Of a stretch of DNA of 57,072 nucleotides, positions 1 to 57,072 are shown in pieces. The translations under genes were made by a program, and so were the position numbers. The DNA lies in NCBI GenBank assembly GCA_036141575.1, contig JAYZXF010000015.1, positions 1 through 57,072 on the forward strand, written 5' to 3'. The notes beneath the pieces were generated by a model, which was not told where the DNA came from, ran no database searches, and saw only the letters and a list, made by a program, of their open reading frames with translations. The first letter of the stretch is position 1, and the number at the start of each line of letters is the position of its first letter. Source of the DNA: Pseudomonadota bacterium. GTDB lineage: Bacteria; Pseudomonadota; Alphaproteobacteria; UBA2136; JAPKEQ01.

Positions 1-336
1 GAAGAAGTGCAAGAGAAAGTCAACCTTGTGTTTGTAACGGTTGACCCTGAGCGTGATGACCCGAGCTTGCTTGCACACTACCTTCCAAACTTTAGTGAAG
101 ACTTTATTGGCCTTACGGGTTCACAAGAAAATATTAAGAACATGGCAAAAGTCTACAAAGTGTATTACGCCAAGGATGAGCGCTCTGATTTAGATGCGCT
201 TGGTAACTACCTTCTGAACCACAGTTCATACATTTATTTAATGGATACCGACGGTGTGACAAACCTTGGCTTCTTTAAGCATGAAGCGCCTTCTGATGTG
301 ATTCGTGATGGTGTTTTGCAGTTCGCTTATAAATAG
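1..336 (+). CDS. SCO1/SenC-family protein, 3' fragment
   Basis: The reading frame is open from base 1, so only the C-terminal 111 residues of a longer protein are present. SCO1/SenC proteins are thioredoxin-fold, membrane-anchored copper chaperones that help assemble the CuA centre of cytochrome c oxidase. The visible part has the family hallmarks VFVTVDPERDDP, the stretch FIGLTGSQENI, a VYYAK segment and the conserved copper-ligand histidine in NHSSYIYLMD. The CxxxC copper motif and the membrane anchor would lie upstream, outside the window. A hairpin terminator follows directly. Family assignment is firm; copper binding is inferred because the cysteines cannot be seen. Confidence 0.9.
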   Translation, partial: EEVQEKVNLVFVTVDPERDDPSLLAHYLPNFSEDFIGLTGSQENIKNMAKVYKVYYAKDERSDLDALGNYLLNHSSYIYLMDTDGVTNLGFFKHEAPSDVIRDGVLQFAYK

Positions 337-337
337 G

Positions 338-367
338 TGTCAGCTTTTTTCTGGCCTGACATTTTTT
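338..367 (+). terminator. intrinsic terminator after the SCO1-like gene
   Basis: A 6-bp stem TGTCAG/CTGACA (338-343 with 356-361) is followed by six T residues. It begins one base after the stop codon and ends the transcript entering from the left. Confidence 0.6.
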
Positions 368-446
368 GCCTAAGGGACATAGAATAATTTTTTCATAAGT
401 ACGTAGGTTATTAACAAAACCAATACGTAACTTGTGAGGTGCACCT

Positions 447-1013
447 ATGTTCACAAAAACCATTGCTGACTCTATTGTTGGGTACTATGAAGCTGCGACA
501 CAGCAAATGCATGAGCAGTTTGAAAAGAATGTTGAGGACTATCAACATTATGTGCATGTATCGCACGGTCTTATTCATAAAGCAGAAGCATTGGTTGGCC
601 TTGTTGGTGAACCTGAGAATCCTGGTTTCCCAATTGAAAGTGTGCCCGAGCTTGGGGATGTTGTTCCACAGCTTGTGGAGCAAGAGCCTTCTAAATTTAA
701 GAACAAGGGCATGCGTTTAATTTACGCAAACCCAAAAGAACTATTGGTTGATGCCAATTCTATTTATTACTCATCAATTCAAGAATCCGTAATTCTCTGC
801 TTTGACGGTTCTGTCATTGCGTCACGTATTGGCTATGAGGGGACGCGTCCTGTGTACGCGGATGTTGCTGCGTTTGATACGCTGAGACACCTCATTCGTT
901 CTGACCGCTTTGGGCCGACGGCTCAAAAAGAGATTTTCCATAACTACTTGCTCTATACAAAGGGCAAGGGCGTTGAAATTGAACATATGCACGTGGGTGC
1001 AACAGCGGCATAA
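447..1013 (+). CDS. unknown protein, first of a tandem paralogous pair
   Basis: 188 residues, no signal peptide and no membrane segment. I do not recognise the family. The ATG is preceded by GAGGTG at a good distance. The N-terminal third is helical in composition, with many Q, E and H residues. The C-terminal half carries the block QESVILCFDGSVIASRIGY, followed by a helical stretch containing FDTLRHLIRS and EIFHNYLLYTKG. The same blocks recur in the next gene (1050-1676), 36 bases downstream, so the two are diverged tandem duplicates that probably share a transcript. Function unknown; a small cytosolic alpha/beta domain is the most that can be said. Confidence 0.8.
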   Translation: MFTKTIADSIVGYYEAATQQMHEQFEKNVEDYQHYVHVSHGLIHKAEALVGLVGEPENPGFPIESVPELGDVVPQLVEQEPSKFKNKGMRLIYANPKELLVDANSIYYSSIQESVILCFDGSVIASRIGYEGTRPVYADVAAFDTLRHLIRSDRFGPTAQKEIFHNYLLYTKGKGVEIEHMHVGATAA

Positions 1014-1049
1014 GGCAGGCTTAACGAGAAAAAGAGAAGGGTGACATAT

Positions 1050-1676
1050 ATGGTAGGGCAAACATTGGCAAAAATGGTGGTGAATTATTACAAGCAGCGT
1101 GCCGAGTTGCAAACAGCAGAATATGAGAGAGCTCAAACGCAAAAGGAAAGGCAGAAAAATAGCATTATGGGTCGTGCGCAGGCCGCGTTTGCTATGAGAG
1201 GGAACATTGAGATTCCTGTCCGTCGTATGGGCGCTGTTCCTGAAATGAGAGATGTGATTGCTTGCTTGACCAATAAAGTGGCTTCACTAAATGAAAACGG
1301 AATCTTCCCAATCTATGCCGACCCGCAAGAGGTGGAGAGTCATGCAGGTTCTCAAGAGAAAGTGGCGCAAAGCGTTGTGCTATTTTGTCCAGGTGGATCC
1401 ATCATTGTTTCTACAATTGGTTATGTGGACGGGCTCCCTGAACAGGCAAAAGTGGTGGACTTTGAAACCATTGAAGCTCTGGGAGCTGCTAAAATGTTTG
1501 ATTCTGCGGCCTTTTCAGATATTGCCATGAACTACCATCTTGCTATGCAGTACGGGGAAGTGAACATTGGTGATGTTGTGATTGGTATGCCAGTGGTTGA
1601 GACTGAAGAGGCGGCCCCACATATTCAAGAAGTACGTGAAGAGCAGCGCTGGGAAATGCTTGAACAAGAAGAGTAA
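1050..1676 (+). CDS. unknown protein, second of a tandem paralogous pair
   Basis: 208 residues. A GTG at 1041 is in frame, but the Shine-Dalgarno GAGAAGG ends at 1040, so the ATG at 1050, with 9 bases of spacing, is the better start. The N-terminus is a charged, probably coiled-coil helix rich in Q, E, R and K. The C-terminal half aligns by eye with the preceding gene: IYADPQEVE against IYANPKELL, QSVVLFCPGGSIIVSTIGY against ESVILCFDGSVIASRIGY, and IAMNYHLAMQYG against IFHNYLLYTKG. Cytosolic, family not recognised. The pair may form a heteromer, but that is only inferred from duplication and adjacency. Confidence 0.8.
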   Translation: MVGQTLAKMVVNYYKQRAELQTAEYERAQTQKERQKNSIMGRAQAAFAMRGNIEIPVRRMGAVPEMRDVIACLTNKVASLNENGIFPIYADPQEVESHAGSQEKVAQSVVLFCPGGSIIVSTIGYVDGLPEQAKVVDFETIEALGAAKMFDSAAFSDIAMNYHLAMQYGEVNIGDVVIGMPVVETEEAAPHIQEVREEQRWEMLEQEE

Positions 1677-1740
1677 ACCGTTTCATCTTACCTAAACCCT
1701 ACCCGGTATGTTGCCCTTAACGTAACAGGTAAGCATGAAA

Positions 1741-1769
1741 AACACCCCGCAGACAGCGGGGTGTTTTCT
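1741..1769. terminator. bidirectional terminator
   Basis: Perfect 10-bp stem AACACCCCGC/GCGGGGTGTT (1741-1750 with 1756-1765), T-rich on both sides. It lies between convergent genes (1050-1676 plus, 1776-2369 minus) and can serve both. Confidence 0.9.
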
Positions 1770-1775
1770 TGTCGT

Positions 1776-2369
1776 TTAGCCTTTGCGCAGTGCTTCAAGA
1801 ACAGCATTAAAATGGGGCTGCTGATCGAAGATATCTGCAATGGCGCGTCGTTCAGAAAGAAGCATGTTGATGCCTTCAATCGCCATGTTGAAGAACTTAT
1901 AAGTATTGGTGAGCTTAAATTCTGCGTTCACCGAGCCTTTACCAGAGCGGTGCACCTTGGCTTTAATCAAAAAGTAAGGGGTGCCACGGCGATCATGTTT
2001 AATCGCGCTGCTTTCAATGGTTAGGCCATTAATGCGCTGTTTTGCCAGTGCACGGCCATACTTTTTAGCCATGTAGGTTTTAAATGCAGTTGTAAACTGT
2101 TGAATTTGGCTTGGGTTCAGGCTTCTGATCTCGCGACCAAGTGCATTATGCGCAAGGCTTCTCATATCACCAAATTGGGTGAGAATGCGCTCAAAGCGAC
2201 TTGTGCGTTCTCCAGCAGGCTTCGTGACAGCTTGGGTCATCGCTGCAAACAAGTTCTGCAGGTGACGCTCAGCTTCAGCTGTGCTGGCCAGAGCCGGGGA
2301 AGCCGCGGCAAGGGCTGCAGTAGCGGCACCAAAGGCCAGAAAATTTCTTCGAGAAAAATTCAATTTCAT
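1776..2369 (-). CDS. MlaC/Ttg2D-family phospholipid-binding protein, Tat-exported
   Basis: 197 residues. The N-terminus has a twin-arginine signal, SRRNFLAFG (Arg7-Arg8), a hydrophobic Ala-rich core and a probable cleavage site after ASPALA, so export would be by Tat. The mature part matches the MlaC/Ttg2D family (toluene-tolerance Ttg2 domain): FGDMRSLAHNALGREIRSL and QFTTAFKTYMAKKYG lie where the family has its fatty-acyl-binding helices and strands. Known members shuttle phospholipids across the periplasm between the outer and inner membranes. No mlaFEDB genes are adjacent here. Many alphaproteobacterial MlaC proteins have Tat signals, which fits the proposed lineage. Confident in family, less so in exact role. 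Confidence 0.85.
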   Translation of the reverse strand: MKLNFSRRNFLAFGAATAALAAASPALASTAEAERHLQNLFAAMTQAVTKPAGERTSRFERILTQFGDMRSLAHNALGREIRSLNPSQIQQFTTAFKTYMAKKYGRALAKQRINGLTIESSAIKHDRRGTPYFLIKAKVHRSGKGSVNAEFKLTNTYKFFNMAIEGINMLLSERRAIADIFDQQPHFNAVLEALRKG

Positions 2370-2538
2370 GAAAAAGAACCTCCAGGCTTAACGTACAGCT
2401 GTCTGAACAGGACTGAATAGGTGGAGTGATATGTTGTCATAGGGTTTTCTCCGAGATAGAGAAGAAAGGGAATAAGATCTTTATCACTCTATGGATACCT
2501 GCTGAGGGTAGGAGGTGTCAAGCAGGAGTACAAAAAAA

Positions 2539-2563
2539 GAAAAGCACCGTAATAGTGCTTTTC
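2539..2563 (-). terminator. intrinsic terminator of the small unknown gene at 2576-2923
   Basis: 9-bp stem GAAAAGCAC/GTGCTTTTC (2539-2547 with 2555-2563), followed on the minus strand by a T-rich run. The palindrome AAATCGATTT (2568-2577) sits between the stop codon and the stem. Confidence 0.85.
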
Positions 2564-2575
2564 TCTGAAATCGAT

Positions 2576-2923
2576 TTAGGCTGGGCGCACATTCAGCAGG
2601 GTTGCCCTGATAATAAACGCAGTGGCGCTACTATTGATTGTTTCAAATTGGGCAGATTCAATGATGACAGCGTTACAGCCATTACAAGAAGCAATGTCTT
2701 GCAGCAAATTTTCACGCGCCAACTCTTTTTCTTTATTCATTTGAAAGCGCGTTACATCATCTTTGGTTACATCTGAATCTTCACCATCAGCACCTTCAGG
2801 TTTGTCGTTGGTATAACCCATAACAACGCTCATGGCGAGCTTTTGAGGTTTGGTATCCGTTGGAATTTCATCCATGCTGTTGAAGAAGGTGACGCCGTCT
2901 TGGGAAGTGTTCACGAGAAGCAT
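2576..2923 (-). CDS. unknown small protein, weakly YbjQ-like C-terminus
   Basis: 115 residues, beginning at the ATG at 2923 with Shine-Dalgarno GGAG seven bases upstream; the open frame extends further, but the extension crosses the promoter and is not coding-like. Cytosolic. The middle is acidic (GADGEDSDVTKDD). The C-terminal portion, ENLLQDIASCNGCNAVI followed by a strand ending ATLLNV, recalls the helix-plus-strand pattern of YbjQ/UPF0145 proteins ('A..L...A..LGANAV'), but the match is too weak to assign a function. It contains a C-x-x-C (CNGC). It has its own promoter and terminator, so it is a single-gene unit. Confidence 0.7.
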   Translation of the reverse strand: MLLVNTSQDGVTFFNSMDEIPTDTKPQKLAMSVVMGYTNDKPEGADGEDSDVTKDDVTRFQMNKEKELARENLLQDIASCNGCNAVIIESAQFETINSSATAFIIRATLLNVRPA

Positions 2924-2974
2924 TATGTATCTCCAATATGTCAGAGGAAAGGAAAACAGGTAGAGAATATCCTT

Positions 2975-3003
2975 GTATAGTCTCTGTTGCATTCTAGTGT
3001 CAA
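2975..3003 (-). promoter_or_regulatory. promoter of the 2576-2923 gene
   Basis: On the minus strand: TTGACA (3003-2998), 17-base spacer, CTATAC (2980-2975). It ends about 50 bases before the ATG at 2923. Consensus -35 and correct spacing make it a good sigma-70-type promoter. Confidence 0.75.
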
Positions 3004-3040
3004 CCTTTGGCGTACAATTGGGTAAAAATGAGGTTCTAGA

Positions 3041-3069
3041 TTGGGATAGGGGGCGCTTTTCGTTATAGT
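3041..3069 (+). promoter_or_regulatory. probable promoter of maeB
   Basis: TTGGGA (3041-3046), 17-base spacer, TATAGT (3064-3069), ending 33 bases before the maeB ATG. Confidence 0.6.
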
Positions 3070-3102
3070 GAATACGGTTAACCGCAAAAAAGAAATAAGA
3101 AC

Positions 3103-5391
3103 ATGCCGAAAAAGACACCTAAAACATCTATTGATGCTCTTGCGTATCACTCACTTCCAAAGCCAGGAAAATTGGAGGTTTTCCCATCTAAGCCTTTGAT
3201 TACTCAGGATGATTTGAGCCTTGCTTACACGCCGGGAGTGGCAGATGTGTGTAATGTGATTAAAGACGACCCTTCTCAGGCAGGTCTTCTCACAACAAAG
3301 AGCAACTTGGTTGCTGTGATTACCAACGGTACGGCAGTCCTCGGGCTGGGTAACATTGGTCCACTGGCCAGTAAGCCTGTGATGGAAGGGAAAGCGGTCC
3401 TCTTCAAAAACTTCGCACAGGTGGATTGCTTTGATATTGAAGTCAACGAAGATGACCCTGACAAGCTTGTTGATATTTGCGCCGGTATTGCGCCAACATT
3501 TGGCGGTATTAACCTAGAAGATATTAAAGCGCCAGAGTGCTTTATTGTAGAAAAGAAGCTTCAAGAGAAACTCGATATTCCAGTTTTCCATGATGACCAG
3601 CACGGTACGGCGATCATCTTCCTAGCGGCGATTATTAACGCCACAAAACTGAATAAGAAGAAAAAATCATCGCTTAAAGTGGTGTGTAATGGTGCAGGGG
3701 CTGCTGGCCTTGCCTGCATGAAGATGCTCCATGCGTGGGGCGTGCCGAAGAAGAACATCACCATGGTGGATATTGATGGTGTGATCTATCAAGGTCGTGA
3801 GCAAATGAACCCATATATTGAAGAGTTTGCGGTGAAGACCAAGAAGCGCAAACTTGAGCAAGTGATTGACGGTGCGGATGTGTTCCTCGGTGTTTCTGTT
3901 GGGAATGTTCTGAAAGAGTCTATGGTGAAGAAAATGGCGAAGAACCCTGTGATCTTTGCTATGGCAAACCCAACACCAGAGATTATGCCAGACGTTGCAA
4001 AGAAAGCCCGTCCAGATGCGATTGTAGGGACAGGTCGTAGTGACTTCCCGAACCAAATTAACAACGTGCTGTGCTTCCCGTACATGTTCCGTGGTGCCCT
4101 TGATGTTGAAGCCACGTGTATTAACGATGAAATGAAGATTGCAGCGGCAGAAGCCATTGCTGGCCTTGCACGTCAAACAGCAGACCATAGCCTTGTGAGT
4201 AGCTACAAGAACGCTGAGCAGCTGAAGTTTGGCCCTGAGTATATTATTCCGAAACCGTTTGATCCGCGCCTATTGAGCGTAGTGTCTCCAGCTGTGGCAA
4301 AGGCTGCGATGGAGAGTGGTGTTGCTCGCAAGCCATTAGCTGATATTGCCGCATACACAGAGAGCTTGCGTGGCCGTGTGGATGAAAGTTTTGGCATTAT
4401 GCGCCAAGTCTTTATGAAGGCAAAAAGCAACCCACAACGTGTCATCTTCCCTGAGGGCGAAGATCCGCGTGTGCTTCGTGCCGCACAGCAGGTGATTAAT
4501 GAAGGCATTGCAAAACCAATTATTATTGGCCGTGAAAAGATTGTCAAAGAACAGTTGAAAGCTTCAGGTGTTACGATTAAACCGGGTAAAGACTTTGAGT
4601 TTATTGACCCAAACACTTACGACAAACTCGACCATTACGCCGAGATTTATTACGGCATGCGTAAACGTAGCGGAATGCTGCCACCTGAAGCCGCAATTGC
4701 TCTACGTAGCCGCTGGACAGCCCTTGGCGCTGTAATGCTACATGAGAACGATGCAGATGCCATGGTAGTTGGTGTAACAGGTCGTTTTAGTAAGTTTGCC
4801 CGCGCCATTCAGCCGATTATTAAAGCCCGTGACGGAGTGCAAAACTTGTATGCTCTTCAATTGGTTATGCATAAAGGGCGTATGTTCTTTATTGGGGATA
4901 CCAACGTGAATGTAGATCCTTCACCTGAGCAAATTGCTGAGATGACGCGCCTTGCACATGAAGAAGTGAAGCACTTTGGTATGGAGCCTCGTTTTGCGCT
5001 GCTGAGTCACTCTCACTTTGGCTCTCATGAAAATGCAAGCGCAGAGAAAATGCGTCAGGCGTACCGTTTGATCCGTGATAATCATCCTGAGATTCTGGTT
5101 GAGGGTGAGATGCAGGCAGACGCCGCTCTGAACATGGAAATTATGGAACGTACATTCCCTGATAGTCAGCTGACTGAGCCTGCAAACGTATTGATGATGC
5201 CAAACCTAGACAGTGCCAATATTGCCTTTAACATGGTGCGCAGCATTATGCGTAGCGGGGAGACGGTTGGGCCGATCCTTCTGGGTATGGAAAAGCCTGT
5301 GCATATTCTAAATGTAAGTGCCAGCGTGCGCCAAATTGTGAATATGACAGCCCTTGCTGTTGTAGAGGCCAGTGCCAAGCAAGAGGGGTAA
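3103..5391 (+). CDS. maeB: NADP-dependent malic enzyme with C-terminal phosphotransacetylase-like domain
   Basis: 762 residues, the usual length of MaeB hybrids. It decarboxylates L-malate to pyruvate with reduction of NADP+, in the cytosol. Malic enzyme domain, about residues 1-430: LAYTPGVA with catalytic Tyr42, EGKAVLFK with catalytic Lys97, metal ligands in INLEDIKAP and FHDDQHGTA, then the Rossmann motif CNGAGAAGLAC near 196-205. The rest, about 440-755, resembles phosphate acetyltransferase (IFPEGEDPRVLRAAQQ, LMMPNLDSANIAFN); in characterised MaeB proteins this domain is regulatory and binds acetyl-CoA rather than catalysing transfer. Start chosen at the ATG just downstream of a likely promoter. 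The stop codon is followed closely by the next gene in the same frame. Confidence 0.96.
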   Translation: MPKKTPKTSIDALAYHSLPKPGKLEVFPSKPLITQDDLSLAYTPGVADVCNVIKDDPSQAGLLTTKSNLVAVITNGTAVLGLGNIGPLASKPVMEGKAVLFKNFAQVDCFDIEVNEDDPDKLVDICAGIAPTFGGINLEDIKAPECFIVEKKLQEKLDIPVFHDDQHGTAIIFLAAIINATKLNKKKKSSLKVVCNGAGAAGLACMKMLHAWGVPKKNITMVDIDGVIYQGREQMNPYIEEFAVKTKKRKLEQVIDGADVFLGVSVGNVLKESMVKKMAKNPVIFAMANPTPEIMPDVAKKARPDAIVGTGRSDFPNQINNVLCFPYMFRGALDVEATCINDEMKIAAAEAIAGLARQTADHSLVSSYKNAEQLKFGPEYIIPKPFDPRLLSVVSPAVAKAAMESGVARKPLADIAAYTESLRGRVDESFGIMRQVFMKAKSNPQRVIFPEGEDPRVLRAAQQVINEGIAKPIIIGREKIVKEQLKASGVTIKPGKDFEFIDPNTYDKLDHYAEIYYGMRKRSGMLPPEAAIALRSRWTALGAVMLHENDADAMVVGVTGRFSKFARAIQPIIKARDGVQNLYALQLVMHKGRMFFIGDTNVNVDPSPEQIAEMTRLAHEEVKHFGMEPRFALLSHSHFGSHENASAEKMRQAYRLIRDNHPEILVEGEMQADAALNMEIMERTFPDSQLTEPANVLMMPNLDSANIAFNMVRSIMRSGETVGPILLGMEKPVHILNVSASVRQIVNMTALAVVEASAKQEG

Positions 5392-5442
5392 AAGATCAGC
5401 TGTATTTTCAAAATTATTGTTGGGGTATGCATTTCCGTACTC

Positions 5443-6390
5443 ATGCATACCTCTGCTTTTTCAATAAATTTTGTTGCAGCAGGGGCACCTCGGCCTTTGG
5501 TAAAAGAGGCGGATTGGAATAAGCTTTTTCAGCATTTAAGTGAAAATAGCATTCATACGTTCTTTCCAACGTTTCAGTATCAGGAAATACCAAAAGCAAA
5601 ATCATATGGGTATGAAGCTTTATTTGGGGCAAATTGTTCATCAGAAGGTACGGCTTTTAAATCCTTAAAAGCCTATGGTATAAAACTTATATTACCTACT
5701 GAAATTCTTTATCCTACAATAGGTTCAATGAACTCAAATGTTTCTCAAGACCCTTTACAGAAAGTGATTTCTTGTGCTGGAGGTGTCGAGAATATTGCAG
5801 GCATTACAAGCTATGATGAAGCTGTGTTACATGGAAAAACTTTAGGTGAGGTGGAGCATTTATATAAGCATGTTAAGCGCATTGCACCAGAGATTCCTGT
5901 TCTAATGGTGCATGCACCTATTGTGCTAGATAAACCTCAGTTTCAAACTGTAAAACTTACAGAGGCGTATTTAGATAAGGTGAAAGAGTTTTCAGTATTT
6001 TCTGATATTGTTGGGTTTGATGTATATCCAGTACCAGCTCTTGTGGCGCAGGTAGCAACGCCCAAAAATAAATTGAAAAGCTATGAAGGTGCGACTGCTG
6101 TAGCGGAGTATGTACACTGGATGCAGGAAAACCTAGGGGATAAAGAGCACTTGATGGTTCTTCAAGGATTTTCTTATGATGATTTATATGATGAGGCGTT
6201 TTTGAAAAGAACAGTTCCTGAAAAGTTGAGGGCTTATGTTAATGCACCAACTTATGAAGAGCTAAGCCACATGGTACGTGTTTCCAAAGAGCAGGGCGTA
6301 AATATGATTGTTTGGTGGGGGCAGGGGAGTTTAAAGTCTATCACGCAAAAGCCTTGGCCAAGTATTTTAGAGATATCTGCTCATAAATAG
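5443..6390 (+). CDS. exported TIM-barrel-like protein of unknown function
   Basis: 315 residues from the first ATG, but the frame is open upstream to the maeB stop. The added residues (lysine, then IIVGVCISVLMHTSAFS) read like a signal peptide. No ATG, GTG or TTG lies in that stretch; an ATC at 5395 sits six bases after a strong GAGGGG, so a rare start codon is possible. The mature protein looks like a glycoside-hydrolase-type barrel: HTFFPTFQY, KLILPTE, VLMVHAPIV, IVGFDVYPVPA, LMVLQGF and a C-terminal MIVWWGQGS occur as successive core strands. No catalytic pair can be named. It is more AT-rich than its neighbours, which hints at acquisition. Confidence 0.75.
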   Translation: MHTSAFSINFVAAGAPRPLVKEADWNKLFQHLSENSIHTFFPTFQYQEIPKAKSYGYEALFGANCSSEGTAFKSLKAYGIKLILPTEILYPTIGSMNSNVSQDPLQKVISCAGGVENIAGITSYDEAVLHGKTLGEVEHLYKHVKRIAPEIPVLMVHAPIVLDKPQFQTVKLTEAYLDKVKEFSVFSDIVGFDVYPVPALVAQVATPKNKLKSYEGATAVAEYVHWMQENLGDKEHLMVLQGFSYDDLYDEAFLKRTVPEKLRAYVNAPTYEELSHMVRVSKEQGVNMIVWWGQGSLKSITQKPWPSILEISAHK

Positions 6391-6484
6391 GCGTGTATAC
6401 ATTGTTGTGTAGAGGTTAACTTCATGCTATAACAAGGATACTTTCACCCTATCTTTCCGTTTTCTTTTCAAAGGAGTCTCCTTG

Positions 6485-6898
6485 ATGAATACGCTCACAT
6501 CCGTTCTTGTGAAAACACCGGCGCTGGATGGCATGCTTTATACGGTTCGTATGACACTGAATGATACGCCGATTGGGGTCTATCAGGCCGTGACACCAGA
6601 GGTGTATGAAACGCCTTTTACATCCATGGAAGATGCGATCTATATGGATGTTCCGCCGTCAGCGCACAACGGTATGAAAATTGCGCCTGAACTTGTGGCT
6701 GAGGGCCTCTCTCATGGCTTTCCACAAGAAGTTATGCAACCGCTTCTGTTGATGCACATTGAACATATCATTCGCGATATGGAAGGTGTTCGTCACATTC
6801 CTGTGTTGAATGATCCGTTTTGTCGCATTCGCCAATACCAAATCAGTGATACACGCTGGCAGTCCTTGTGGGTTGAACTGAAAGCACGCCTGTTTTAA
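6485..6898 (+). CDS. unknown small protein
   Basis: 137 residues from the ATG at 6485 (a TTG three bases earlier is also possible), with AAGGAG nine bases upstream. No signal peptide or membrane segment. Soluble, mixed alpha/beta composition, with a PFTSMEDAIYMDVPPSAHNG stretch and a C-terminal half containing QPLLLMHIEHIIRDMEG. I do not recognise the family. It is a single-gene unit with a strong terminator. Five bases after the stop is one of the TCGA motifs seen at the ends of many small genes here. Confidence 0.75.
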   Translation: MNTLTSVLVKTPALDGMLYTVRMTLNDTPIGVYQAVTPEVYETPFTSMEDAIYMDVPPSAHNGMKIAPELVAEGLSHGFPQEVMQPLLLMHIEHIIRDMEGVRHIPVLNDPFCRIRQYQISDTRWQSLWVELKARLF

Positions 6899-6915
6899 GG
6901 CATAAAATCGAATAG

Positions 6916-6948
6916 AGCGCCCCCTGCAACAGTAGGGGGCGCTTTTTG
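6916..6948 (+). terminator. intrinsic terminator
   Basis: 10-bp GC-rich stem AGCGCCCCCT/AGGGGGCGCT (6916-6925 with 6934-6943) followed by a T run. Confidence 0.9.
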
Positions 6949-7064
6949 TGGCTTGCCTTTATAACCCCCTTGAAAACAGCGGCATTCCTTGTTAGCTTAG
7001 TGGCATCTAAGTACAAGATTTACGTCTATACATATAACAAGAACGAGATTGAGGAGGGAAGATC

Positions 7065-8441
7065 ATGACAGCGCCATCAGATCCTAAACAAGCACGCCAT
7101 GACTTTCAGCCCTTAACAGACACGCTTTATAAAGAGGTTTGGGACGCTTTACGTGAGGAAGACCAGGCTGGAAGCGTTGTTGAAGTTCTTCTTACTCTTC
7201 ACCCGAGTGATATTGCCGAGCTGATTGATAAGCTTCCACCAGAGAAGCGTGAGTTAATTGTACCGTGCATTCCCAAAGATGTATTAGGGGAAGTGCTTTC
7301 TGAGACATCTGATGCGGCGCAAGAAGGGCTTGTTGAGCAACTCGCGAATAAAGACCTTAAACAGGCTTTTAAACAACTAGATAGTGATGATGTTGTTGAT
7401 ATCGTCCAGAATATGGATGGTGAGGTTGCTGAAAAAGCCATTAAAGCGCTTTCTAAAGAAGAAAAACAGCTGGTTAAATATGAAGAAAATACAGCTGGAT
7501 CCCTCATGCAGCTTGAGGTTTACAAAGTTCCACTGGATTGGACAGTTGGCGACGTGATGGCGGATTTCCAAAAGCCGCACGATAATTTGCCTGATAATAT
7601 TCATAGTGTCTTTATCACTTCTCCAGATAGCGTGTTGGTAGGGAGTATTTCCCTTTCTCGTTTGGTGCGTTTAAAGGCGAAAGATAAGCTTCTAGATGTC
7701 ATGCGTCAGAACACATATCGCTCTCTTACAAGTGAAGATGTAGACGGCGTAATTGAAAAGTTTGAAAAGTATGACCTGATTGACTGTGCTGTAGTGGATG
7801 AAGCAGGGCGTCTGGTGGGTATGATTACTATTGATGATGTCATTGATGAAGTTGAAGAACGTCATGAGAAAGAGCAGCTGAGAAGTGCTGGTCTTGATGG
7901 GTCTCAAGATGTGTTTGCTCCTGTCGCAGATATTACAAGGCAGCGACTGCCGTGGTTGATTGTAAACTTATTTACAGCGGTTCTTGCCTCTCTTGTTATT
8001 GCCCTGTTTGAAGAGCAAATTGCAACACTTGTTGCGCTTGCGGTACTTATGCCGATTGTAGCGAGTATGGGCGGTAACGCAGGCACGCAGACTTTAACGG
8101 TGACTGTTCGTGCTATTGGTATGGGGCAGGTGACATGGCAAAATGCCTTCATGCTCCTTAAGAAAGAGCTCACGGTTGGCAGTTTTAATGGTTTATTCCT
8201 CGCATTTCTTCTCGCGATTGGCGCATGGCTGGTTTACGGCAACTTCATGCTCGGTGTGGTGATTGCCACTGCAACGGTGATTGTGCATGTGCTGGCTGCT
8301 ATTGCAGGGTATTTGATTCCTGTGACACTTAATAAGCTCGGTAAAGACCCTGCAGTCTCTTCTGGTGTTCTTCTCACCACCATTACAGATGTGGGTGGAT
8401 TCTTTGCTTTCTTAGGGCTTGCGGCTGTTCTTCTGCTGTAA
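7065..8441 (+). CDS. mgtE: MgtE-family magnesium transporter
   Basis: 458 residues, the normal MgtE length. It is an inner-membrane Mg2+ channel/transporter gated by cytosolic magnesium. Domain order: helical N domain with HPSDIAELIDKLPPEKR and repeated short-helix units to about residue 130; paired CBS domains, about 140-265 (VGSISLSRLVRL, AVVDEAGRLVGMITIDDVID); a linking helix; then a C-terminal membrane domain of five helices from about 295. The pore signature MPIVASMGGNAGTQTLT is intact. Strong Shine-Dalgarno GAGGAGG before the ATG. Mg2+ is the expected substrate; related proteins also carry Co2+. Confidence 0.96.
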   Translation: MTAPSDPKQARHDFQPLTDTLYKEVWDALREEDQAGSVVEVLLTLHPSDIAELIDKLPPEKRELIVPCIPKDVLGEVLSETSDAAQEGLVEQLANKDLKQAFKQLDSDDVVDIVQNMDGEVAEKAIKALSKEEKQLVKYEENTAGSLMQLEVYKVPLDWTVGDVMADFQKPHDNLPDNIHSVFITSPDSVLVGSISLSRLVRLKAKDKLLDVMRQNTYRSLTSEDVDGVIEKFEKYDLIDCAVVDEAGRLVGMITIDDVIDEVEERHEKEQLRSAGLDGSQDVFAPVADITRQRLPWLIVNLFTAVLASLVIALFEEQIATLVALAVLMPIVASMGGNAGTQTLTVTVRAIGMGQVTWQNAFMLLKKELTVGSFNGLFLAFLLAIGAWLVYGNFMLGVVIATATVIVHVLAAIAGYLIPVTLNKLGKDPAVSSGVLLTTITDVGGFFAFLGLAAVLLL

Positions 8442-8562
8442 GTTTATGATTAATGGAGATTTCCATAAAAGAGTAATGCAAGCTTGACTTGCTTACTTTG
8501 TGTTCCTTTTGATCGTTCCTCTTCTGGGAACGAGGGAATGCTTTTTCTTGGAGAAAAAAGAT

Positions 8563-8901
8563 ATGACTTATCAAGCACAAGTGAAAGACACGTTCAGAAT
8601 CATTAGCAAGATGCTTCGTGAAGCATTTGGCTATCTGGTCACTCTTTTGCTTCTGGCAGTTCTTGTGGGCACTGCTGTGGCGTTTATGGAGGTTTCTTCA
8701 TGGACGTTTATAGAGGCCTTTAGGGTGACGATCTCTATTGGGTGCATCATGATTATTGGCGGCGGCTATATGATCGGTTGCATGTGCCTGGCTGTGACAG
8801 CCTTTGACCGGAACGCCCCATCCCACCGTGGTGTCAACCATATTGGGGGGTGGCTCGGCGTGATTGGCTTCTTGAGCCCTTTGACGCTGTATCTGCTCTG
8901 A
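8563..8901 (+). CDS. small membrane protein of unknown function
   Basis: 112 residues from the ATG at 8563, with GGAG nine bases upstream; an upstream in-frame ATG at 8500 lacks a ribosome site. Three hydrophobic segments (about 24-42, 52-78 and 95-112) make it an integral membrane protein with a short positively charged N-terminus, which suggests the N-terminus is cytosolic. Family not recognised. Followed immediately by a TCGA motif and a strong terminator, so transcription ends here. Confidence 0.75.
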   Translation: MTYQAQVKDTFRIISKMLREAFGYLVTLLLLAVLVGTAVAFMEVSSWTFIEAFRVTISIGCIMIIGGGYMIGCMCLAVTAFDRNAPSHRGVNHIGGWLGVIGFLSPLTLYLL

Positions 8902-8907
8902 AAATCG

Positions 8908-8943
8908 AAAACACCCCGCTATTGGCGGGGTGTTTGCTTTTTT
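8908..8943 (+). terminator. intrinsic terminator
   Basis: 11-bp stem AAACACCCCGC/GCGGGGTGTTT (8908-8918 with 8925-8935) and a T-rich tail. Confidence 0.9.
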
Positions 8944-9046
8944 TAGAAGGCTACTACACCCCAAAAAGTGCTGATCGCAATTGCTCTAGTTCTGCCTCTG
9001 GCTGTTGGTGCTGACGTTGGCCGTTTGATGTGTAGAAAAATTAAAA

Positions 9047-9064
9047 CCCCCTCGGTTGAGGGGG
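9047..9064 (-). terminator. terminator of the tRNA-Cys/tRNA-Asn transcript
   Basis: 7-bp stem CCCCCTC/GAGGGGG (9047-9053 with 9058-9064), T-rich on the minus-strand 3' side, directly downstream of tRNA-Asn. Confidence 0.8.
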
Positions 9065-9071
9065 ATTTAAA

Positions 9072-9147
9072 TGGCTCCGATGACAGGACTCGAACCTGTG
9101 ACCCAATGATTAACAGTCATTTGCTCTACCAACTGAGCTACATCGGA
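9072..9147 (-). tRNA. tRNA-Asn (GTT)
   Basis: On the minus strand a full cloverleaf: acceptor TCCGATG/CATCGGA, D arm with GCTCAGTTGGTAGAGC, anticodon GTT in the CTGTTAA loop, T arm with GGTTCGAGTCC, discriminator G and an encoded CCA. 76 bases including CCA. It lies downstream of tRNA-Cys and shares its promoter and terminator. Confidence 0.97.
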
Positions 9148-9190
9148 ACAATATTTTGTATCCCTTGGCTTCCTTAAGTTGTGAAACCAA

Positions 9191-9265
9191 TGGAGGCCGG
9201 AGTGGGATTCGAACCCACGCATGGCGGATTTGCAGTCCGCAGCGTTACCACTTCGCCATCCGGCC
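9191..9265 (-). tRNA. tRNA-Cys (GCA)
   Basis: On the minus strand: acceptor GGCCGGA/TCCGGCC, anticodon GCA in the CTGCAAA loop, T arm with GGTTCGAATCC, discriminator T and an encoded CCA. 75 bases. It is the first gene of a two-tRNA operon. Confidence 0.97.
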
Positions 9266-9283
9266 TGTGGGTTACGAGGAATA

Positions 9284-9312
9284 CTTTTATCTAAACTCTC
9301 TGTATACGTCAA
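9284..9312 (-). promoter_or_regulatory. promoter of the tRNA-Cys/tRNA-Asn operon
   Basis: On the minus strand: TTGACG (9312-9307), exactly 17 bases, TAAAAG (9289-9284), ending 18 bases before the first base of tRNA-Cys. The same two hexamers at the same spacing precede tRNA-Thr at 48861-48889. Confidence 0.8.
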
Positions 9313-9663
9313 TGGGGAATATGAAAAAAAATCACATTAGTTTTCTCCTGACAGTTTTTTCAGGAAATGGTTAAGGGGGCTTGTTTGTGGGCATTTTAAT
9401 TTCTGACAGTTGTCTGACAGGTTTGAAATATAAAGGAAAAGCTTGAAAAACTAGGGGTTTTGGAGTGCTTTTTAGAGGGGGGGAGTGGTGTGCAAGTCTG
9501 CAACAGGGATGTAATAGTTTGTTACGAAAAACATAATAATTTGACTCTTCGGAGTCGGAAAAAGATGCACATGGGAGATATGAATGTGTTATTCTCTCTA
9601 GTGCACATATGTGTCGAACAGGTAGGTGAGACACGTGCCAAAAATAACGAAAGGAAAATCGCG
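9313..9663. other. gene-free region upstream of the secreted-protein array
   Basis: No convincing gene. It holds a repeated TCTGACAG (near 9401-9420), a small GACTC-TTCG-GAGTC hairpin near 9544-9557, and a 5' leader just before the 9664 gene. The leader's GTGTTAY(Y)CT, GTGCACA and GAGACA(C/A)GTGCC blocks recur upstream of the second copy of the array, so the promoter/leader was duplicated with the gene. Confidence 0.5.
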
Positions 9664-10212
9664 ATGAAACTCATGAAGCTACTTTCTGCTACGTGTGCTG
9701 GTGTAATGGCAGCCGCGTCAGCACAGGCAGCAACGCAAGGTATTGCAGGCCCAACATCTACGGGTACCCTTGCTGTAACAATGGACATTCTTGAAGAAGT
9801 AAAAATTAGTAACCTAGCGGATATCGCTCTTGGTCAGTATGTACCAGGTGGTGGTGACCTTACAGGTACTTCTCCAGTATGTGTTTACTATAACAACGCA
9901 AACCAATACGACATCACACCGACGTCTGCAAACTCTGCAGGTCCTGGTTACCAGCTTAACCTTGGTGCTGATAACGTAGCGTACACTGGTGAATTCCAGA
10001 ACGACCGTGTTGGTGCTGGTGCCTTTACGGCATTTAACGAAACAACAGTGTACACTGTAAACACTGCAACAACGACAGATGATGACTGTGTAACTGCGAC
10101 TGACAGTACGTCTACTCTGCGTGTGCGTGTAACAGATACTGGTTCACCACTTCCTGTGGCGAACGGTTCGTACTCAGATACAATTACGCTTGTAGTGGTT
10201 CCAAACCCGTAA
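9664..10212 (+). CDS. secreted 182-residue beta-rich protein, array copy 1
   Basis: Starts at the ATG preceded by AAAGGAAA; a longer in-frame start upstream would destroy the signal peptide. Sec signal peptide with cleavage likely after ASAQA (residue 22). The mature 160 residues are Thr/Asn/Gly/Asp-rich and beta-strand-like, with two cysteines (Cys73 and Cys142) that could form one disulphide. The strand pattern TGTLAVTMDILEEVKISN near the mature N-terminus followed by YDITPTSAN resembles spore-coat-U/DUF4402-type pilin-like domains, but this is only a resemblance. Two further copies follow; this copy is closest to the third (about 85% identical by eye). Likely a surface or extracellular structural subunit. 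Confidence 0.85.
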   Translation: MKLMKLLSATCAGVMAAASAQAATQGIAGPTSTGTLAVTMDILEEVKISNLADIALGQYVPGGGDLTGTSPVCVYYNNANQYDITPTSANSAGPGYQLNLGADNVAYTGEFQNDRVGAGAFTAFNETTVYTVNTATTTDDDCVTATDSTSTLRVRVTDTGSPLPVANGSYSDTITLVVVPNP

Positions 10213-10237
10213 GCTAAGATTTGTACATGTCTGAAAG

Positions 10238-10261
10238 GGCCCCGCATGGCGGGGCCTTTTT
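10238..10261 (+). terminator. intrinsic terminator
   Basis: 8-bp stem GGCCCCGC/GCGGGGCC (10238-10245 with 10249-10256) and a T run. Confidence 0.9.
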
Positions 10262-10427
10262 ACTAAAAACCCCTATCATTCCACGAGTTATAATTTTTCT
10301 CTGATAGATTCAAAATATAGGCATTAACTTTGCAAGTAAAACGCGAAGTATGTGTTACCCTATACAGGTGCACAGATAGATCGAGCAGGTACGCGAGACA
10401 AGTGCCACAATAATAAAAGGAATCGCG

Positions 10428-10976
10428 ATGAACGTCATGAAGACATTTTCTGCGACATGCGCCAGCGTTATGGCTGCTGCATCCGCTCAAGCTGCTACCC
10501 AAGGAGTAGCCGGTCAAACATCTACAGGTACTCTTGCCGTAACAATGGATGTTCTTGAAGAAGTTAAAGTGAGTAATCTTATTGATATGAACCTTGCCCA
10601 GTATGTTCCCGGCGGTGGCGACGTCGTTGGAACGTCTCCAGCTTGTGTGTTCTATAACAATGCAACTCAATATGATATTACAGCTACGTCTGCCAATTCA
10701 GCTGGTCCGGGTTACCAGATGAACCTTGGTGCAAATAATATTCCTTACGGACTAGAATACCGTAATGATGCTCTGGGTGCAGGTGCGTACTCAAATATGA
10801 ACGAAACCGTGACCTATACTGTAACCACAGCCACAACAACAGATGATGACTGTATTACTGCTGGTGGTGACACGTCTGATATTCGCGTAACGGTAACAGA
10901 TACAGGTTCACCGCTAGGTGTTCCAAACGGAACCTACACAGATACAATCACGTTTGTGGTTCAGCCAAATCCATAA
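10428..10976 (+). CDS. secreted 182-residue beta-rich protein, array copy 2
   Basis: Same length and layout as the copies on either side: signal peptide ending ASAQA, mature start ATQG, two cysteines at equivalent positions, C-terminal VVQPNP. It is the most diverged of the three (roughly 70% identical by eye to copy 1), with changes such as NLIDMNLAQY for NLADIALGQY. ATG preceded by AAAGGAA. The 60 bases upstream align with those upstream of copy 1, including GTGCACA and GAGACAAGTGCC, so each copy has its own promoter/leader and terminator. Function unknown; a structural subunit is inferred from the architecture. Confidence 0.85.
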   Translation: MNVMKTFSATCASVMAAASAQAATQGVAGQTSTGTLAVTMDVLEEVKVSNLIDMNLAQYVPGGGDVVGTSPACVFYNNATQYDITATSANSAGPGYQMNLGANNIPYGLEYRNDALGAGAYSNMNETVTYTVTTATTTDDDCITAGGDTSDIRVTVTDTGSPLGVPNGTYTDTITFVVQPNP

Positions 10977-10997
10977 AATATTTTTTATTTTACGAAG

Positions 10998-11020
10998 GCC
11001 CTGATTTTCAGGGCTTTTTT
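10998..11020 (+). terminator. intrinsic terminator
   Basis: 7-bp stem GCCCTGA/TCAGGGC (10998-11004 with 11008-11014) followed by six T. Confidence 0.85.
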
Positions 11021-11195
11021 CGTATGCAAAGTTTGAGGAAGAGGGAAAAACTTAAGGCGGGTCTATGGTTTTGGCATTTAACGTGCAAGTGATTCTGCAA
11101 ATGAGTATATCGCTCTCTTTCGGAGCTTTATGTTTTGGGTATCAGACATGTAGGTCAGTGCCTTGAATAAATAACAATAATAAGGAAATGCAATC

Positions 11196-11744
11196 ATGAA
11201 ATTTATGAAGCTACTTTCTGCGACATGCGCTGGTGTGATGGCTGCTGCTTCTGCACAAGCTGCTACTCAGGGTACTGCAGGTCCTACTTCTACAGGTACT
11301 ATTGCTGTGACAATGGATATCCTTGAGGAAGTAAAGATCAGTAACCTTGTAGATATCGCGCTTGGTCAGTACGTACCTGGTGGTGGTAACCTTACGGGTA
11401 CAACGCCAGTATGTGTGTACTATAACAACGCAACTCAGTACGACATTGCCCCAACATCTGCAAACTCTGCAGGTCCTGGTTACCAGCTTAACCTTGGTGC
11501 GGACAACGTTGCTTACAACGCTGAATACCAGAACGACCGTCTAGGTGCGGGTGCGTTTACAGCCTTCGATGATGGTTCAACGTACACAGTGAACACAGCA
11601 ACAACTACGGATGATGACTGTGTAACTGCGACTGGTGATACATCTACAATTCGTGTAACAGTAACGGATACAGGTTCACCTCTTGGTGTAGCTAACGGTT
11701 CTTACTCTGACACGATTACGCTTGTGGTTACTCCAAACCCGTAA
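11196..11744 (+). CDS. secreted 182-residue beta-rich protein, array copy 3
   Basis: Third tandem copy, same 182-residue length. MKFMKLLSATCAG signal peptide with cleavage after ASAQA, the paired cysteines conserved, and only about 25 differences from copy 1 by eye. ATG preceded by AAGGAAA. The promoter region is less similar to those of copies 1 and 2, keeping mainly GGTCAGTGCC. High similarity between the outer copies, with a more diverged middle copy, suggests gene conversion or a later duplication skipping the middle gene. Confidence 0.85.
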   Translation: MKFMKLLSATCAGVMAAASAQAATQGTAGPTSTGTIAVTMDILEEVKISNLVDIALGQYVPGGGNLTGTTPVCVYYNNATQYDIAPTSANSAGPGYQLNLGADNVAYNAEYQNDRLGAGAFTAFDDGSTYTVNTATTTDDDCVTATGDTSTIRVTVTDTGSPLGVANGSYSDTITLVVTPNP

Positions 11745-11766
11745 GCTGAACTGTACATGTTAAAAG

Positions 11767-11788
11767 GCCCCGCAACGCGGGGCTTTTT
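11767..11788. terminator. bidirectional terminator
   Basis: 7-bp stem GCCCCGC/GCGGGGC (11767-11773 with 11777-11783), with T runs on both strands; between convergent genes. Confidence 0.9.
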
Positions 11789-11795
11789 GCATGGG

Positions 11796-12959
11796 TTAAA
11801 GAGAGTGGAGAATGTCGCTCAGCGCGCTCACATCTGCACTTGTGTGATAGATACCAAACCCAAAGCGAATGCGTTCACCACGTACATCAGTCAGAATATT
11901 TTGCTCTTTGAGCTTTTGGTATAGTTCTGGGCTGTTCGGGCTTTCATAGGTGAGGAACTGCCCTGTGTGCTCTCCTGGAACGTTAACCAGCTTGCCGAGG
12001 TTAATGTTATGAGTCTCCTTTACAAACTGCTCCTGAAGTTCTTGTGTATAGGTTCTGGCAGTTTGTGGCGTGATGCCTTGCTCGTCCATCCACTTAAATA
12101 CGCTGCGCATACGGTATAGGCCCGATGGATCAAATGTAGCGCCCATAAAACGCATACCGCCTTCGGCATAAGGGACTTCAGTTTTGTTCTGTTGAGCTTG
12201 GAGTGTACCAAAGGATGCGTACCAACCGGTGTTGCGTGGTCTCATACCATAGCTATTGGGGCAGTACATAAAGCAACAGCCTTCACCGCTCATGGCGTAT
12301 TTGTAACCACCAGAAAGGAAGAAAGCGCGGTCTTTAAACGGGGTCCAGTCGATCGGCAGGGCCATAAAGCTATGGTAGCCATCAATCACCACAAATGTCT
12401 CGCTGTCATTAATAGCGCCAATAATGCCTTCAAGGTCTTGCATGATGTAACCACTGTTAAAGAGGGTGTGGCTGAGAAAGACCATATCAGCCTTTTGCGT
12501 TTGAAGCGTTTCTTTGAGGCGAGTTTCGTAGGTGTCAAACGGCTCTGATGGTACTTGTATCCATTTGACTTTGCTCTCTTCTTGTAGGCGTGTCATTTGG
12601 CGATTAAAGCTATGGAATTCGCTATCTGAAGAAATAATGGTTGGGTTTTCTGGCAGGCAAGAGAGAAGCCTGTTGACCAGTTCATGTGTATTGGGTGCAA
12701 AGCAGATGTTGGAGCTGTTAGCTTCATTTAACCCTATGCGCTTCGCGATGCCTTTTTGTACGTCTGGCACAATGCTGCCAAATACCGTATCCCATTTATC
12801 ATCAAGGTTTACGGCCGCATCCTGCCAAGCTTGCTTTTGGCCTGCAAGGCTTGCATCAGGCCATGGGTGATGGCTATGGGCAGCAAAATGGCTGGTATGC
12901 CCAGAAGCCGTTTTGTGATGCTTAAGGGAGAGGCTAAAGTGTTCTGCAAAGTTACCCAT
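11796..12959 (-). CDS. kynureninase-like PLP enzyme (aminotransferase class V fold)
   Basis: 387 residues. The frame opens earlier, inside the upstream gene, but the ATG at 12959 overlaps the tryptophan dioxygenase stop (ATGGGTAA) and gives the expected N-terminus. Fold-type I PLP enzyme: the Schiff-base lysine is in SGGYKYAMSGEG, VIDGYHSFMALP carries the PLP-contacting Asp and His, NTGWYASFG follows, and C-terminal RGERIRFGFGIYH holds an arginine likely to bind substrate carboxylate. Kynureninase hydrolyses kynurenine to anthranilate and alanine. Overlap with tryptophan dioxygenase supports that role; sequence alone would only give class V aminotransferase. No kynurenine formamidase gene is adjacent. 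Confidence 0.8.
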   Translation of the reverse strand: MGNFAEHFSLSLKHHKTASGHTSHFAAHSHHPWPDASLAGQKQAWQDAAVNLDDKWDTVFGSIVPDVQKGIAKRIGLNEANSSNICFAPNTHELVNRLLSCLPENPTIISSDSEFHSFNRQMTRLQEESKVKWIQVPSEPFDTYETRLKETLQTQKADMVFLSHTLFNSGYIMQDLEGIIGAINDSETFVVIDGYHSFMALPIDWTPFKDRAFFLSGGYKYAMSGEGCCFMYCPNSYGMRPRNTGWYASFGTLQAQQNKTEVPYAEGGMRFMGATFDPSGLYRMRSVFKWMDEQGITPQTARTYTQELQEQFVKETHNINLGKLVNVPGEHTGQFLTYESPNSPELYQKLKEQNILTDVRGERIRFGFGIYHTSADVSALSDILHSL

Positions 12960-14040
12960 AAACAAAGCCCATTTCTTTTTGTACGTGCTCAGGCAGGGTT
13001 GGAAGGCTTCTGCGTGGAATGAAGAATGTTGAAATTTCAAACAGTTCGGGGAAGAACTTGAGCTTCTCAGCACCTTCACGTAGGTAGTCATGCCCGCTTG
13101 AGCCACCGGTACCAATGCGTTGACCAATAATACGGCGCGCCATCAGCATGTGGCGGTAGCGCCAAAGCGTGAAGGTTTGGTCAATATCCATTAGCGCCGT
13201 TAGGAAGCGGTGAGGCAGGTGTAAAATCGGCTCGTCTCTATACAGGTGAATCAGCATAGAGGCTTGCAAAGCGCTATGTGTAAATGTGCGGCGGCCTTCT
13301 TTCACCATGTTTTCATGTGAAGATTTATCAAAGATCGTCATAAAGGCATCTTTGGTTGTTTTAAGGCGCTTGAGTTCACGGTCTCTGCGCTCTTCATCCA
13401 GAGTATCGTTGGTTTGAATGCTCGCTTCATCTTGTTTGAACATGCTTTCAGCAGCACTTTGGTATTCGCCCCAGAAGTCAAAATCTTGCATATTGAGGAA
13501 AGGCATACGGCTGAGCCAGTCATTTACAAGCTCAAGTAGGCTTGGGGAGTTGAGGGATTCTTGTACGCGCTTTTGTTCTGGCTCTTTAAGAGAGGCAATG
13601 TATGGCGTGTCGCCAAGTTGCACGCGGCGTTCAGGTTTCATGCCGAGGCGGTTTTCAATCATGCGGAACTGCCAACTTTGGAAGCCAGACGCAGGAATCA
13701 CGTAATCTCTAAATTCCATGAAGTCGAGCGGTGTCATGGTTTCAAGAACATCAAGTTGGCTGAGCATGAGCTTTTGGATTTTATGAACACGCTCAAGCAA
13801 GTGAGTGGCTTTACTAATATTACGCTCAGGGAGATCGTCACCTGTCATGAGGTGGCACACAGCATCGAGTTCAAATAGGATTTGCTTAAACCAAAGCTCG
13901 TAGGCTTGGTGGACAACAATAAACAGCATCTCATCATGGGCAGGGTTGCCAGCTTTGGCGCTTTCAGGCTCTTGTGCAGTTAAAATTTTATCGAGTTGCT
14001 CATAGGTATGATAATAGATGTTTTTATCTGCATTGCTCAT
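12952..14040 (-). CDS. tryptophan 2,3-dioxygenase
   Basis: 362 residues from the ATG at 14040, with AAGGA eight bases upstream; a TTG two codons earlier is too close to that site. Haem enzyme that opens the indole ring of L-tryptophan to give N-formylkynurenine. Family motifs: YHTYEQLDKIL, HQAYELWFKQILFELD with the active-site His, FRDYVIPASGFQSWQFR near 115-130, and the haem-ligand region LWRYRHMLMARRIIG followed by GTGGSSGHDYLR. It is longer than the approximately 285-residue Xanthomonas-type enzymes because of a middle insertion of charged helices. Translationally coupled to the downstream kynureninase-like gene by an 8-base overlap. Confidence 0.95.
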   Translation of the reverse strand: MSNADKNIYYHTYEQLDKILTAQEPESAKAGNPAHDEMLFIVVHQAYELWFKQILFELDAVCHLMTGDDLPERNISKATHLLERVHKIQKLMLSQLDVLETMTPLDFMEFRDYVIPASGFQSWQFRMIENRLGMKPERRVQLGDTPYIASLKEPEQKRVQESLNSPSLLELVNDWLSRMPFLNMQDFDFWGEYQSAAESMFKQDEASIQTNDTLDEERRDRELKRLKTTKDAFMTIFDKSSHENMVKEGRRTFTHSALQASMLIHLYRDEPILHLPHRFLTALMDIDQTFTLWRYRHMLMARRIIGQRIGTGGSSGHDYLREGAEKLKFFPELFEISTFFIPRRSLPTLPEHVQKEMGFVYG

Positions 14041-14068
14041 GCACAAAATCCTTATTTTATTGTCTGGC

Positions 14069-14168
14069 TTGCAAAAGTCTCAACCCTATCTTTTCCTTTT
14101 TTCAGCGCTTATGTATGGAGATATACACGGCACTTTTCAAAAAGAAATATCTAGGGGATATTTTGCAA
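14069..14168 (+). repeat. family B nested-hairpin element, copy B1
   Basis: Between divergent genes. Outer stem TTGCAAAA/TTTTGCAA (14069-14076 with 14161-14168), second stem CCCTA/TAGGG (14084-14088 with 14152-14156), and a central stem TGTAT/ATACA (14112-14116 with 14123-14127) inside the core GCGCTTATGTATG...ATACACGGCAC. The core resembles those of the elements at 34.0, 35.6 and 49.0 kb while the arms differ. Confidence 0.6.
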
Positions 14169-14280
14169 ACGCTTTTTATTAAGCCTTTTATTTTTACTTG
14201 GTCTGAAAAGAAAAGGCAAAATATTCTTGTGATGGAAAAGGTTGTGGTATACAACGTCTTCACACAAGAAAGGTTTAAGT

Positions 14281-15072
14281 ATGAGTTTCCGTCCAAAGCA
14301 TGAGCGTAAAGCAAAGCCACAAGGTGGTAAGTTTCACGGTAAAAAAGGCGCACCAAAGAAATCTGGTGGCGGTGGCAGTGGTACGTCATGGCTGATTGGT
14401 CGTCATGCGGTTGAGGCTGTGCTTGCGCAGGGGAAACGTGACGTGCTTGAGCTACTGGCAACAGACCAGCAAGCGGAATGGATTGAACACTACGGGTTCC
14501 GTCCTGTGATTTTGAAGAAGCAGGAGTTTGATAATAAGTTTGAAGGCCGTCCGCACCAAGGTGTAGCTGCACGTGTGGCGCCACTTCCTGAGCTGTTTAT
14601 TGAGGACGTTCTTGAGAGTGATGTACTTCTTGTTCTTGATCAAGTGACAGACCCGCATAACCTTGGTGCCTGTCTGCGTAGTGCTGATGCCTTTGGCTGT
14701 GGCGCTGTGCTTGTGCCAAGTTATAACAGTGCAGGTGTGAGTGATGTGGTTGCCAAAGCGGCAAGCGGTGCGCTTGAAACCGTTCCTCTTGTGCAGGCAG
14801 GTAACATGAACCGTGCTATTGAAAAGCTACAAAAAGCAGGCTTTTGGGTGGTTGGTCTTGCTGGTGAAGCAACTGAAACACTCAGTGAAAAGCGTCTAAC
14901 AGGTAAAATTGCACTGGTTATGGGCAGTGAAGGTGAGGGGATTCGCGATCTTGTTGCTAAAACATGTGATGACCTTGCTAAAATTCCTATGGTTGGAAGC
15001 GTTGAGTCCCTTAACGTATCAGTGAGTTCTGGTATTGCGCTTTATGAGGTGCAGCGTCAGCGTTCTTCCTAA
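14281..15072 (+). CDS. rlmB: SpoU-family rRNA 2'-O-methyltransferase, RlmB-like
   Basis: 263 residues from the ATG at 14281; the frame extends 13 codons upstream, but without a ribosome site. Basic Gly/Lys-rich N-terminal tail (about 1-36), then the SpoU substrate-binding domain starting SWLIGRHAVEAVLAQ, then the SPOUT knot domain: motif 1 VTDPHNLGACLRSADAFG, motif 2 VMGSEGEGIRDLV and motif 3 PMVGSVESLNVSVSSGIALYE. RlmB methylates the ribose of G2251 in 23S rRNA using S-adenosylmethionine. TrmH-family members with other targets look similar, but the HAVEAVL start is typical of RlmB. Monocistronic, divergent from tryptophan dioxygenase. Confidence 0.88.
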   Translation: MSFRPKHERKAKPQGGKFHGKKGAPKKSGGGGSGTSWLIGRHAVEAVLAQGKRDVLELLATDQQAEWIEHYGFRPVILKKQEFDNKFEGRPHQGVAARVAPLPELFIEDVLESDVLLVLDQVTDPHNLGACLRSADAFGCGAVLVPSYNSAGVSDVVAKAASGALETVPLVQAGNMNRAIEKLQKAGFWVVGLAGEATETLSEKRLTGKIALVMGSEGEGIRDLVAKTCDDLAKIPMVGSVESLNVSVSSGIALYEVQRQRSS

Positions 15073-15093
15073 AACATAATTTTCATTTTACAA

Positions 15094-15130
15094 AGGCGTA
15101 TATCCCCCTTTATAAAGGAGGCATACGCCT
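15094..15130. terminator. long hairpin, possible terminator
   Basis: 8-bp outer stem AGGCGTAT/ATACGCCT (15094-15101 with 15123-15130) enclosing a second palindrome CCTTTATAAAGG (15107-15118). It follows rlmB but lacks a clean T run, so termination is uncertain. Confidence 0.55.
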
Positions 15131-15160
15131 ATCTCGTTATTCTCTTTTTAGGAACATCTC

Positions 15161-15880
15161 ATGTATTGGGAAAGAATGTTTGATTCAACACTGTTTGTCA
15201 GTGTTGATATGGAGTCCGACGGGCCAACGCCCTATCGGAACAACCTTTTGTCATTGGGCGCAGTCGCCTATGTAACAGATACCTTTGTGGCCAATAGCCG
15301 CTGGGGGCTTAAATGCCGTGGCTTGCGTCGTCTGTCGAGCTTCTTTAGCGAAAATATTCGCCCGCAAAAAGGCGCGATGCCTGATGAAAATACCATGAAA
15401 AATTTCTGGTTTAAGGATGAGCATCATATGGCGCTCTATCAAGCTACACAAGATCGCCAAGTGCCCATTGAAGAAGGGATGGCGCGTTTGGTGCGATGGC
15501 TTGAAGATATACGCAGCATGGCAAGCTACCCAGCCGAAGTTGTGCCGGTGGCACGTCCTGGTGCCTTTGATTTTCGCTGGTTTAGTGATGCTTTTGCTAT
15601 GGCAGGTGTTGAAAACCCCTTTGGAAACACTGGTGTTGATATGCAGTCCTACTTGATGGGCTTGCGCCATGGGCAGCACTACCGTGATGCGAAAGCCTCC
15701 ACTTGGAAAGACTCTTGGGCAAACCCGCGTTATCCGCATACCCATATTGCGGTTGAAGATGCAGCCGCTCAAGGTGAAGTTTTCCGGAGTATGTATGAGG
15801 AAGGCATTAACCGCTGGCCTCGTTCGTATTTGGCACTCAGAAAACTGCGCAAACGCCGCTTGCTAGGCTATGAAGATTAA
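15161..15880 (+). CDS. DEDD-superfamily 3'-5' exonuclease-like protein
   Basis: 239 residues. Exonuclease fold: Exo I motif FVSVDMESDG (Asp16, Glu18), Exo II-like region around RPGAFDFRWF, and Exo III motif THIAVEDAAAQG with the His-x4-Asp spacing of DEDDh enzymes. Such enzymes remove 3' nucleotides from DNA or RNA with two metal ions. It lacks extra domains that would place it with DnaQ, RNase T or oligoribonuclease, and conserved AxxRPGAFDF is unusual, so the substrate is unknown. ATG preceded by AGGAA. A strong terminator follows; the stop codon overlaps TAATCGAT. Confidence 0.7.
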   Translation: MYWERMFDSTLFVSVDMESDGPTPYRNNLLSLGAVAYVTDTFVANSRWGLKCRGLRRLSSFFSENIRPQKGAMPDENTMKNFWFKDEHHMALYQATQDRQVPIEEGMARLVRWLEDIRSMASYPAEVVPVARPGAFDFRWFSDAFAMAGVENPFGNTGVDMQSYLMGLRHGQHYRDAKASTWKDSWANPRYPHTHIAVEDAAAQGEVFRSMYEEGINRWPRSYLALRKLRKRRLLGYED

Positions 15881-15888
15881 TCGATGAA

Positions 15889-15921
15889 GAAAACCCTCTC
15901 CTGATTAAGGAGAGGGTTTTT
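15889..15921 (+). terminator. intrinsic terminator
   Basis: About 13-bp stem AAAACCCTCTCCT/AGGAGAGGGTTTT with loop GATTA and a T tail. Confidence 0.9.
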
Positions 15922-15986
15922 GCTGAGGGAGTTTTTTTGTTAGCCTTCATAAGGATATAAGTGAGTGGTGTATAGGAGGTTACGAT

Positions 15987-16490
15987 ATGCGTTTACTAAA
16001 AATTTTAATGTGTGGAGCTGTGTTGATGCTGTCGGCGCAAACCCATGCGATTTCTGCAGGTTCTGAAGGCGTAAGCCGTCAGGTAAGTGCGCTGAATTTA
16101 GCCATGAGGTCGTTCAAAACGGTTACAGAAGCACGTGCAGCCGCAATTGAGACGGACCTGTCAAACTACAAGGCAACAACAAATGCGCATATTAACAACC
16201 TGACAAACCAGATCAATGCGCACAATGTATGTGCCAATCGCTCTAAGCTTTATGCGCCAAATGATGCAGATGCGGACGGTAAAGGCTGTATTACTGCAAG
16301 TGCTGGAACGGTAGAGAAACCAAATTGTACAAGTACTCAGAGATATGTGCTTAATGCGTCAACAGGTAATTTAGAGTGCCGTAATACGTCAACAGGTACA
16401 AGTTCTGGTACGAGCTGTAATGGTCCGGGGCAGTTTTATGCTCTGAACACGCGTACAGGACGTGTGGAGTGTCGTACTGAAAGGCGCTAA
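15987..16490 (+). CDS. secreted Cys-repeat protein of unknown function
   Basis: 167 residues with AGGAGG before the ATG. Signal peptide MRLLKILMCGAVLMLSAQTHA, then a helical, probably coiled-coil segment (about 30-80) containing KATTNAHINNLTNQINAHN. The C-terminal part has paired-cysteine units: NCTSTQRYVLNASTGNLECR and SCNGPGQFYALNTRTGRVECR, each a short Cys-Tyr-x-Leu-Asn-x-x-Thr-Gly-x-x-x-Cys module. The partial fibre-like protein at 55423 has comparable Cys-x(n)-Gly-Thr-x-Leu-x-Cys modules after its own signal peptide. It may be a stalk or small surface protein. Family not recognised. Confidence 0.75.
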   Translation: MRLLKILMCGAVLMLSAQTHAISAGSEGVSRQVSALNLAMRSFKTVTEARAAAIETDLSNYKATTNAHINNLTNQINAHNVCANRSKLYAPNDADADGKGCITASAGTVEKPNCTSTQRYVLNASTGNLECRNTSTGTSSGTSCNGPGQFYALNTRTGRVECRTERR

Positions 16491-16509
16491 TCTTTAAATA
16501 TGAAACGTC

Positions 16510-16541
16510 AAAACCCCTTCCTGACATCAGGGAGGGGTTTT
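16510..16541 (+). terminator. intrinsic terminator
   Basis: Extended hairpin with AAAACCCC pairing GGGGTTTT (starting about 16510, ending about 16541) and an inner TGA/TCA extension. Confidence 0.85.
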
Positions 16542-16607
16542 GTCAGTTTTAGGGGTTGTGTATCTCGCCAAAAGTAAATGTTAGGTTTTTTAGGGAGGAA
16601 CTGACCT

Positions 16608-17486
16608 GTGACAAACATGAAAGATTTTAAGTTGCTCATTGCGCCACTTGCGGGCTTTGGCGACTATATTCTATTGAAGGGTATTATTGAGGCGTTGGAC
16701 GAGGTGTATGATGTCTCGCTCATGAAGGGGGATGAGAAGATGCTTTCTTTCTTGTTCCCGTGCATGAAGCAGGCTGGTCTTGATGCTGTTGGTTCTTTTG
16801 ATGGTCTTGTAGATTTAAATGTATATGCGGATGTGCAGCCTGAAGTGGGTGATGCGCGACTGGTGATGGGGATCCAAAACAAACTTGAGCAAGACCTGTA
16901 TGGTGCTTATACGCACCCAGATCATAAGCATGTGAGCGATATTGTGTTGGATGAGCTGCACAATAAAGGGCTGCATATTGCAGAAGATGCGTTTGCGCTT
17001 GCGCCGCAAATTTCAGTAAATGCCAATACGGTGGACCGTGTTCTAGATCGCTTTGCGCTGGATGAGGGGCAATACACAGTTCTTCTACCAGGGTCTTCTG
17101 AGCGCTTGAAGCATAAGCGCTGGCCGCATTACGCAGAGCTTGCAAAAGAGATTGATAAAGAGCTGGAGCAGCTTGTCTTCCTTGGGACATCTGTTGAAAA
17201 AGATCTTCTGCATGATGTGCAACAGGAGGCAGGGCATGGCTTAAAGGTTATGGACCTTGCACCAGATGAGTCTGCAGCGCTTCTATGGGCATCTAATGCA
17301 GTTGTAGGGAATGATTCAGGCTCAACGCATCTGGCAGCCTCTGTAGGGGCTGAGGGTGTCATGCTCTTTGGTCAAGGGAGTAGCCCTGAAACATTTGCGC
17401 CGCGCGGCAGTCTCATGAAGCTTCTGCAAAAGGATGATATTGCAAATATCTCTGTGAGAGATGTTCTGGAAAAACTTGCGGCTTAA
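16608..17486 (+). CDS. glycosyltransferase family 9 (heptosyltransferase-like)
   Basis: 292 residues. GTG start chosen because GGGAGG lies nine bases before it; the ATG at 16617 is too far away. GT-B fold: an N-terminal Rossmann half with IAPLAGFGDYILLKGIIEAL in place of the usual GD-x-(I/V) motif, and a C-terminal half with VLLPGSSERLKHKRWPHYAELA and the nucleotide-sugar motif VVGNDSGSTHLAASVGA. Relatives add heptose or other sugars to lipopolysaccharide on the cytosolic side of the inner membrane. The sugar and acceptor cannot be told from sequence. It ends by sharing TTAA with the stop of the convergent membrane gene. Confidence 0.85.
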   Translation: MTNMKDFKLLIAPLAGFGDYILLKGIIEALDEVYDVSLMKGDEKMLSFLFPCMKQAGLDAVGSFDGLVDLNVYADVQPEVGDARLVMGIQNKLEQDLYGAYTHPDHKHVSDIVLDELHNKGLHIAEDAFALAPQISVNANTVDRVLDRFALDEGQYTVLLPGSSERLKHKRWPHYAELAKEIDKELEQLVFLGTSVEKDLLHDVQQEAGHGLKVMDLAPDESAALLWASNAVVGNDSGSTHLAASVGAEGVMLFGQGSSPETFAPRGSLMKLLQKDDIANISVRDVLEKLAA

Positions 17487-18193
17487 AATGGCAGGCTTTG
17501 AGTAAGCACAAACCAGGCTTCAGCTTTATTTTGATATAAGTTAAGAAGATAGAGGTAGCTGAGTGCACCTGCTGCAAAGATGAGCCAAAGCACCACCCAT
17601 ACAATTTCTGGAATAAAGGTAATGTTAGCGAGCTCTGCGCCATCACCAACATGTCTACCATCAATAAGGTGAGTTGGAGCAATGAGTGCACCTTTCATAA
17701 TGTAAAGCCCTACAAACTCTAGGTACCATGGGAAATGGTGTAGTAGGTTTGCATAGTAAATAGGAAGGCCAAGTGCGCATATCATCAGAATCATAATCAG
17801 AAGTGTGATTGGATCTCTCACTGAAAATATTGTGACAGCAGCAAAGAGGCCAATAAGAATGCGCAGGACGTAAACTTGATCTACAGCCGTTAATGTGCCG
17901 TTTCCAATTTCCCAGCCTACAAGGTAAATGGCCATGCCAGCTATAACGGCGCCAAGGTAACCTGCGAGCAGCACAAAAATACGAATACCACCTCTGGTGA
18001 CGCAGTAGCCGCTGCCATCCCAATTCAGTTTGATGCGTTTCATCCAGCCGAACGTAACTGTTGCAACCAGGCCATGGCTCAGCTCATGGAAAAAAGTTTC
18101 CATCCAGTCAAATGGACGACTTACAAAAGGAAGCTTTGCTAAAACAATGCCTAAGGCGATAAGGCCGATAAATAATGCTGTTTCGAAATTCAT
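17483..18193 (-). CDS. M50B-like membrane protein with HExxH
   Basis: 236 residues with about seven hydrophobic segments. The first is followed by [19 protein letters not shown], where HELSH (36-40) is the zinc HExxH signature. The rest fits peptidase M50B-like membrane proteins (PF13398 type), including a conserved region near [18 protein letters not shown] that may carry a further metal ligand. Members are thought to be intramembrane zinc peptidases or inactive relatives; activity here is not shown. No clear Shine-Dalgarno precedes the ATG at 18193. Its promoter region abuts the rplK promoter divergently. Confidence 0.75.
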
Positions 18194-18265
18194 AAAAAGG
18201 AGTGTGCACCATCCGCGACCCTCTTGACAAATGAATTTTTCTTTGAACTTTCTCTCATTTCACAC

Positions 18266-18294
18266 TTGACATTTGGGCCCAGAGGGCGTATGAA
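18266..18294 (+). promoter_or_regulatory. promoter of the rplK-rpoC operon
   Basis: Consensus TTGACA (18266-18271), 17-base spacer, TATGAA (18289-18294). It leaves about a 70-base leader before the rplK ATG. Strong, as expected for ribosomal-protein genes. Confidence 0.8.
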
Positions 18295-18370
18295 ACCCTT
18301 TAGTTTGCCGGAGTGCGTCTATGGGAGATGTACGTTCGAACGGCGGATAACCAATAGAAAGTTAGATGAA

Positions 18371-18802
18371 ATGGCGAAAAAAATCGCAGGCTACATCAAA
18401 CTGCAGGTTCCTGCAGGTCAAGCCAACCCTAGCCCACCAGTGGGCCCAGCTCTTGGTCAAAAGGGTCTAAACATTATGGAATTTTGTAAAGCGTTCAACG
18501 CGAAGACACAAGGCATGGCGCCTGGTACGCCAATCCCTGTGACGATTACAGCTTACGCTGATCGTACCTTCACTTTTGAAACGCGTACTCCACCAGCAAG
18601 CTTCCTTATTAAGCAAGCTGCTAAACTTAAGAAGGGTTCTTCAACGCCTTCTCAAGGTTACGTGGGTAAAATTAAGCGTTCTCAACTTGCTGAGATCGCA
18701 GAAGTTAAAATGAAAGACTTGAACGCAAACGACGTTGACGCCGCTGTAAGCATGCTTGCTGGTAGCTGCCGCTCAATGGGTGTTCAGGTTATTGACGGCT
18801 AA
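18371..18802 (+). CDS. rplK: 50S ribosomal protein L11
   Basis: 143 residues, standard length, starting [12 protein letters not shown]; the longer open frame upstream runs through the promoter. L11 forms the stalk base with 23S rRNA helices 43/44 in the GTPase centre and is needed for stringent-response signalling through RelA/Rel. N-terminal domain with [17 protein letters not shown] and the flexible linker, C-terminal rRNA-binding domain with [19 protein letters not shown]. First gene of rplK-rplA-rplJ-rplL-rpoB-rpoC, 17 bases before rplA. The usual secE and nusG genes are not upstream. Confidence 0.98.
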
Positions 18803-18819
18803 TACGGGGAGATATGAAC

Positions 18820-19506
18820 ATGAGCAAACGTGTAAAAACAAACCGTACAGCGATCAACAAAGACTCTGTGTACGCGATTGATGAAGCAGTAAAAGCACTT
18901 AAAGGTGCAGCATCTGCTAAATTTGACGAAACAGTTGAGCTAGCGTTTAACCTGGGTGTTGACCCACGTCACGCTGACCAAATGCTTCGTGGTATGATTT
19001 CACTTCCACACGGTACTGGTAAAACAGCACGTGTTGTTGTATTTGCTAAAGGCGATAAAGTGGAAGAAGCAACTAAAGCTGGCGCTGACATGGTTGGCCT
19101 AGACGATCTTGTGAAGAAAATCCAAGACGGCTGGTTTGAGTTTGACTACGCTGTAGCAGCACCAGATTGCATGGCAACTGTTGGTAAAATCGGTAAGCTT
19201 CTTGGTCCTAAAGGCCTTATGCCAAACCCGAAACTTGGTACTGTAACACCTAACGTAGGTAAAGCAGTTACTGATCTTAAAGCGGGTATGCTTGAGTACA
19301 AGACTGAGAAAAACGGTATTATCCACATTGCTGTTGGTAAGAAATCATTTGATGACAAGAAACTTCTTGAAAACATCCAAGCTGTTTACGACATCATCAA
19401 GGCTTCTAAGCCATCAAGCCTAAAAGCTAACTACATGAACAAGCTGACTCTGACTTCTACGATGGGTCCTGGTGTTCCTGTAGACATGGCTTCACTAAAC
19501 GGCTAA
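18820..19506 (+). CDS. rplA: 50S ribosomal protein L1
   Basis: 228 residues from the ATG at 18820; an ATG two codons earlier is too close to GGGGAG. L1 binds 23S rRNA in the mobile L1 stalk that helps release deacylated tRNA from the E site, and in many bacteria represses its own operon. Two-domain fold; the signature GKIGKLLGPKGLMPNPKLG lies in domain II. C-terminal TLTSTMGPGVPVD is typical. Followed by a 250-base leader before rplJ. Confidence 0.98.
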   Translation: MSKRVKTNRTAINKDSVYAIDEAVKALKGAASAKFDETVELAFNLGVDPRHADQMLRGMISLPHGTGKTARVVVFAKGDKVEEATKAGADMVGLDDLVKKIQDGWFEFDYAVAAPDCMATVGKIGKLLGPKGLMPNPKLGTVTPNVGKAVTDLKAGMLEYKTEKNGIIHIAVGKKSFDDKKLLENIQAVYDIIKASKPSSLKANYMNKLTLTSTMGPGVPVDMASLNG

Positions 19507-19519
19507 TAATACAAGTTTT

Positions 19520-19763
19520 GACGGCGCACTTCGGTGTGTCGTCAATCTGCTCTAAATAATTTAGGGCAACCCTGTCGAAGAAGGGATGGGACGTGACATG
19601 GGTCACGGCTTAATTGGACAGCAGTCCGCCCGCCTTGAGACGGCGTAACAAAAGATATAGGTTTTATACCAAATCGGACGTTGCGTTATCGGCAGGTAAC
19701 TGGGACTGAGGGTGACATGAAATGAAAGTTTCATGAAAGACCTCAAACATAATGGAGAAAACA
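19520..19763 (+). promoter_or_regulatory. structured rplJ leader, probable L10/L7-L12 autoregulatory site
   Basis: 244 non-coding bases between rplA and rplJ with several hairpins: a 10-bp stem capped by a C(TTCG)G tetraloop (19520-19543), GTGAC/GTCAC near 19592-19605, GGAC/GTCC near 19616-19627, GTATAAAACC-type pairing around 19654-19670 and TGAAA/TTTCA near 19718-19734. In bacteria L10(L7/L12)4 binds such a leader to repress rplJL translation. Position and structure support this; the exact kink-turn motif was not verified. Confidence 0.6.
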
Positions 19764-20267
19764 ATGGATAAAGCACAAAAACAAGCGTTTGTTTCTGAGC
19801 TTAATACCAATCTGCAAGATGCAGGCGTTGTCGTGGTAGCTCACTACCGCGGTCTATCAGTTGCTAAGATGACTGATCTACGCTCTCGCATGCGTGGTGA
19901 AGTCGGTACTGTTAAAGTAGCGAAGAACCGCCTTGCTAAAATTGCTTTCGAAGGCACTCCGTACACTAACATCTCTGATCTTATGACGGGCCCAACAGCT
20001 CTGTCATTTTCAGAAGATCCAGTTGCCGCAGCTAAAGTAGCTCAAAGCTTTGCTAAGGAAAACGAAGATTTCGTAATCCTTGGTGGTGCTATGGGCGATA
20101 CGGTTCTAGATCCAGCTGGCGTGAAGAATCTTGCTTCTATGCCTAGCCTTGACGAACTTCGTGGAACTCTTGTTGGACTTCTTCAAGCTCCAGCAACGAA
20201 GATTGCACGTGTTTCGGCTGAACCTGCTGCAAAACTGGCTCGTGTACTGACAATGAAGCCTGAGTAA
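19764..20267 (+). CDS. rplJ: 50S ribosomal protein L10
   Basis: 167 residues from the ATG at 19764, with GGAG six bases upstream; the ATG at 19752 overlaps that site. L10 anchors L7/L12 dimers to 23S rRNA as the stalk base. N-terminal RNA-binding domain with [22 protein letters not shown] and [15 protein letters not shown]-terminal helix (about 135-167) binds L12 dimers. Translation is probably repressed by L10 through the preceding leader. 59 bases before rplL. Confidence 0.97.
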
Positions 20268-20326
20268 GCTTAAGTATTAAACTTTAGATATAAACGTAAG
20301 AATCCGTATTAAGAAAGGAAACAGCT

Positions 20327-20701
20327 ATGGCTGATCTTAACAAAATGGTAGAAGAGCTTTCAGCTCTAACAGTAATGGAAGCTGCTGAGCTTTCTAAACT
20401 TCTTGAAGAAGCTTGGGGCGTAAGCGCTGCTGCAGCTGCTGCAGTTGCAATGCCTGCTGCTGGTGGCGACGCTGGTGCTGCTGAAGAGAAAACTGAATTT
20501 GATGTCGTACTTGCTGAAGCAGGTGGCAACAAAATCGGTGTGATTAAAGAAGTACGCGCTATCACTGGTCTTGGCTTGAAAGAAGCTAAGGACATGGTAG
20601 AAGGTGCTCCTCAAGTCGTTAAAGAAGGCGCTGCTAAAGCAGAAGCTGAAGAACTGAAGAAGAAGCTTGAAGAAGCTGGTGCTAAAGTTGAACTTAAATA
20701 G
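20327..20701 (+). CDS. rplL: 50S ribosomal protein L7/L12
   Basis: 124 residues. AAAGGAAA precedes the ATG. N-terminal dimerisation domain (1-30), Ala-rich hinge ([18 protein letters not shown]), and C-terminal factor-binding domain with [20 protein letters not shown] and the conserved [10 protein letters not shown]12 dimers recruit translational GTPases to the ribosome. A strong site, high expression and the hairpin after it allow more L12 than RNA polymerase to be made. Confidence 0.98.
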
Positions 20702-20722
20702 TTCTTTGGCACGATAATTGCT

Positions 20723-20765
20723 CTCCAGTGCGCCGTCAGGTGCGCTGGAGCGCTTTTGCTTTTTG
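20723..20765 (+). terminator. rplL-rpoB attenuator
   Basis: 12-bp stem with two G-T pairs, CTCCAGTGCGCC/GGTGCGCTGGAG (20723-20734 with 20739-20750), followed by CGCTTTTGCTTTTT. In E. coli a partial terminator at this place lowers rpoBC expression relative to rplL; the same is inferred here. A second hairpin (TGCTTTTT/AAAAAGAAGCA) follows. Confidence 0.75.
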
Positions 20766-20964
20766 AAAAAGAAGCAAAAGGGCAAAAAGTTGGGGTTTTT
20801 AAAAGAATTCTTTCTCTAGCTCTTGAATACAGGACGCTGCATGCCTAATTAATAGCAGGGGGTTGCATACCAGAAATGCTCCAGATTTCGGACTGGGTCT
20901 AACTTTTAGACAAGAAATGCCGAAGGTTAATATTAATGTGACAAGACAAAGGGTGGCTCATAAC

Positions 20965-23900
20965 ATGTCTTATACGTTCACTGAGAAAAAGCGTATCCGC
21001 AAGAACTACGGTTCGATTCAATCTGTAGCAGAACTTCCAAACCTGCTCGATATTCAAAAACTATCATTCGAAAAGTTTCTTTCTGGCGAAGTTTTCGCCA
21101 AAAAAGGCAAGGGTGGCAAAGCAACTGAGGTTAACTCTGGTGTAAAAAGCGCACTGAGCACGATGTTCCCAATTGAGGACAGTGCAGGCCTTGCTGAACT
21201 TGACTATGTATCACACATTCTAGAAGCGCCAAAATTTGACGTTGATGAGTGCTTGCAACGTGATATGACTTTCGCTGCGCCTCTTAAGGTGGTTCTGCGC
21301 CTTACTGTTTACGAGAAAAACGAAGAAACAGGCGCTCGCAGCGTTCAAGATATTAAAGAACAAGAAGTTTACTTGTGTGACGTTCCTGTAATGACAGACA
21401 ACGGTACATTCGTGATTAACGGTACTGAGCGTGTAATCGTTTCTCAGATGCACCGTAGTCCGGGTGTATTCTTTGACCATGATAACGGTGCAACGCACTC
21501 ATCTGGTAAACTGCTATTTTCTGCACGCGTGATTCCATTCCGCGGCTCATGGTTGGACTTCGAGTTTGACCACAAAGACAACATGTACGTACGTATCGAC
21601 CGTCGTCGTAAGCTTCCTGCTACTTACGTTCTACGTGCTCTTGAAATGAGTGAAGAAGAAATCCTAGAAACATTCTACGATAACGTAGATGTACGCATTA
21701 AGTCTGGCAAATTCGCCCTTGCATTTGAGCCAATGTTTTACATGGGTGTGAAGCTAGAGCAAGACCTTATCGATGCAGATAGCAAAGATGTACTTGTGAA
21801 AGCTGGTAAGAAGCCAACGAAGCGTAAGATGAAGCAAATTGAAGAAGGTGGCACGAAGTGGATCGCTCAAGATAAAGAGCAACTGCTAGGCCGTTACCTT
21901 GGTGAAGCGATTGTTGAGAAATCAACAGGTGAAGTTCTGTTCGAAATCGGTTCAGAAATCACTATGGAAATGATCGAGAAGATGGAAGAAATGAAGCTGA
22001 AAGGCTTCAAGATCCTGAAGATCGACCACCTAAACGTTGGTGGTTACATCCGTAACACGCTTCAAATTGATAAGACAGACTCACGTGAAAAAGCGCTTGC
22101 TGAAATTTACAAAGTTATGCGCCCAGGTGAGCCACCAACCCTTGAAGCGTCAAGCAAGCTATTCGAAACAATGTTCTTCGATGATGAGCGCTTTGACCTT
22201 TCTGATGTTGGTCGTATGAAGATGAACGCACGTCTTGGCTTTAAAGACCTTGGCGAAGAAATCAGCGTTCTACGTAAAGAAGACATCCTCGCTGTGATCC
22301 AGAAGCTGATTGATATCCGCGATGGTAACGACAGCGTAGACGACATTGACCACCTTGGTAACCGTCGTGTACGTAGTGTTGGTGAGCTTCTTGAAAACCA
22401 ATTCCGCGTAGGTCTACTCCGTATGGAGCGCTCTGTAAAAGAGCGTATGGCAAGCAGTGAAATTTCACAAATGATGCCACATGACCTTGTGAACGCACGT
22501 CCACTCAGTGCAGCACTGCGTGAGTTCTTTAGCTCATCTCAGCTGTCTCAGTTCATGGACCAAACAAACCCGCTTTCTGAGGTGACTCACAAGCGTCGTA
22601 TTAGTGCGCTTGGCCCTGGTGGTCTGACTCGTGAGCGTGCTGGTTTTGAAGTACGTGACGTACACACAACTCACTACGGTCGTATCTGTCCGATTGAAAC
22701 ACCTGAAGGTCCAAACATTGGTCTGATTAACTCACTTTCTACATACGCGAAAGTGAACAAGTACGGTTTCATCGAGACACCTTACCGTAAAGTAACAAAC
22801 TCTAAAGTAACTGACGAAGTACACTACATGAGTGCCATTGAAGAAGGTGAGCACTACATTGCACAGGCAAACAGCCCTCTTGATAAAGACGGCAAGATGA
22901 CGGAAGACTTCGTTGTTTGTCGTAAGCGTGGTGAAGTTGTATTCGTACCTCGTGACGAAGTAACTTACATGGACGTTGCGCCAAAGCAGATTGTATCTGT
23001 AGCAGCCGCTCTGATTCCATTCCTAGAGAACGATGATGCGAACCGTGCCCTTATGGGATCGAACATGCAACGTCAGGCCGTTCCTCTATTGCGTGCAGAT
23101 GCACCACTAGTTGGTACAGGTATGGAAGCGATTGTAGCGCGTGACAGTGGTATTACAGTTGTTGCGAAGCGTGGTGGTATCGTTGAAAGTGTTGATGCCA
23201 ACCGTATCGTAGTACGTGCAACAGAAGACGTAGATATCTCTGCTTCTGGTGTAGACGTATACCGCATGGACAAATTTAAGCGTTCTAACCAAAACAGTTG
23301 CATGACGCAGCGTCCTCTTGTGAGCAAGGGCGACACTGTGAAGAAGGGCGACATTATGGCCGATGGTGCTTCTACGGATATGGGTGAGCTTGCGCTTGGC
23401 CGTAACGTACTTGTAGCCTTCATGCCATGGAATGGTTACAACTTTGAGGATTCAATCCTAATCTCTGAGCGCATCGTACGTGATGACGTCTTCACATCGA
23501 TTCACATTGATGAGTACGACGTACAAGCACGTGACACGAAGCTTGGTGCTGAGGAAATCACTCGTGATATTCCAAACGTAGGTGAAGCAGCCCTTAAGAA
23601 CCTTGATGAAGCTGGTATCATTCGCATTGGTGCGGAAGTACACCCTGGTGACATCCTTGTTGGTAAGATTACGCCAAAAGGTGAAACACCAATGACGCCG
23701 GAAGAAAAACTTCTTCGCGCGATCTTCGGTGAGAAAGCTGCAGACGTACGTGATACATCTCTTCGCGTTCCTCCAGGACTTATCGGTACTGTTGTAGGTG
23801 TGAAAGTCTTCAACCGTCGTGGTGGTGAAAAAGACGCCCGTACGCTTGAGATTGAAGAGCAGGAAATTCTAAAGCTAAACAGTGACCTTGCTGACGAGCG

Positions 23901-25173
23901 TCGCATTCTTGAAACGGACGTTTACGGCCGTCTAAGAGATGCCCTTGCTGGCCAGAAGGCTACAAACAAAGTTGACGGCATTACTAAGGGTAAAGAAATT
24001 ACCGTTGATATGCTTGAAGACATGAAGAAGATTGACTGGTGGAAGATTGCCATCGGTGATGACAAACTCATGAAAGACCTAGAAGGCCTTAAGACTCACT
24101 TTGATAGCGCTGTGAAAGCTCTTGATGAGCGTCGTGAAGAGAAGATCGAGAAGATCCGTGCTGCGGATGAGCTGTCTCCAGGCGTTCTGAAGATGGTTAA
24201 AGTTTACATCGCTGTGAAGCGTAAGCTACAGCCTGGTGATAAGATGGCCGGTCGTCACGGTAACAAGGGTGTTATCTCTAAGGTAAACCCAATCGAAGAC
24301 ATGCCATTCATGGAAGATGGTGAGCACGTTGATATCGTACTTAACCCACTGGGTGTACCATCTCGTATGAACGTGGGTCAGATCTTTGAAACACACCTAG
24401 GTTGGGCGGCAGCAGGTATTGGTAAGAAGGTGAAAGCGCTTCTTGCAGATGGTGACGTGAAAGAAATCCGTAAGTACCTTGAAACAATGTACAAAGACGG
24501 CACAGATCCAAAGAGCCTGAAAGCCCTAAGTGATGATGAGATCATTGAACTGGCTTCTAACCTTCAAAAAGGTATGCCAATGGCAACACCTGTATTTGAC
24601 GGTCTGCTAGAAAAAGATATCTCTGAGCTTCTAGACCAAGCTGGTCTTGACACAGATGGTCAGGTTCAACTGTTTGATGGCCGCAGTGGTGAGGCGTTTG
24701 ATCGTCGCACGACAGTAGGTTACATCTACATGCTGAAACTACACCACCTAGTGGATGAGAAGATTCACGCACGTTCAATTGGACCGTACTCACTCGTTAC
24801 GCAACAGCCGCTTGGTGGTAAAGCCCAGTTTGGTGGTCAGCGTTTTGGTGAGATGGAAGTATGGGCACTGCAAGCATACGGTGCAGCCTACACACTTCAA
24901 GAGATGCTAACTGTGAAATCGGATGACGTATCAGGTCGTACGAAGACTTACGAAGCGATCGTTCGTGGTGAGCAGAACTTTGAAGCGGGTATTCCTGAGT
25001 CATTCAACGTACTTGTACATGAAATGATGGCTCTTGGTCTTAACGTGGAAATGCTTGAAGAAGCACCTGACATGGTTGACGGTACAGCGGAAGATGTAAC
25101 AGACTTTGATGCTCTTCCAGTGCCAGAAGGTGTAGATACACTTGATGCCACATCAGCAGAACACTCAAACTAA
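20965..25173 (+). CDS. rpoB: DNA-directed RNA polymerase subunit beta
   Basis: 1402 residues beginning [17 protein letters not shown], the normal alphaproteobacterial N-terminus; 34 extra codons open upstream lack conservation-like content. The beta subunit forms one pincer of the enzyme and part of the active site. Family landmarks are intact: the rifampicin-pocket region [19 protein letters not shown] and [30 protein letters not shown], and C-terminal [22 protein letters not shown]. Residues at the usual resistance positions look wild-type by eye. Followed by rpoC after 26 bases. Confidence 0.99.
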
Positions 25174-25199
25174 TCAGGTGAAAAAAGGATAGATAGACT

Positions 25200-28100
25200 A
25201 TGAACGATATCGCAAACCTGTTCGGAAACAAGCAACAAAACCAAAAGCTTTTTGAAGCGCTCCGAATTTCAATCGCATCACCTGAGCAAATCCGTTCTCG
25301 CTCATTTGGTGAAGTGAAGAAACCAGAAACGATTAACTACCGTACATTCAAGCCTGAGCATGGCGGTCTGTTCTGTGCCCGTATCTTCGGTCCAGTAAAA
25401 GACTACGAATGTCTATGTGGTAAATACAAGCGCATGAAGCACCGTGGTATTGTGTGTGAGAAGTGTGGTGTTGAAGTAATCGAATCTAAAGTACGCCGTG
25501 AGCGCATGGGTCACATTGATCTTGCTGCTCCTGTTGCGCACATTTGGTTCCTAAAGCTTCTACCAAGCCGCATGAGTGCCATTCTGGACTTCACGCTTAA
25601 AGATCTTGAAAAGGTTCTTTACTTTGAATCATTCATCGTAACGGACCCTGGTGTAACAACGCTTGAAAAGCACCAAATGCTCACTGATGAAGAGCTTATG
25701 GACGCTCAAGATGAGTTTGGTGAAGATGCCTTTACAGCAGAAATTGGTGCGGAAGCGATCCGTACACTGCTTAAAGAGCTTGACCTGAAGACTCTACAAG
25801 CTGAAATGCAAGCTGAGCTCAGCGATGACCTACCTGATGTACGTCGTCGTAAGCTTGTGAAGCGTCTAAAAGTTGTGAACGCATTTTGTGACTCTGGTAA
25901 CAAGCCTGAGTGGATGGTTATGGATGTTATTCCAGTACTACCACCTGAGCTTCGCCCTCTCGTACCACTTGATGGTGGCCGCTTCGCGACATCTGATCTT
26001 AACGATCTTTACCGTCGTGTAGTTAACCGTAACAACCGTCTAAAACGCCTTCTTGAGCTACGTGCTCCAGAAATCATCATCCGTAACGAGAAGCGTATGC
26101 TTCAAGAATCTGTGGATGCTCTGTTTGATAACGGTCGTCGCGGACGTGTGATTACTGGTGCGAACAAGCGCCCACTTAAGTCTCTTGCAGACATGCTGAA
26201 AGGTAAGCAAGGTCGTTTCCGTCAGAACCTACTTGGTAAGCGTGTAGACTACTCTGGTCGTTCGGTTATTACCGTTGGTCCAGACCTACTGCTACACCAA
26301 TGTGGTCTTCCGAAGAAGATGGCTCTTGAGCTGTTCAAGCCATTCATTTACCAACGTCTGGAAATGAAAGGCCTAGCAACAACGATTAAAGCTGCTAAGC
26401 GCATGGTTGAAGATGGTGAGGTTGAAGTATGGGATGCACTTGAAGAAGTGATTCGTGAGCACCCAGTTATGCTTAACCGTGCACCGACACTTCACCGTCT
26501 TGGTATCCAAGCCTTTGAGCCTAAGCTTATTGAAGGTAAAGCGATTCAGCTTCACCCGCTTGTATGTACAGCATTCAACGCCGACTTCGATGGTGACCAA
26601 ATGGCGGTACACGTACCACTATCACTTGAAGCACAAATTGAAGCGCGCGTACTTATGATGTCGACAAACAACATCCTATCGCCTGCATCTGGTAAGCCGA
26701 TTGTCGTGCCTTCTCAGGATATTATTCTGGGTCTGTACTGGCTATCTCTTGCACGCTTTGGTGAAGTTGGTGAAGGCTCTGTCTTTGCAAACATCGGTGA
26801 AATTGAGCACGCCCTTAACGAAGGTAGCGTAACGCTTCATACACGTATTAAAGGTCGCTTCCGCGGTAAGACATACGACACATCTGTTGGTCGTCTGATT
26901 CTTGCGCAACTGCTACCTGACCATCCAGAACTAGACTTCAACGTACTGAACAAGATTCTTACGAAGAAGGAAGTGGGTGCACTTATGCACACGGTTTACC
27001 TGAAGTGTGGCCAGAAGACGACTTGTATCTTCGCTGACCACCTCATGCAGCTTGGTTTCAAGTTTGCGGCACGTGCAGGTATCTCGTTCGGTAAGGATGA
27101 CATGGTAATCCCTGATACGAAGTACACGCTTGTATCTGAAGCAGAAGCTGAAGTGAAGCGCATGGAACAACAGTACATGGATGGTCTGATTACATCTGGT
27201 GAGAAATACAACAAAGTCATCGATATTTGGCAGCGTACAACTGACCAAGTTAAAGATGTGATGATGGCGGAAATTTCTGACAAACAAGTAGATGTTGACG
27301 GTGAAAAACGCACACAGCCTTCTGTAAACAGCGTTTACATGATGGCAAACTCTGGTGCCCGTGGTTCCGTTACTCAGATGCGTCAGCTCGCTGGTATGCG
27401 TGGTTTGATGGCCAAGCCGAATGGTGAGATTATCGAAACGCCGATTACAGCGAACTTCCGTGAAGGTCTAAACGTCCTTCAGTACTTTAACTCGACTCAC
27501 GGTGCGCGTAAGGGTCTTGCCGATACCGCCCTTAAGACAGCGAACTCTGGTTACCTGACTCGTCGTCTTGTGGATGTATCTCAGGACTGCGTAATCGTTG
27601 AAGATGACTGTGGTACTGAACAAGCAATTAGCGTATCTGCGATTACTGATAGCGGTAACGTGATGGAATCTCTAGAGGACCGTATCCTTGGCCGTACTGT
27701 GGCTGAAGATGTTGTGAACCCTCTAACTGGTGACATCATCGCTGTACGTGACACTCTACTTGACGAAGAGCTTGTAGACGCAATCGAAACTGCTGGTATT
27801 GGTACAGTTCGCGTACGTTCTGTTCTGACTTGTGAAAGTGACGAAGGCGTATGTGCGAAATGTTACGGCCGTGACCTTGCTCGTGGTACTCCTGTGAACA
27901 TCGGTGAGGCTGTTGGTGTCATTGCTGCTCAGTCGATTGGTGAGCCGGGTACACAGCTGACAATGCGTACGTTCCACATTGGTGGTACAGCATCTGCTGG
28001 TACAGCGAAATCTAAGGCTGCTGCTGAATCTGAAGGTACAGTGAAACTTGAGAACGTAGTCACTGTGACGAACTCTGATGGTGCAAGCATCATCATGAGC

Positions 28101-29321
28101 CGTAACGCTGTTGCACGTATCACAGATAAATCTGGCCGTGAGCGTGAGGAGCACAAGCTTCCTTACGGTTCTAAGGTTCACGTGAAAGACGGTGCTGAGC
28201 TTAAGCTTGGCGACACGATTGCGGATTGGGATCCATATACACTTCCAATCATGGTAGAAGCACAAGGTACAATCCAGTTTATGGATCTTGTAGAAGGTGT
28301 CTCTATCAAGGAAGAAATGGATGAAACAACTGGTATGTCATCTAAGACAGTTCTTGACTGGAAGCAAAACCCACGTGGTGCTGACATGAAGCCTGCTATG
28401 GTTCTTCTAGACAAGAAAGGTAAAGTGGCAACTCTACCAAACGGCGCGCAAGCGATCTACTTCCTACCTGTAGACGCGATTCTTGCTGCGGAAGATGGTA
28501 AAGAAGTTTCTGCTGGTGACACGATTGCTCGTATGCCTCGCGAATCTCTTAAGTCTCGCGATATTACCGGGGGTCTACCACGCGTTGCTGAACTCTTTGA
28601 AGCACGTAAACCAAAAGACAGTGCCCTTATCTCTGAAGTTGAAGGTACAGTCTCATTTGGTAAGGACCTGAAAGGTAAGCGTCGTATTATCGTAACTGGT
28701 AAAGCTGCTGATGGCTCTGAAGATGTACGTGAGTACCTTGTACCTAAGGGTATCCACCTAAACGTACGTGATGGTGACTTCATCGAGGCCGGTGAAATGC
28801 TGATTGAAGGTGCGCGTGTACCTCAGGATATTCTCCGTACGCAAGGTGTAGAAGCTCTCGCTGAGTACATGATCGGTGAGATCCAATCGGTTTACCGTTT
28901 GCAAGGTGTAACAATCAACGATAAGCACATCGAGGTGATTATGCGCCAGATGATGCGTAAGGTGATGATTACGCGTGCAGGTTCAACAACATTCGTTCCT
29001 AACGAACTTGCTGATGCGGTTGAAGTCGAAGAAGAGAACGCACGTCTAGTGGCACAAGGTAAGACACCTGCTGAGTACGAACTGTACTTGCAAGGTATTA
29101 CGAAGGCCAGCCTGACAACTCGTTCTTACATCTCTGCGGCATCGTTCCAGGAGACAACGAAGGTTCTAACTGACGCTGCAACAAGCGGACGTGTAGATGA
29201 CCTGAACGGTCTGAAAGAGAACGTAATTGTTGGTCGCCTGATCCCAGCGGGTACAGGTAAGATGCTGAGCACAATGCGTAAAAGCCAACTGGCTACTGAC
29301 GTAACACCTCAGATTGACTAA
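25200..29321 (+). CDS. rpoC: DNA-directed RNA polymerase subunit beta'
   Basis: 1373 residues. ATG preceded by AAGGAT. N-terminal zinc-binding cysteines at 71, 73, 86 and 89 ([19 protein letters not shown]), bridge to the catalytic Mg2+ triad NADFDGDQM, and the second zinc motif later in [35 protein letters not shown] marks the trigger-loop side. The catalytic subunit pairs with RpoB. Last gene of the operon; a strong terminator follows after 13 bases. Confidence 0.99.
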
Positions 29322-29334
29322 GTCTGACTTACAT

Positions 29335-29362
29335 AAAAGCCCCGCAAGAGCGGGGCTTTTTC
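29335..29362 (+). terminator. terminator of the rplK-rpoC operon
   Basis: 11-bp stem AAAAGCCCCGC/GCGGGGCTTTT with loop AAGA (29346-29349) and a T run. Confidence 0.95.
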
Positions 29363-29448
29363 GTTGGTGTTTTTTCTTTGCTCTCGAAGTCACTTTTTTC
29401 ATGCGCTTCGCTACTTCAAAAAGATGAATTCCCGCAAAGTATGATCTT

Positions 29449-29560
29449 GGCAAAAAAATATTAGGCCTTTTGGTTTTGCCAGCAATCCCAAAAGAACTCT
29501 TTTTTGCCGTCGCAGCCCCTTAGGTCTGCGGCTCGGCTATTCGCCTCGCATGACGTTATG
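29449..29560 (+). repeat. family A nested-hairpin element, copy A1
   Basis: Within the 474-base gene-free stretch after rpoC. Outer stem GGCAAAAAA/TTTTTTGCC (29449-29457 with 29500-29508); inner stem CTTTTGG/CCAAAAG (29467-29473 with 29488-29494) capped by a 14-base loop TTTTGCCAGCAATC; then a second hairpin with CGCAG/CTGCG (29511-29515 with 29526-29530) and a GGCTCGGC...TCGC tail. The same layout with different stem sequences occurs at 45.1 kb. Confidence 0.7.
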
Positions 29561-29591
29561 AATCATCTCAAAATGCTCAATACGTAAAATG

Positions 29592-29705
29592 CTTGCCTAG
29601 TAGATTGCGTAGCGAAGCGGAGCCAAAACGCTCAGGCGTTTTGATCGGTTTAAAGCATTTAAAAATAAGACGGAGGATTATTTTTGCAAAGGTGCGCTTT
29701 AAACC
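29592..29705 (-). repeat. family A nested-hairpin element, copy A3 (minus strand)
   Basis: Same order of parts read on the minus strand. Outer stem GGTTTAAAGC/GCTTTAAACC (29705-29696 with 29656-29647), inner stem AAAAATAA/TTATTTTT (29685-29678 with 29668-29661), then a second hairpin CAAAACGC/GCGTTTTG (29643-29636 with 29631-29624). Its tail GCTCCGCTTCGC...TCTACTAGGC matches that of the 45.1 kb copy (GCTTCG...TCTAGTAGGC). Faces copy A1. The stretch 29706-29790 holds further AT-rich inverted repeats but no gene. Confidence 0.65.
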
Positions 29706-29795
29706 AAGACCGTAGCTTGCGGAGAATCTTATTTTGAAAATTTCATATTTTCTAAATGTGAGGCGGAGAGCAAGCAAAGAGAAACAATATAAAAT

Positions 29796-30161
29796 CTAAC
29801 GCTCTAAAACAGCCTCATGCGAAACACTCTTCATCTCATCAATAAATGCTCTCAGAGCATCGTCCCTTGCGTTTCTTTCATCTGGAGGACAGTTGTTATA
29901 ACAGTGAGATTCAAACACATGATATGTCTCCTCAAGAAGCGGGAGCGCGCGTTTTAAGTCTTCTTCGTCAACTAAAGGATAATCAAGCTGTAAAATTTCA
30001 TCAAAAGGCTCTACGGCTCTCTCAGCGGCTTCAACAAGTTCTTCAGCGCGTTCACCGTAAGACTCACTCACATCTGGGCACATCTCAATATGGCCTTTTA
30101 GGCTGTGCAAGTAGCGGCTCATGTTATCAGCCTGCTCTGCTGTGAGTTGAACTATGCTCAT
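29796..30161 (-). CDS. unknown small acidic protein
   Basis: 121 residues, strongly acidic, helical throughout, no signal peptide or membrane segment. AAGGA lies seven bases before the ATG. Two cysteines sit close together in ESHCYNNCPPDERN. Family not recognised. A 9-bp inverted repeat GCATAAGGT/ACCTTATGC (30181-30189 with 30205-30213) lies just upstream of the gene, where a promoter or operator would be. No ordinary terminator follows; the minus-strand family A element does. Confidence 0.7.
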   Translation of the reverse strand: MSIVQLTAEQADNMSRYLHSLKGHIEMCPDVSESYGERAEELVEAAERAVEPFDEILQLDYPLVDEEDLKRALPLLEETYHVFESHCYNNCPPDERNARDDALRAFIDEMKSVSHEAVLER

Positions 30162-30227
30162 AGGCGTCCTTTTGTTTGCTGCATAAGGTATAGGAAAAGT
30201 TTAAACCTTATGCAAGGACGAGAACAG

Positions 30228-30253
30228 AAAAAAGCCCCACAGTTGCAGGGCTT
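30228..30253 (-). terminator. intrinsic terminator
   Basis: Stem AAGCCC/GGGCTT (30232-30237 with 30248-30253) with a T-rich minus-strand tail; five bases past the stop of the 30263-30709 gene. Confidence 0.7.
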
Positions 30254-30262
30254 ATTTTCGAT

Positions 30263-30709
30263 TTAGAAACCAGCAGCGCAGTAAAGTGCTTCAGTTTGGT
30301 GTCTATTCAGCAGCGTATAGCCAGCTTCCCAACTGCTATGCTCTATGAATTTGATAGGGGCGGCAAGGGTGCCATCCATCAGCACATAGTTTACATAATA
30401 GACGGGTTTACCTGCAGCAAGAAAGGCATCAGCCATTTGGTAGATTTGCTGTGAAATACGACGTGCAGGGCGGCGTACACCTTGATTTATCATCCAGCCC
30501 GAAGGGGCTTCTTCAGAGTGGAGGTCATGGTCAAACCCAGCAAAGCAGCATTTGTCACAGGATTTCATCATGTCATCGTAAGAGAGTTCACTCGTAGCAG
30601 GGCTAATGACTTTGACGCCTTCAGCTTCCATAGCAGCTGTGATCGCTCTGTCTTTGTCTGTGCCGTAATCGCAGGCAGGCAGCACGAGCAGAAGTGTTTT
30701 TTGGGGCAT
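30263..30709 (-). CDS. unknown protein with N-terminal PxCDYGT motif, paralogue 1
   Basis: 148 residues, cytosolic. Begins MPQKTLLLVLPACDYGTDKDRAI and continues as a Rossmann-like alpha/beta start. The downstream neighbour at 30832-31350 starts MPQKTIYFAHPMCDYGTERE, so the two are paralogues. The HPMxxYGTE pattern of the second is like nucleoside 2-deoxyribosyltransferase-fold (DUF4406-like) proteins; this copy has lost the His-Pro-Met and may be catalytically altered. A CDKCC cluster follows in the middle. GAGG lies six bases before the ATG. Function unknown. An imperfect inverted repeat ACCTATAAGG/CCTTAGGT is at 30730-30757. Confidence 0.7.
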   Translation of the reverse strand: MPQKTLLLVLPACDYGTDKDRAITAAMEAEGVKVISPATSELSYDDMMKSCDKCCFAGFDHDLHSEEAPSGWMINQGVRRPARRISQQIYQMADAFLAAGKPVYYVNYVLMDGTLAAPIKFIEHSSWEAGYTLLNRHQTEALYCAAGF

Positions 30710-30795
30710 AAGAACCTCAGATAAGCGGGACCTATAAGGTGTATTTATGCCTTAGGTGTAGGGGAGCGGGGGGAATATATCAAGGAGAAAAATAA

Positions 30796-30819
30796 AACAG
30801 CCCCATGGGAGGGGCTGTT
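30796..30819 (-). terminator. intrinsic terminator
   Basis: 9-bp stem AACAGCCCC/GGGGCTGTT (30796-30804 with 30811-30819) with T run on the minus strand. Confidence 0.9.
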
Positions 30820-30831
30820 GCAAGGATCGAT

Positions 30832-31350
30832 TTATTTCTTGTAGGTGCCAGAGGCACGCAATAGGGCGCGGGTTTCATCCACGGTCAGCTTGGTAAAACC
30901 ATTAGCGGTAGCCCAGTCATCAGCCGCGACACCCATGAGAAAGATAGAGTTGGTCGAGTCTTGGACGAAAAAGACAGGTTTACCAGCATCAAAGATGGTA
31001 TCAACCTCTTTCCAAACGCCTGCACCAATGCGGTGGCAGGGGGAGGTTCCAAACTCAAATCCTGTGCTGTCCCGAAATCCGTGGTAGCCATGAGGCACGC
31101 CCTCAGCATTCAAGTCATCGGCAAAGGCAATGAAAGCACATTCATCGCAGGACATGGCCATATTGGTCCAAAACTTCATGCGTTCGCCGGTAAAGGCAGG
31201 GCTTTCCAGCCAGTCATCATAGGCTTGCTGATGATCCGCAGGATTGACGACATGGTAGCCTTCAGCTTCAAGGAATTTGATGATCTTGGCTTCACGTTCT
31301 GTGCCGTAATCGCACATGGGGTGAGCAAAGTAGATGGTTTTCTGGGGCAT
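30832..31350 (-). CDS. nucleoside 2-deoxyribosyltransferase-fold-like protein, paralogue 2
   Basis: 172 residues. MPQKTIYFAHPMCDYGTEREAKIIKFLEAEGYHVVNPADH resembles the first strand-loop-helix of DUF4406/nucleoside deoxyribosyltransferase-like proteins, in which the HPM and YGTE region binds a nucleotide or sugar. MSCDECAFIAFADDLNAEGVPHG follows, with GAGVWKEVDTIFDAGKPVFFV near 110-135, the usual place of the conserved Gly-x-x-x-E segment. Paralogue of 30263-30709. AGGAG six bases before the ATG. Assignment to the fold is tentative and no activity is claimed. Its stop is followed by ATCGAT and a terminator. Confidence 0.65.
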   Translation of the reverse strand: MPQKTIYFAHPMCDYGTEREAKIIKFLEAEGYHVVNPADHQQAYDDWLESPAFTGERMKFWTNMAMSCDECAFIAFADDLNAEGVPHGYHGFRDSTGFEFGTSPCHRIGAGVWKEVDTIFDAGKPVFFVQDSTNSIFLMGVAADDWATANGFTKLTVDETRALLRASGTYKK

Positions 31351-31432
31351 GAGTTGCTCCTATAGAAGGGGAAGGGAAGATGAGGTATGGCAGTGTTATA
31401 TCATGATTGTATTCAATGCGGCAATAAGGAAA

Positions 31433-31457
31433 AACAAACCGCCCTATTTAGGGCGGT
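31433..31457 (-). terminator. intrinsic terminator
   Basis: 8-bp stem ACCGCCCT/AGGGCGGT (31438-31445 with 31450-31457), T-rich on the minus-strand side. Confidence 0.85.
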
Positions 31458-31469
31458 CTGCATCATCGT

Positions 31470-31727
31470 TTATTCGTTGAGTATGCGGCGTGCTAGTAAT
31501 CCGCCAGCAGCAGTTGAAAGCAGACCACAGGTGGCAAAAAGCCAAGGGGAGCTAGATACCAGGACCAAGATGGCAAGGCCAATGGTACTCATAACTGCTG
31601 ACCCTAGGAATATGATACCCATAGCCATATCACCTTCTTGTATGGCATGAACGCCAAAGAAGATGTAAAAGCCGCCAGCAAGCGCAGCAACGCTAAAGAC
31701 AACCAACAGAAAAATCAGCTCAAACAT
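31470..31727 (-). CDS. small membrane protein of unknown function
   Basis: 85 residues made almost entirely of three hydrophobic segments (about 3-25, 34-57 and 60-78), ending ARRILNE with basic residues that suggest a cytosolic C-terminus. The ATG lies eight bases after the stop of the gene upstream (31736-32011), so the two are probably co-translated. Family not recognised. Confidence 0.65.
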   Translation of the reverse strand: MFELIFLLVVFSVAALAGGFYIFFGVHAIQEGDMAMGIIFLGSAVMSTIGLAILVLVSSSPWLFATCGLLSTAAGGLLARRILNE

Positions 31728-31735
31728 GAGCGTCT

Positions 31736-32011
31736 CTACGGCTGCATGGCCATGATGGCGCGCGCCGTCATGTTTGTCATTTCACCAAGGGTGAGGGGGT
31801 GCTTTACTTCAACACACGCTTCAATACCGCCCAAAGGCCATTTATTAATGTCTGCAGCGCATGCAGGGCAATTGTAAGCATGGTTGGCGCGGTTATAGAA
31901 AACAGCGCCCTGTGAAGTGCAGCTGGGGCGGTTACATTCACCGCCAAACACTTGGCCTTTAGGGCCGTTGTGTTGCGGGTAGCGCCGCGGGTGATAAGTC
32001 GGATTTTCCAT
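31736..32011 (-). CDS. unknown Cys-rich small protein, paralogue 1
   Basis: 91 residues, cytosolic. RYPQHNGPKGQVFGGECNRPSC, then YNCPACAADIN, then GGIEACVEVKHPLTL. A paralogue at 32418-32693 has the same blocks and the same length. The four cysteines in C-x4-C and C-x2-C spacing could bind one zinc. AGGAG precedes the ATG. No terminator follows; it continues into the small membrane gene. Family not recognised. Confidence 0.7.
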   Translation of the reverse strand: MENPTYHPRRYPQHNGPKGQVFGGECNRPSCTSQGAVFYNRANHAYNCPACAADINKWPLGGIEACVEVKHPLTLGEMTNMTARAIMAMQP

Positions 32012-32028
32012 AGGAATCTCCTGAAAGG

Positions 32029-32298
32029 TTAGGGGGTGAATTTTTCAGCGCGATAGCATGCGATGAGAAATCCAATGAGGCCACCCACCAAACAAGCAGG
32101 GATGGCAATAGCAGAGTAAGCATTGGTGAGTGCTGTGATAAACACAACAACCGAGGCCACCAAGTACATATAGGCAGGGGTCACGTGGCCCAACCTGAAG
32201 TTTTCAAAGAAGGCAGTAGATGCCAGTATGGCCAGAGTAAAAACAAAAGCAATACCAAGAAGGCCACCTGTGCCAATCTGTAGAATGAGATCTTGCAT
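32029..32298 (-). CDS. small membrane protein of unknown function
   Basis: 89 residues from the ATG at 32298, six bases after GGAG; an ATG at 32304 abuts that site and a longer frame starts inside the promoter. Three hydrophobic segments (about 8-27, 40-60 and 63-80). It resembles 31470-31727 in size and hydrophobic layout but not clearly in sequence. It lies between the two Cys-rich paralogues and is followed without a terminator by 31736-32011. Confidence 0.65.
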   Translation of the reverse strand: MQDLILQIGTGGLLGIAFVFTLAILASTAFFENFRLGHVTPAYMYLVASVVVFITALTNAYSAIAIPACLVGGLIGFLIACYRAEKFTP

Positions 32299-32344
32299 AG
32301 TCATCTCCAAGAAAAAGTAAGAGGAAAGATGAATGATTTCATAT

Positions 32345-32373
32345 TTATAGCACCTTGGTATACATAGCATCAA
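32345..32373 (-). promoter_or_regulatory. promoter of the 32029-32298 gene
   Basis: Minus strand: TTGATG (32373-32368), 17 bases, CTATAA (32350-32345). The spacer holds TGTATACCA (32364-32356), a motif shared with other small-gene promoters here. Confidence 0.6.
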
Positions 32374-32380
32374 GCATAAA

Positions 32381-32403
32381 AAACAAACCGCCCCAAAGGG
32401 CGG
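32381..32403 (-). terminator. intrinsic terminator
   Basis: 6-bp stem CCGCCC/GGGCGG (32388-32393 with 32398-32403) and a T run on the minus strand. Confidence 0.85.
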
Positions 32404-32417
32404 CTTGCTGAGATCGA

Positions 32418-32693
32418 TTAGACGCGCATGGCTTTCCTGACATCGGCTGCCATGACCTCCATTTCTTCAAGGGTGAGTTGATGATCAACTTCGACACAAG
32501 GAGCAACACCACCCATGGGCATTGCATTGGCGCCACGAGCGTGCTGTTCACACTCGTAGCCCCTTGTGCCATTGTTGAACCATGTGGCGCCATGTTCCGT
32601 GCAGCGGGTGCGGTTGCATTCGCCGCCAAACACTTGGCCCTTGTCGCCTTCATGCTTGGGATAGCGATTCGGGTGACGTTCAGTAGTTGCCAT
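32418..32693 (-). CDS. unknown Cys-rich small protein, paralogue 2
   Basis: 91 residues from the ATG at 32693, with GGAGG six bases upstream; an ATG seven codons earlier has no ribosome site. RYPKHEGDKGQVFGGECNRTRC, GYECEQHARG and GGVAPCVEVDHQLTL line up block by block with 31736-32011, including equal length. Here the second pair is Cys-x3-His rather than Cys-x2-Cys, so a zinc site, if any, would differ. Stop followed by TAATCGAT and a terminator. Confidence 0.7.
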   Translation of the reverse strand: MATTERHPNRYPKHEGDKGQVFGGECNRTRCTEHGATWFNNGTRGYECEQHARGANAMPMGGVAPCVEVDHQLTLEEMEVMAADVRKAMRV

Positions 32694-32781
32694 GGGAAAC
32701 CTCCATTGTGGCATAGGAAAAGAAGAAGTTAATGATGATGAAGATATGGGAATAGAGCAGACTTAATACAAGCCTTCTATG

Positions 32782-32808
32782 AAAAAACAGCCCCGAGTGG
32801 GGCTGTTT
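32782..32808 (-). terminator. intrinsic terminator
   Basis: 9-bp stem AACAGCCCC/GGGGCTGTT (32786-32794 with 32799-32807), T run on the minus strand. Confidence 0.9.
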
Positions 32809-32817
32809 TAAATCGAT

Positions 32818-34005
32818 TTAGAAGTCTGAAGGTATGGAAATTTTATCCACGTCCAGCTCCTTGGGTAGGCTTGTGATGTTGTCACAGCCTGTATCGGTTA
32901 CCACCAGAATGTCCTCAATGCGAACACCGCCAGTGATACCGTTATGGCCTTTGTAGTAGAGGCCAGGCTCGTTAGTCACAACATTCCCTGTCACAAGCGT
33001 ACCTTCACGCGAGCCAATGCCCGGGCTTTCATGCAGGCCAAGGCCAAGGCTGTGGCCAACACCATGGAACATGCCATGCGGCACAGTTGCATCTGTTGGG
33101 TAACCAGCTTTTTCGTACATGGCAATCACACCGTCAAAAATGGCTTTGCTGTCGGCGCCGTTTTTCACCTGCGTTTCCACCCAGTTGTGCGCGTCTAGAA
33201 CCATGTTGAACATGTCTTGCTGCCAAGGCTGAATAGGGCCTTTGATCACTGTACGTGTCAGGTCACCCCAGTAGCCGTCTGGCATACGTGGGAAACAGTC
33301 CATCACGATCAGCTCACCAGCTTTCAGCGGGCCATGGCCACGCTCGTGCGGGTCAGAACCTTGCAAACCACATGCGATAATCGGACCATCAGATTCCATG
33401 GTACCGTAACCTGCCTTGTAGATTTCAAGGCTCATTTCAGCGCGCAGAATTTCAGCCGTCAGAACCTCGCCGTTCCACATGAGTGTGTTATCATTGGCGA
33501 TGGTACTGTCTTGCAGAATTTTGAAAGCACGGTAAAAGCCGCGTTCGTTGATGGCTTGTGCGTCTGCAATCTTTTTGATTTCATCCGCATCTTTGCGCTC
33601 ACGGCAAGGGAACATCGGTGAGGCGTACGTCACTTTAAAGCCTGCATCACGTAGAGCATCTACGTAATCGCCGGCCATGCCGTCGTCACTGCGGTCGCCA
33701 TTTTTAGCCACAACCACTTCTGTTGCGCCAATGTGGTTGAGATACCAAATGGCAATGTCAATGTTACCTGTAATACCAGCGCGTTCTTCTTCAGATGCGT
33801 TATCTTTCAGAAGAACCGAGTAGTTGATCACTTTCGTACGGCTGTTGACATGGCTTGTCATGCTGCCGAAGTCTAGCGCAGATGTGAGAAGGACACCCCC
33901 CGCGTTTTCATCACCCACCCAAACCGCAGGGTCGTGGTGAGGTGTGCCAGTGGCGTATTGAATGTTGTCACGGGCTTCAATAAGAAGGTGAACCGTCTTT
34001 GTCAT
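32818..34005 (-). CDS. M24-family aminopeptidase (Xaa-Pro peptidase type)
   Basis: 395 residues. N-terminal creatinase-like domain to about 160, then the 'pita-bread' catalytic domain. The five metal ligands are visible: two Asp in MDCFPRMPDGYWGDLTRT, His in GVGHSLGLGLHE, Glu in TNEPGLYY and Glu in VRIEDILVV. These bind two Mn2+ or Co2+ ions in enzymes that cut Xaa-Pro or N-terminal residues. Cytosolic. The exact specificity (prolidase, PepP or YpdF type) cannot be fixed. Between a family B hairpin upstream and a terminator downstream, so monocistronic; the stop overlaps ATCGATTTA. Confidence 0.9.
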   Translation of the reverse strand: MTKTVHLLIEARDNIQYATGTPHHDPAVWVGDENAGGVLLTSALDFGSMTSHVNSRTKVINYSVLLKDNASEEERAGITGNIDIAIWYLNHIGATEVVVAKNGDRSDDGMAGDYVDALRDAGFKVTYASPMFPCRERKDADEIKKIADAQAINERGFYRAFKILQDSTIANDNTLMWNGEVLTAEILRAEMSLEIYKAGYGTMESDGPIIACGLQGSDPHERGHGPLKAGELIVMDCFPRMPDGYWGDLTRTVIKGPIQPWQQDMFNMVLDAHNWVETQVKNGADSKAIFDGVIAMYEKAGYPTDATVPHGMFHGVGHSLGLGLHESPGIGSREGTLVTGNVVTNEPGLYYKGHNGITGGVRIEDILVVTDTGCDNITSLPKELDVDKISIPSDF

Positions 34006-34043
34006 GTGTGTATCTCCTTAGGAGTTCATCCCTAAATGGTTTC

Positions 34044-34125
34044 TTTGGATCAAAAAACTTATTTTTTGTCGTTCATGTGCATGTGTGCACACATCACTTC
34101 GCAAAATAAATTTTTCAATTCCAAA
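34044..34125. repeat. family B nested-hairpin element, copy B2
   Basis: Upstream of the M24 gene. Outer stem TTTGGA/TCCAAA (34044-34049 with 34120-34125) and a long AT-rich stem between 34052-34068 and 34102-34115. Centre is a perfect 12-base palindrome TGTGTGCACACA (34082-34093) inside a core CGTTCATGTGCATGTG...CACACATCAC that matches the other B copies. Confidence 0.6.
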
Positions 34126-34156
34126 TCGTAAACTGAATTCCATTTATAAATGAACT

Positions 34157-34873
34157 TTACAGTAGTGAAAGAATGAAGAGTGGAAACGCCAATAGAGGCG
34201 CTGCGAATAGGTAGCTATCGTAACGGTCTAAAAAGCCGCCATGATGCATGAGTGCTGTACCGCTGTCTTTTACACCAGCCATACGCTTCAGCTTGGATTC
34301 ATACAAGTCACCAGCCACTGCGCTTACGGCAATGATGGCGCCTGAAATAAGGCCAAGCAGAATCGGTAGACCAGCAATGCTAAACAGCAGAACACTGCCA
34401 AGTGTCCCCACAAGGATACCGCCCACAGCACCTTCAATGGTTTTACCCGGAGAGATCTGTGGAGCAAGCTTGCGCTTACCAATACGTTTACCAACCAAAT
34501 ATGCGCCTGAGTCATTCAGAGAAATAACAAGGGCCAGGTAGAGGATAAACAGGTGACCAACGTCTGCTTCTTTACGAATAAAGAACAAGCAGAGCGCGCT
34601 GATAACAACCAGTAGAATGGGAAGAGGAGGGAGTTTTCCTTTAAACATATGGCCGAGTTCACGGACCATCATAACCGAAAGCACACCCATAGCTACGCCA
34701 AATGCCCATGCAGGCAAAGCAAGCGTTACGAACAGAACAACGGCAGCCATAATCAGCCCCATTGCTACACGTCCTTGCTTTTCAGGGAGAACCTCAAGCA
34801 TGTCATGTACCTTTGAAAAACGAGAGAAAAGTCCAGATGTGTTTGAGTTCACTGTCTTTGTTTTTGGAAACAT
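34157..34873 (-). CDS. cdsA: phosphatidate cytidylyltransferase
   Basis: 238 residues from the ATG at 34873, which comes two bases after the elbB stop; the longer frame runs back into elbB. Inner-membrane enzyme making CDP-diacylglycerol from phosphatidate and CTP, the precursor of all main phospholipids. Around seven hydrophobic segments and the CDP-alcohol family signature SKLKRMAGVKDSGTALMHHG followed by GFLDRYDS, with the metal-binding Asp and the KD pair intact. Shorter than E. coli CdsA (285), because the N-terminus is reduced. Confidence 0.93.
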   Translation of the reverse strand: MFPKTKTVNSNTSGLFSRFSKVHDMLEVLPEKQGRVAMGLIMAAVVLFVTLALPAWAFGVAMGVLSVMMVRELGHMFKGKLPPLPILLVVISALCLFFIRKEADVGHLFILYLALVISLNDSGAYLVGKRIGKRKLAPQISPGKTIEGAVGGILVGTLGSVLLFSIAGLPILLGLISGAIIAVSAVAGDLYESKLKRMAGVKDSGTALMHHGGFLDRYDSYLFAAPLLAFPLFILSLL

Positions 34874-34875
34874 TG

Positions 34876-35556
34876 TCAAGCCGCCTTTGCTGATTGAGCT
34901 GTTGTGTAGACCCATGAGACGAGTTTTGCAATACCGAGTTCAATCTCTGCAATGTTTTTACCAAGCATGTAAGCAGGTGTTGAAGCAATGCGATTCTTCT
35001 CATCAATAATGATTTCATCAACATTACACATAATACCAATATTTTCTAATGCATTAATGGCGAGAATTGTGCCTTCGTCTTGCCCTGTTGTGAGTTGAAC
35101 CATACGGCCTTGTAAGGCTGGTGCAGCAATACTGGCAGGAGAAATACACATAAAGCCCATAGGTTTAGCTGCCATGTGCATGGACTGGATAAGTCGTGCA
35201 GTTTGAGGCTCTACAATGGTTTGTGTTTTATCGTCAATGAGCGCAAAATTAGAAATGTTTTTAGCTGCACCAAAGCCCCCAGGAATAATCAAGGCATCTA
35301 AATCATCTTCTGTGATATCAGCCAGATCTTTTATATCACCTCTGCTTATGCGGGCAGCCTCTACAAGTGTGTTACGTGTTTCGTTTATCACTTCCTCACC
35401 AGTTAGGTGATTGACTACATTTTTTTGAGGCATATTAGGCGCGATACAAACAGGTGTGCCGCCGTTTTTAAGGATATGAAGCAGTGTCAGCGTCGCCTCA
35501 TGGATTTCACTGCCGTCATTTACACCGCATCCAGAAAGCAAAACACCGATTTTCAT
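34876..35556 (-). CDS. elbB: ElbB-family glyoxalase (DJ-1/PfpI fold)
   Basis: 226 residues. Begins MKIGVLLSGCGVNDGSEIHE, the recognised ElbB start, then GTPVCIAPNMPQKNVVNH, ALIIPGGFGAAKN and the nucleophile-elbow MGFMCISPA with Cys137. Homologues have glyoxalase III activity on glyoxal/methylglyoxal and were once linked to isoprenoid synthesis. Cytosolic. AAGGAT before the ATG. Ends two bases before cdsA; the two are co-translated and likely one operon. Confidence 0.93.
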   Translation of the reverse strand: MKIGVLLSGCGVNDGSEIHEATLTLLHILKNGGTPVCIAPNMPQKNVVNHLTGEEVINETRNTLVEAARISRGDIKDLADITEDDLDALIIPGGFGAAKNISNFALIDDKTQTIVEPQTARLIQSMHMAAKPMGFMCISPASIAAPALQGRMVQLTTGQDEGTILAINALENIGIMCNVDEIIIDEKNRIASTPAYMLGKNIAEIELGIAKLVSWVYTTAQSAKAA

Positions 35557-35611
35557 TATCTTTTATCCTTATTGTTAAAACCTATTTCATAACTCTACTA
35601 TAACTGGCTGC

Positions 35612-35706
35612 AAATGTTTATCTTTTTGCGCGTCCAGTGCTCATGTATGTTTAATACACTGCGCGCTGGTTCTCAAAGATAATCATTTTCGCTTCGTTCT
35701 AGCGAG
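35612..35706. repeat. family B nested-hairpin element, copy B3
   Basis: Between elbB and prmA. Outer stem pairs 35612-35625 with 35675-35688 in 13 of 14 positions, one T-T mismatch; inner stem CCAG/CTGG (35634-35637 with 35666-35669). Core GTGCTCATGTATG...AATACACTGCGCGC resembles B1. The tail CGCTTCGTTCTAGCGAG recalls family A tails. Confidence 0.6.
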
Positions 35707-35744
35707 TTTTTAAACAGATTTAGGCGTAATCGGCTTAAATCGGT

Positions 35745-36620
35745 TTAACTGATTTTCTTCATAGCCAGCGCCACCCATTCTTCACGTTGCTCACGTGCGG
35801 TGACTTCCATCCCTAGGGCACGGTAAGCTTTTACAATCGCGTCTTCTTGGTGTGTAAGGAAACCTGAAAGAATTGCAACGCCGTCTTTTTCAAGTACGTT
35901 CACGAGACCATCTGCCATTTGCAGCAGTGGGCTTGCTAGAATGTTTGCAAAAATCAGATCGTATGGGGCCTTCTTAGAAACTTCAGCCGTGTTAAAGCCG
36001 TTTCCAACAAGAGACGTGACTGCCTCGCTTGCACCGTTATTGGCCATGTTCTCTTTGCAGATATCAATGCTTGGCTCGTCAATATCAACCGCAAGGAAAG
36101 GTGTGTTTTGCTTTTTCGTGGCACCCAGCGCAAGGATACCGCTTCCGCAACCCATATCAAGGCCGTTCTTAAATGTACGCTCTTCACTCAGCTTGCTGTA
36201 AAGCACAAGGCAGCCATATGTTGTTGAGTGCTCGCCTGTACCAAAGGCCATGCCTGCTGGAATATGCAAACTTAGTTTGTTTTTTGGAGGTGTTTCATCA
36301 AACGAATGTATAAAGAAATCACCTGCTTCTAAAGGAGGAAAATCTTCACGCATTTTGCTTTGCCAGTCTTCGTCTGACACAATTGTAATAGCATGCTCTT
36401 TTGAACTTAGGCCGCAGCTTTCAGCAGCTTCACGCATGCAGCTTTGTACATCAGCGTCATCAATACGTGGATCAAAGAAGGCTGTGACTACCCAGTTCGC
36501 ATCGTCTTTGTTCACTTTGCCAATGTCTGTGGCAGTGGCAAGGCCAAGCACCATATCTTCAAACAAGTGAAGGTGTTGATCTGGAACATTCATTTGAACT
36601 TTTTTAGCGGCTTGTGTCAT
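35745..36620 (-). CDS. prmA: ribosomal protein L11 methyltransferase
   Basis: 291 residues from the ATG at 36620; an ATG four codons earlier overlaps AAGGA. Trimethylates L11 on several residues, using S-adenosylmethionine. N-terminal L11-recognition domain (about 1-120), then a class I methyltransferase domain with AFGTGEHSTT, LDMGCGSGILALGA, FANILASPL and a final strand with EEWVALAMKK. Near-universal in proteobacteria and functionally linked to rplK here, though not adjacent. Monocistronic, divergent from the 36768 gene. Confidence 0.9.
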   Translation of the reverse strand: MTQAAKKVQMNVPDQHLHLFEDMVLGLATATDIGKVNKDDANWVVTAFFDPRIDDADVQSCMREAAESCGLSSKEHAITIVSDEDWQSKMREDFPPLEAGDFFIHSFDETPPKNKLSLHIPAGMAFGTGEHSTTYGCLVLYSKLSEERTFKNGLDMGCGSGILALGATKKQNTPFLAVDIDEPSIDICKENMANNGASEAVTSLVGNGFNTAEVSKKAPYDLIFANILASPLLQMADGLVNVLEKDGVAILSGFLTHQEDAIVKAYRALGMEVTAREQREEWVALAMKKIS

Positions 36621-36767
36621 CAGTTTAAGCATCCTTGTATTGATCTCGGCTCAATGTATCCGAAAAAGCGTTTTAAATCTAGGTGAAAGCGTTGCAAATA
36701 TCTAAGGGGATTGATATGTTGAGGCGAATTTAATCTTTTTCTCTTTTTCCCTTCTGGAGTTTTTACT

Positions 36768-37193
36768 ATGAAAGAAGTAACCCCCCGTGAAATGGAAGTG
36801 ATTGGCACCATTAGCCATGTTGTGAACATGGTGCGTGTCATGGACAGTATCGTTGCTGAAGATCAGGCCCGACATGTTGGTTTTTCTGGTCATGTGGGTA
36901 GCAGCCTTTTGGATGTGTTTACCGAGATGAAGTGGTCTTATGAAGAGCTGTGCATGAAGCTGTATGCGGACCTGCCTTCTCAGGAGCGTGTCACACCTGT
37001 ACGCGGTGAAGCGATGTCAACCTATGCAGGGGCGGTTTATGCCAACCTTGATACGTTGCTTAAAGTTTTGGAAAACGACACGACGCATTTTACGGACAGT
37101 GAGAAGAAAACGCTTAGCGATTTCTTGAGAACTGTTCAAAAGCGTGTGTGTGCGCCGTTTATACCTGGTCGGGTAACCAAAATTATCGAATAA
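36768..37193 (+). CDS. unknown small protein
   Basis: 141 residues, cytosolic, mostly helical (a long amphipathic helix near the N-terminus, GTISHVVNMVRVMDSIVAED, and another near LDTLLKVLENDTTHFTD). GGAG nine bases before the ATG. Two cysteines. I do not recognise it. Divergent from prmA and followed by a bidirectional terminator. Confidence 0.7.
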   Translation: MKEVTPREMEVIGTISHVVNMVRVMDSIVAEDQARHVGFSGHVGSSLLDVFTEMKWSYEELCMKLYADLPSQERVTPVRGEAMSTYAGAVYANLDTLLKVLENDTTHFTDSEKKTLSDFLRTVQKRVCAPFIPGRVTKIIE

Positions 37194-37194
37194 A

Positions 37195-37219
37195 AAAAGC
37201 CCCCAGTTGGGGGCTTTTT
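37195..37219. terminator. bidirectional terminator
   Basis: 6-bp stem GCCCCC/GGGGGC (37199-37204 with 37209-37214), with A/T runs on both sides. Confidence 0.95.
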
Positions 37220-37228
37220 GCATGAAGA

Positions 37229-37615
37229 TTAATCTTCGTCGTTTTCTTCAGTCTCAACAGAGATGGTTACAGGCCAATCAGGCGTACCGCCCCAGGCAAA
37301 GTTCATGGCCCAGTGTGCCATTTCGTTCAGCAGGGGTATAACCTCTGCCACGGCATCTTCCAGAGAAGCTTCGCCAGCTTTGAACTTCAGAAGGCCCGGC
37401 ATCATGATCAAATGCATTTTCAGGTTCAGGTCTTCTTCATCATCAGCGGTAACGGACGTGGTGCTGTAAGTGCTCGGATCAGGCAGACCACGCTGTTTCA
37501 GCGTGCTCAGGGCAACTTGTGCCTTGTGCCAGTTATCCGCATCCATATGCAGCTTCATGCTGTTCAGAACATCTTCAAATTGCTCAATGGTAATGGAGGT
37601 GTTTTCTTCAGACAT
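37229..37615 (-). CDS. unknown small acidic protein
   Basis: 128 residues, very acidic (DDEEDLN, ETEENDED), no signal peptide. GGAG before the ATG. Probably a soluble helical protein; family not recognised. Upstream is a TATAC box but no clear -35. Confidence 0.7.
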   Translation of the reverse strand: MSEENTSITIEQFEDVLNSMKLHMDADNWHKAQVALSTLKQRGLPDPSTYSTTSVTADDEEDLNLKMHLIMMPGLLKFKAGEASLEDAVAEVIPLLNEMAHWAMNFAWGGTPDWPVTISVETEENDED

Positions 37616-37718
37616 AGAAATCTCCTGTTGCTGAAGGGGGAAAAGAAAGTCAGATAGAAATCAACGTGAAGATATACAGCTGCGCGCTTTGGAACAAGTA
37701 AAAAGTATAATTCTAAAA

Positions 37719-37739
37719 AAGCCCCCGTAGTGGGGGCTT
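37719..37739 (-). terminator. intrinsic terminator of the helicase gene
   Basis: 8-bp stem AAGCCCCC/GGGGGCTT (37719-37726 with 37732-37739), T run on the minus strand; three bases past the stop. Confidence 0.95.
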
Positions 37740-37742
37740 AAA

Positions 37743-39911
37743 TTAGCGAACCACTTCTAGCTTAGCGAGGCCTGCGACAAGTTTCTTTTGGCCGGCTTTA
37801 TCAAAGGCGATTGTGAGGCGGGCGCCTTCACCTTTACCTTCTGCGCTTTTCACAATGCCGTAGCCAAATTTATCATGGAAGACACGGTTACCTACATTTA
37901 CCTCAGCACCAACGGCACTTGTGTAAGAAACAACAGGCTGCGTGTTCTCGTAGCGGTCTACACTTGAGTGCACTTGTGGACGGAAGAAACCTGTATCAGG
38001 CGTTGCAGCCACCATGTGCAGTGCTTCGTCTGGCATTTCAGCAAGGAAACGAGACGGCGTAGCCGGTTGGAACTGACCATACATACGACGTGAAAAGGCG
38101 TAAGAGATAATCAGTGTTTTACGGGCACGTGTGACCGCTACGTAAGCAAGGCGGCGCTCTTCTTCAAGGCCTTTTTTACCTTCTTCATTCAGGCTGCGCT
38201 GGTGCGGGAAGAGGCCTTCCTCAAAACCTGGTAGGAAGACATTTTCAAACTCTAGCCCTTTGGCGGCGTGAACAGTGGTGATCTTCACTGTGTTTGTACT
38301 GTCCGCATCTCTGTCCATCACAAGGCTGATGTGCTCGAGGAAGGTGCCAATATCGCTAAAGTCTTGCAGAGCCCGGATAAGCTCTTTCAAGTTATCAATG
38401 CGGTTTTTCGCATCAGGATCTTTATCAGTACGTAGCATTTCTAGGTAGCCACTATCTTCCAGAAGGTTTTCCATTAGTTTATCTGGAGAGGTGGTTTCCA
38501 TAGCTTTGCCCGCATCATCAATCAGAGCAATAAACGGACGCAGTTTATTGGCAATGCGACTCTGCAATATGCCGTTCTCAATCGCCATACGGGTGGCAAG
38601 GTACAAGCTTGTTTGGTGCTCACGTGCGAGTTGAGTAAGGGTAGCAATGGCCGCAGGGCCCATACCGCGCTTCGGTACGTTTACAATGCGCTCAAAAGCG
38701 AAGTCATCGCGTGGGCTATTAACAAGGCGTAGGTACGCAATAGCGTCACGAATTTCTTTACGTTCGTAGAAACGCAGTCCACCAATTACCTGATATGGAA
38801 TCCCTTGGCGGATGAAGCGTTCCTCAATAGAGCGGGTTTGTGAAGCCGTACGCACCAGGATCGCAAAGTCATCCCATGCTTCGCCTTGCAGGTCAGTTTC
38901 AATGCGATCAGCAATAAAGCGCGCTTCTTCACGGTCATCAAATACTGGGTGTACTTCGACTTGCTCACCGTCATCGTCAGAGGTCCAAAGGGTTTTATCG
39001 TGGCGCTCTTCGTTATATTTAATCAGGCCTGAAGCTGCATTTAGAATGTGGCCTGTTGAGCGGTAGTTTTGCTCTAGACGAACGGCTTTTGCACCCGGGA
39101 AGTCGCTATCAAAGCGGAGGATGTTCCCCACTTGAGCCCCACGCCATGCGTAAATAGACTGGTCATCATCCCCCACCACGCAAATGTTATTGTGAGTTTG
39201 AACCAGAAGCCTTAGCCACAGGTACTGTACCGTGTTGGTATCTTGGTACTCATCAACCAGTACGTACTTAAACTGGTTCTGGTAACGAGAAAGAATATCT
39301 GGGTTCTTTTTAAATAGCTCAATTGGACGAAGAAGCAGGTCACCAAAGTCTGCTGCATTCGCATCAGCGAGGCGCTTCTCATACATTTTGTAAAAATCAA
39401 TCACGGGAATTTCAAAACCGTAGTGTTCGTTTTCAGGCACTTGGTGCGGAAGCCAGCCGTTATCTTTCCATTTTCCAATCAGGTAAGTCAGTTGGCGGGC
39501 GCTTAGTGTGCTATCGTCAACGCCGCGGTCTTTTAGAATTTGCTTACACACGCTGAGCTGGTCATCAGCCCCCAGAATGGTGAAGTTACGATCAATAAAG
39601 CCAGCAGCTTCAGCATGCATACGTAGAATGCGAGCCCCAAGGCTGTGGAAAGTGCCCAGCCACATACCAGAAGCGGGCATACCGAGCATCTGCTCAATAC
39701 GTTCCAGCATCTCTTTTGCAGCTTTGTTGGTAAAGGTTACCGCAAGCACTTGAGAGGGCGCTGCAAGGCCACTCATTAGAATATGCGCAAGACGTGTTGT
39801 CAGCACACGTGTTTTACCTGTTCCGGCACCTGCGAGCACAAGAAGAGGGCCCTCTGTATGGAGGACGGCTTCACGTTGTGGGTCATTCAGTGTCGAGATC
39901 AGATCTTGCAT
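37743..39911 (-). CDS. UvrD/PcrA-type DNA helicase
   Basis: 722 residues, superfamily 1A. ATP-driven 3'-5' helicase of nucleotide-excision and mismatch repair and of stalled forks. Motifs in order: Walker A AGAGTGKT (27-34), Ia TFTNKAAKEM, II VDEYQDTN, III VVGDDDQSIYAWRGA, IV LEQNYRS, V TTVHAAKGLEFENVF and VI EERRLAYVAVTRAR. The C-terminal Tudor-like segment (VGNRVFHDKFGYGIVKS...) is that by which PcrA/UvrD binds RNA polymerase. UvrD, PcrA and Rep cannot be told apart confidently. Long intergenic leader upstream. Confidence 0.93.
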   Translation of the reverse strand: MQDLISTLNDPQREAVLHTEGPLLVLAGAGTGKTRVLTTRLAHILMSGLAAPSQVLAVTFTNKAAKEMLERIEQMLGMPASGMWLGTFHSLGARILRMHAEAAGFIDRNFTILGADDQLSVCKQILKDRGVDDSTLSARQLTYLIGKWKDNGWLPHQVPENEHYGFEIPVIDFYKMYEKRLADANAADFGDLLLRPIELFKKNPDILSRYQNQFKYVLVDEYQDTNTVQYLWLRLLVQTHNNICVVGDDDQSIYAWRGAQVGNILRFDSDFPGAKAVRLEQNYRSTGHILNAASGLIKYNEERHDKTLWTSDDDGEQVEVHPVFDDREEARFIADRIETDLQGEAWDDFAILVRTASQTRSIEERFIRQGIPYQVIGGLRFYERKEIRDAIAYLRLVNSPRDDFAFERIVNVPKRGMGPAAIATLTQLAREHQTSLYLATRMAIENGILQSRIANKLRPFIALIDDAGKAMETTSPDKLMENLLEDSGYLEMLRTDKDPDAKNRIDNLKELIRALQDFSDIGTFLEHISLVMDRDADSTNTVKITTVHAAKGLEFENVFLPGFEEGLFPHQRSLNEEGKKGLEEERRLAYVAVTRARKTLIISYAFSRRMYGQFQPATPSRFLAEMPDEALHMVAATPDTGFFRPQVHSSVDRYENTQPVVSYTSAVGAEVNVGNRVFHDKFGYGIVKSAEGKGEGARLTIAFDKAGQKKLVAGLAKLEVVR

Positions 39912-39984
39912 GTTTTTGGCCTTAGAATTGTTTTAAAATTTAAAATATCATTTTGTGTTATTTTGTCCATACTTAAGGCATGAT

Positions 39985-40008
39985 GTGGCGAATTTTCGCC
40001 ACTTTTTT
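39985..40008 (+). terminator. orphan terminator/attenuator upstream of 40108
   Basis: Perfect 7-bp stem GTGGCGA/TCGCCAC (39985-39991 with 39996-40002) and six T. No plus-strand gene ends upstream (the neighbour is divergent), so it may end a short RNA or act as an attenuator for the 40108 gene. Confidence 0.75.
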
Positions 40009-40107
40009 ATCATTTTGGCCTTGAAAGTTTACCTGCCCATTCACATACCCTTGCTACAGACGGCAGAACGTGAGAATCTGCCAAAGTTAAAAAAGGATTT
40101 GAAAACA

Positions 40108-40773
40108 ATGACAAACGTGCAAAACACAGAAAAGCAGACATTTTCAGCAAAGCTGATGCAACTCCGCTCGACTCTTGCGCATAAGGTAGCAAGTGCGCTG
40201 ATTGGTCGTCCAGTGAGCATTAGCACGACACCAGCGAGCACAATCGCATCGTCTATGATCCTTTGGTATTTTGAAGGTAATACACGTAAGTTTATTATGG
40301 TGCGTGAAAAGCAGGATGAAAACCGCGCACGCTTTGTAAGCTGCCTGGATAGTGGTAAGTACGAAAGCCCATCAGTTGCGCTGATGAACACCTGCCGTAT
40401 CGCCCTAGGTGAAGCCTTCATTAAAACCGTTGATAAACGACTCTTTGATGTGGACCGCGTAATGAGCGCGCCAATGTTTAAATATGAAGACAAGTTTACA
40501 GGCAAGATTCGTCCGATCCAAGCACTGGTGTGGATGATGCAGATTACGCCTGAGCAAGCTGAGCTGTGCCTCACCCATAAAAAGGGCGCAGAAGTGGTGG
40601 CAATTCCTGAATTTGCCATAGTAGGTGGGGATGTAACCCCGAGCCACCGCGTTATTTACCAAGCCAGCCTAAGGCACATCCATGCACAAAGTAACCGTGC
40701 GGATGCAGACCTGTTTGAAGCGCTGGAAGACTTGCTTAAGGACAATGCACCATCCACAAGGATCTTGCACTAA
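40108..40773 (+). CDS. unknown protein
   Basis: 221 residues from the ATG at 40108, with AAGGAT nine bases upstream; the longer open frame runs through the orphan terminator and is not used. Cytosolic. Middle region TRKFIMVREKQDENRARFVSC then SVALMNTCRIALGEAFIK and DVTPSHRVIYQASLRHIHA near the C-terminus. The order of strand-helix-strand elements faintly recalls NUDIX-like layouts, but no NUDIX box is present, so no function is assigned. Bidirectional terminator follows. Confidence 0.7.
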   Translation: MTNVQNTEKQTFSAKLMQLRSTLAHKVASALIGRPVSISTTPASTIASSMILWYFEGNTRKFIMVREKQDENRARFVSCLDSGKYESPSVALMNTCRIALGEAFIKTVDKRLFDVDRVMSAPMFKYEDKFTGKIRPIQALVWMMQITPEQAELCLTHKKGAEVVAIPEFAIVGGDVTPSHRVIYQASLRHIHAQSNRADADLFEALEDLLKDNAPSTRILH

Positions 40774-40790
40774 GCTTTACCTAAGCACCA

Positions 40791-40816
40791 AAAAGCCCTG
40801 CATTTGCAGGGCTTTT
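40791..40816. terminator. bidirectional terminator
   Basis: 11-bp stem AAAAGCCCTGC/GCAGGGCTTTT (40791-40801 with 40806-40816). Confidence 0.95.
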
Positions 40817-40833
40817 TTAGTCGATTTGACGGC

Positions 40834-41145
40834 TTAGCAGTCAAAGATTTGTGCAATCAGGATTTGGGTTGGGTCATCCGGAATTTCTTTCAGAATCACC
40901 AAGCTGAAATCACAGACGTCTTCTTGACGCTTTTGGCTGTAGCGCTCGCTCACGCTGCAGTTCATATCTTTGAAGGCCTGCAGGCGCGCAACGATGACGC
41001 TTTCTACATCGCCGCTGAACAGTCTTTCAGGGAATTCAGAGCAATGCTGGTATTCAGGAGCAGTTGCCTCAGATGTTTCTTGAGCAAAAGTCGGTGTGGA
41101 CAGGGCCAGAATAGCAGCCGTAACAGCAATCATATGCCTTAACAT
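40834..41145 (-). CDS. small secreted protein with four cysteines
   Basis: 103 residues. Signal peptide MLRHMIAVTAAILALSTPTFA followed by QETSEATAPE; four cysteines in the mature part (HCSEF, NCSVS, VCDFS, and the C-terminal Cys103) could give two disulphides. GGAG before the ATG. Periplasmic or secreted; family not recognised. Promoter region upstream has TGGTATACA (41198-41206). Confidence 0.75.
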   Translation of the reverse strand: MLRHMIAVTAAILALSTPTFAQETSEATAPEYQHCSEFPERLFSGDVESVIVARLQAFKDMNCSVSERYSQKRQEDVCDFSLVILKEIPDDPTQILIAQIFDC

Positions 41146-41244
41146 GGCAGGTCTCCTTTCAGAAAGAGGGACGCAGATTTCATATGTATTAATAAAATGG
41201 TATACAAAACAGGACGGGCGCGCAAATAGAAAATAAAAGAAAAT

Positions 41245-41268
41245 TTAAAAACCCCGCATTTGCGGGGC
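41245..41268 (-). terminator. intrinsic terminator of the iminopeptidase gene
   Basis: 6-bp CCCCGC/GCGGGG core stem (41252-41257 with 41262-41267) with a T run on the minus strand. Confidence 0.85.
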
Positions 41269-41286
41269 TTTTGCTAGGTATTTAAT

Positions 41287-42243
41287 TTATGCTTCAATAT
41301 GAGAAAAGGCGTCCGCTGCCTCTACAAGAGACTTGGCCGTACCATTCTCCATAGCGCTGTGGCCAGCATCAGGTGTAATAATTAGTTTTGACTCAGGCCA
41401 TGCTTTATGGAGTTCATAAGCTTGAGAAATTGGGCAAACCACGTCGTAACGGCCATGCACAATGGTGCATGGGATGTGACGTACTTTATCAATGTAGTGA
41501 ATCAGTTGATTATTTGTGAGGAAGGCATCGTTCACAAAATAGTGCGCTTCAATACGGGCAAATGGCAGAACAAATTTCGGGTCTACGCCTTTTTCAATCA
41601 GTTCCTTGCTTGGAAGCAGTTTACTTGTGGCCATTTCCCATGTGGTCCAGTGCTTTGCTGCTTCAAGACGTACGTTTTCATCATCGCTTGTCAGGCGCTT
41701 GTAGTAGGCGTACACAAGGTCATGGCGCTCTTCTACTGGAATGTGGTGGCTGTATGTTTCAAACGCATCAGGGAAGATGTGTGATGCGCCTTCTTGGTAG
41801 AACCACTTAATGTCTTGTTCTCTGCATAGGAAGATACCGCGCAGAACCATAGCGCTTACGTGCTTTGGGAATGATTGTGCGTAAGCAAGACTGAGTGTAC
41901 TACCCCAGCTACCACCAAAGAGGTGCCATCTGTTAATGCCAAGGTGAATGCGGATTTGCTCAATATCATCAATCAGGTGATCTGTGGTGTTATCTTCAAG
42001 AGAAGCAAATGGCGTACTTTTCCCACAGCCGCGCTGGTCAAACAGAATAATACGGTATTTATCAGGGTTAAAGAAACGTCGGTAAAGAGGGTCTGTACCA
42101 CCACCAGGTCCACCATGAATAAACAGCACAGGAATTCCTTCTGGGTTACCTGATTCTTCCACGTAGAGTGAGTGCACATCGCTCACCTGTAGCATGTGGG
42201 ATTCAAAGGGTTCAATTTCTGGGTAAAGGTGCTGTTCAGACAT
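41287..42243 (-). CDS. pip: proline iminopeptidase
   Basis: 318 residues, alpha/beta-hydrolase of peptidase family S33, which removes N-terminal proline from peptides. HGGPGGG (43-49) is the oxyanion-hole/family signature; nucleophile Ser112 in GGSWGS; catalytic Asp in VHGRYDVVCP; catalytic His in DAGHSA near the C-terminus. Starts LYPEIEPFESHMLQV, standard for Pip. No signal peptide, so cytosolic. Monocistronic. Confidence 0.95.
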   Translation of the reverse strand: MSEQHLYPEIEPFESHMLQVSDVHSLYVEESGNPEGIPVLFIHGGPGGGTDPLYRRFFNPDKYRIILFDQRGCGKSTPFASLEDNTTDHLIDDIEQIRIHLGINRWHLFGGSWGSTLSLAYAQSFPKHVSAMVLRGIFLCREQDIKWFYQEGASHIFPDAFETYSHHIPVEERHDLVYAYYKRLTSDDENVRLEAAKHWTTWEMATSKLLPSKELIEKGVDPKFVLPFARIEAHYFVNDAFLTNNQLIHYIDKVRHIPCTIVHGRYDVVCPISQAYELHKAWPESKLIITPDAGHSAMENGTAKSLVEAADAFSHIEA

Positions 42244-42324
42244 GGTCTCTCTCTCTTTTTATCTCTTATTTATAGAAAGTCTTATAAAAAATAAGATAGG
42301 TTTTTCTTTCAAAACTGTCACATG

Positions 42325-42350
42325 AAAAAAGCCTTCCTAGAGGAAGGCTT
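42325..42350 (-). terminator. intrinsic terminator
   Basis: Stem AAGCCTTCC/GGAAGGCTT (42329-42350) with a T run on the minus strand. Confidence 0.9.
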
Positions 42351-42368
42351 TTCACATTATCGATTAGA

Positions 42369-42725
42369 TCAGTTGAACTGGCTCAGGATGCGCTGACGGG
42401 CAGCGTCCTGATGAACAGCCGCAACGCCTTTGAGGCCAAGGGCCTTGATGGTGGTTTCCAGGCCGCCTTCATGGTTGCAGGCGGTCAGCAGCTCTTGCAG
42501 GCGCTCGTCACTCACAGTGTCATCTTTCATCAGGTCCTCGGTCATGTTATCACGAACAGCATAGTAAGCCTGGTCGTACATCAGGTGGCGAACATTGCTC
42601 GATGAGGCCGGCAGGGTCTGGCAGGCATCGTTGACAACTGCTTGGGCTGTGCTGGCCACAAGGCCCTTGCATGCCTCAACGATTTTGCTGGCGAGTTCAA
42701 TACGCGGCAAAGGCGAAAAAGTCAT
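42369..42725 (-). CDS. unknown small protein
   Basis: 118 residues from the ATG at 42725, seven bases after AGGAG; an ATG two codons earlier is too close. Helical, soluble, three cysteines. Family not recognised. Has its own strong promoter and terminator; TCGA lies five bases past the stop. Confidence 0.7.
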   Translation of the reverse strand: MTFSPLPRIELASKIVEACKGLVASTAQAVVNDACQTLPASSSNVRHLMYDQAYYAVRDNMTEDLMKDDTVSDERLQELLTACNHEGGLETTIKALGLKGVAAVHQDAARQRILSQFN

Positions 42726-42781
42726 GAGCATTCTCCTATTGTTGCTCGGTGGAAAAAGAGTGAAGATTTTAAGGTAGATGA

Positions 42782-42810
42782 GATATAGAGAGGGAAGGGT
42801 AAGATGTCAA
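42782..42810 (-). promoter_or_regulatory. promoter of the 42369-42725 gene
   Basis: Minus strand: TTGACA (42810-42805), 17 bases, TATATC (42787-42782). Confidence 0.75.
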
Positions 42811-42826
42811 TGGCTGTATATGAAAA

Positions 42827-42850
42827 AAAAGCCCTTAAATAAGGGCTTTT
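42827..42850 (-). terminator. intrinsic terminator
   Basis: Stem AAAAGCCCTT/AAGGGCTTTT (42827-42850), with a T run on the minus strand. Confidence 0.9.
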
Positions 42851-42858
42851 TCGTCGAT

Positions 42859-43575
42859 TTAGGTCAATTTATGACTGGCATGGAACACGGTGATGGTGTC
42901 ACCTGAGGGTAGAACATCATATTGTGATACATTTTCACGGGCGATGTCTTCATTGTTCCAAGTAGGAGACTTGGGAGGCCTCAGAGATGCGCCAAAGGAG
43001 CCAGCATGCAAAGACGAGGGCCAGTACAGGTCACCTTGATCTGTTTTAACCCAAGTGCTGCCGCCATCACGGGCAACGCTGATATCCAGCCTTTCCATGG
43101 CGTCCATCGGTTCGCCAAGCTTGCCGATATAGTACTTAAACTGAGAATAGCTTTCACCTGCATAGGAGGTTACAGCGATGTAAATTTCAGCATCCACACG
43201 GAAGAAGTGACGCAGTTCCAGCTTTTTGGCCTCAAGGGGCGGCTTAAGCATGGTCGGCGTGGGGCTCGGCAGTGGCAGCAGAGTGACCTGCGCTAGGCTG
43301 AGATGTTCATGATAGCGATACACCGTGCCAGTATCATCAGGCGTTTGTTTGAACAGAATGTGAGCTGGACCTGAGAAATGCAGCTCCATTGGTGGCAATA
43401 CAGTATTTGGCCCTTGCAGGGTGAGCACACGAATGCCGTTCTGTGTCGCAATGTGAGTTGTTTTCAAAGCCTGAAAAGTTTTGCCATCAGGACTAAAGAA
43501 AACCAATTGCTTGGAGCGTTCATGGATCACCAAGATTTGCTCTGCGGAGTTTTCAAGACGAAAAAATCGGGGCAT
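42859..43575 (-). CDS. unknown protein, beta-rich
   Basis: 238 residues, no signal peptide. Alternating beta-strand segments such as FRLENSAEQILVIHER, QLVFFSPDGKTFQAL and IYIAVTSYAGESYSQFKYYIG resemble blades of a small beta-propeller or a beta-sandwich, but no repeat could be confirmed. ATG preceded by GAGG. Family not recognised. Stop codon abuts ATCGAC and a terminator. Confidence 0.65.
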   Translation of the reverse strand: MPRFFRLENSAEQILVIHERSKQLVFFSPDGKTFQALKTTHIATQNGIRVLTLQGPNTVLPPMELHFSGPAHILFKQTPDDTGTVYRYHEHLSLAQVTLLPLPSPTPTMLKPPLEAKKLELRHFFRVDAEIYIAVTSYAGESYSQFKYYIGKLGEPMDAMERLDISVARDGGSTWVKTDQGDLYWPSSLHAGSFGASLRPPKSPTWNNEDIARENVSQYDVLPSGDTITVFHASHKLT

Positions 43576-43661
43576 AGAGTCCTCGTTGGGTTAGGAAAAA
43601 GGAAAGAAGTTTTTGTTATTCCAGCTGTTTATATGGGAAATCTGGGGCATGAGCAAGCAAA

Positions 43662-43684
43662 AAGCCCTCCAAAATGGAGGGCTT
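43662..43684 (-). terminator. intrinsic terminator
   Basis: 9-bp stem AAGCCCTCC/GGAGGGCTT (43662-43670 with 43676-43684), T run on the minus strand. Confidence 0.9.
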
Positions 43685-43696
43685 TAAATTCGTATG

Positions 43697-44206
43697 TTAT
43701 GCAGGGAAGATGATTTCTGATTTGTAGATCAGGTCTGTTGCAATCAACAGATCAATAAACCCTTTATGCTCGCTTTTGGGATTTTGAAGTTTTTCCCAAA
43801 TGTCATCCTTTTCTTCGAATGGCAGTTCGTCAAAGGCTTTGAGAAGCTGGTACAGGGCCGTTGCGCAGGCGCCAGGCTTCTTGCTGACACGGTCGCGGAG
43901 CTTGAAGAGAACTTCAAAGGCGGTACGGGCTTCGCTAAAGTCGCCGGATGCGGGTTCAGAGCGGAAATTGCCTTTCACGGATTTGAAATCGGCTTTGGGG
44001 AACCTGCCGTTATCCACATGTTTCAGTGTTTCTTGTTTGCGTACTTCATTCTTGGATGTCAGGCCGAACAGAACTTTGCGTTGGGAGGCCGGAGAAAGCT
44101 GCAAAAACTTTTGCAGGGAAGATACTGGACGATCAAGAGTGGCTTCGGAAGCTTCTCTCATGAATATGAGCACGGCTTCAAACGTGTTGGATTTTGGGGC
44201 AGACAT
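43697..44206 (-). CDS. unknown protein
   Basis: 169 residues, soluble and helical; a Lys/Arg-rich middle (KNEVRKQETLKHVDNGRF) and a helical C-terminus with ALYQLLKAFDELPFEEKDD. GGAG precedes the ATG. Family not recognised. Own promoter and terminator. Confidence 0.65.
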   Translation of the reverse strand: MSAPKSNTFEAVLIFMREASEATLDRPVSSLQKFLQLSPASQRKVLFGLTSKNEVRKQETLKHVDNGRFPKADFKSVKGNFRSEPASGDFSEARTAFEVLFKLRDRVSKKPGACATALYQLLKAFDELPFEEKDDIWEKLQNPKSEHKGFIDLLIATDLIYKSEIIFPA

Positions 44207-44266
44207 GGTGCATCTCCATCAGGATAGATGTGTAAAAACGGGAAAAAGGATATTAAATCAGAGCAT

Positions 44267-44295
44267 TATTAACTGGTATACACCTTGGGTGTCAA
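44267..44295 (-). promoter_or_regulatory. promoter of the 43697-44206 gene
   Basis: Minus strand: TTGACA (44295-44290), 17 bases, TTAATA (44272-44267). GTATAC (44276-44281) lies in the spacer. The -35 overlaps the end of mnmD. Confidence 0.7.
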
Positions 44296-45023
44296 GCCAA
44301 AACGCCGAATAGCATATCGCGCTTTTTACCAAAGCCTTCTGTTTTGGTGACGTTGAAGCCTGCAGCTTCCAGTTTATCGCGTACATGACGAGCTGCAGAG
44401 TAGGTAGCAAAGGTACCTTCTGGCTTGGTGTGTTTACCAAGTGCAAGCATGAGTTTTTCGTCCCAAAGTTCTGGGTTTTTAGAAGGTGCAAAGCCGTCCA
44501 GGTACCATGCATCGGCCATAAAATCAGCCTCTGGAAGGTGCTCAAGTGCGTTGTGGTTTAGTACTTGAAGCTGCACACCCATAAAGTCATCTGGGGCAAT
44601 GAAGTCTTCACTATGGATTGTCTTGTAAGTTTTTGAAAATTCAAGAATATAAGGTGAGAGTGACTCATGCTTTTCAAGGTGTTTTTTCACATCATAAAGG
44701 TCCAGTGGATGGAGCTCATAAGAGAGATAAACAAGGCGACCTTTCGGTTTTGCTGCAAGCCATGCGTCAACTGTTGTGAGGAAGTTAAGACCCGTACCAA
44801 AGCCAAGCTCACAGATTGTGAAAACTTCGTCTTCTTCTAGCTTTGCCCAGCGTTCCCCTAGGTTGTTACCACCAATAAATACATGACGTGTTTCATCGTC
44901 ACCGCCTTCTTTGGAGCAGTACAAATCATCATACATACGAGACTTTAGAAGTCCATCTTGCCAGTACACACCCTCAGCAGGGCCTGCCATCGCCATTTTT
45001 TTGTGGTTAATGTATGGTGCCAT
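44292..45023 (-). CDS. mnmD: tRNA mnm5s2U34 methyltransferase MnmD, standalone
   Basis: 243 residues. S-adenosylmethionine-dependent methyltransferase that converts nm5s2U to mnm5s2U at the wobble base of tRNAs. ELGFGTGLNFL is the SAM-binding loop; ADAWYLDGFAPSKNPELWDE is the conserved MnmD segment; C-terminal FGKKRDMLFG is the usual end. In enterobacteria this domain is fused to an FAD oxidase in MnmC; here the oxidase part is absent. Cytosolic, monocistronic. Confidence 0.92.
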   Translation of the reverse strand: MAPYINHKKMAMAGPAEGVYWQDGLLKSRMYDDLYCSKEGGDDETRHVFIGGNNLGERWAKLEEDEVFTICELGFGTGLNFLTTVDAWLAAKPKGRLVYLSYELHPLDLYDVKKHLEKHESLSPYILEFSKTYKTIHSEDFIAPDDFMGVQLQVLNHNALEHLPEADFMADAWYLDGFAPSKNPELWDEKLMLALGKHTKPEGTFATYSAARHVRDKLEAAGFNVTKTEGFGKKRDMLFGVLA

Positions 45024-45058
45024 GTTTGTTTCCTTAATTACTTCTTCACTCTCAGCCT

Positions 45059-45091
45059 ATCATTTTTCAAATGTAAAATTTGTAAAATGAT
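45059..45091. other. AT-rich 14-bp hairpin
   Basis: ATCATTTT-T-CAAAT pairs with ATTTG-T-AAAATGAT around a GTAAA loop (45059-45091), one T-T mismatch. It lies upstream of mnmD and next to family A copy A2. Neither strand shows a downstream T run, so it is not obviously a terminator. Confidence 0.5.
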
Positions 45092-45113
45092 ATTCTCCGT
45101 GAAGTGTTATCTT

Positions 45114-45222
45114 GAAGAAAAGCTTTTTAGGTATTTTAGTCCTGCCAACAGTCCTAAAATATTTACTTTTCTTCGCTCAAAACCTCTTAAGGTTTTGGCT
45201 TCGTGTTACTTCGCACTCTAGT
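45114..45222 (+). repeat. family A nested-hairpin element, copy A2
   Basis: Outer stem GAAGAAAAG/CTTTTCTTC (45114-45122 with 45166-45174); inner stem TATTTTAG/CTAAAATA (45132-45139 with 45154-45161) with a 14-base loop TCCTGCCAACAGTC; then CAAAACC/GGTTTTG (45178-45184 with 45191-45197). Stem lengths, loop length and the 9-base TTAGG spacer match copy A1 at 29.45 kb, but the stem sequences are different and complementary in each. Confidence 0.75.
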
Positions 45223-45225
45223 AGG

Positions 45226-45471
45226 CTAACTCTTTGGTATGCCTTCTAGGCCAAATAAAAACTTAAATCTGCGCTTTGGTTTTTTCGTAATAGAAAAACC
45301 GTTCACTGTGGAAGCTACAAAAACTTTATAGCCAATCCATATGCGAAGATAAATGCCTTTAAGTGAAAACGAGACAAAGCCGGGTTGCCTTGTCTCGTTT
45401 CCATGGTCATCTTCAAGTTCAGTATTGATAAAGGTTTCGTTACCAAAACCGATTTCAGTAAATACCTTCAC
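45226..45471 (-). CDS. DUF3977-like small protein
   Basis: 81 residues. Begins with GTG directly after the lysS stop (TAAGTG), so translation is coupled to lysS. MKVFTEIGFGNETFINTELE and SLKGIYLRIWIGYKVFV match the DUF3977 pattern (F-x-E-I-G-F-G-N then a Y-L-R-I-W-I-G core). Function of DUF3977 is unknown to me. Cytosolic, basic C-terminus. A family A element lies immediately downstream instead of a normal terminator. Confidence 0.75.
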   Translation of the reverse strand: MKVFTEIGFGNETFINTELEDDHGNETRQPGFVSFSLKGIYLRIWIGYKVFVASTVNGFSITKKPKRRFKFLFGLEGIPKS

Positions 45472-47019
45472 TTAAGCCGCGCTTTCATCTTTCTTCTCTT
45501 CAGAAGCATCAACACTAGTGTTTTCAGTACCAGCATTTTCTGGGCGCTGAAGCGGGAAGAAGATCACGTCACGGATGCTCTCTTCGTTTGTCAGAAGCAT
45601 GACCAACCGGTCGATACCGATACCGATACCACCAGCAGGTGGCATACCATGCTCAAGGGCACGGATGTAGTCGCTATCGTAAGGCATCGCTTCATCGTTA
45701 CCTTTAGCAGCTTCTTCAACTTGCGCTTGGAAACGGCCTGCTTGGTCAGCAGGGTCGTTCAGCTCACTGTACATGTTCGCGATTTCCCAACCGTTGATGT
45801 ACAGCTCAGCACGTTGTGCAATATTGCGGTTATCATCATGCGTACGCGCTAGAGGCGACGTAGCAAGTGGGTGGTCGTAAATGTACGTTGGGTTAATCAG
45901 TTGGCTTTCACATAGCTCTTCAAATAGCGTTGCGAAGATATGGCCTTCTTCCTGCCAGTCTTCAACGTCTACGTGGCAGCGTTTTGCAAAGGCAAGCATG
46001 CTTTCTTTGCTCTCTAGGTCTTCTTCTTTCGCACCACCAAGTGTGAGAAGGGCTTCTTTCATGCTCATGCGCTTCCATGGGCCTGTGAAATCAATCTCTT
46101 TATCACCGTAAGTGAGCTTTGTTGTTTCAAATACTTTTTGGCATAGGTGCTTAATCAGTGCCTCAACAAAGTCCATTGTATCGTTTGCATCCCAGTATGC
46201 TGTGTATGATTCAAGCATTGTAAACTCTGGGTTATGCTTAATAGAAATCCCTTCATTACGGAATACGCGAGCCATTTCAAACACGCGCTCAAAACCACCG
46301 ACAACAAGGCGCTTCAAGTGAAGCTCAAGTGCGATACGGAGGTTTAGAGGGATATCTAGAGCATTGTGGTGTGTACCAAACGGCTTGGCTGTTGTGCCAC
46401 CAGCTTCATGGTGAAGGAATGGTGTTTCAACTTCTAGGAAACCTGCATTTTCGTAGAAACGACGAATCTCAGACATGATTTCACAACGCTTACGGAATGT
46501 GTCGCGTGTGTCTTTGTTGACAATCAGGTCAACGTAGCGCTGACGGTAACGTGTCTCTTTATCTGTTAGGCCGTGCCATTTCTCTGGAAGAGGGCGCACA
46601 GATTTTGTGACCATTTTGTAAGAGTCAGCCTTTACAGAAAGTTCACCTTTCTGTGTACGCATCATTGTGCCTGTAATACCGATGATATCACCAACATCAC
46701 ATGTTGTTTTAAACTCGTCGTAAACTTCTTTTGAAAGTCCGTCTACACTTAGTGCACACTGGATTTGACCAGTTTCATCCTGCAGGCGTACAAACGCCAG
46801 TTTACCAAACTCACGAATAAACATCGCACGGCCTGCGATCACCACCTTATCAGTTAGCTCACCTAGCTCTTCGCTGCTCATTGGGCTGTATTTATCCCAA
46901 AGGGCGCTTGCGCTATGTGTTGGCTTAAAATCGTTTGGGTATGGGTTGGTGCCAGCTTCGCGCAGAGCGTCTACTTTTGCGCGGCGTGCATCAATGACAG
47001 AGTTTGTTTCCAGTGTCAT
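45472..47019 (-). CDS. lysS: lysyl-tRNA synthetase, class II
   Basis: 515 residues. Charges tRNA-Lys. N-terminal OB-fold anticodon-binding domain (about 60-160, VVIAGRAMFIREFGKLAFVRL), class II motif 1 before FRKRCEIMSEIRRFYENAGFLEVETP, motif 2 FRNEGISIKHNPEFTM and motif 3 GIGIGIDRLVML. Slightly longer than E. coli LysS because of an acidic Ser/Asp/Glu tail after the catalytic domain. Cytosolic. Followed at zero distance by the DUF3977-like gene. Confidence 0.98.
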   Translation of the reverse strand: MTLETNSVIDARRAKVDALREAGTNPYPNDFKPTHSASALWDKYSPMSSEELGELTDKVVIAGRAMFIREFGKLAFVRLQDETGQIQCALSVDGLSKEVYDEFKTTCDVGDIIGITGTMMRTQKGELSVKADSYKMVTKSVRPLPEKWHGLTDKETRYRQRYVDLIVNKDTRDTFRKRCEIMSEIRRFYENAGFLEVETPFLHHEAGGTTAKPFGTHHNALDIPLNLRIALELHLKRLVVGGFERVFEMARVFRNEGISIKHNPEFTMLESYTAYWDANDTMDFVEALIKHLCQKVFETTKLTYGDKEIDFTGPWKRMSMKEALLTLGGAKEEDLESKESMLAFAKRCHVDVEDWQEEGHIFATLFEELCESQLINPTYIYDHPLATSPLARTHDDNRNIAQRAELYINGWEIANMYSELNDPADQAGRFQAQVEEAAKGNDEAMPYDSDYIRALEHGMPPAGGIGIGIDRLVMLLTNEESIRDVIFFPLQRPENAGTENTSVDASEEKKDESAA

Positions 47020-47144
47020 GGGGTTTTGGACTTTCTTTTGTATAAGCTTTTACAGCCTCAGTTGTAACAATTCAGCGGAAAAATTTCAATGGCTAAGGGT
47101 CATTTTTGAGAAAAGTATACATATTTTTTCTGGGTCTCATGAAA

Positions 47145-47166
47145 AACACCCCCGTGAGGGGGCGTT
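47145..47166 (-). terminator. intrinsic terminator
   Basis: 9-bp stem AACACCCCC/GGGGGCGTT with one G-T pair (47145-47153 with 47158-47166), T run on the minus strand. Confidence 0.9.
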
Positions 47167-47177
47167 TTCTTTTTGTC

Positions 47178-48080
47178 TTAACCTTCGTTTTTGAAGTGGT
47201 CGTAGAGGTATTTCTCGCCCTTATCACAAAAGAAGGTGAGGACGGTTTTGACGTCCTTGTGTTTTTCTCTGATGCGCTCAGCGGCAAGCCAGTTGGCACC
47301 ACTTGATGGGCCAACAAACGTACCGTATGTTTTGGCAAGCTCTTTCATTTTAGCAACGGCATCTTCACCTTTAACTTTTACAATGTCGTCAATTTCGCCC
47401 CTGTGGCGCTCAATAATGCCTGGCACAAAACCGTCAGAGATGCCTTCAATCAAGTGATGACAAAACTCACCACACTTAATCAGCGCTGCGCCGTCAGGCT
47501 CCATAGCTACAACTTTAAGGTTCGGGTTATGCTTTTCTTTAAGCACTTTACCAACACCGATGAGGGTTCCTCCTGTACCAATGCCATTGGTAATGGCATC
47601 AATGGTTACACCTTCTGGAATTTGGGTCAGGATCTCTTCTGCCATCCAGTGCATGTTCTCTTCTACGTTCCACTCATTGTTAAACTGTTGAGGACACCAG
47701 TGGCCGGGTAGGTTCCCAAGACGGATCGACTCTTCCATCGCTTCATCCACGTTGAAGGTACCTACAAAACGCACATCTGCACCAAAGGCACGTGAAATAT
47801 AAGCGCGCTCTTGTGAGAAATCGCTCGGCATGCAGACAATCATTTTGTAGCCCTTAACCGCAGCCACCATGCTCATGGCGTTGCCTGTGTTTCCGCTGGT
47901 TGATTCTACAATGGTGTCGCCAGGTTTAAGCAGGCCTTCTTGTTCCGCACGCTCAATCATGTACTTGGCAAGGCGCGCCTTGAGAGACCCTGATGGGTTT
48001 AAGAACTCACATTTAATGAGGTTATTATTCAAATGCAGAAGAGGTGTGTTGCCAATGGCGTCAAGGATTGTATTTGCCAT
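47178..48080 (-). CDS. cysM: cysteine synthase, CysM-like
   Basis: 300 residues, fold-type II PLP enzyme making cysteine from O-acetylserine (or thiosulphate-linked variants) and sulphide. PLP lysine K34 in NPSGSLKAR, the substrate loop STSGNTGNA, phosphate-binding GTGGTLIG, and FVGPSSGANW near the end. The residue after the lysine is Ala instead of the usual Asp found in CysK. CysK versus CysM is not certain; length and the SGSLKAR loop favour CysM. Ten bases upstream is the Yip1-like gene stop, so the two are probably one transcript. Confidence 0.9.
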   Translation of the reverse strand: MANTILDAIGNTPLLHLNNNLIKCEFLNPSGSLKARLAKYMIERAEQEGLLKPGDTIVESTSGNTGNAMSMVAAVKGYKMIVCMPSDFSQERAYISRAFGADVRFVGTFNVDEAMEESIRLGNLPGHWCPQQFNNEWNVEENMHWMAEEILTQIPEGVTIDAITNGIGTGGTLIGVGKVLKEKHNPNLKVVAMEPDGAALIKCGEFCHHLIEGISDGFVPGIIERHRGEIDDIVKVKGEDAVAKMKELAKTYGTFVGPSSGANWLAAERIREKHKDVKTVLTFFCDKGEKYLYDHFKNEG

Positions 48081-48090
48081 TTACGTCTCC

Positions 48091-48702
48091 TTACTTCGGA
48101 ATGTTCATGTGTTCCATGCCTGCAAAGTCCTCAGGCATTGGCTGGTGCGGTATTACTGGAGAAATAATCATCATGATCACGATGCAAATTACCATTGGGG
48201 CCACTACAAGAACGATTCTTTGAGGGAGCTTTGTGACATCAAGCTGCTCACCTGCTGCTTTGTAGAGTAGGTAAATTGTGTAAGCCAGTAGAACAAAGCT
48301 GAGGAGCGCAAGGAATGTCAGAACATTAAAGATGAGAGAAATGATAATCATTGGGATCATCGTGAGGAATGTGACGCTGAATGCTTTATCAAGGTCATCT
48401 TTACCGCCAAGCATTGGCGCCATTTTACCCATAATGAAAGCAAAGAGCAGAAGGCCTGCAGCACCGAAAATTGGTTCAAGAATTGTTGCAACAATAGAAA
48501 TAGGGTTACCTGATACAATGTTCAGAATAAAGGCAATGATAGCAACCAAAACAAGCAATGGAAGCACTTGAGTTGTCATGGTTGTTTTCCAAGAGCGGCC
48601 TTTAGCAAGTTCTGCACTAATGGTTTGGAATGGCGATTTAATCATATTTTTGCAAAGTGCGACCATATCTGTTGCCATTGCTTTTGCATCAAAGTTACTC
48701 AT
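48091..48702 (-). CDS. Yip1-domain-like membrane protein
   Basis: 203 residues with about five hydrophobic segments after a 45-residue cytosolic N-terminus (KSPFQTISAELAKGRSWKTT). Composition and the pattern PFQ...-five membrane helices fit the bacterial Yip1/YIP1 family (DUF1282-like). No catalytic residues. Ten bases before cysM, hence an operon. Function unknown. Confidence 0.7.
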   Translation of the reverse strand: MSNFDAKAMATDMVALCKNMIKSPFQTISAELAKGRSWKTTMTTQVLPLLVLVAIIAFILNIVSGNPISIVATILEPIFGAAGLLLFAFIMGKMAPMLGGKDDLDKAFSVTFLTMIPMIIISLIFNVLTFLALLSFVLLAYTIYLLYKAAGEQLDVTKLPQRIVLVVAPMVICIVIMMIISPVIPHQPMPEDFAGMEHMNIPK

Positions 48703-48860
48703 GGAGAACCTACCTTTTTAATTGTTTTTACCCGTAGAAAGTTTAGCAATCCCCAAAGGCCTGTGCAAGCAGAAGGGCAGATGCAGAAAAAGTTAAAGCG
48801 GGCGCTGTGGTATCTGCTGCGTATAAAGGCATAAAAATAAAAGAAGAGGGGATAAATCTC

Positions 48861-48889
48861 TTGACGAGGCATCCATAGTTTTTTAAAAG
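48861..48889 (+). promoter_or_regulatory. promoter of tRNA-Thr
   Basis: TTGACG (48861-48866), 17 bases, TAAAAG (48884-48889), 14 bases before tRNA-Thr. Same hexamers and spacing as the tRNA-Cys promoter. Confidence 0.8.
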
Positions 48890-48903
48890 TAATGCACTAC
48901 CCA

Positions 48904-48978
48904 GCTGGTGTAGCTCAGTGGTAGAGCACTTCATTGGTAATGAAGAGGTCGGAAGTTCAATTCTTCTCACCAGCACCA
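48904..48978 (+). tRNA. tRNA-Thr (GGT)
   Basis: 75-base cloverleaf: acceptor GCTGGTG/CACCAGC, D arm with GCTCAGTGGTAGAGC, anticodon GGT in the TTGGTAA loop, T arm with AGTTCAATTC, discriminator A and encoded CCA. Confidence 0.97.
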
Positions 48979-49000
48979 GTAAAGCTAAAATTAATATTTA

Positions 49001-49109
49001 CTTTGTTTGAGGTAAAATTTAGATTTTGGCAGGATGTTTGTGGTTTTGAGTGACGCCGTGTACTTTAAATGTACACAAAGAACGAAAAACGCAAACAACC
49101 AAACAAAAG
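49001..49109. repeat. family B nested-hairpin element, copy B4
   Basis: Between tRNA-Thr and tRNA-Gly. Outer stem CTTTGTTTG/CAAAC(A)AAAG (49001-49009 with 49100-49109), second stem GTTTGTG/CGCAAAC (49036-49042 with 49090-49096), perfect centre GTGTAC/GTACAC (49058-49063 with 49071-49076). On the minus strand the core CGTTCTTTGTGTACAT matches copy B2 (CGTTCATGTGCATGTG). Confidence 0.55.
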
Positions 49110-49121
49110 ACAATTTTATAC

Positions 49122-49195
49122 GCGGGATTAGCATAGTGGTAATGCTCTAGCCTTCCAAGCTAGCTAGAGGGGTTCGATTCCCCTATCCCGCTCCA
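49122..49195 (+). tRNA. tRNA-Gly (TCC)
   Basis: 74-base cloverleaf: acceptor GCGGGAT/ATCCCGC, anticodon TCC in the CTTCCAA loop, T arm with GGTTCGATTCC, discriminator T and encoded CCA. Its 3' end is duplicated at 49341-49363. Confidence 0.97.
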
Positions 49196-49363
49196 TTTAA
49201 ATGAAAAGCACCCCTTGTGGGTGATTTTTTATTTAAATTGGTAGGGTTGGGAAGCGAACCATTGGGTTCGACAGGAGCGTAGCGACGCAGAAACCGAGCG
49301 TTAGCGAGGGACCCGTAGGGTGAGGGCTTTAGCCCGAATCATTCCCCTATCCCGCTCCATTTA
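49196..49363. other. segment bracketed by a duplicated tRNA-Gly 3' end
   Basis: The last 23 bases running from the tRNA-Gly T arm past CCA (49177-49199) recur exactly at 49341-49363. Between them: a CACCC/GGGTG hairpin with T run (about 49208-49230), GAACC/GGTTC near 49256-49269, ACCC/GGGT and GGGC/GCCC hairpins near 49311-49335, and GTAGCGACG- and AGCGTTAGCGAGG-type palindromic words like those in family A tails. No gene. Confidence 0.7.
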
Positions 49364-49369
49364 TTTCAA

Positions 49370-49391
49370 TCGCCCAGAGGGCGATTTTTCT
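49370..49391 (+). terminator. intrinsic terminator
   Basis: Stem AATCGCCC/GGGCGATT with a T run (about 49368-49392), after the second tRNA-Gly 3'-end copy. Confidence 0.8.
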
Positions 49392-49481
49392 TTTTTAATA
49401 AATTCCATGCCTGAATTTCGGCGGACAAGGTGTTCAAAGCCCTCTATACTCCTAAACGAATTGTAATAGAAGAGTTTTAGG

Positions 49482-50531
49482 ATGCAATCAGCACAGAAAA
49501 AGCAAGAGTTCTATACCGCCTATGTGGAAAGGAACGCTGAATATGAAGGTGTGTTCTTTATGGGGGTGAAAACGACAGGTGTGTTTTGTCGTCCGAGTTG
49601 TACGGCACGTACACCTAAGTTTGAAAACTGCGAATTTTTTGAGGATGCACAGGAAGCACTACTTGCAGGTTATAGGCCATGTAAAAAGTGTCAGCCGATG
49701 TCTCTACCAAATGAAGAATCTCCACTGATTAAAAAGCTGGTGGCTGCGGTGGAAAATGAGCCTGATAAACGCTGGAAAGATGCAGATTTTAAGGCCCTTG
49801 GAGTAGATAGCTCTACTGTGCGCAGGCAGTTTAAAAAACGCTTTGGCATGACGTTTGTAGCTTATGCAAGGGCGCGCCGTATGGGCATTGCCCTTAAAGA
49901 TATCAGAGAAGGAGCATCAGTGATTGAAGCGCAAGTTTCAGCTGGATATGAATCTGGCAGTGGGTTTAGAGATGCGTTCTCTCGCATTATTGGTAAAGCG
50001 CCAAGCAAAGAGCCTGAATTGGTTTTAAAGGCAGAGTGGATTGATACGCCGATTGGTGCCATGCTTGCCATTGCGGATGATGATGGTTTATATCTCCTTG
50101 AGTTTACCAGCCGCAGAGGACTGGAGCGTGAGATTGAGCGCATGCGCAGTCAATTTAAAGCGGTGATTCTACCGGGTGGAACGCCTGTGATTGATCAGCT
50201 AAAAACAGAGCTTGCATCTTACTTTAAAGGTGAGCTAAAAACGTTCAAAACACCGCTTGTCTATTGCGGAACGCCTTTCCAAGGGCAGGTGTGGGACGCC
50301 CTACAGGGGATTCCGTATGGCAGCACGCGCAGCTACGCAGAGCAAGCTGTGCATATTGGTAACCCGAATGCCGTACGTGCTGTTGCTAGGGCCAATGGCT
50401 GCAACCAAATTGCCATTCTTATTCCATGCCACCGTGTAATTGGGTCTGATGGATCTCTTACAGGATATGCGGGTGGGCTGGCACGCAAAGAGTGGCTGCT
50501 GGCACATGAAAAGAAGCATAAAATCTCATAA
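49482..50531 (+). CDS. ada: Ada, bifunctional methylated-DNA repair protein and regulator
   Basis: 349 residues, close to E. coli Ada (354). It repairs O6-methylguanine and methylphosphotriesters by accepting the methyl groups, and methylated Ada activates the adaptive response. N-terminal zinc cysteines at 36, 40, 67 and 70 (FCRPSCTAR, CKKC); Cys36 is the phosphotriester acceptor position. AraC-type helix-turn-helix, about 80-175. C-terminal methyltransferase domain with FQGQVWDALQGIPYG and active-site PCHRV, Cys316. All acceptor and zinc residues are intact, so it is probably functional. alkB and alkA are not adjacent. Confidence 0.96.
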   Translation: MQSAQKKQEFYTAYVERNAEYEGVFFMGVKTTGVFCRPSCTARTPKFENCEFFEDAQEALLAGYRPCKKCQPMSLPNEESPLIKKLVAAVENEPDKRWKDADFKALGVDSSTVRRQFKKRFGMTFVAYARARRMGIALKDIREGASVIEAQVSAGYESGSGFRDAFSRIIGKAPSKEPELVLKAEWIDTPIGAMLAIADDDGLYLLEFTSRRGLEREIERMRSQFKAVILPGGTPVIDQLKTELASYFKGELKTFKTPLVYCGTPFQGQVWDALQGIPYGSTRSYAEQAVHIGNPNAVRAVARANGCNQIAILIPCHRVIGSDGSLTGYAGGLARKEWLLAHEKKHKIS

Positions 50532-50645
50532 GAAACCAGCCTTTAGATTGATAGTGTGATTTGTATACGTTAGAACAGCGTTAATATTTATCTGCCTAGT
50601 TTTTCTGATGCGACATGTGGTCGCTTTTACTCTAAGGAGGCTGTT

Positions 50646-50858
50646 ATGGGTCTTATCAATTCTATTGCGCGCGATGCAAGCCATGCGCTTTCACGGGCCA
50701 TTGATTTGGCAACCACGGGTACTTTTGCTCTGGTGCTTGCCATTATCTTTCTGCTGATGTTCAGCAGCGGTGCAGGCACTCTGTTTGCGGTACTGTCTCT
50801 GGCGGGCTTTGTCCGTGCAGGATGGAAGTACTTTGAAGGCGCTGTAAAGCTCTTTTAA
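50646..50858 (+). CDS. small membrane protein of unknown function
   Basis: 70 residues. Strong AAGGAGG before the ATG. Short polar N-terminus, then one long hydrophobic segment (about 27-62) that could be one or two helices. Family not recognised. GTATAC (50563-50568) lies in the likely promoter; stop overlaps TAAATCGA and a terminator follows. Confidence 0.65.
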   Translation: MGLINSIARDASHALSRAIDLATTGTFALVLAIIFLLMFSSGAGTLFAVLSLAGFVRAGWKYFEGAVKLF

Positions 50859-50870
50859 ATCGAATTAAAA

Positions 50871-50894
50871 AACACCCCAAGCGGGGTGTTTTTT
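50871..50894 (+). terminator. intrinsic terminator
   Basis: 8-bp stem AACACCCC/GGGGTGTT (50871-50878 with 50883-50890) plus T run. Confidence 0.95.
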
Positions 50895-50982
50895 ATAGAT
50901 GAGAAATGTAACTTTTTGTTGTGAATTTATGGGCTTTGTAATATTTATACGGGTGTTAGTTTTTAAGAAATAGGTGAGAAAA

Positions 50983-51666
50983 ATGTTAAATAATTTAAAA
51001 ATTATACCGCTTGCACTTATTACAACTGTGCTTGTTGGTTGTGCTGGTAATAAACCTCCTTTAACGCGCGCAGAGCAGCTTGCAGAAAATGCAAGAAAAG
51101 AGGCTGAGAAAAAAGTATTTGAGCAAGAGCATTTAACCAGGGTGTATAATGGAAAAAATAAGCGTGAGATTATTGATGCAGCTGAAAAGGTATTAAAGCT
51201 TTCAGACCCTAAAGATTTTGGGTTTTCTCATCATGATAATGGGTTCAAAGCCCGTAGAGACTGGGATTATTATGCCGTTTTTACAAATGAAAGAGGGACA
51301 GATAACTGGACAGTTAATGTCAAAGAGCTTTCAGGAGGGAGAGTTGAAGCTACTGTAGAAGAGAGGACTGATCGTGCAAGTAGTCAACCTAATTATATAT
51401 ATGTCCATGGTGTAGGTACAATGAGTACAGGAACAACAGTTAGGAAGACAGAGTTGATTTCTGAAAGCTCAGCGCTTTACGATTTATTCTGGAAGCGAAT
51501 GGACTATATATTAGGACAGAGAAGCGATTGGACAACCTGTGAATCCCATAAGCAAGAGGTGAAAAGCAATAATAAGCTTTCAGGTAAATTTAACCAACTC
51601 TGTGGCCCGTTAGCTAAAGATTTACTTCCTGAGGAGTTAAGAGAAGAAGCAAAAAATAAAGCTTAA
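50983..51666 (+). CDS. lipoprotein of unknown function, paralogue 1
   Basis: 227 residues from the ATG at 50983, five bases after AGGTGA; a GTG three codons earlier is part of that site. Lipoprotein signal with lipobox LVGC, so it is anchored by a diacylglycerol. The mature part has a charged helix then EHLTRVYNGKNKREIIDAAE, KLSDPKDF, and near the C-terminus LYDLFWKRMDYILG, TTCE and LCGPLA. These blocks recur in the convergent gene 51708-52388 (HMTRIYKGKTQEEVIIAAE, LYSLFWKRMDYLLG, TTCE, LCGSL), so the pair are paralogues. Family not recognised. Confidence 0.8.
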   Translation: MLNNLKIIPLALITTVLVGCAGNKPPLTRAEQLAENARKEAEKKVFEQEHLTRVYNGKNKREIIDAAEKVLKLSDPKDFGFSHHDNGFKARRDWDYYAVFTNERGTDNWTVNVKELSGGRVEATVEERTDRASSQPNYIYVHGVGTMSTGTTVRKTELISESSALYDLFWKRMDYILGQRSDWTTCESHKQEVKSNNKLSGKFNQLCGPLAKDLLPEELREEAKNKA

Positions 51667-51676
51667 GTTCTAAAAA

Positions 51677-51702
51677 AAAGAGCCTCTATTTAGAGGCTCT
51701 TT
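51677..51702. terminator. bidirectional terminator
   Basis: Stem AAAAGAGCCTCT/AGAGGCTCTTTT (about 51677-51702), between convergent lipoprotein genes. Confidence 0.95.
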
Positions 51703-51707
51703 TCTTC

Positions 51708-52388
51708 TTAGCTGTTTCTCAATTCTTCAGGAAGCTTATCAGCTGAAAGGCTCCCGCATAGGGGGTTAAGTTTATTCCCTTTTTTAACTTTTTCTTCTTG
51801 ATGTAATTTGTTTAGACCAAGTTGGTTCTTGAAGTCCTCACATGTTGTCCAAGTTTGAGTTTTACCTAGTAAATAGTCCATTCGTTTCCAGAATAAGCTG
51901 TAAAGGTCTTTACGATTTTGGAATAGCTCTGGCTGGGTCATTTTTTTTCTACCTGCAAATGTAATACCTTCTCCTATAGCGTAGATACTATTATCGCCAT
52001 AGTTTACACCACCTGTATTGAGAGTAACTGTCATTTTAATACTGTTATTGGATTGTTCCTCTGTGTGAACTTCCCATTTGTCAATGCCGCTATCTGCTGT
52101 AAGTATGGCATACCAGAGCCATGAACGATTTGCGAGGAACCCGTTTTTATTATGAATAAATTTTGTATCTTTAGGATCCGATAGTGTAAGTAGCTTTTCA
52201 GCAGCTATAATGACTTCCTCTTGAGTCTTCCCTTTGTAGATGCGAGTCATGTGTGTAGCTTCAAAGACTTTACGTTCTTCATCTTGATTGAATTGTTCTT
52301 CTCGGCTGAGTTCTGGGGCTTGTTTGTTGCATCCATAAATTGTTAGACATGCTGATGCAATCAGCATATTTCTGAATGTTCGTTTCAT
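51708..52388 (-). CDS. lipoprotein of unknown function, paralogue 2
   Basis: 226 residues. Signal peptide ending in a lipobox-like IYGC, followed by NKQAPELSREEQFNQDEERKVFE. Aligns along its length with 50983-51666, including both C-terminal cysteines (TTCE and LCGSL), the WKRMDYLLG helix and PEELR at the end. Two convergent paralogues with a shared terminator suggest an inverted duplication. The protein is AT-rich in codon use, like its partner. Confidence 0.8.
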   Translation of the reverse strand: MKRTFRNMLIASACLTIYGCNKQAPELSREEQFNQDEERKVFEATHMTRIYKGKTQEEVIIAAEKLLTLSDPKDTKFIHNKNGFLANRSWLWYAILTADSGIDKWEVHTEEQSNNSIKMTVTLNTGGVNYGDNSIYAIGEGITFAGRKKMTQPELFQNRKDLYSLFWKRMDYLLGKTQTWTTCEDFKNQLGLNKLHQEEKVKKGNKLNPLCGSLSADKLPEELRNS

Positions 52389-52453
52389 AAGGTTTCTATC
52401 TCCATAAAATATTAACTTTAAAGTTTATATACGAGCTTTGTTACAACGTCTCG

Positions 52454-55135
52454 TTATTTTTTCGAGGCTGGCGGGATTGGTGAAAAGTAACCCACACCCA
52501 CAAGCATGAGGCCTGTGGCAATGAAGGATACTGTTTTCGCAATCATGCTTGCCTGTGAGATATCAACAAGGAAGAGCTTACCAACTACCACACAAATAAG
52601 GCCAGCACCTGTGAGCCATAGTGTGCGGTGCTGAATACGTGCACCGTAAAGCACCATAGCAAGGGCGATGGTTGTCCATAGGATCGAGGTTGCTGCAAGG
52701 AAGGTATTATCATTCCAAAGTTCATCCATATTATATGATGTAGCGCCCGAATACTCCACGATAGTACGTGCCAGTACTGTGTTTATAAATATAAAGCATA
52801 GTGCGCCCCACCCTAGAGTGAGGTAAGTTTTATAATTCTGTAAATATATAGGCAGTTTTTTCTGGTATATAAAAAGGACATAAAGGGCAAAAAGGTTCAC
52901 AAGTTCTGCTGAATATAGCAGTGGAATATAAACGCCTTGTTTATGGTATCCATGCGTGAATTCAAACAATATAAATAGAATGACCACTACTGCAATAATT
53001 GGGAGTGCAATGTTTTGGTAGGTATCTGCACGCTTTTTAAAGGGTGACAGTATTTGTATACCTTTGTAAGGAATAAACCAAAGGGCAGCGGAAAATAATA
53101 GGAATCCAACCAGCTCAGAATGGAAATAGCTAATGTTATCTGTGATTATATTTGATGTCCCAAGGATACAAAAGCTTTCATAGGCTGCAAAAGAGAGAGA
53201 GCCTAATAGCCCTATAGCGCATGAAATTGATAATTTTTTCTCTGGTAGTTGCTTGAGTAGCATGAAGTGAACGGCAATGGCAGTAATCCAAGTTATCCAG
53301 CCAAAAGGAAGAACTGTAAGGCCAGTGATCCCTAAGCCTTTGTGCCACATAGTGGCTTCAATCCAGATTCCAGCAGTAAATACAGCCGGTGTATAGATAG
53401 GTGAGAGCAGGCCAATGTCTTTCCATTTAAGTTTGTTGCTCATGCACTGGAACCCTGCAGTAATAAGCACAAATGCAAGGACAAAGAGGTTGTACCCTGC
53501 AAAGTATATAACAGGGTCGGCAGGGTTATAAAATATGATAGGGCTTGTCAGGTATTCATTGGTGCCGAAAATTAAAATTTCTCTAAATAATCCTGTAAAA
53601 AGCCATGTCATGCCCCAGAGCGTACAGTAGAGGCTGGCATTGCCTTTATCTTTACCGGTAATATAGCTAGTAAACAGGCCTGCTACAGCAAGGCTCATGA
53701 AACTAATAAATTCTGGGTTGAAGATCGGTAAGCCTGTTGTATGGCTCGCAAATGGGTTGAGGTACTCAAGGATGAGTGCGCCACCTGCAAGCAGTTGAAG
53801 AATAATACCTGCTGTTGCTGTCGATCTGCTGCCTTGACGCAGGCCAAGCCATACAGCGGCAGCACCTTCTAGCGCCCAGAGGGCACCCACTTCACGGGCA
53901 TCAAACACCAATGGAATTGTGAGCGTACCAAGGATGGCTGCAAGCGCCATGAATGAAAGTCTAATGCCTTGCATCTGCTTTTGGCCTTGTAGGATAAGGG
54001 CTGTAAATCCATACACAAGGGCCATGCTGGCAGAGGTATAAGCGTAGCCGTACTCAATGTCTCGCATTGGGAACTCATTGAAGGCGAGAATCGCAAACGG
54101 CAAAGCAAATGTGATGAGGCTATCCACATAGCCGTCGTTATTCACCACTTCTTTACGGGCAAAGAGAATGCTGACAGCAAGGTAAAGGATGAAGAATGTT
54201 GCCAGCATCATTTGCATAAGTGGAATATCTTGTGGTGCGTACCATTGTGGAATAAGTACAAATGTGCTGAGGAAGCCAAGAATGTTCAGCAGTCTCCATG
54301 ACTTGTAATAAGCCGTAGAGAGGACAATAGCGTTTAAAATGAGGTAGTACGCAAAGACGTAGATGTCGGGGATGTCTTTGGCAACACCAGAAAGAATAGG
54401 GGCCACAAATCCACCGCCAAGTGCCAGTACAGCAAGGGAAAGGGAGTTGTTTTTAAGTGAAAGCGCAAGGCCAGCACCACCAATAACACAAGTGAGAGGC
54501 AGGGCAACTTTATAGCTCAGGAGCTCAAACATGAAGTACGCGGCGTAGGTATCTAAAAACAGAACCGCAAGACCTGTCCCCATAAGAGAGAGGCCGTAAA
54601 CTTCTTTATCTTTTTTCAAGTAATGGCCAGCGCCAATAAAGGCGAGACCTGCAAGCGCAATACCTGACACTTTCATGAGAGGCGTAATTTCAATAAACGG
54701 CGTGATGGTCTTCATGAGGAAAGAAATACCAATCAGAAGGATCACAACACCAATACGTACAAGGCCTTTATCGCCTTTAAAGAAATCAATAATCAGATTG
54801 AAAAAGCTACCTGCAAGCTGTGGTTCTGGCTCTTTTTTGGTAGGTGTTTTCTTTTTAGGAGCTGCTTTGGCAGCTTTAATTGCCTTGGTGGCAGGTTTTT
54901 CGTCTGCTGTTTTAGAAATGGATTTTTGGATGTTTTGAACTGCTTCGACAGCTTTTTTCTTCGTTTGGCTCTTTTTAGGTTTAAGGCTCGCAAGTTGCTC
55001 TTTGGCGCTTTTTAGGTCTGCGCGCGTTTCATATAGAGCAAATATCAGCCAGCCAAGCAATCCTCCTGTAATCCAGTGAATCTCTTTAAAGCTTAAAGAA
55101 ATAAGAATGCCGAGGGCGGCGCCGAAGTAGTTCAT
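52454..55135 (-). CDS. DUF2339 multi-pass membrane protein
   Basis: 893 residues. Short N-terminal hydrophobic segment, then a cytosolic coiled coil and Lys/Pro/Ala-rich linker (SKTADEKPATKAIKAAK...), then at least twenty closely spaced hydrophobic helices from about residue 130 to the end. GLVRIGVVILLIGISFLMK at the start of the membrane part and GALWALEGAAAVWLGLRQGS are the family-typical blocks of DUF2339. Function of the family is unknown; membrane location is certain. Monocistronic, AT-rich toward its C-terminal half. Confidence 0.88.
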   Translation of the reverse strand: MNYFGAALGILISLSFKEIHWITGGLLGWLIFALYETRADLKSAKEQLASLKPKKSQTKKKAVEAVQNIQKSISKTADEKPATKAIKAAKAAPKKKTPTKKEPEPQLAGSFFNLIIDFFKGDKGLVRIGVVILLIGISFLMKTITPFIEITPLMKVSGIALAGLAFIGAGHYLKKDKEVYGLSLMGTGLAVLFLDTYAAYFMFELLSYKVALPLTCVIGGAGLALSLKNNSLSLAVLALGGGFVAPILSGVAKDIPDIYVFAYYLILNAIVLSTAYYKSWRLLNILGFLSTFVLIPQWYAPQDIPLMQMMLATFFILYLAVSILFARKEVVNNDGYVDSLITFALPFAILAFNEFPMRDIEYGYAYTSASMALVYGFTALILQGQKQMQGIRLSFMALAAILGTLTIPLVFDAREVGALWALEGAAAVWLGLRQGSRSTATAGIILQLLAGGALILEYLNPFASHTTGLPIFNPEFISFMSLAVAGLFTSYITGKDKGNASLYCTLWGMTWLFTGLFREILIFGTNEYLTSPIIFYNPADPVIYFAGYNLFVLAFVLITAGFQCMSNKLKWKDIGLLSPIYTPAVFTAGIWIEATMWHKGLGITGLTVLPFGWITWITAIAVHFMLLKQLPEKKLSISCAIGLLGSLSFAAYESFCILGTSNIITDNISYFHSELVGFLLFSAALWFIPYKGIQILSPFKKRADTYQNIALPIIAVVVILFILFEFTHGYHKQGVYIPLLYSAELVNLFALYVLFIYQKKLPIYLQNYKTYLTLGWGALCFIFINTVLARTIVEYSGATSYNMDELWNDNTFLAATSILWTTIALAMVLYGARIQHRTLWLTGAGLICVVVGKLFLVDISQASMIAKTVSFIATGLMLVGVGYFSPIPPASKK

Positions 55136-55422
55136 TTGTATAGCCTTTTATTAATTCTTAGGGGTGAGTTTACCCTAAAAAGTTAAATGCGACAAAGATT
55201 GTTGCATATTCTGCAAGAGGTTTAGGCACGAGCTTTGCTTTAGAAAACAGTGATTTAAAATGTAACGCTGGATTGCGCTCAAGTGTTGAGAATACAACAG
55301 TTTGTGGCAAATACGTCAGGTAATGTCCGTATGCGAGCAATATGTACACATTTTTTTAATACGGTCTCGTGTAGACTTACATAAGAATAGTGGAAAACTG
55401 TGACTGAAATGGGGAACGGGGC
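55136..55422. other. divergent intergenic region
   Basis: 287 bases between DUF2339 and the fibre-like gene. Holds a TTAGGG/CCCTAA hairpin (about 55158-55179) and a CCGTAT/ATACGG pair (about 55328-55369). No gene seen. Confidence 0.4.
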
Positions 55423-57072
55423 ATGAAAGCCTACAAATTATCTATATTATTTATGCTATTAGTTGCACCTATGGTGCATTCTCAAGCGACCTTTAATGTG
55501 CAAAGTTCTGGCCGAGGGTTAGAAAATGCCAAAATGGGCGCGCGTATGCAGCAGCTTCATGACAGTCAACAAGCCACCATTGATCTTCTTCAGCCACAAT
55601 CCTTTTCAGTCCTTCCAGATTGTGATGCCCTTGGTGAAAAAATTAATTGGAACGCAGGCACTAACTCCTTTACATGTATCCAAGAGGATGACCCAACCGT
55701 TTACGGGTTCGCCAAAGACCCGCTTCCGACGTGTGCTGGTACAGAATTCTTGCAAGGGGATGGTACCGACCTGTCTTGTGTAGATGCCACATCCGTTGTA
55801 ACAGGTTCTGAGATTGACCCTACGGTTACAGATTTCGCGAAAGATCCGCTCCCAACTTGTGGCGCCAATGAGGCCCTTAAAGGGAATGGTACGTCACTGA
55901 CTTGTGTGGCTATTTCTGGTGCAGGTGTGGAGAGTGACCCAACAGTTTACTCTTTCGCACAAAGCCCTCTACCAACCTGTGGTGTAGGCCAAGTTCTACG
56001 TGCTGATGGTACGTCTCTTTCTTGTGTAACAGATACAGACGGTGGATTTACCGAGTCTGACCCTCTTACAATGACCTTTGCAAAAGGGACACTACCGGTT
56101 TGTGCCGCAGATGAAGTTTTAAGTAACACGGATGGCCTTGGACAGGCCTTTGCCTGTGTAGATGCTGCAACTGCCGCTGCTGGTGCAGCCGATGACCTTG
56201 GTAGCCACGTTGCAACGCAGGCTCTAGATATGGCAACGTATGCTATCAATAATGTAGCAGACCCTACAGGTGCGCAGGATGCTGCAACAAAAGCTTATGT
56301 AGATGCCGAGGTTGCTGCTGGTGTGGCCAGTGTATCTGAGACTGACCCAACAGTGGAAGCATTTGCAAAGAATAACTTGCCAAACTGTACGGCAAGCCAA
56401 CTATTAAGCGGGAACGGCACAGCATTGTCTTGTGTGGATGCCGCAACAGCGGCAGCGGGTGCTGCTGATGACATGGGTGACCATGTAGCTGATCAAAATA
56501 TTCAATTAGGATCTTATTATCTCTCAGGTGATGGGGATAATGAAGGGGTTCAAGTGAGTGGGTCTGGTGCTGTAAGCATTCTTAAGAACGGTGCTGCGAC
56601 AGGACTAGATGTGCAAACAAATGGCGCAGGAGGGATAGGGGTTCATGGTCGTGCGACTGGTTCGTCAGGCGTTGGTGTGCGTGCCACTGCAAATGATGCG
56701 ACAGCAACGGCGCTTATTGTAAGTTCTACAAACGGTAAAGCTTTTGAGGTTGCAAGTGGTTCTGTACATATGGGGTCTGGGCGTGTTCAAGATGTTGCTG
56801 ACCCAACTGCAGCGCAAGATGCCGCCACAAAGGCATATGTGGATGCACAGGTTGCTGGTGGTTCTGGTGACTCAGGCACTCTTGACGGTTTAGATAGCAC
56901 CCAGTTCCTGCGTAGTGATCAGGCAGATAGCACAACAGGTGCGCTTGGTGTTGGTAATGCAGATCGTGATGGTACGTTAACAGTTACTGGTTTAGCTGGA
57001 CATGATATTACTTCTGCAAATGCTGCTGGCCAAGGTATCCTTGTGTTACAAGGTACAACAGGAGATAGTGCG
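55423..57072 (+). CDS. secreted fibre-like repeat protein, 5' part
   Basis: Open from the ATG at 55423 to the window end, 550 residues so far. Signal peptide MKAYKLSILFMLLVAPMVHS. Then five tandem units of about 40 residues built around DPTVYGFAKDPLPTC...GDGTDLSCV, each with two cysteines and a Gly-Asn/Asp-Gly-Thr turn. After units four and five come VADPTGAQDAATKAYVDAE and VADPTAAQDAATKAYVDAQ, which are phage tail-fibre repeat type, and LDGLDSTQFLRSDQADSTTG, a tail-fibre/adhesin-type segment. It is probably a long trimeric surface fibre or adhesin. The signal peptide argues against a phage gene. The C-terminus and anchor lie beyond the window. Confidence 0.85.
   Translation, partial: MKAYKLSILFMLLVAPMVHSQATFNVQSSGRGLENAKMGARMQQLHDSQQATIDLLQPQSFSVLPDCDALGEKINWNAGTNSFTCIQEDDPTVYGFAKDPLPTCAGTEFLQGDGTDLSCVDATSVVTGSEIDPTVTDFAKDPLPTCGANEALKGNGTSLTCVAISGAGVESDPTVYSFAQSPLPTCGVGQVLRADGTSLSCVTDTDGGFTESDPLTMTFAKGTLPVCAADEVLSNTDGLGQAFACVDAATAAAGAADDLGSHVATQALDMATYAINNVADPTGAQDAATKAYVDAEVAAGVASVSETDPTVEAFAKNNLPNCTASQLLSGNGTALSCVDAATAAAGAADDMGDHVADQNIQLGSYYLSGDGDNEGVQVSGSGAVSILKNGAATGLDVQTNGAGGIGVHGRATGSSGVGVRATANDATATALIVSSTNGKAFEVASGSVHMGSGRVQDVADPTAAQDAATKAYVDAQVAGGSGDSGTLDGLDSTQFLRSDQADSTTGALGVGNADRDGTLTVTGLAGHDITSANAAGQGILVLQGTTGDSA

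Follow-up and report, generated by a model that had tools for sequence, protein, structure and literature searches.

Detection of dispersed repeats almost always relies on sequence similarity, whereas in the family described here pairing is what is constrained. A known case of low sequence constraint is provided by integron attC sites, which are recognised by shape as folded single strands and show little sequence conservation. Our element shares this low conservation and probably the recognition by shape; it differs in having two inverted arms and, in a comparison made by description, no cassette array was seen and the core-site motifs were not noticed. The genes flanking its copies are mostly syntenic with those of a congener.

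REP sequences and REPINs of the GTAG and CGTC super-families (PMC3733652, PMC3116915) are, like our element, intergenic, dispersed and palindromic, and both form tail-to-tail or head-to-head dimers. The REP super-families keep a fixed tag, their stems differ between families through complementary changes, and their heterodimers join different stems (PMC3733652); complementary changes and heterodimers with unlike stems recur here. The first-pass annotation of this DNA had cast REPs as the opposite of the new family, with conserved stems and a variable remainder, but these published features place the element near REPs. It is nonetheless distinct from them. REPs measure 20–40 bp and have one stem, whereas an arm of our element measures about 190 bp and comprises several helical modules, the majority of them covarying inside a single genome; the usual centre is 16 nt. 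A short palindrome with a GTAG or CGTC tag is lacking: GTAG is present in the tail of one arm (A2, below) and is not kept across the tails of other copies. Intergenic inverted dimers, including heterodimers, do occur (10 facing pairs), and neither of the two genomes that carry the element encodes a RAYT/Y1 transposase. We do not claim membership of the REPs; by analogy, the way of working may be similar.

MITE-like repeats such as Correia, RUP and BOX (PMC3049150) are also non-coding and structured with inverted ends, and BOX is modular. Our element likewise has terminal inverted repeats without coding capacity. These repeats are defined by sequence, however, while the ends of the present element stand out mostly through their architecture and short linkers; it also showed no visible target duplication. 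Mitochondrial repetitive and double-hairpin elements are similarly dispersed, multi-hairpin, devoid of coding capacity and presumed mobile (PMC2800124); for those of Allomyces no target duplication has been reported (as cited in PMC2800124). They differ in being mitochondrial and, in sponges, in keeping stems and varying loops (PMC2800124). The libraries searched yielded nothing quite like the element.

A complete element is about 400 bp long and consists of two inverted arms of about 190 bp each around a short centre. From its outer end, each arm contains a nested-stem module that we call M1, the linker TCTTG, a core of nested stems, the linker CGCTC, a hairpin with a CTTA- or CTGA-type loop, the linker GGCTC, a fourth hairpin and a tail ending near TAGGC. 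The short linkers are conserved among copies and the stems are variable. The first-pass annotation had the order of the core parts right; it missed M1 upstream, and what it called a TCGC-type tail holds the fourth hairpin. Facing arms meet tail to tail. Among the 10 such pairs found, the centre is exactly 16 nt in 7–8, with other spacings of 15, 22 and 33 nt between the modelled arms; the outer stems of the two arms differ in all 10, and eight pairs have exactly one arm of the GTTTAAA type. The inverted ends pair when whole elements are folded. Many arms of the family are unpaired single arms.

In the window, i.e., the whole 57,072-nt stretch analysed, the three copies first described amount to one complete element and one single arm. 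The complete element (29376–29775) lies between rpoC and the next, convergent gene, and is supported by its structure and by the absence of the block in the congener. Its first arm, A1 (plus strand), opens with M1 at 29376–29439, supported by sequence and by M1 covariation, with the outer stem CTTTGC/GCAAAG (29376–29381/29434–29439) and the inner stem CTTTTT/AAAAAG (29393–29398/29418–29423, from the sequence). The A1 core region (29444–29561) runs from TCTTG through the nested core stems (outer 29449–29457/29500–29508, inner 29467–29473/29488–29494, 14-nt loop), the third hairpin (29511–29518/29523–29530, loop CTTA) and the fourth hairpin to the tail. A 33-nt centre (29562–29594) separates this tail from that of arm A3 on the minus strand. 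The A3 core (29595–29710) comprises the outer stem GGTTTAAAGC/GCTTTAAACC (29705–29696/29656–29647, 10 bp), the inner stem AAAAATAA/TTATTTTT with a core loop of 9 nt, the hairpin CAAAACGC-CTGA-GCGTTTTG and a tail; its M1 (29715–29775, supported on the same basis as in A1) has the outer stem GCTTGC/GCAAGC, pairing 29770–29775 with 29715–29720 in plus-strand numbering. A1 and A3 had been described as two copies facing each other after rpoC; they do face each other, as the two arms of one element of about 400 bp.

Arm A2 (45044–45226 including M1, plus strand) has no partner arm. Its M1 (45044–45104, again from sequence and M1 covariation) has the outer stem CTTCAC/GTGAAG (45044–45049/45099–45104) and the inner stems CATTTT/AAAATG and CAAAT/ATTTG. 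The A2 core (45109–45226) contains the outer stem GAAGAAAAG/CTTTTCTTC (45114–45122/45166–45174), the inner stem TATTTTAG/CTAAAATA with a 14-nt loop, the hairpin CAAAACCT-CTTA-AGGTTTTG and the tail CTAGTAGGC. A small DUF3977 gene on the minus strand (45226–45471) overlaps the end of this arm with its stop codon. All three copies are thus present with the stems first described, and the loops of A1 and A2 are both 14 nt. The loop motif TGCCARCARTC has nine exact matches in the genome; we rejected it as a family marker in its own right, the six matches readable on the plus strand folding only at A1 and A2.

We aligned the three copies by hand with N-padding, as MAFFT misaligned A3. In this alignment 97.4% of cells are paired across three helices and 26 pairs, and both sides have changed in 17 of the 26 pairs (shuffle mean 5.7; 0/500 shuffles); the pairing collapses when the partners are shifted by one to three columns. 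The strict nested geometry appeared in none of 400 Markov-shuffled sequences from the same intergenic DNA. Single-sequence folding z-scores of the three AT-rich copies are modest (−2.6 to −4.7). A larger alignment of 59 arms has 94.3% of cells paired and 422 double-change cells, compared with 122 in shuffles. Using a test modelled on R-scape, in which substitutions are redistributed by parsimony along a FastTree tree, we found significant covariation in 16 of the 26 structure pairs against this phylogeny-aware null. Altogether 19 column pairs reached E<0.05: 16 are structural, among them the 15 highest-ranked, and the remaining three fall inside the third hairpin. The proposed combination of conserved architecture and covarying stems holds. 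The arm alignments were fitted to a covariance model and so lean towards pairing; M1 lies outside the model, and its covariation is for this reason the least biased support for a constraint on pairing. M1 stem halves match 6/6 within a copy in 44% of copies, versus 7% for halves taken from different copies.

Searches with covariance models bore out the idea of a new intergenic family. With R1, the model built from A1, A2 and A3, the 1.85-Mb genome yields 37 places at E<1e-3; this count includes the three seeds, and most of the E-values fall far below 1e-10. An improved model from 42 copies (R2) gives 42 arms in this genome and 31 in the congener, an Antarctic marine MAG (ANT-120) and the only other genome of the genus included in the search. 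The core scores are 111.1 (R1) and 99.5 bits (R2) for A1, 111.3 and 108.4 bits for A3, and 115.9 bits (R1) for A2. Both outcomes that had been named as fatal to the family, i.e., no covariation, or no further copies together with shuffled DNA doing equally well, failed to appear. Among 384 other Alphaproteobacteria, three genomes gave one isolated weak match each (E 1e-4 to 5e-4), which we take as chance; because this search scored nine candidates per genome, a few weak copies elsewhere could have escaped it. An exact pattern scan of GTDB genomes returned the congener only, the same scan of IMG/VR gave no match, and plasmid and phage collections had no match to the element. The family is genus-specific and scattered, with about forty copies in the genome of this uncultured marine bacterium.

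The scatter is uneven, as 37 of the 42 arms lie on five contigs (C17, C9, C12, C15, which is the window, and C16) which together account for 28% of the genome (p about 6e-16), and the large contigs C1 and C3 have no arm match. We considered parS as the cause of this clustering and discarded it: the parS sites are on C13 and do not account for it. All 27 arms checked lie in gene gaps, one overlapping a small predicted ORF by 11 bp; the gaps are co-directional, convergent and divergent, and the arms take both orientations relative to the genes.

Comparison of orthologous sites in the sister species reveals gain and loss. Between the orthologous flanks of the rpoC site lie 56 bp in the congener, compared with 430 here. 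This short gap contains GAGAGCATAAAGCAAAG, which resembles an element end, so that at this site the congener may have lost a copy instead of our genome having gained one. At the A2 site the congener has 74 bp versus 502 here, and the neighbouring DUF3977 gene is also absent there. The block at C17:182.4k is replaced by about 62 bp in the congener, and the dimers at 45.2k and 52.6k of C17 correspond to short gaps there, that at 52.6k with a partial arm. Conversely, the congener carries a copy at C17:84.04k, where our genome has a clean site; no target-site duplication is visible at this cleanest empty site, and other sites are too diverged. At window position 37.72 kb the congener has an element arm where this genome has an intrinsic terminator. 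The terminator-like hairpin itself lies at 37720–37745, downstream of a minus-strand gene (37743–39911). At roughly half a dozen sites both species carry a copy, and there the stems differ. The flanks at C17:45.1k and 52.6k contain fragments of older arms, which from their sequence look like nested insertion. Since a site filled in one species can be empty in its sister, and some copies appear nested, the family undergoes insertion, loss or both; an "empty" site may in some cases reflect a deletion.

Starting from what is observed, namely architecture, covariation, dispersal, gain and loss between sister species, and heterotypic arms, we favour a genus-specific, non-coding and non-autonomous dispersed DNA element of the REP/MITE kind whose ends are recognised by shape (probability roughly 0.6). 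Because stems vary while spacing is fixed and linkers are conserved, we infer that a recombinase or transposase acting in trans would recognise the ends by their shape and linker sequence, in the form of single-strand hairpins or extruded cruciforms. Recognition of this kind would leave the stems free to change as long as pairing is kept. Instability of a perfect 400-bp palindrome may be what keeps the two arms different, and conversion between copies together with template-switch repair probably speeds the joint change of stem arms. Our search for a mover covered PF01797, PF00078 and PF00589. Neither genome (98% and 85% complete) has a Y1/RAYT transposase (PF01797), for which control genomes were positive, or a reverse transcriptase (PF00078); each has three tyrosine recombinases (PF00589), tentatively XerC, XerD and one other. 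We count against the mobile-element reading that no target-site duplication was seen, that no Y1/RAYT or reverse transcriptase was found and that many arms are single, and against free movement the crowding of arms into 28% of the genome, a pattern not expected of a freely moving element. The bolder proposal that this is a new class of bacterial mobile DNA, with ends recognised almost wholly by their multi-hairpin shape, moved by an enzyme other than Y1/RAYT, and losing similarity while keeping its fold, is a tentative one that we consider possible but doubtful.

The first-pass annotation had left open whether a folded RNA or single-stranded DNA is selected. The covariation stands, but a structured non-coding RNA or mRNA 3'-end element, in which pairing is selected in the transcript, seems to us rather unlikely. 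Structured RNAs typically show strong covariation along with conserved loops and linkers, several copies start directly 3' of a stop codon, and the congener's arm at 37.72 kb replaces a terminator. However, the modelled strand has 1244 Watson-Crick, 15 G·U (1.1%) and 47 A·C cells, so that G·U is not enriched over A·C although the covariance model favours it (the tRNA control for G·U frequency, with 96 cells, is too small); the stems therefore look preserved as DNA hairpins rather than as RNA. The excess of A·C, which would read as G·U on the opposite strand, was tried as a strand signal and set aside, being partly located at helix ends and weak on interior pairs (15 A·C versus 5 G·U, p 0.04); a weak pairing signal for an RNA of that strand may nevertheless be present. 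No promoter was predicted in the rpoC copy. The few G·U pairs, the occupation of gaps of all three orientations, divergent ones included, and the lack of a predicted promoter thus leave an RNA from the strand as first read unsupported. Rfam matches at the gathering threshold in the window are limited to tRNAs, with five element loci giving sub-threshold matches only; the element combines significant covariation with no match to a curated family.

Pairing could also arise without selection for folding, if replication switches template within a hairpin and rewrites one arm from the other (quasipalindrome correction), which would give apparent covariation in hairpin-rich repeats of any kind. Template switching is known to generate and preserve stems (PMC8794818), G·U intermediates are few among the almost exclusively Watson-Crick pairs, and at C17:14.1k the whole stem differs between the species (CCGTAGCG/CGCTACGG versus CTAAATGC/GCATTTAG) within similar linkers. 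Yet it explains neither why linkers are more conserved than stems, nor the constant spacer lengths, the 16-nt centre and the dispersal of units; we regard it as an unlikely full account, and it may act alongside a shape-recognised mobile element. Far less probable is a transcription terminator or chromosome-organising site held in place by its function. The intergenic position, often just 3' of genes, and the concentration on part of the genome would suit it, but divergent gaps are also occupied, many sites are unoccupied in the sister species, and within the rpoC copy no terminator is predicted, the sole terminator-like site being rpoC's own terminator region, retained upstream of the element. 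As for chance, AT-rich intergenic DNA often folds into nested stems, and the AT-richness and modest z-scores of the three copies agree with this; such a reading is already refuted by copy number and E-values, and the shuffled sequences, the phylogeny-aware covariation and the near absence of matches in the 384 other genomes also oppose it.

Stems of this family turn over even at orthologous sites of sister species, which suggests that structure-based scans would reveal repeat families missed by sequence scans. Should shape recognition turn out to drive its movement, the family would offer a natural test case for hairpin-recognising recombination beyond REPs and integrons; should template switching be the source of its covariation, the family would caution that covariation by itself does not have to imply a functional RNA.

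Other repeats were noted in the window. A 41-nt inverted repeat (51475–51515/51865–51905; 85% complementary, arms 349 nt apart) has no match to R1. Two diverged 112-nt direct repeats (31905–32016 and 32587–32698) lie in short minus-strand ORFs and probably correspond to a duplicated small gene. Finally, three tandem paralogous genes of about 180–250 aa occupy positions 9460–11744 and are 71–84% identical over 165–300 nt.
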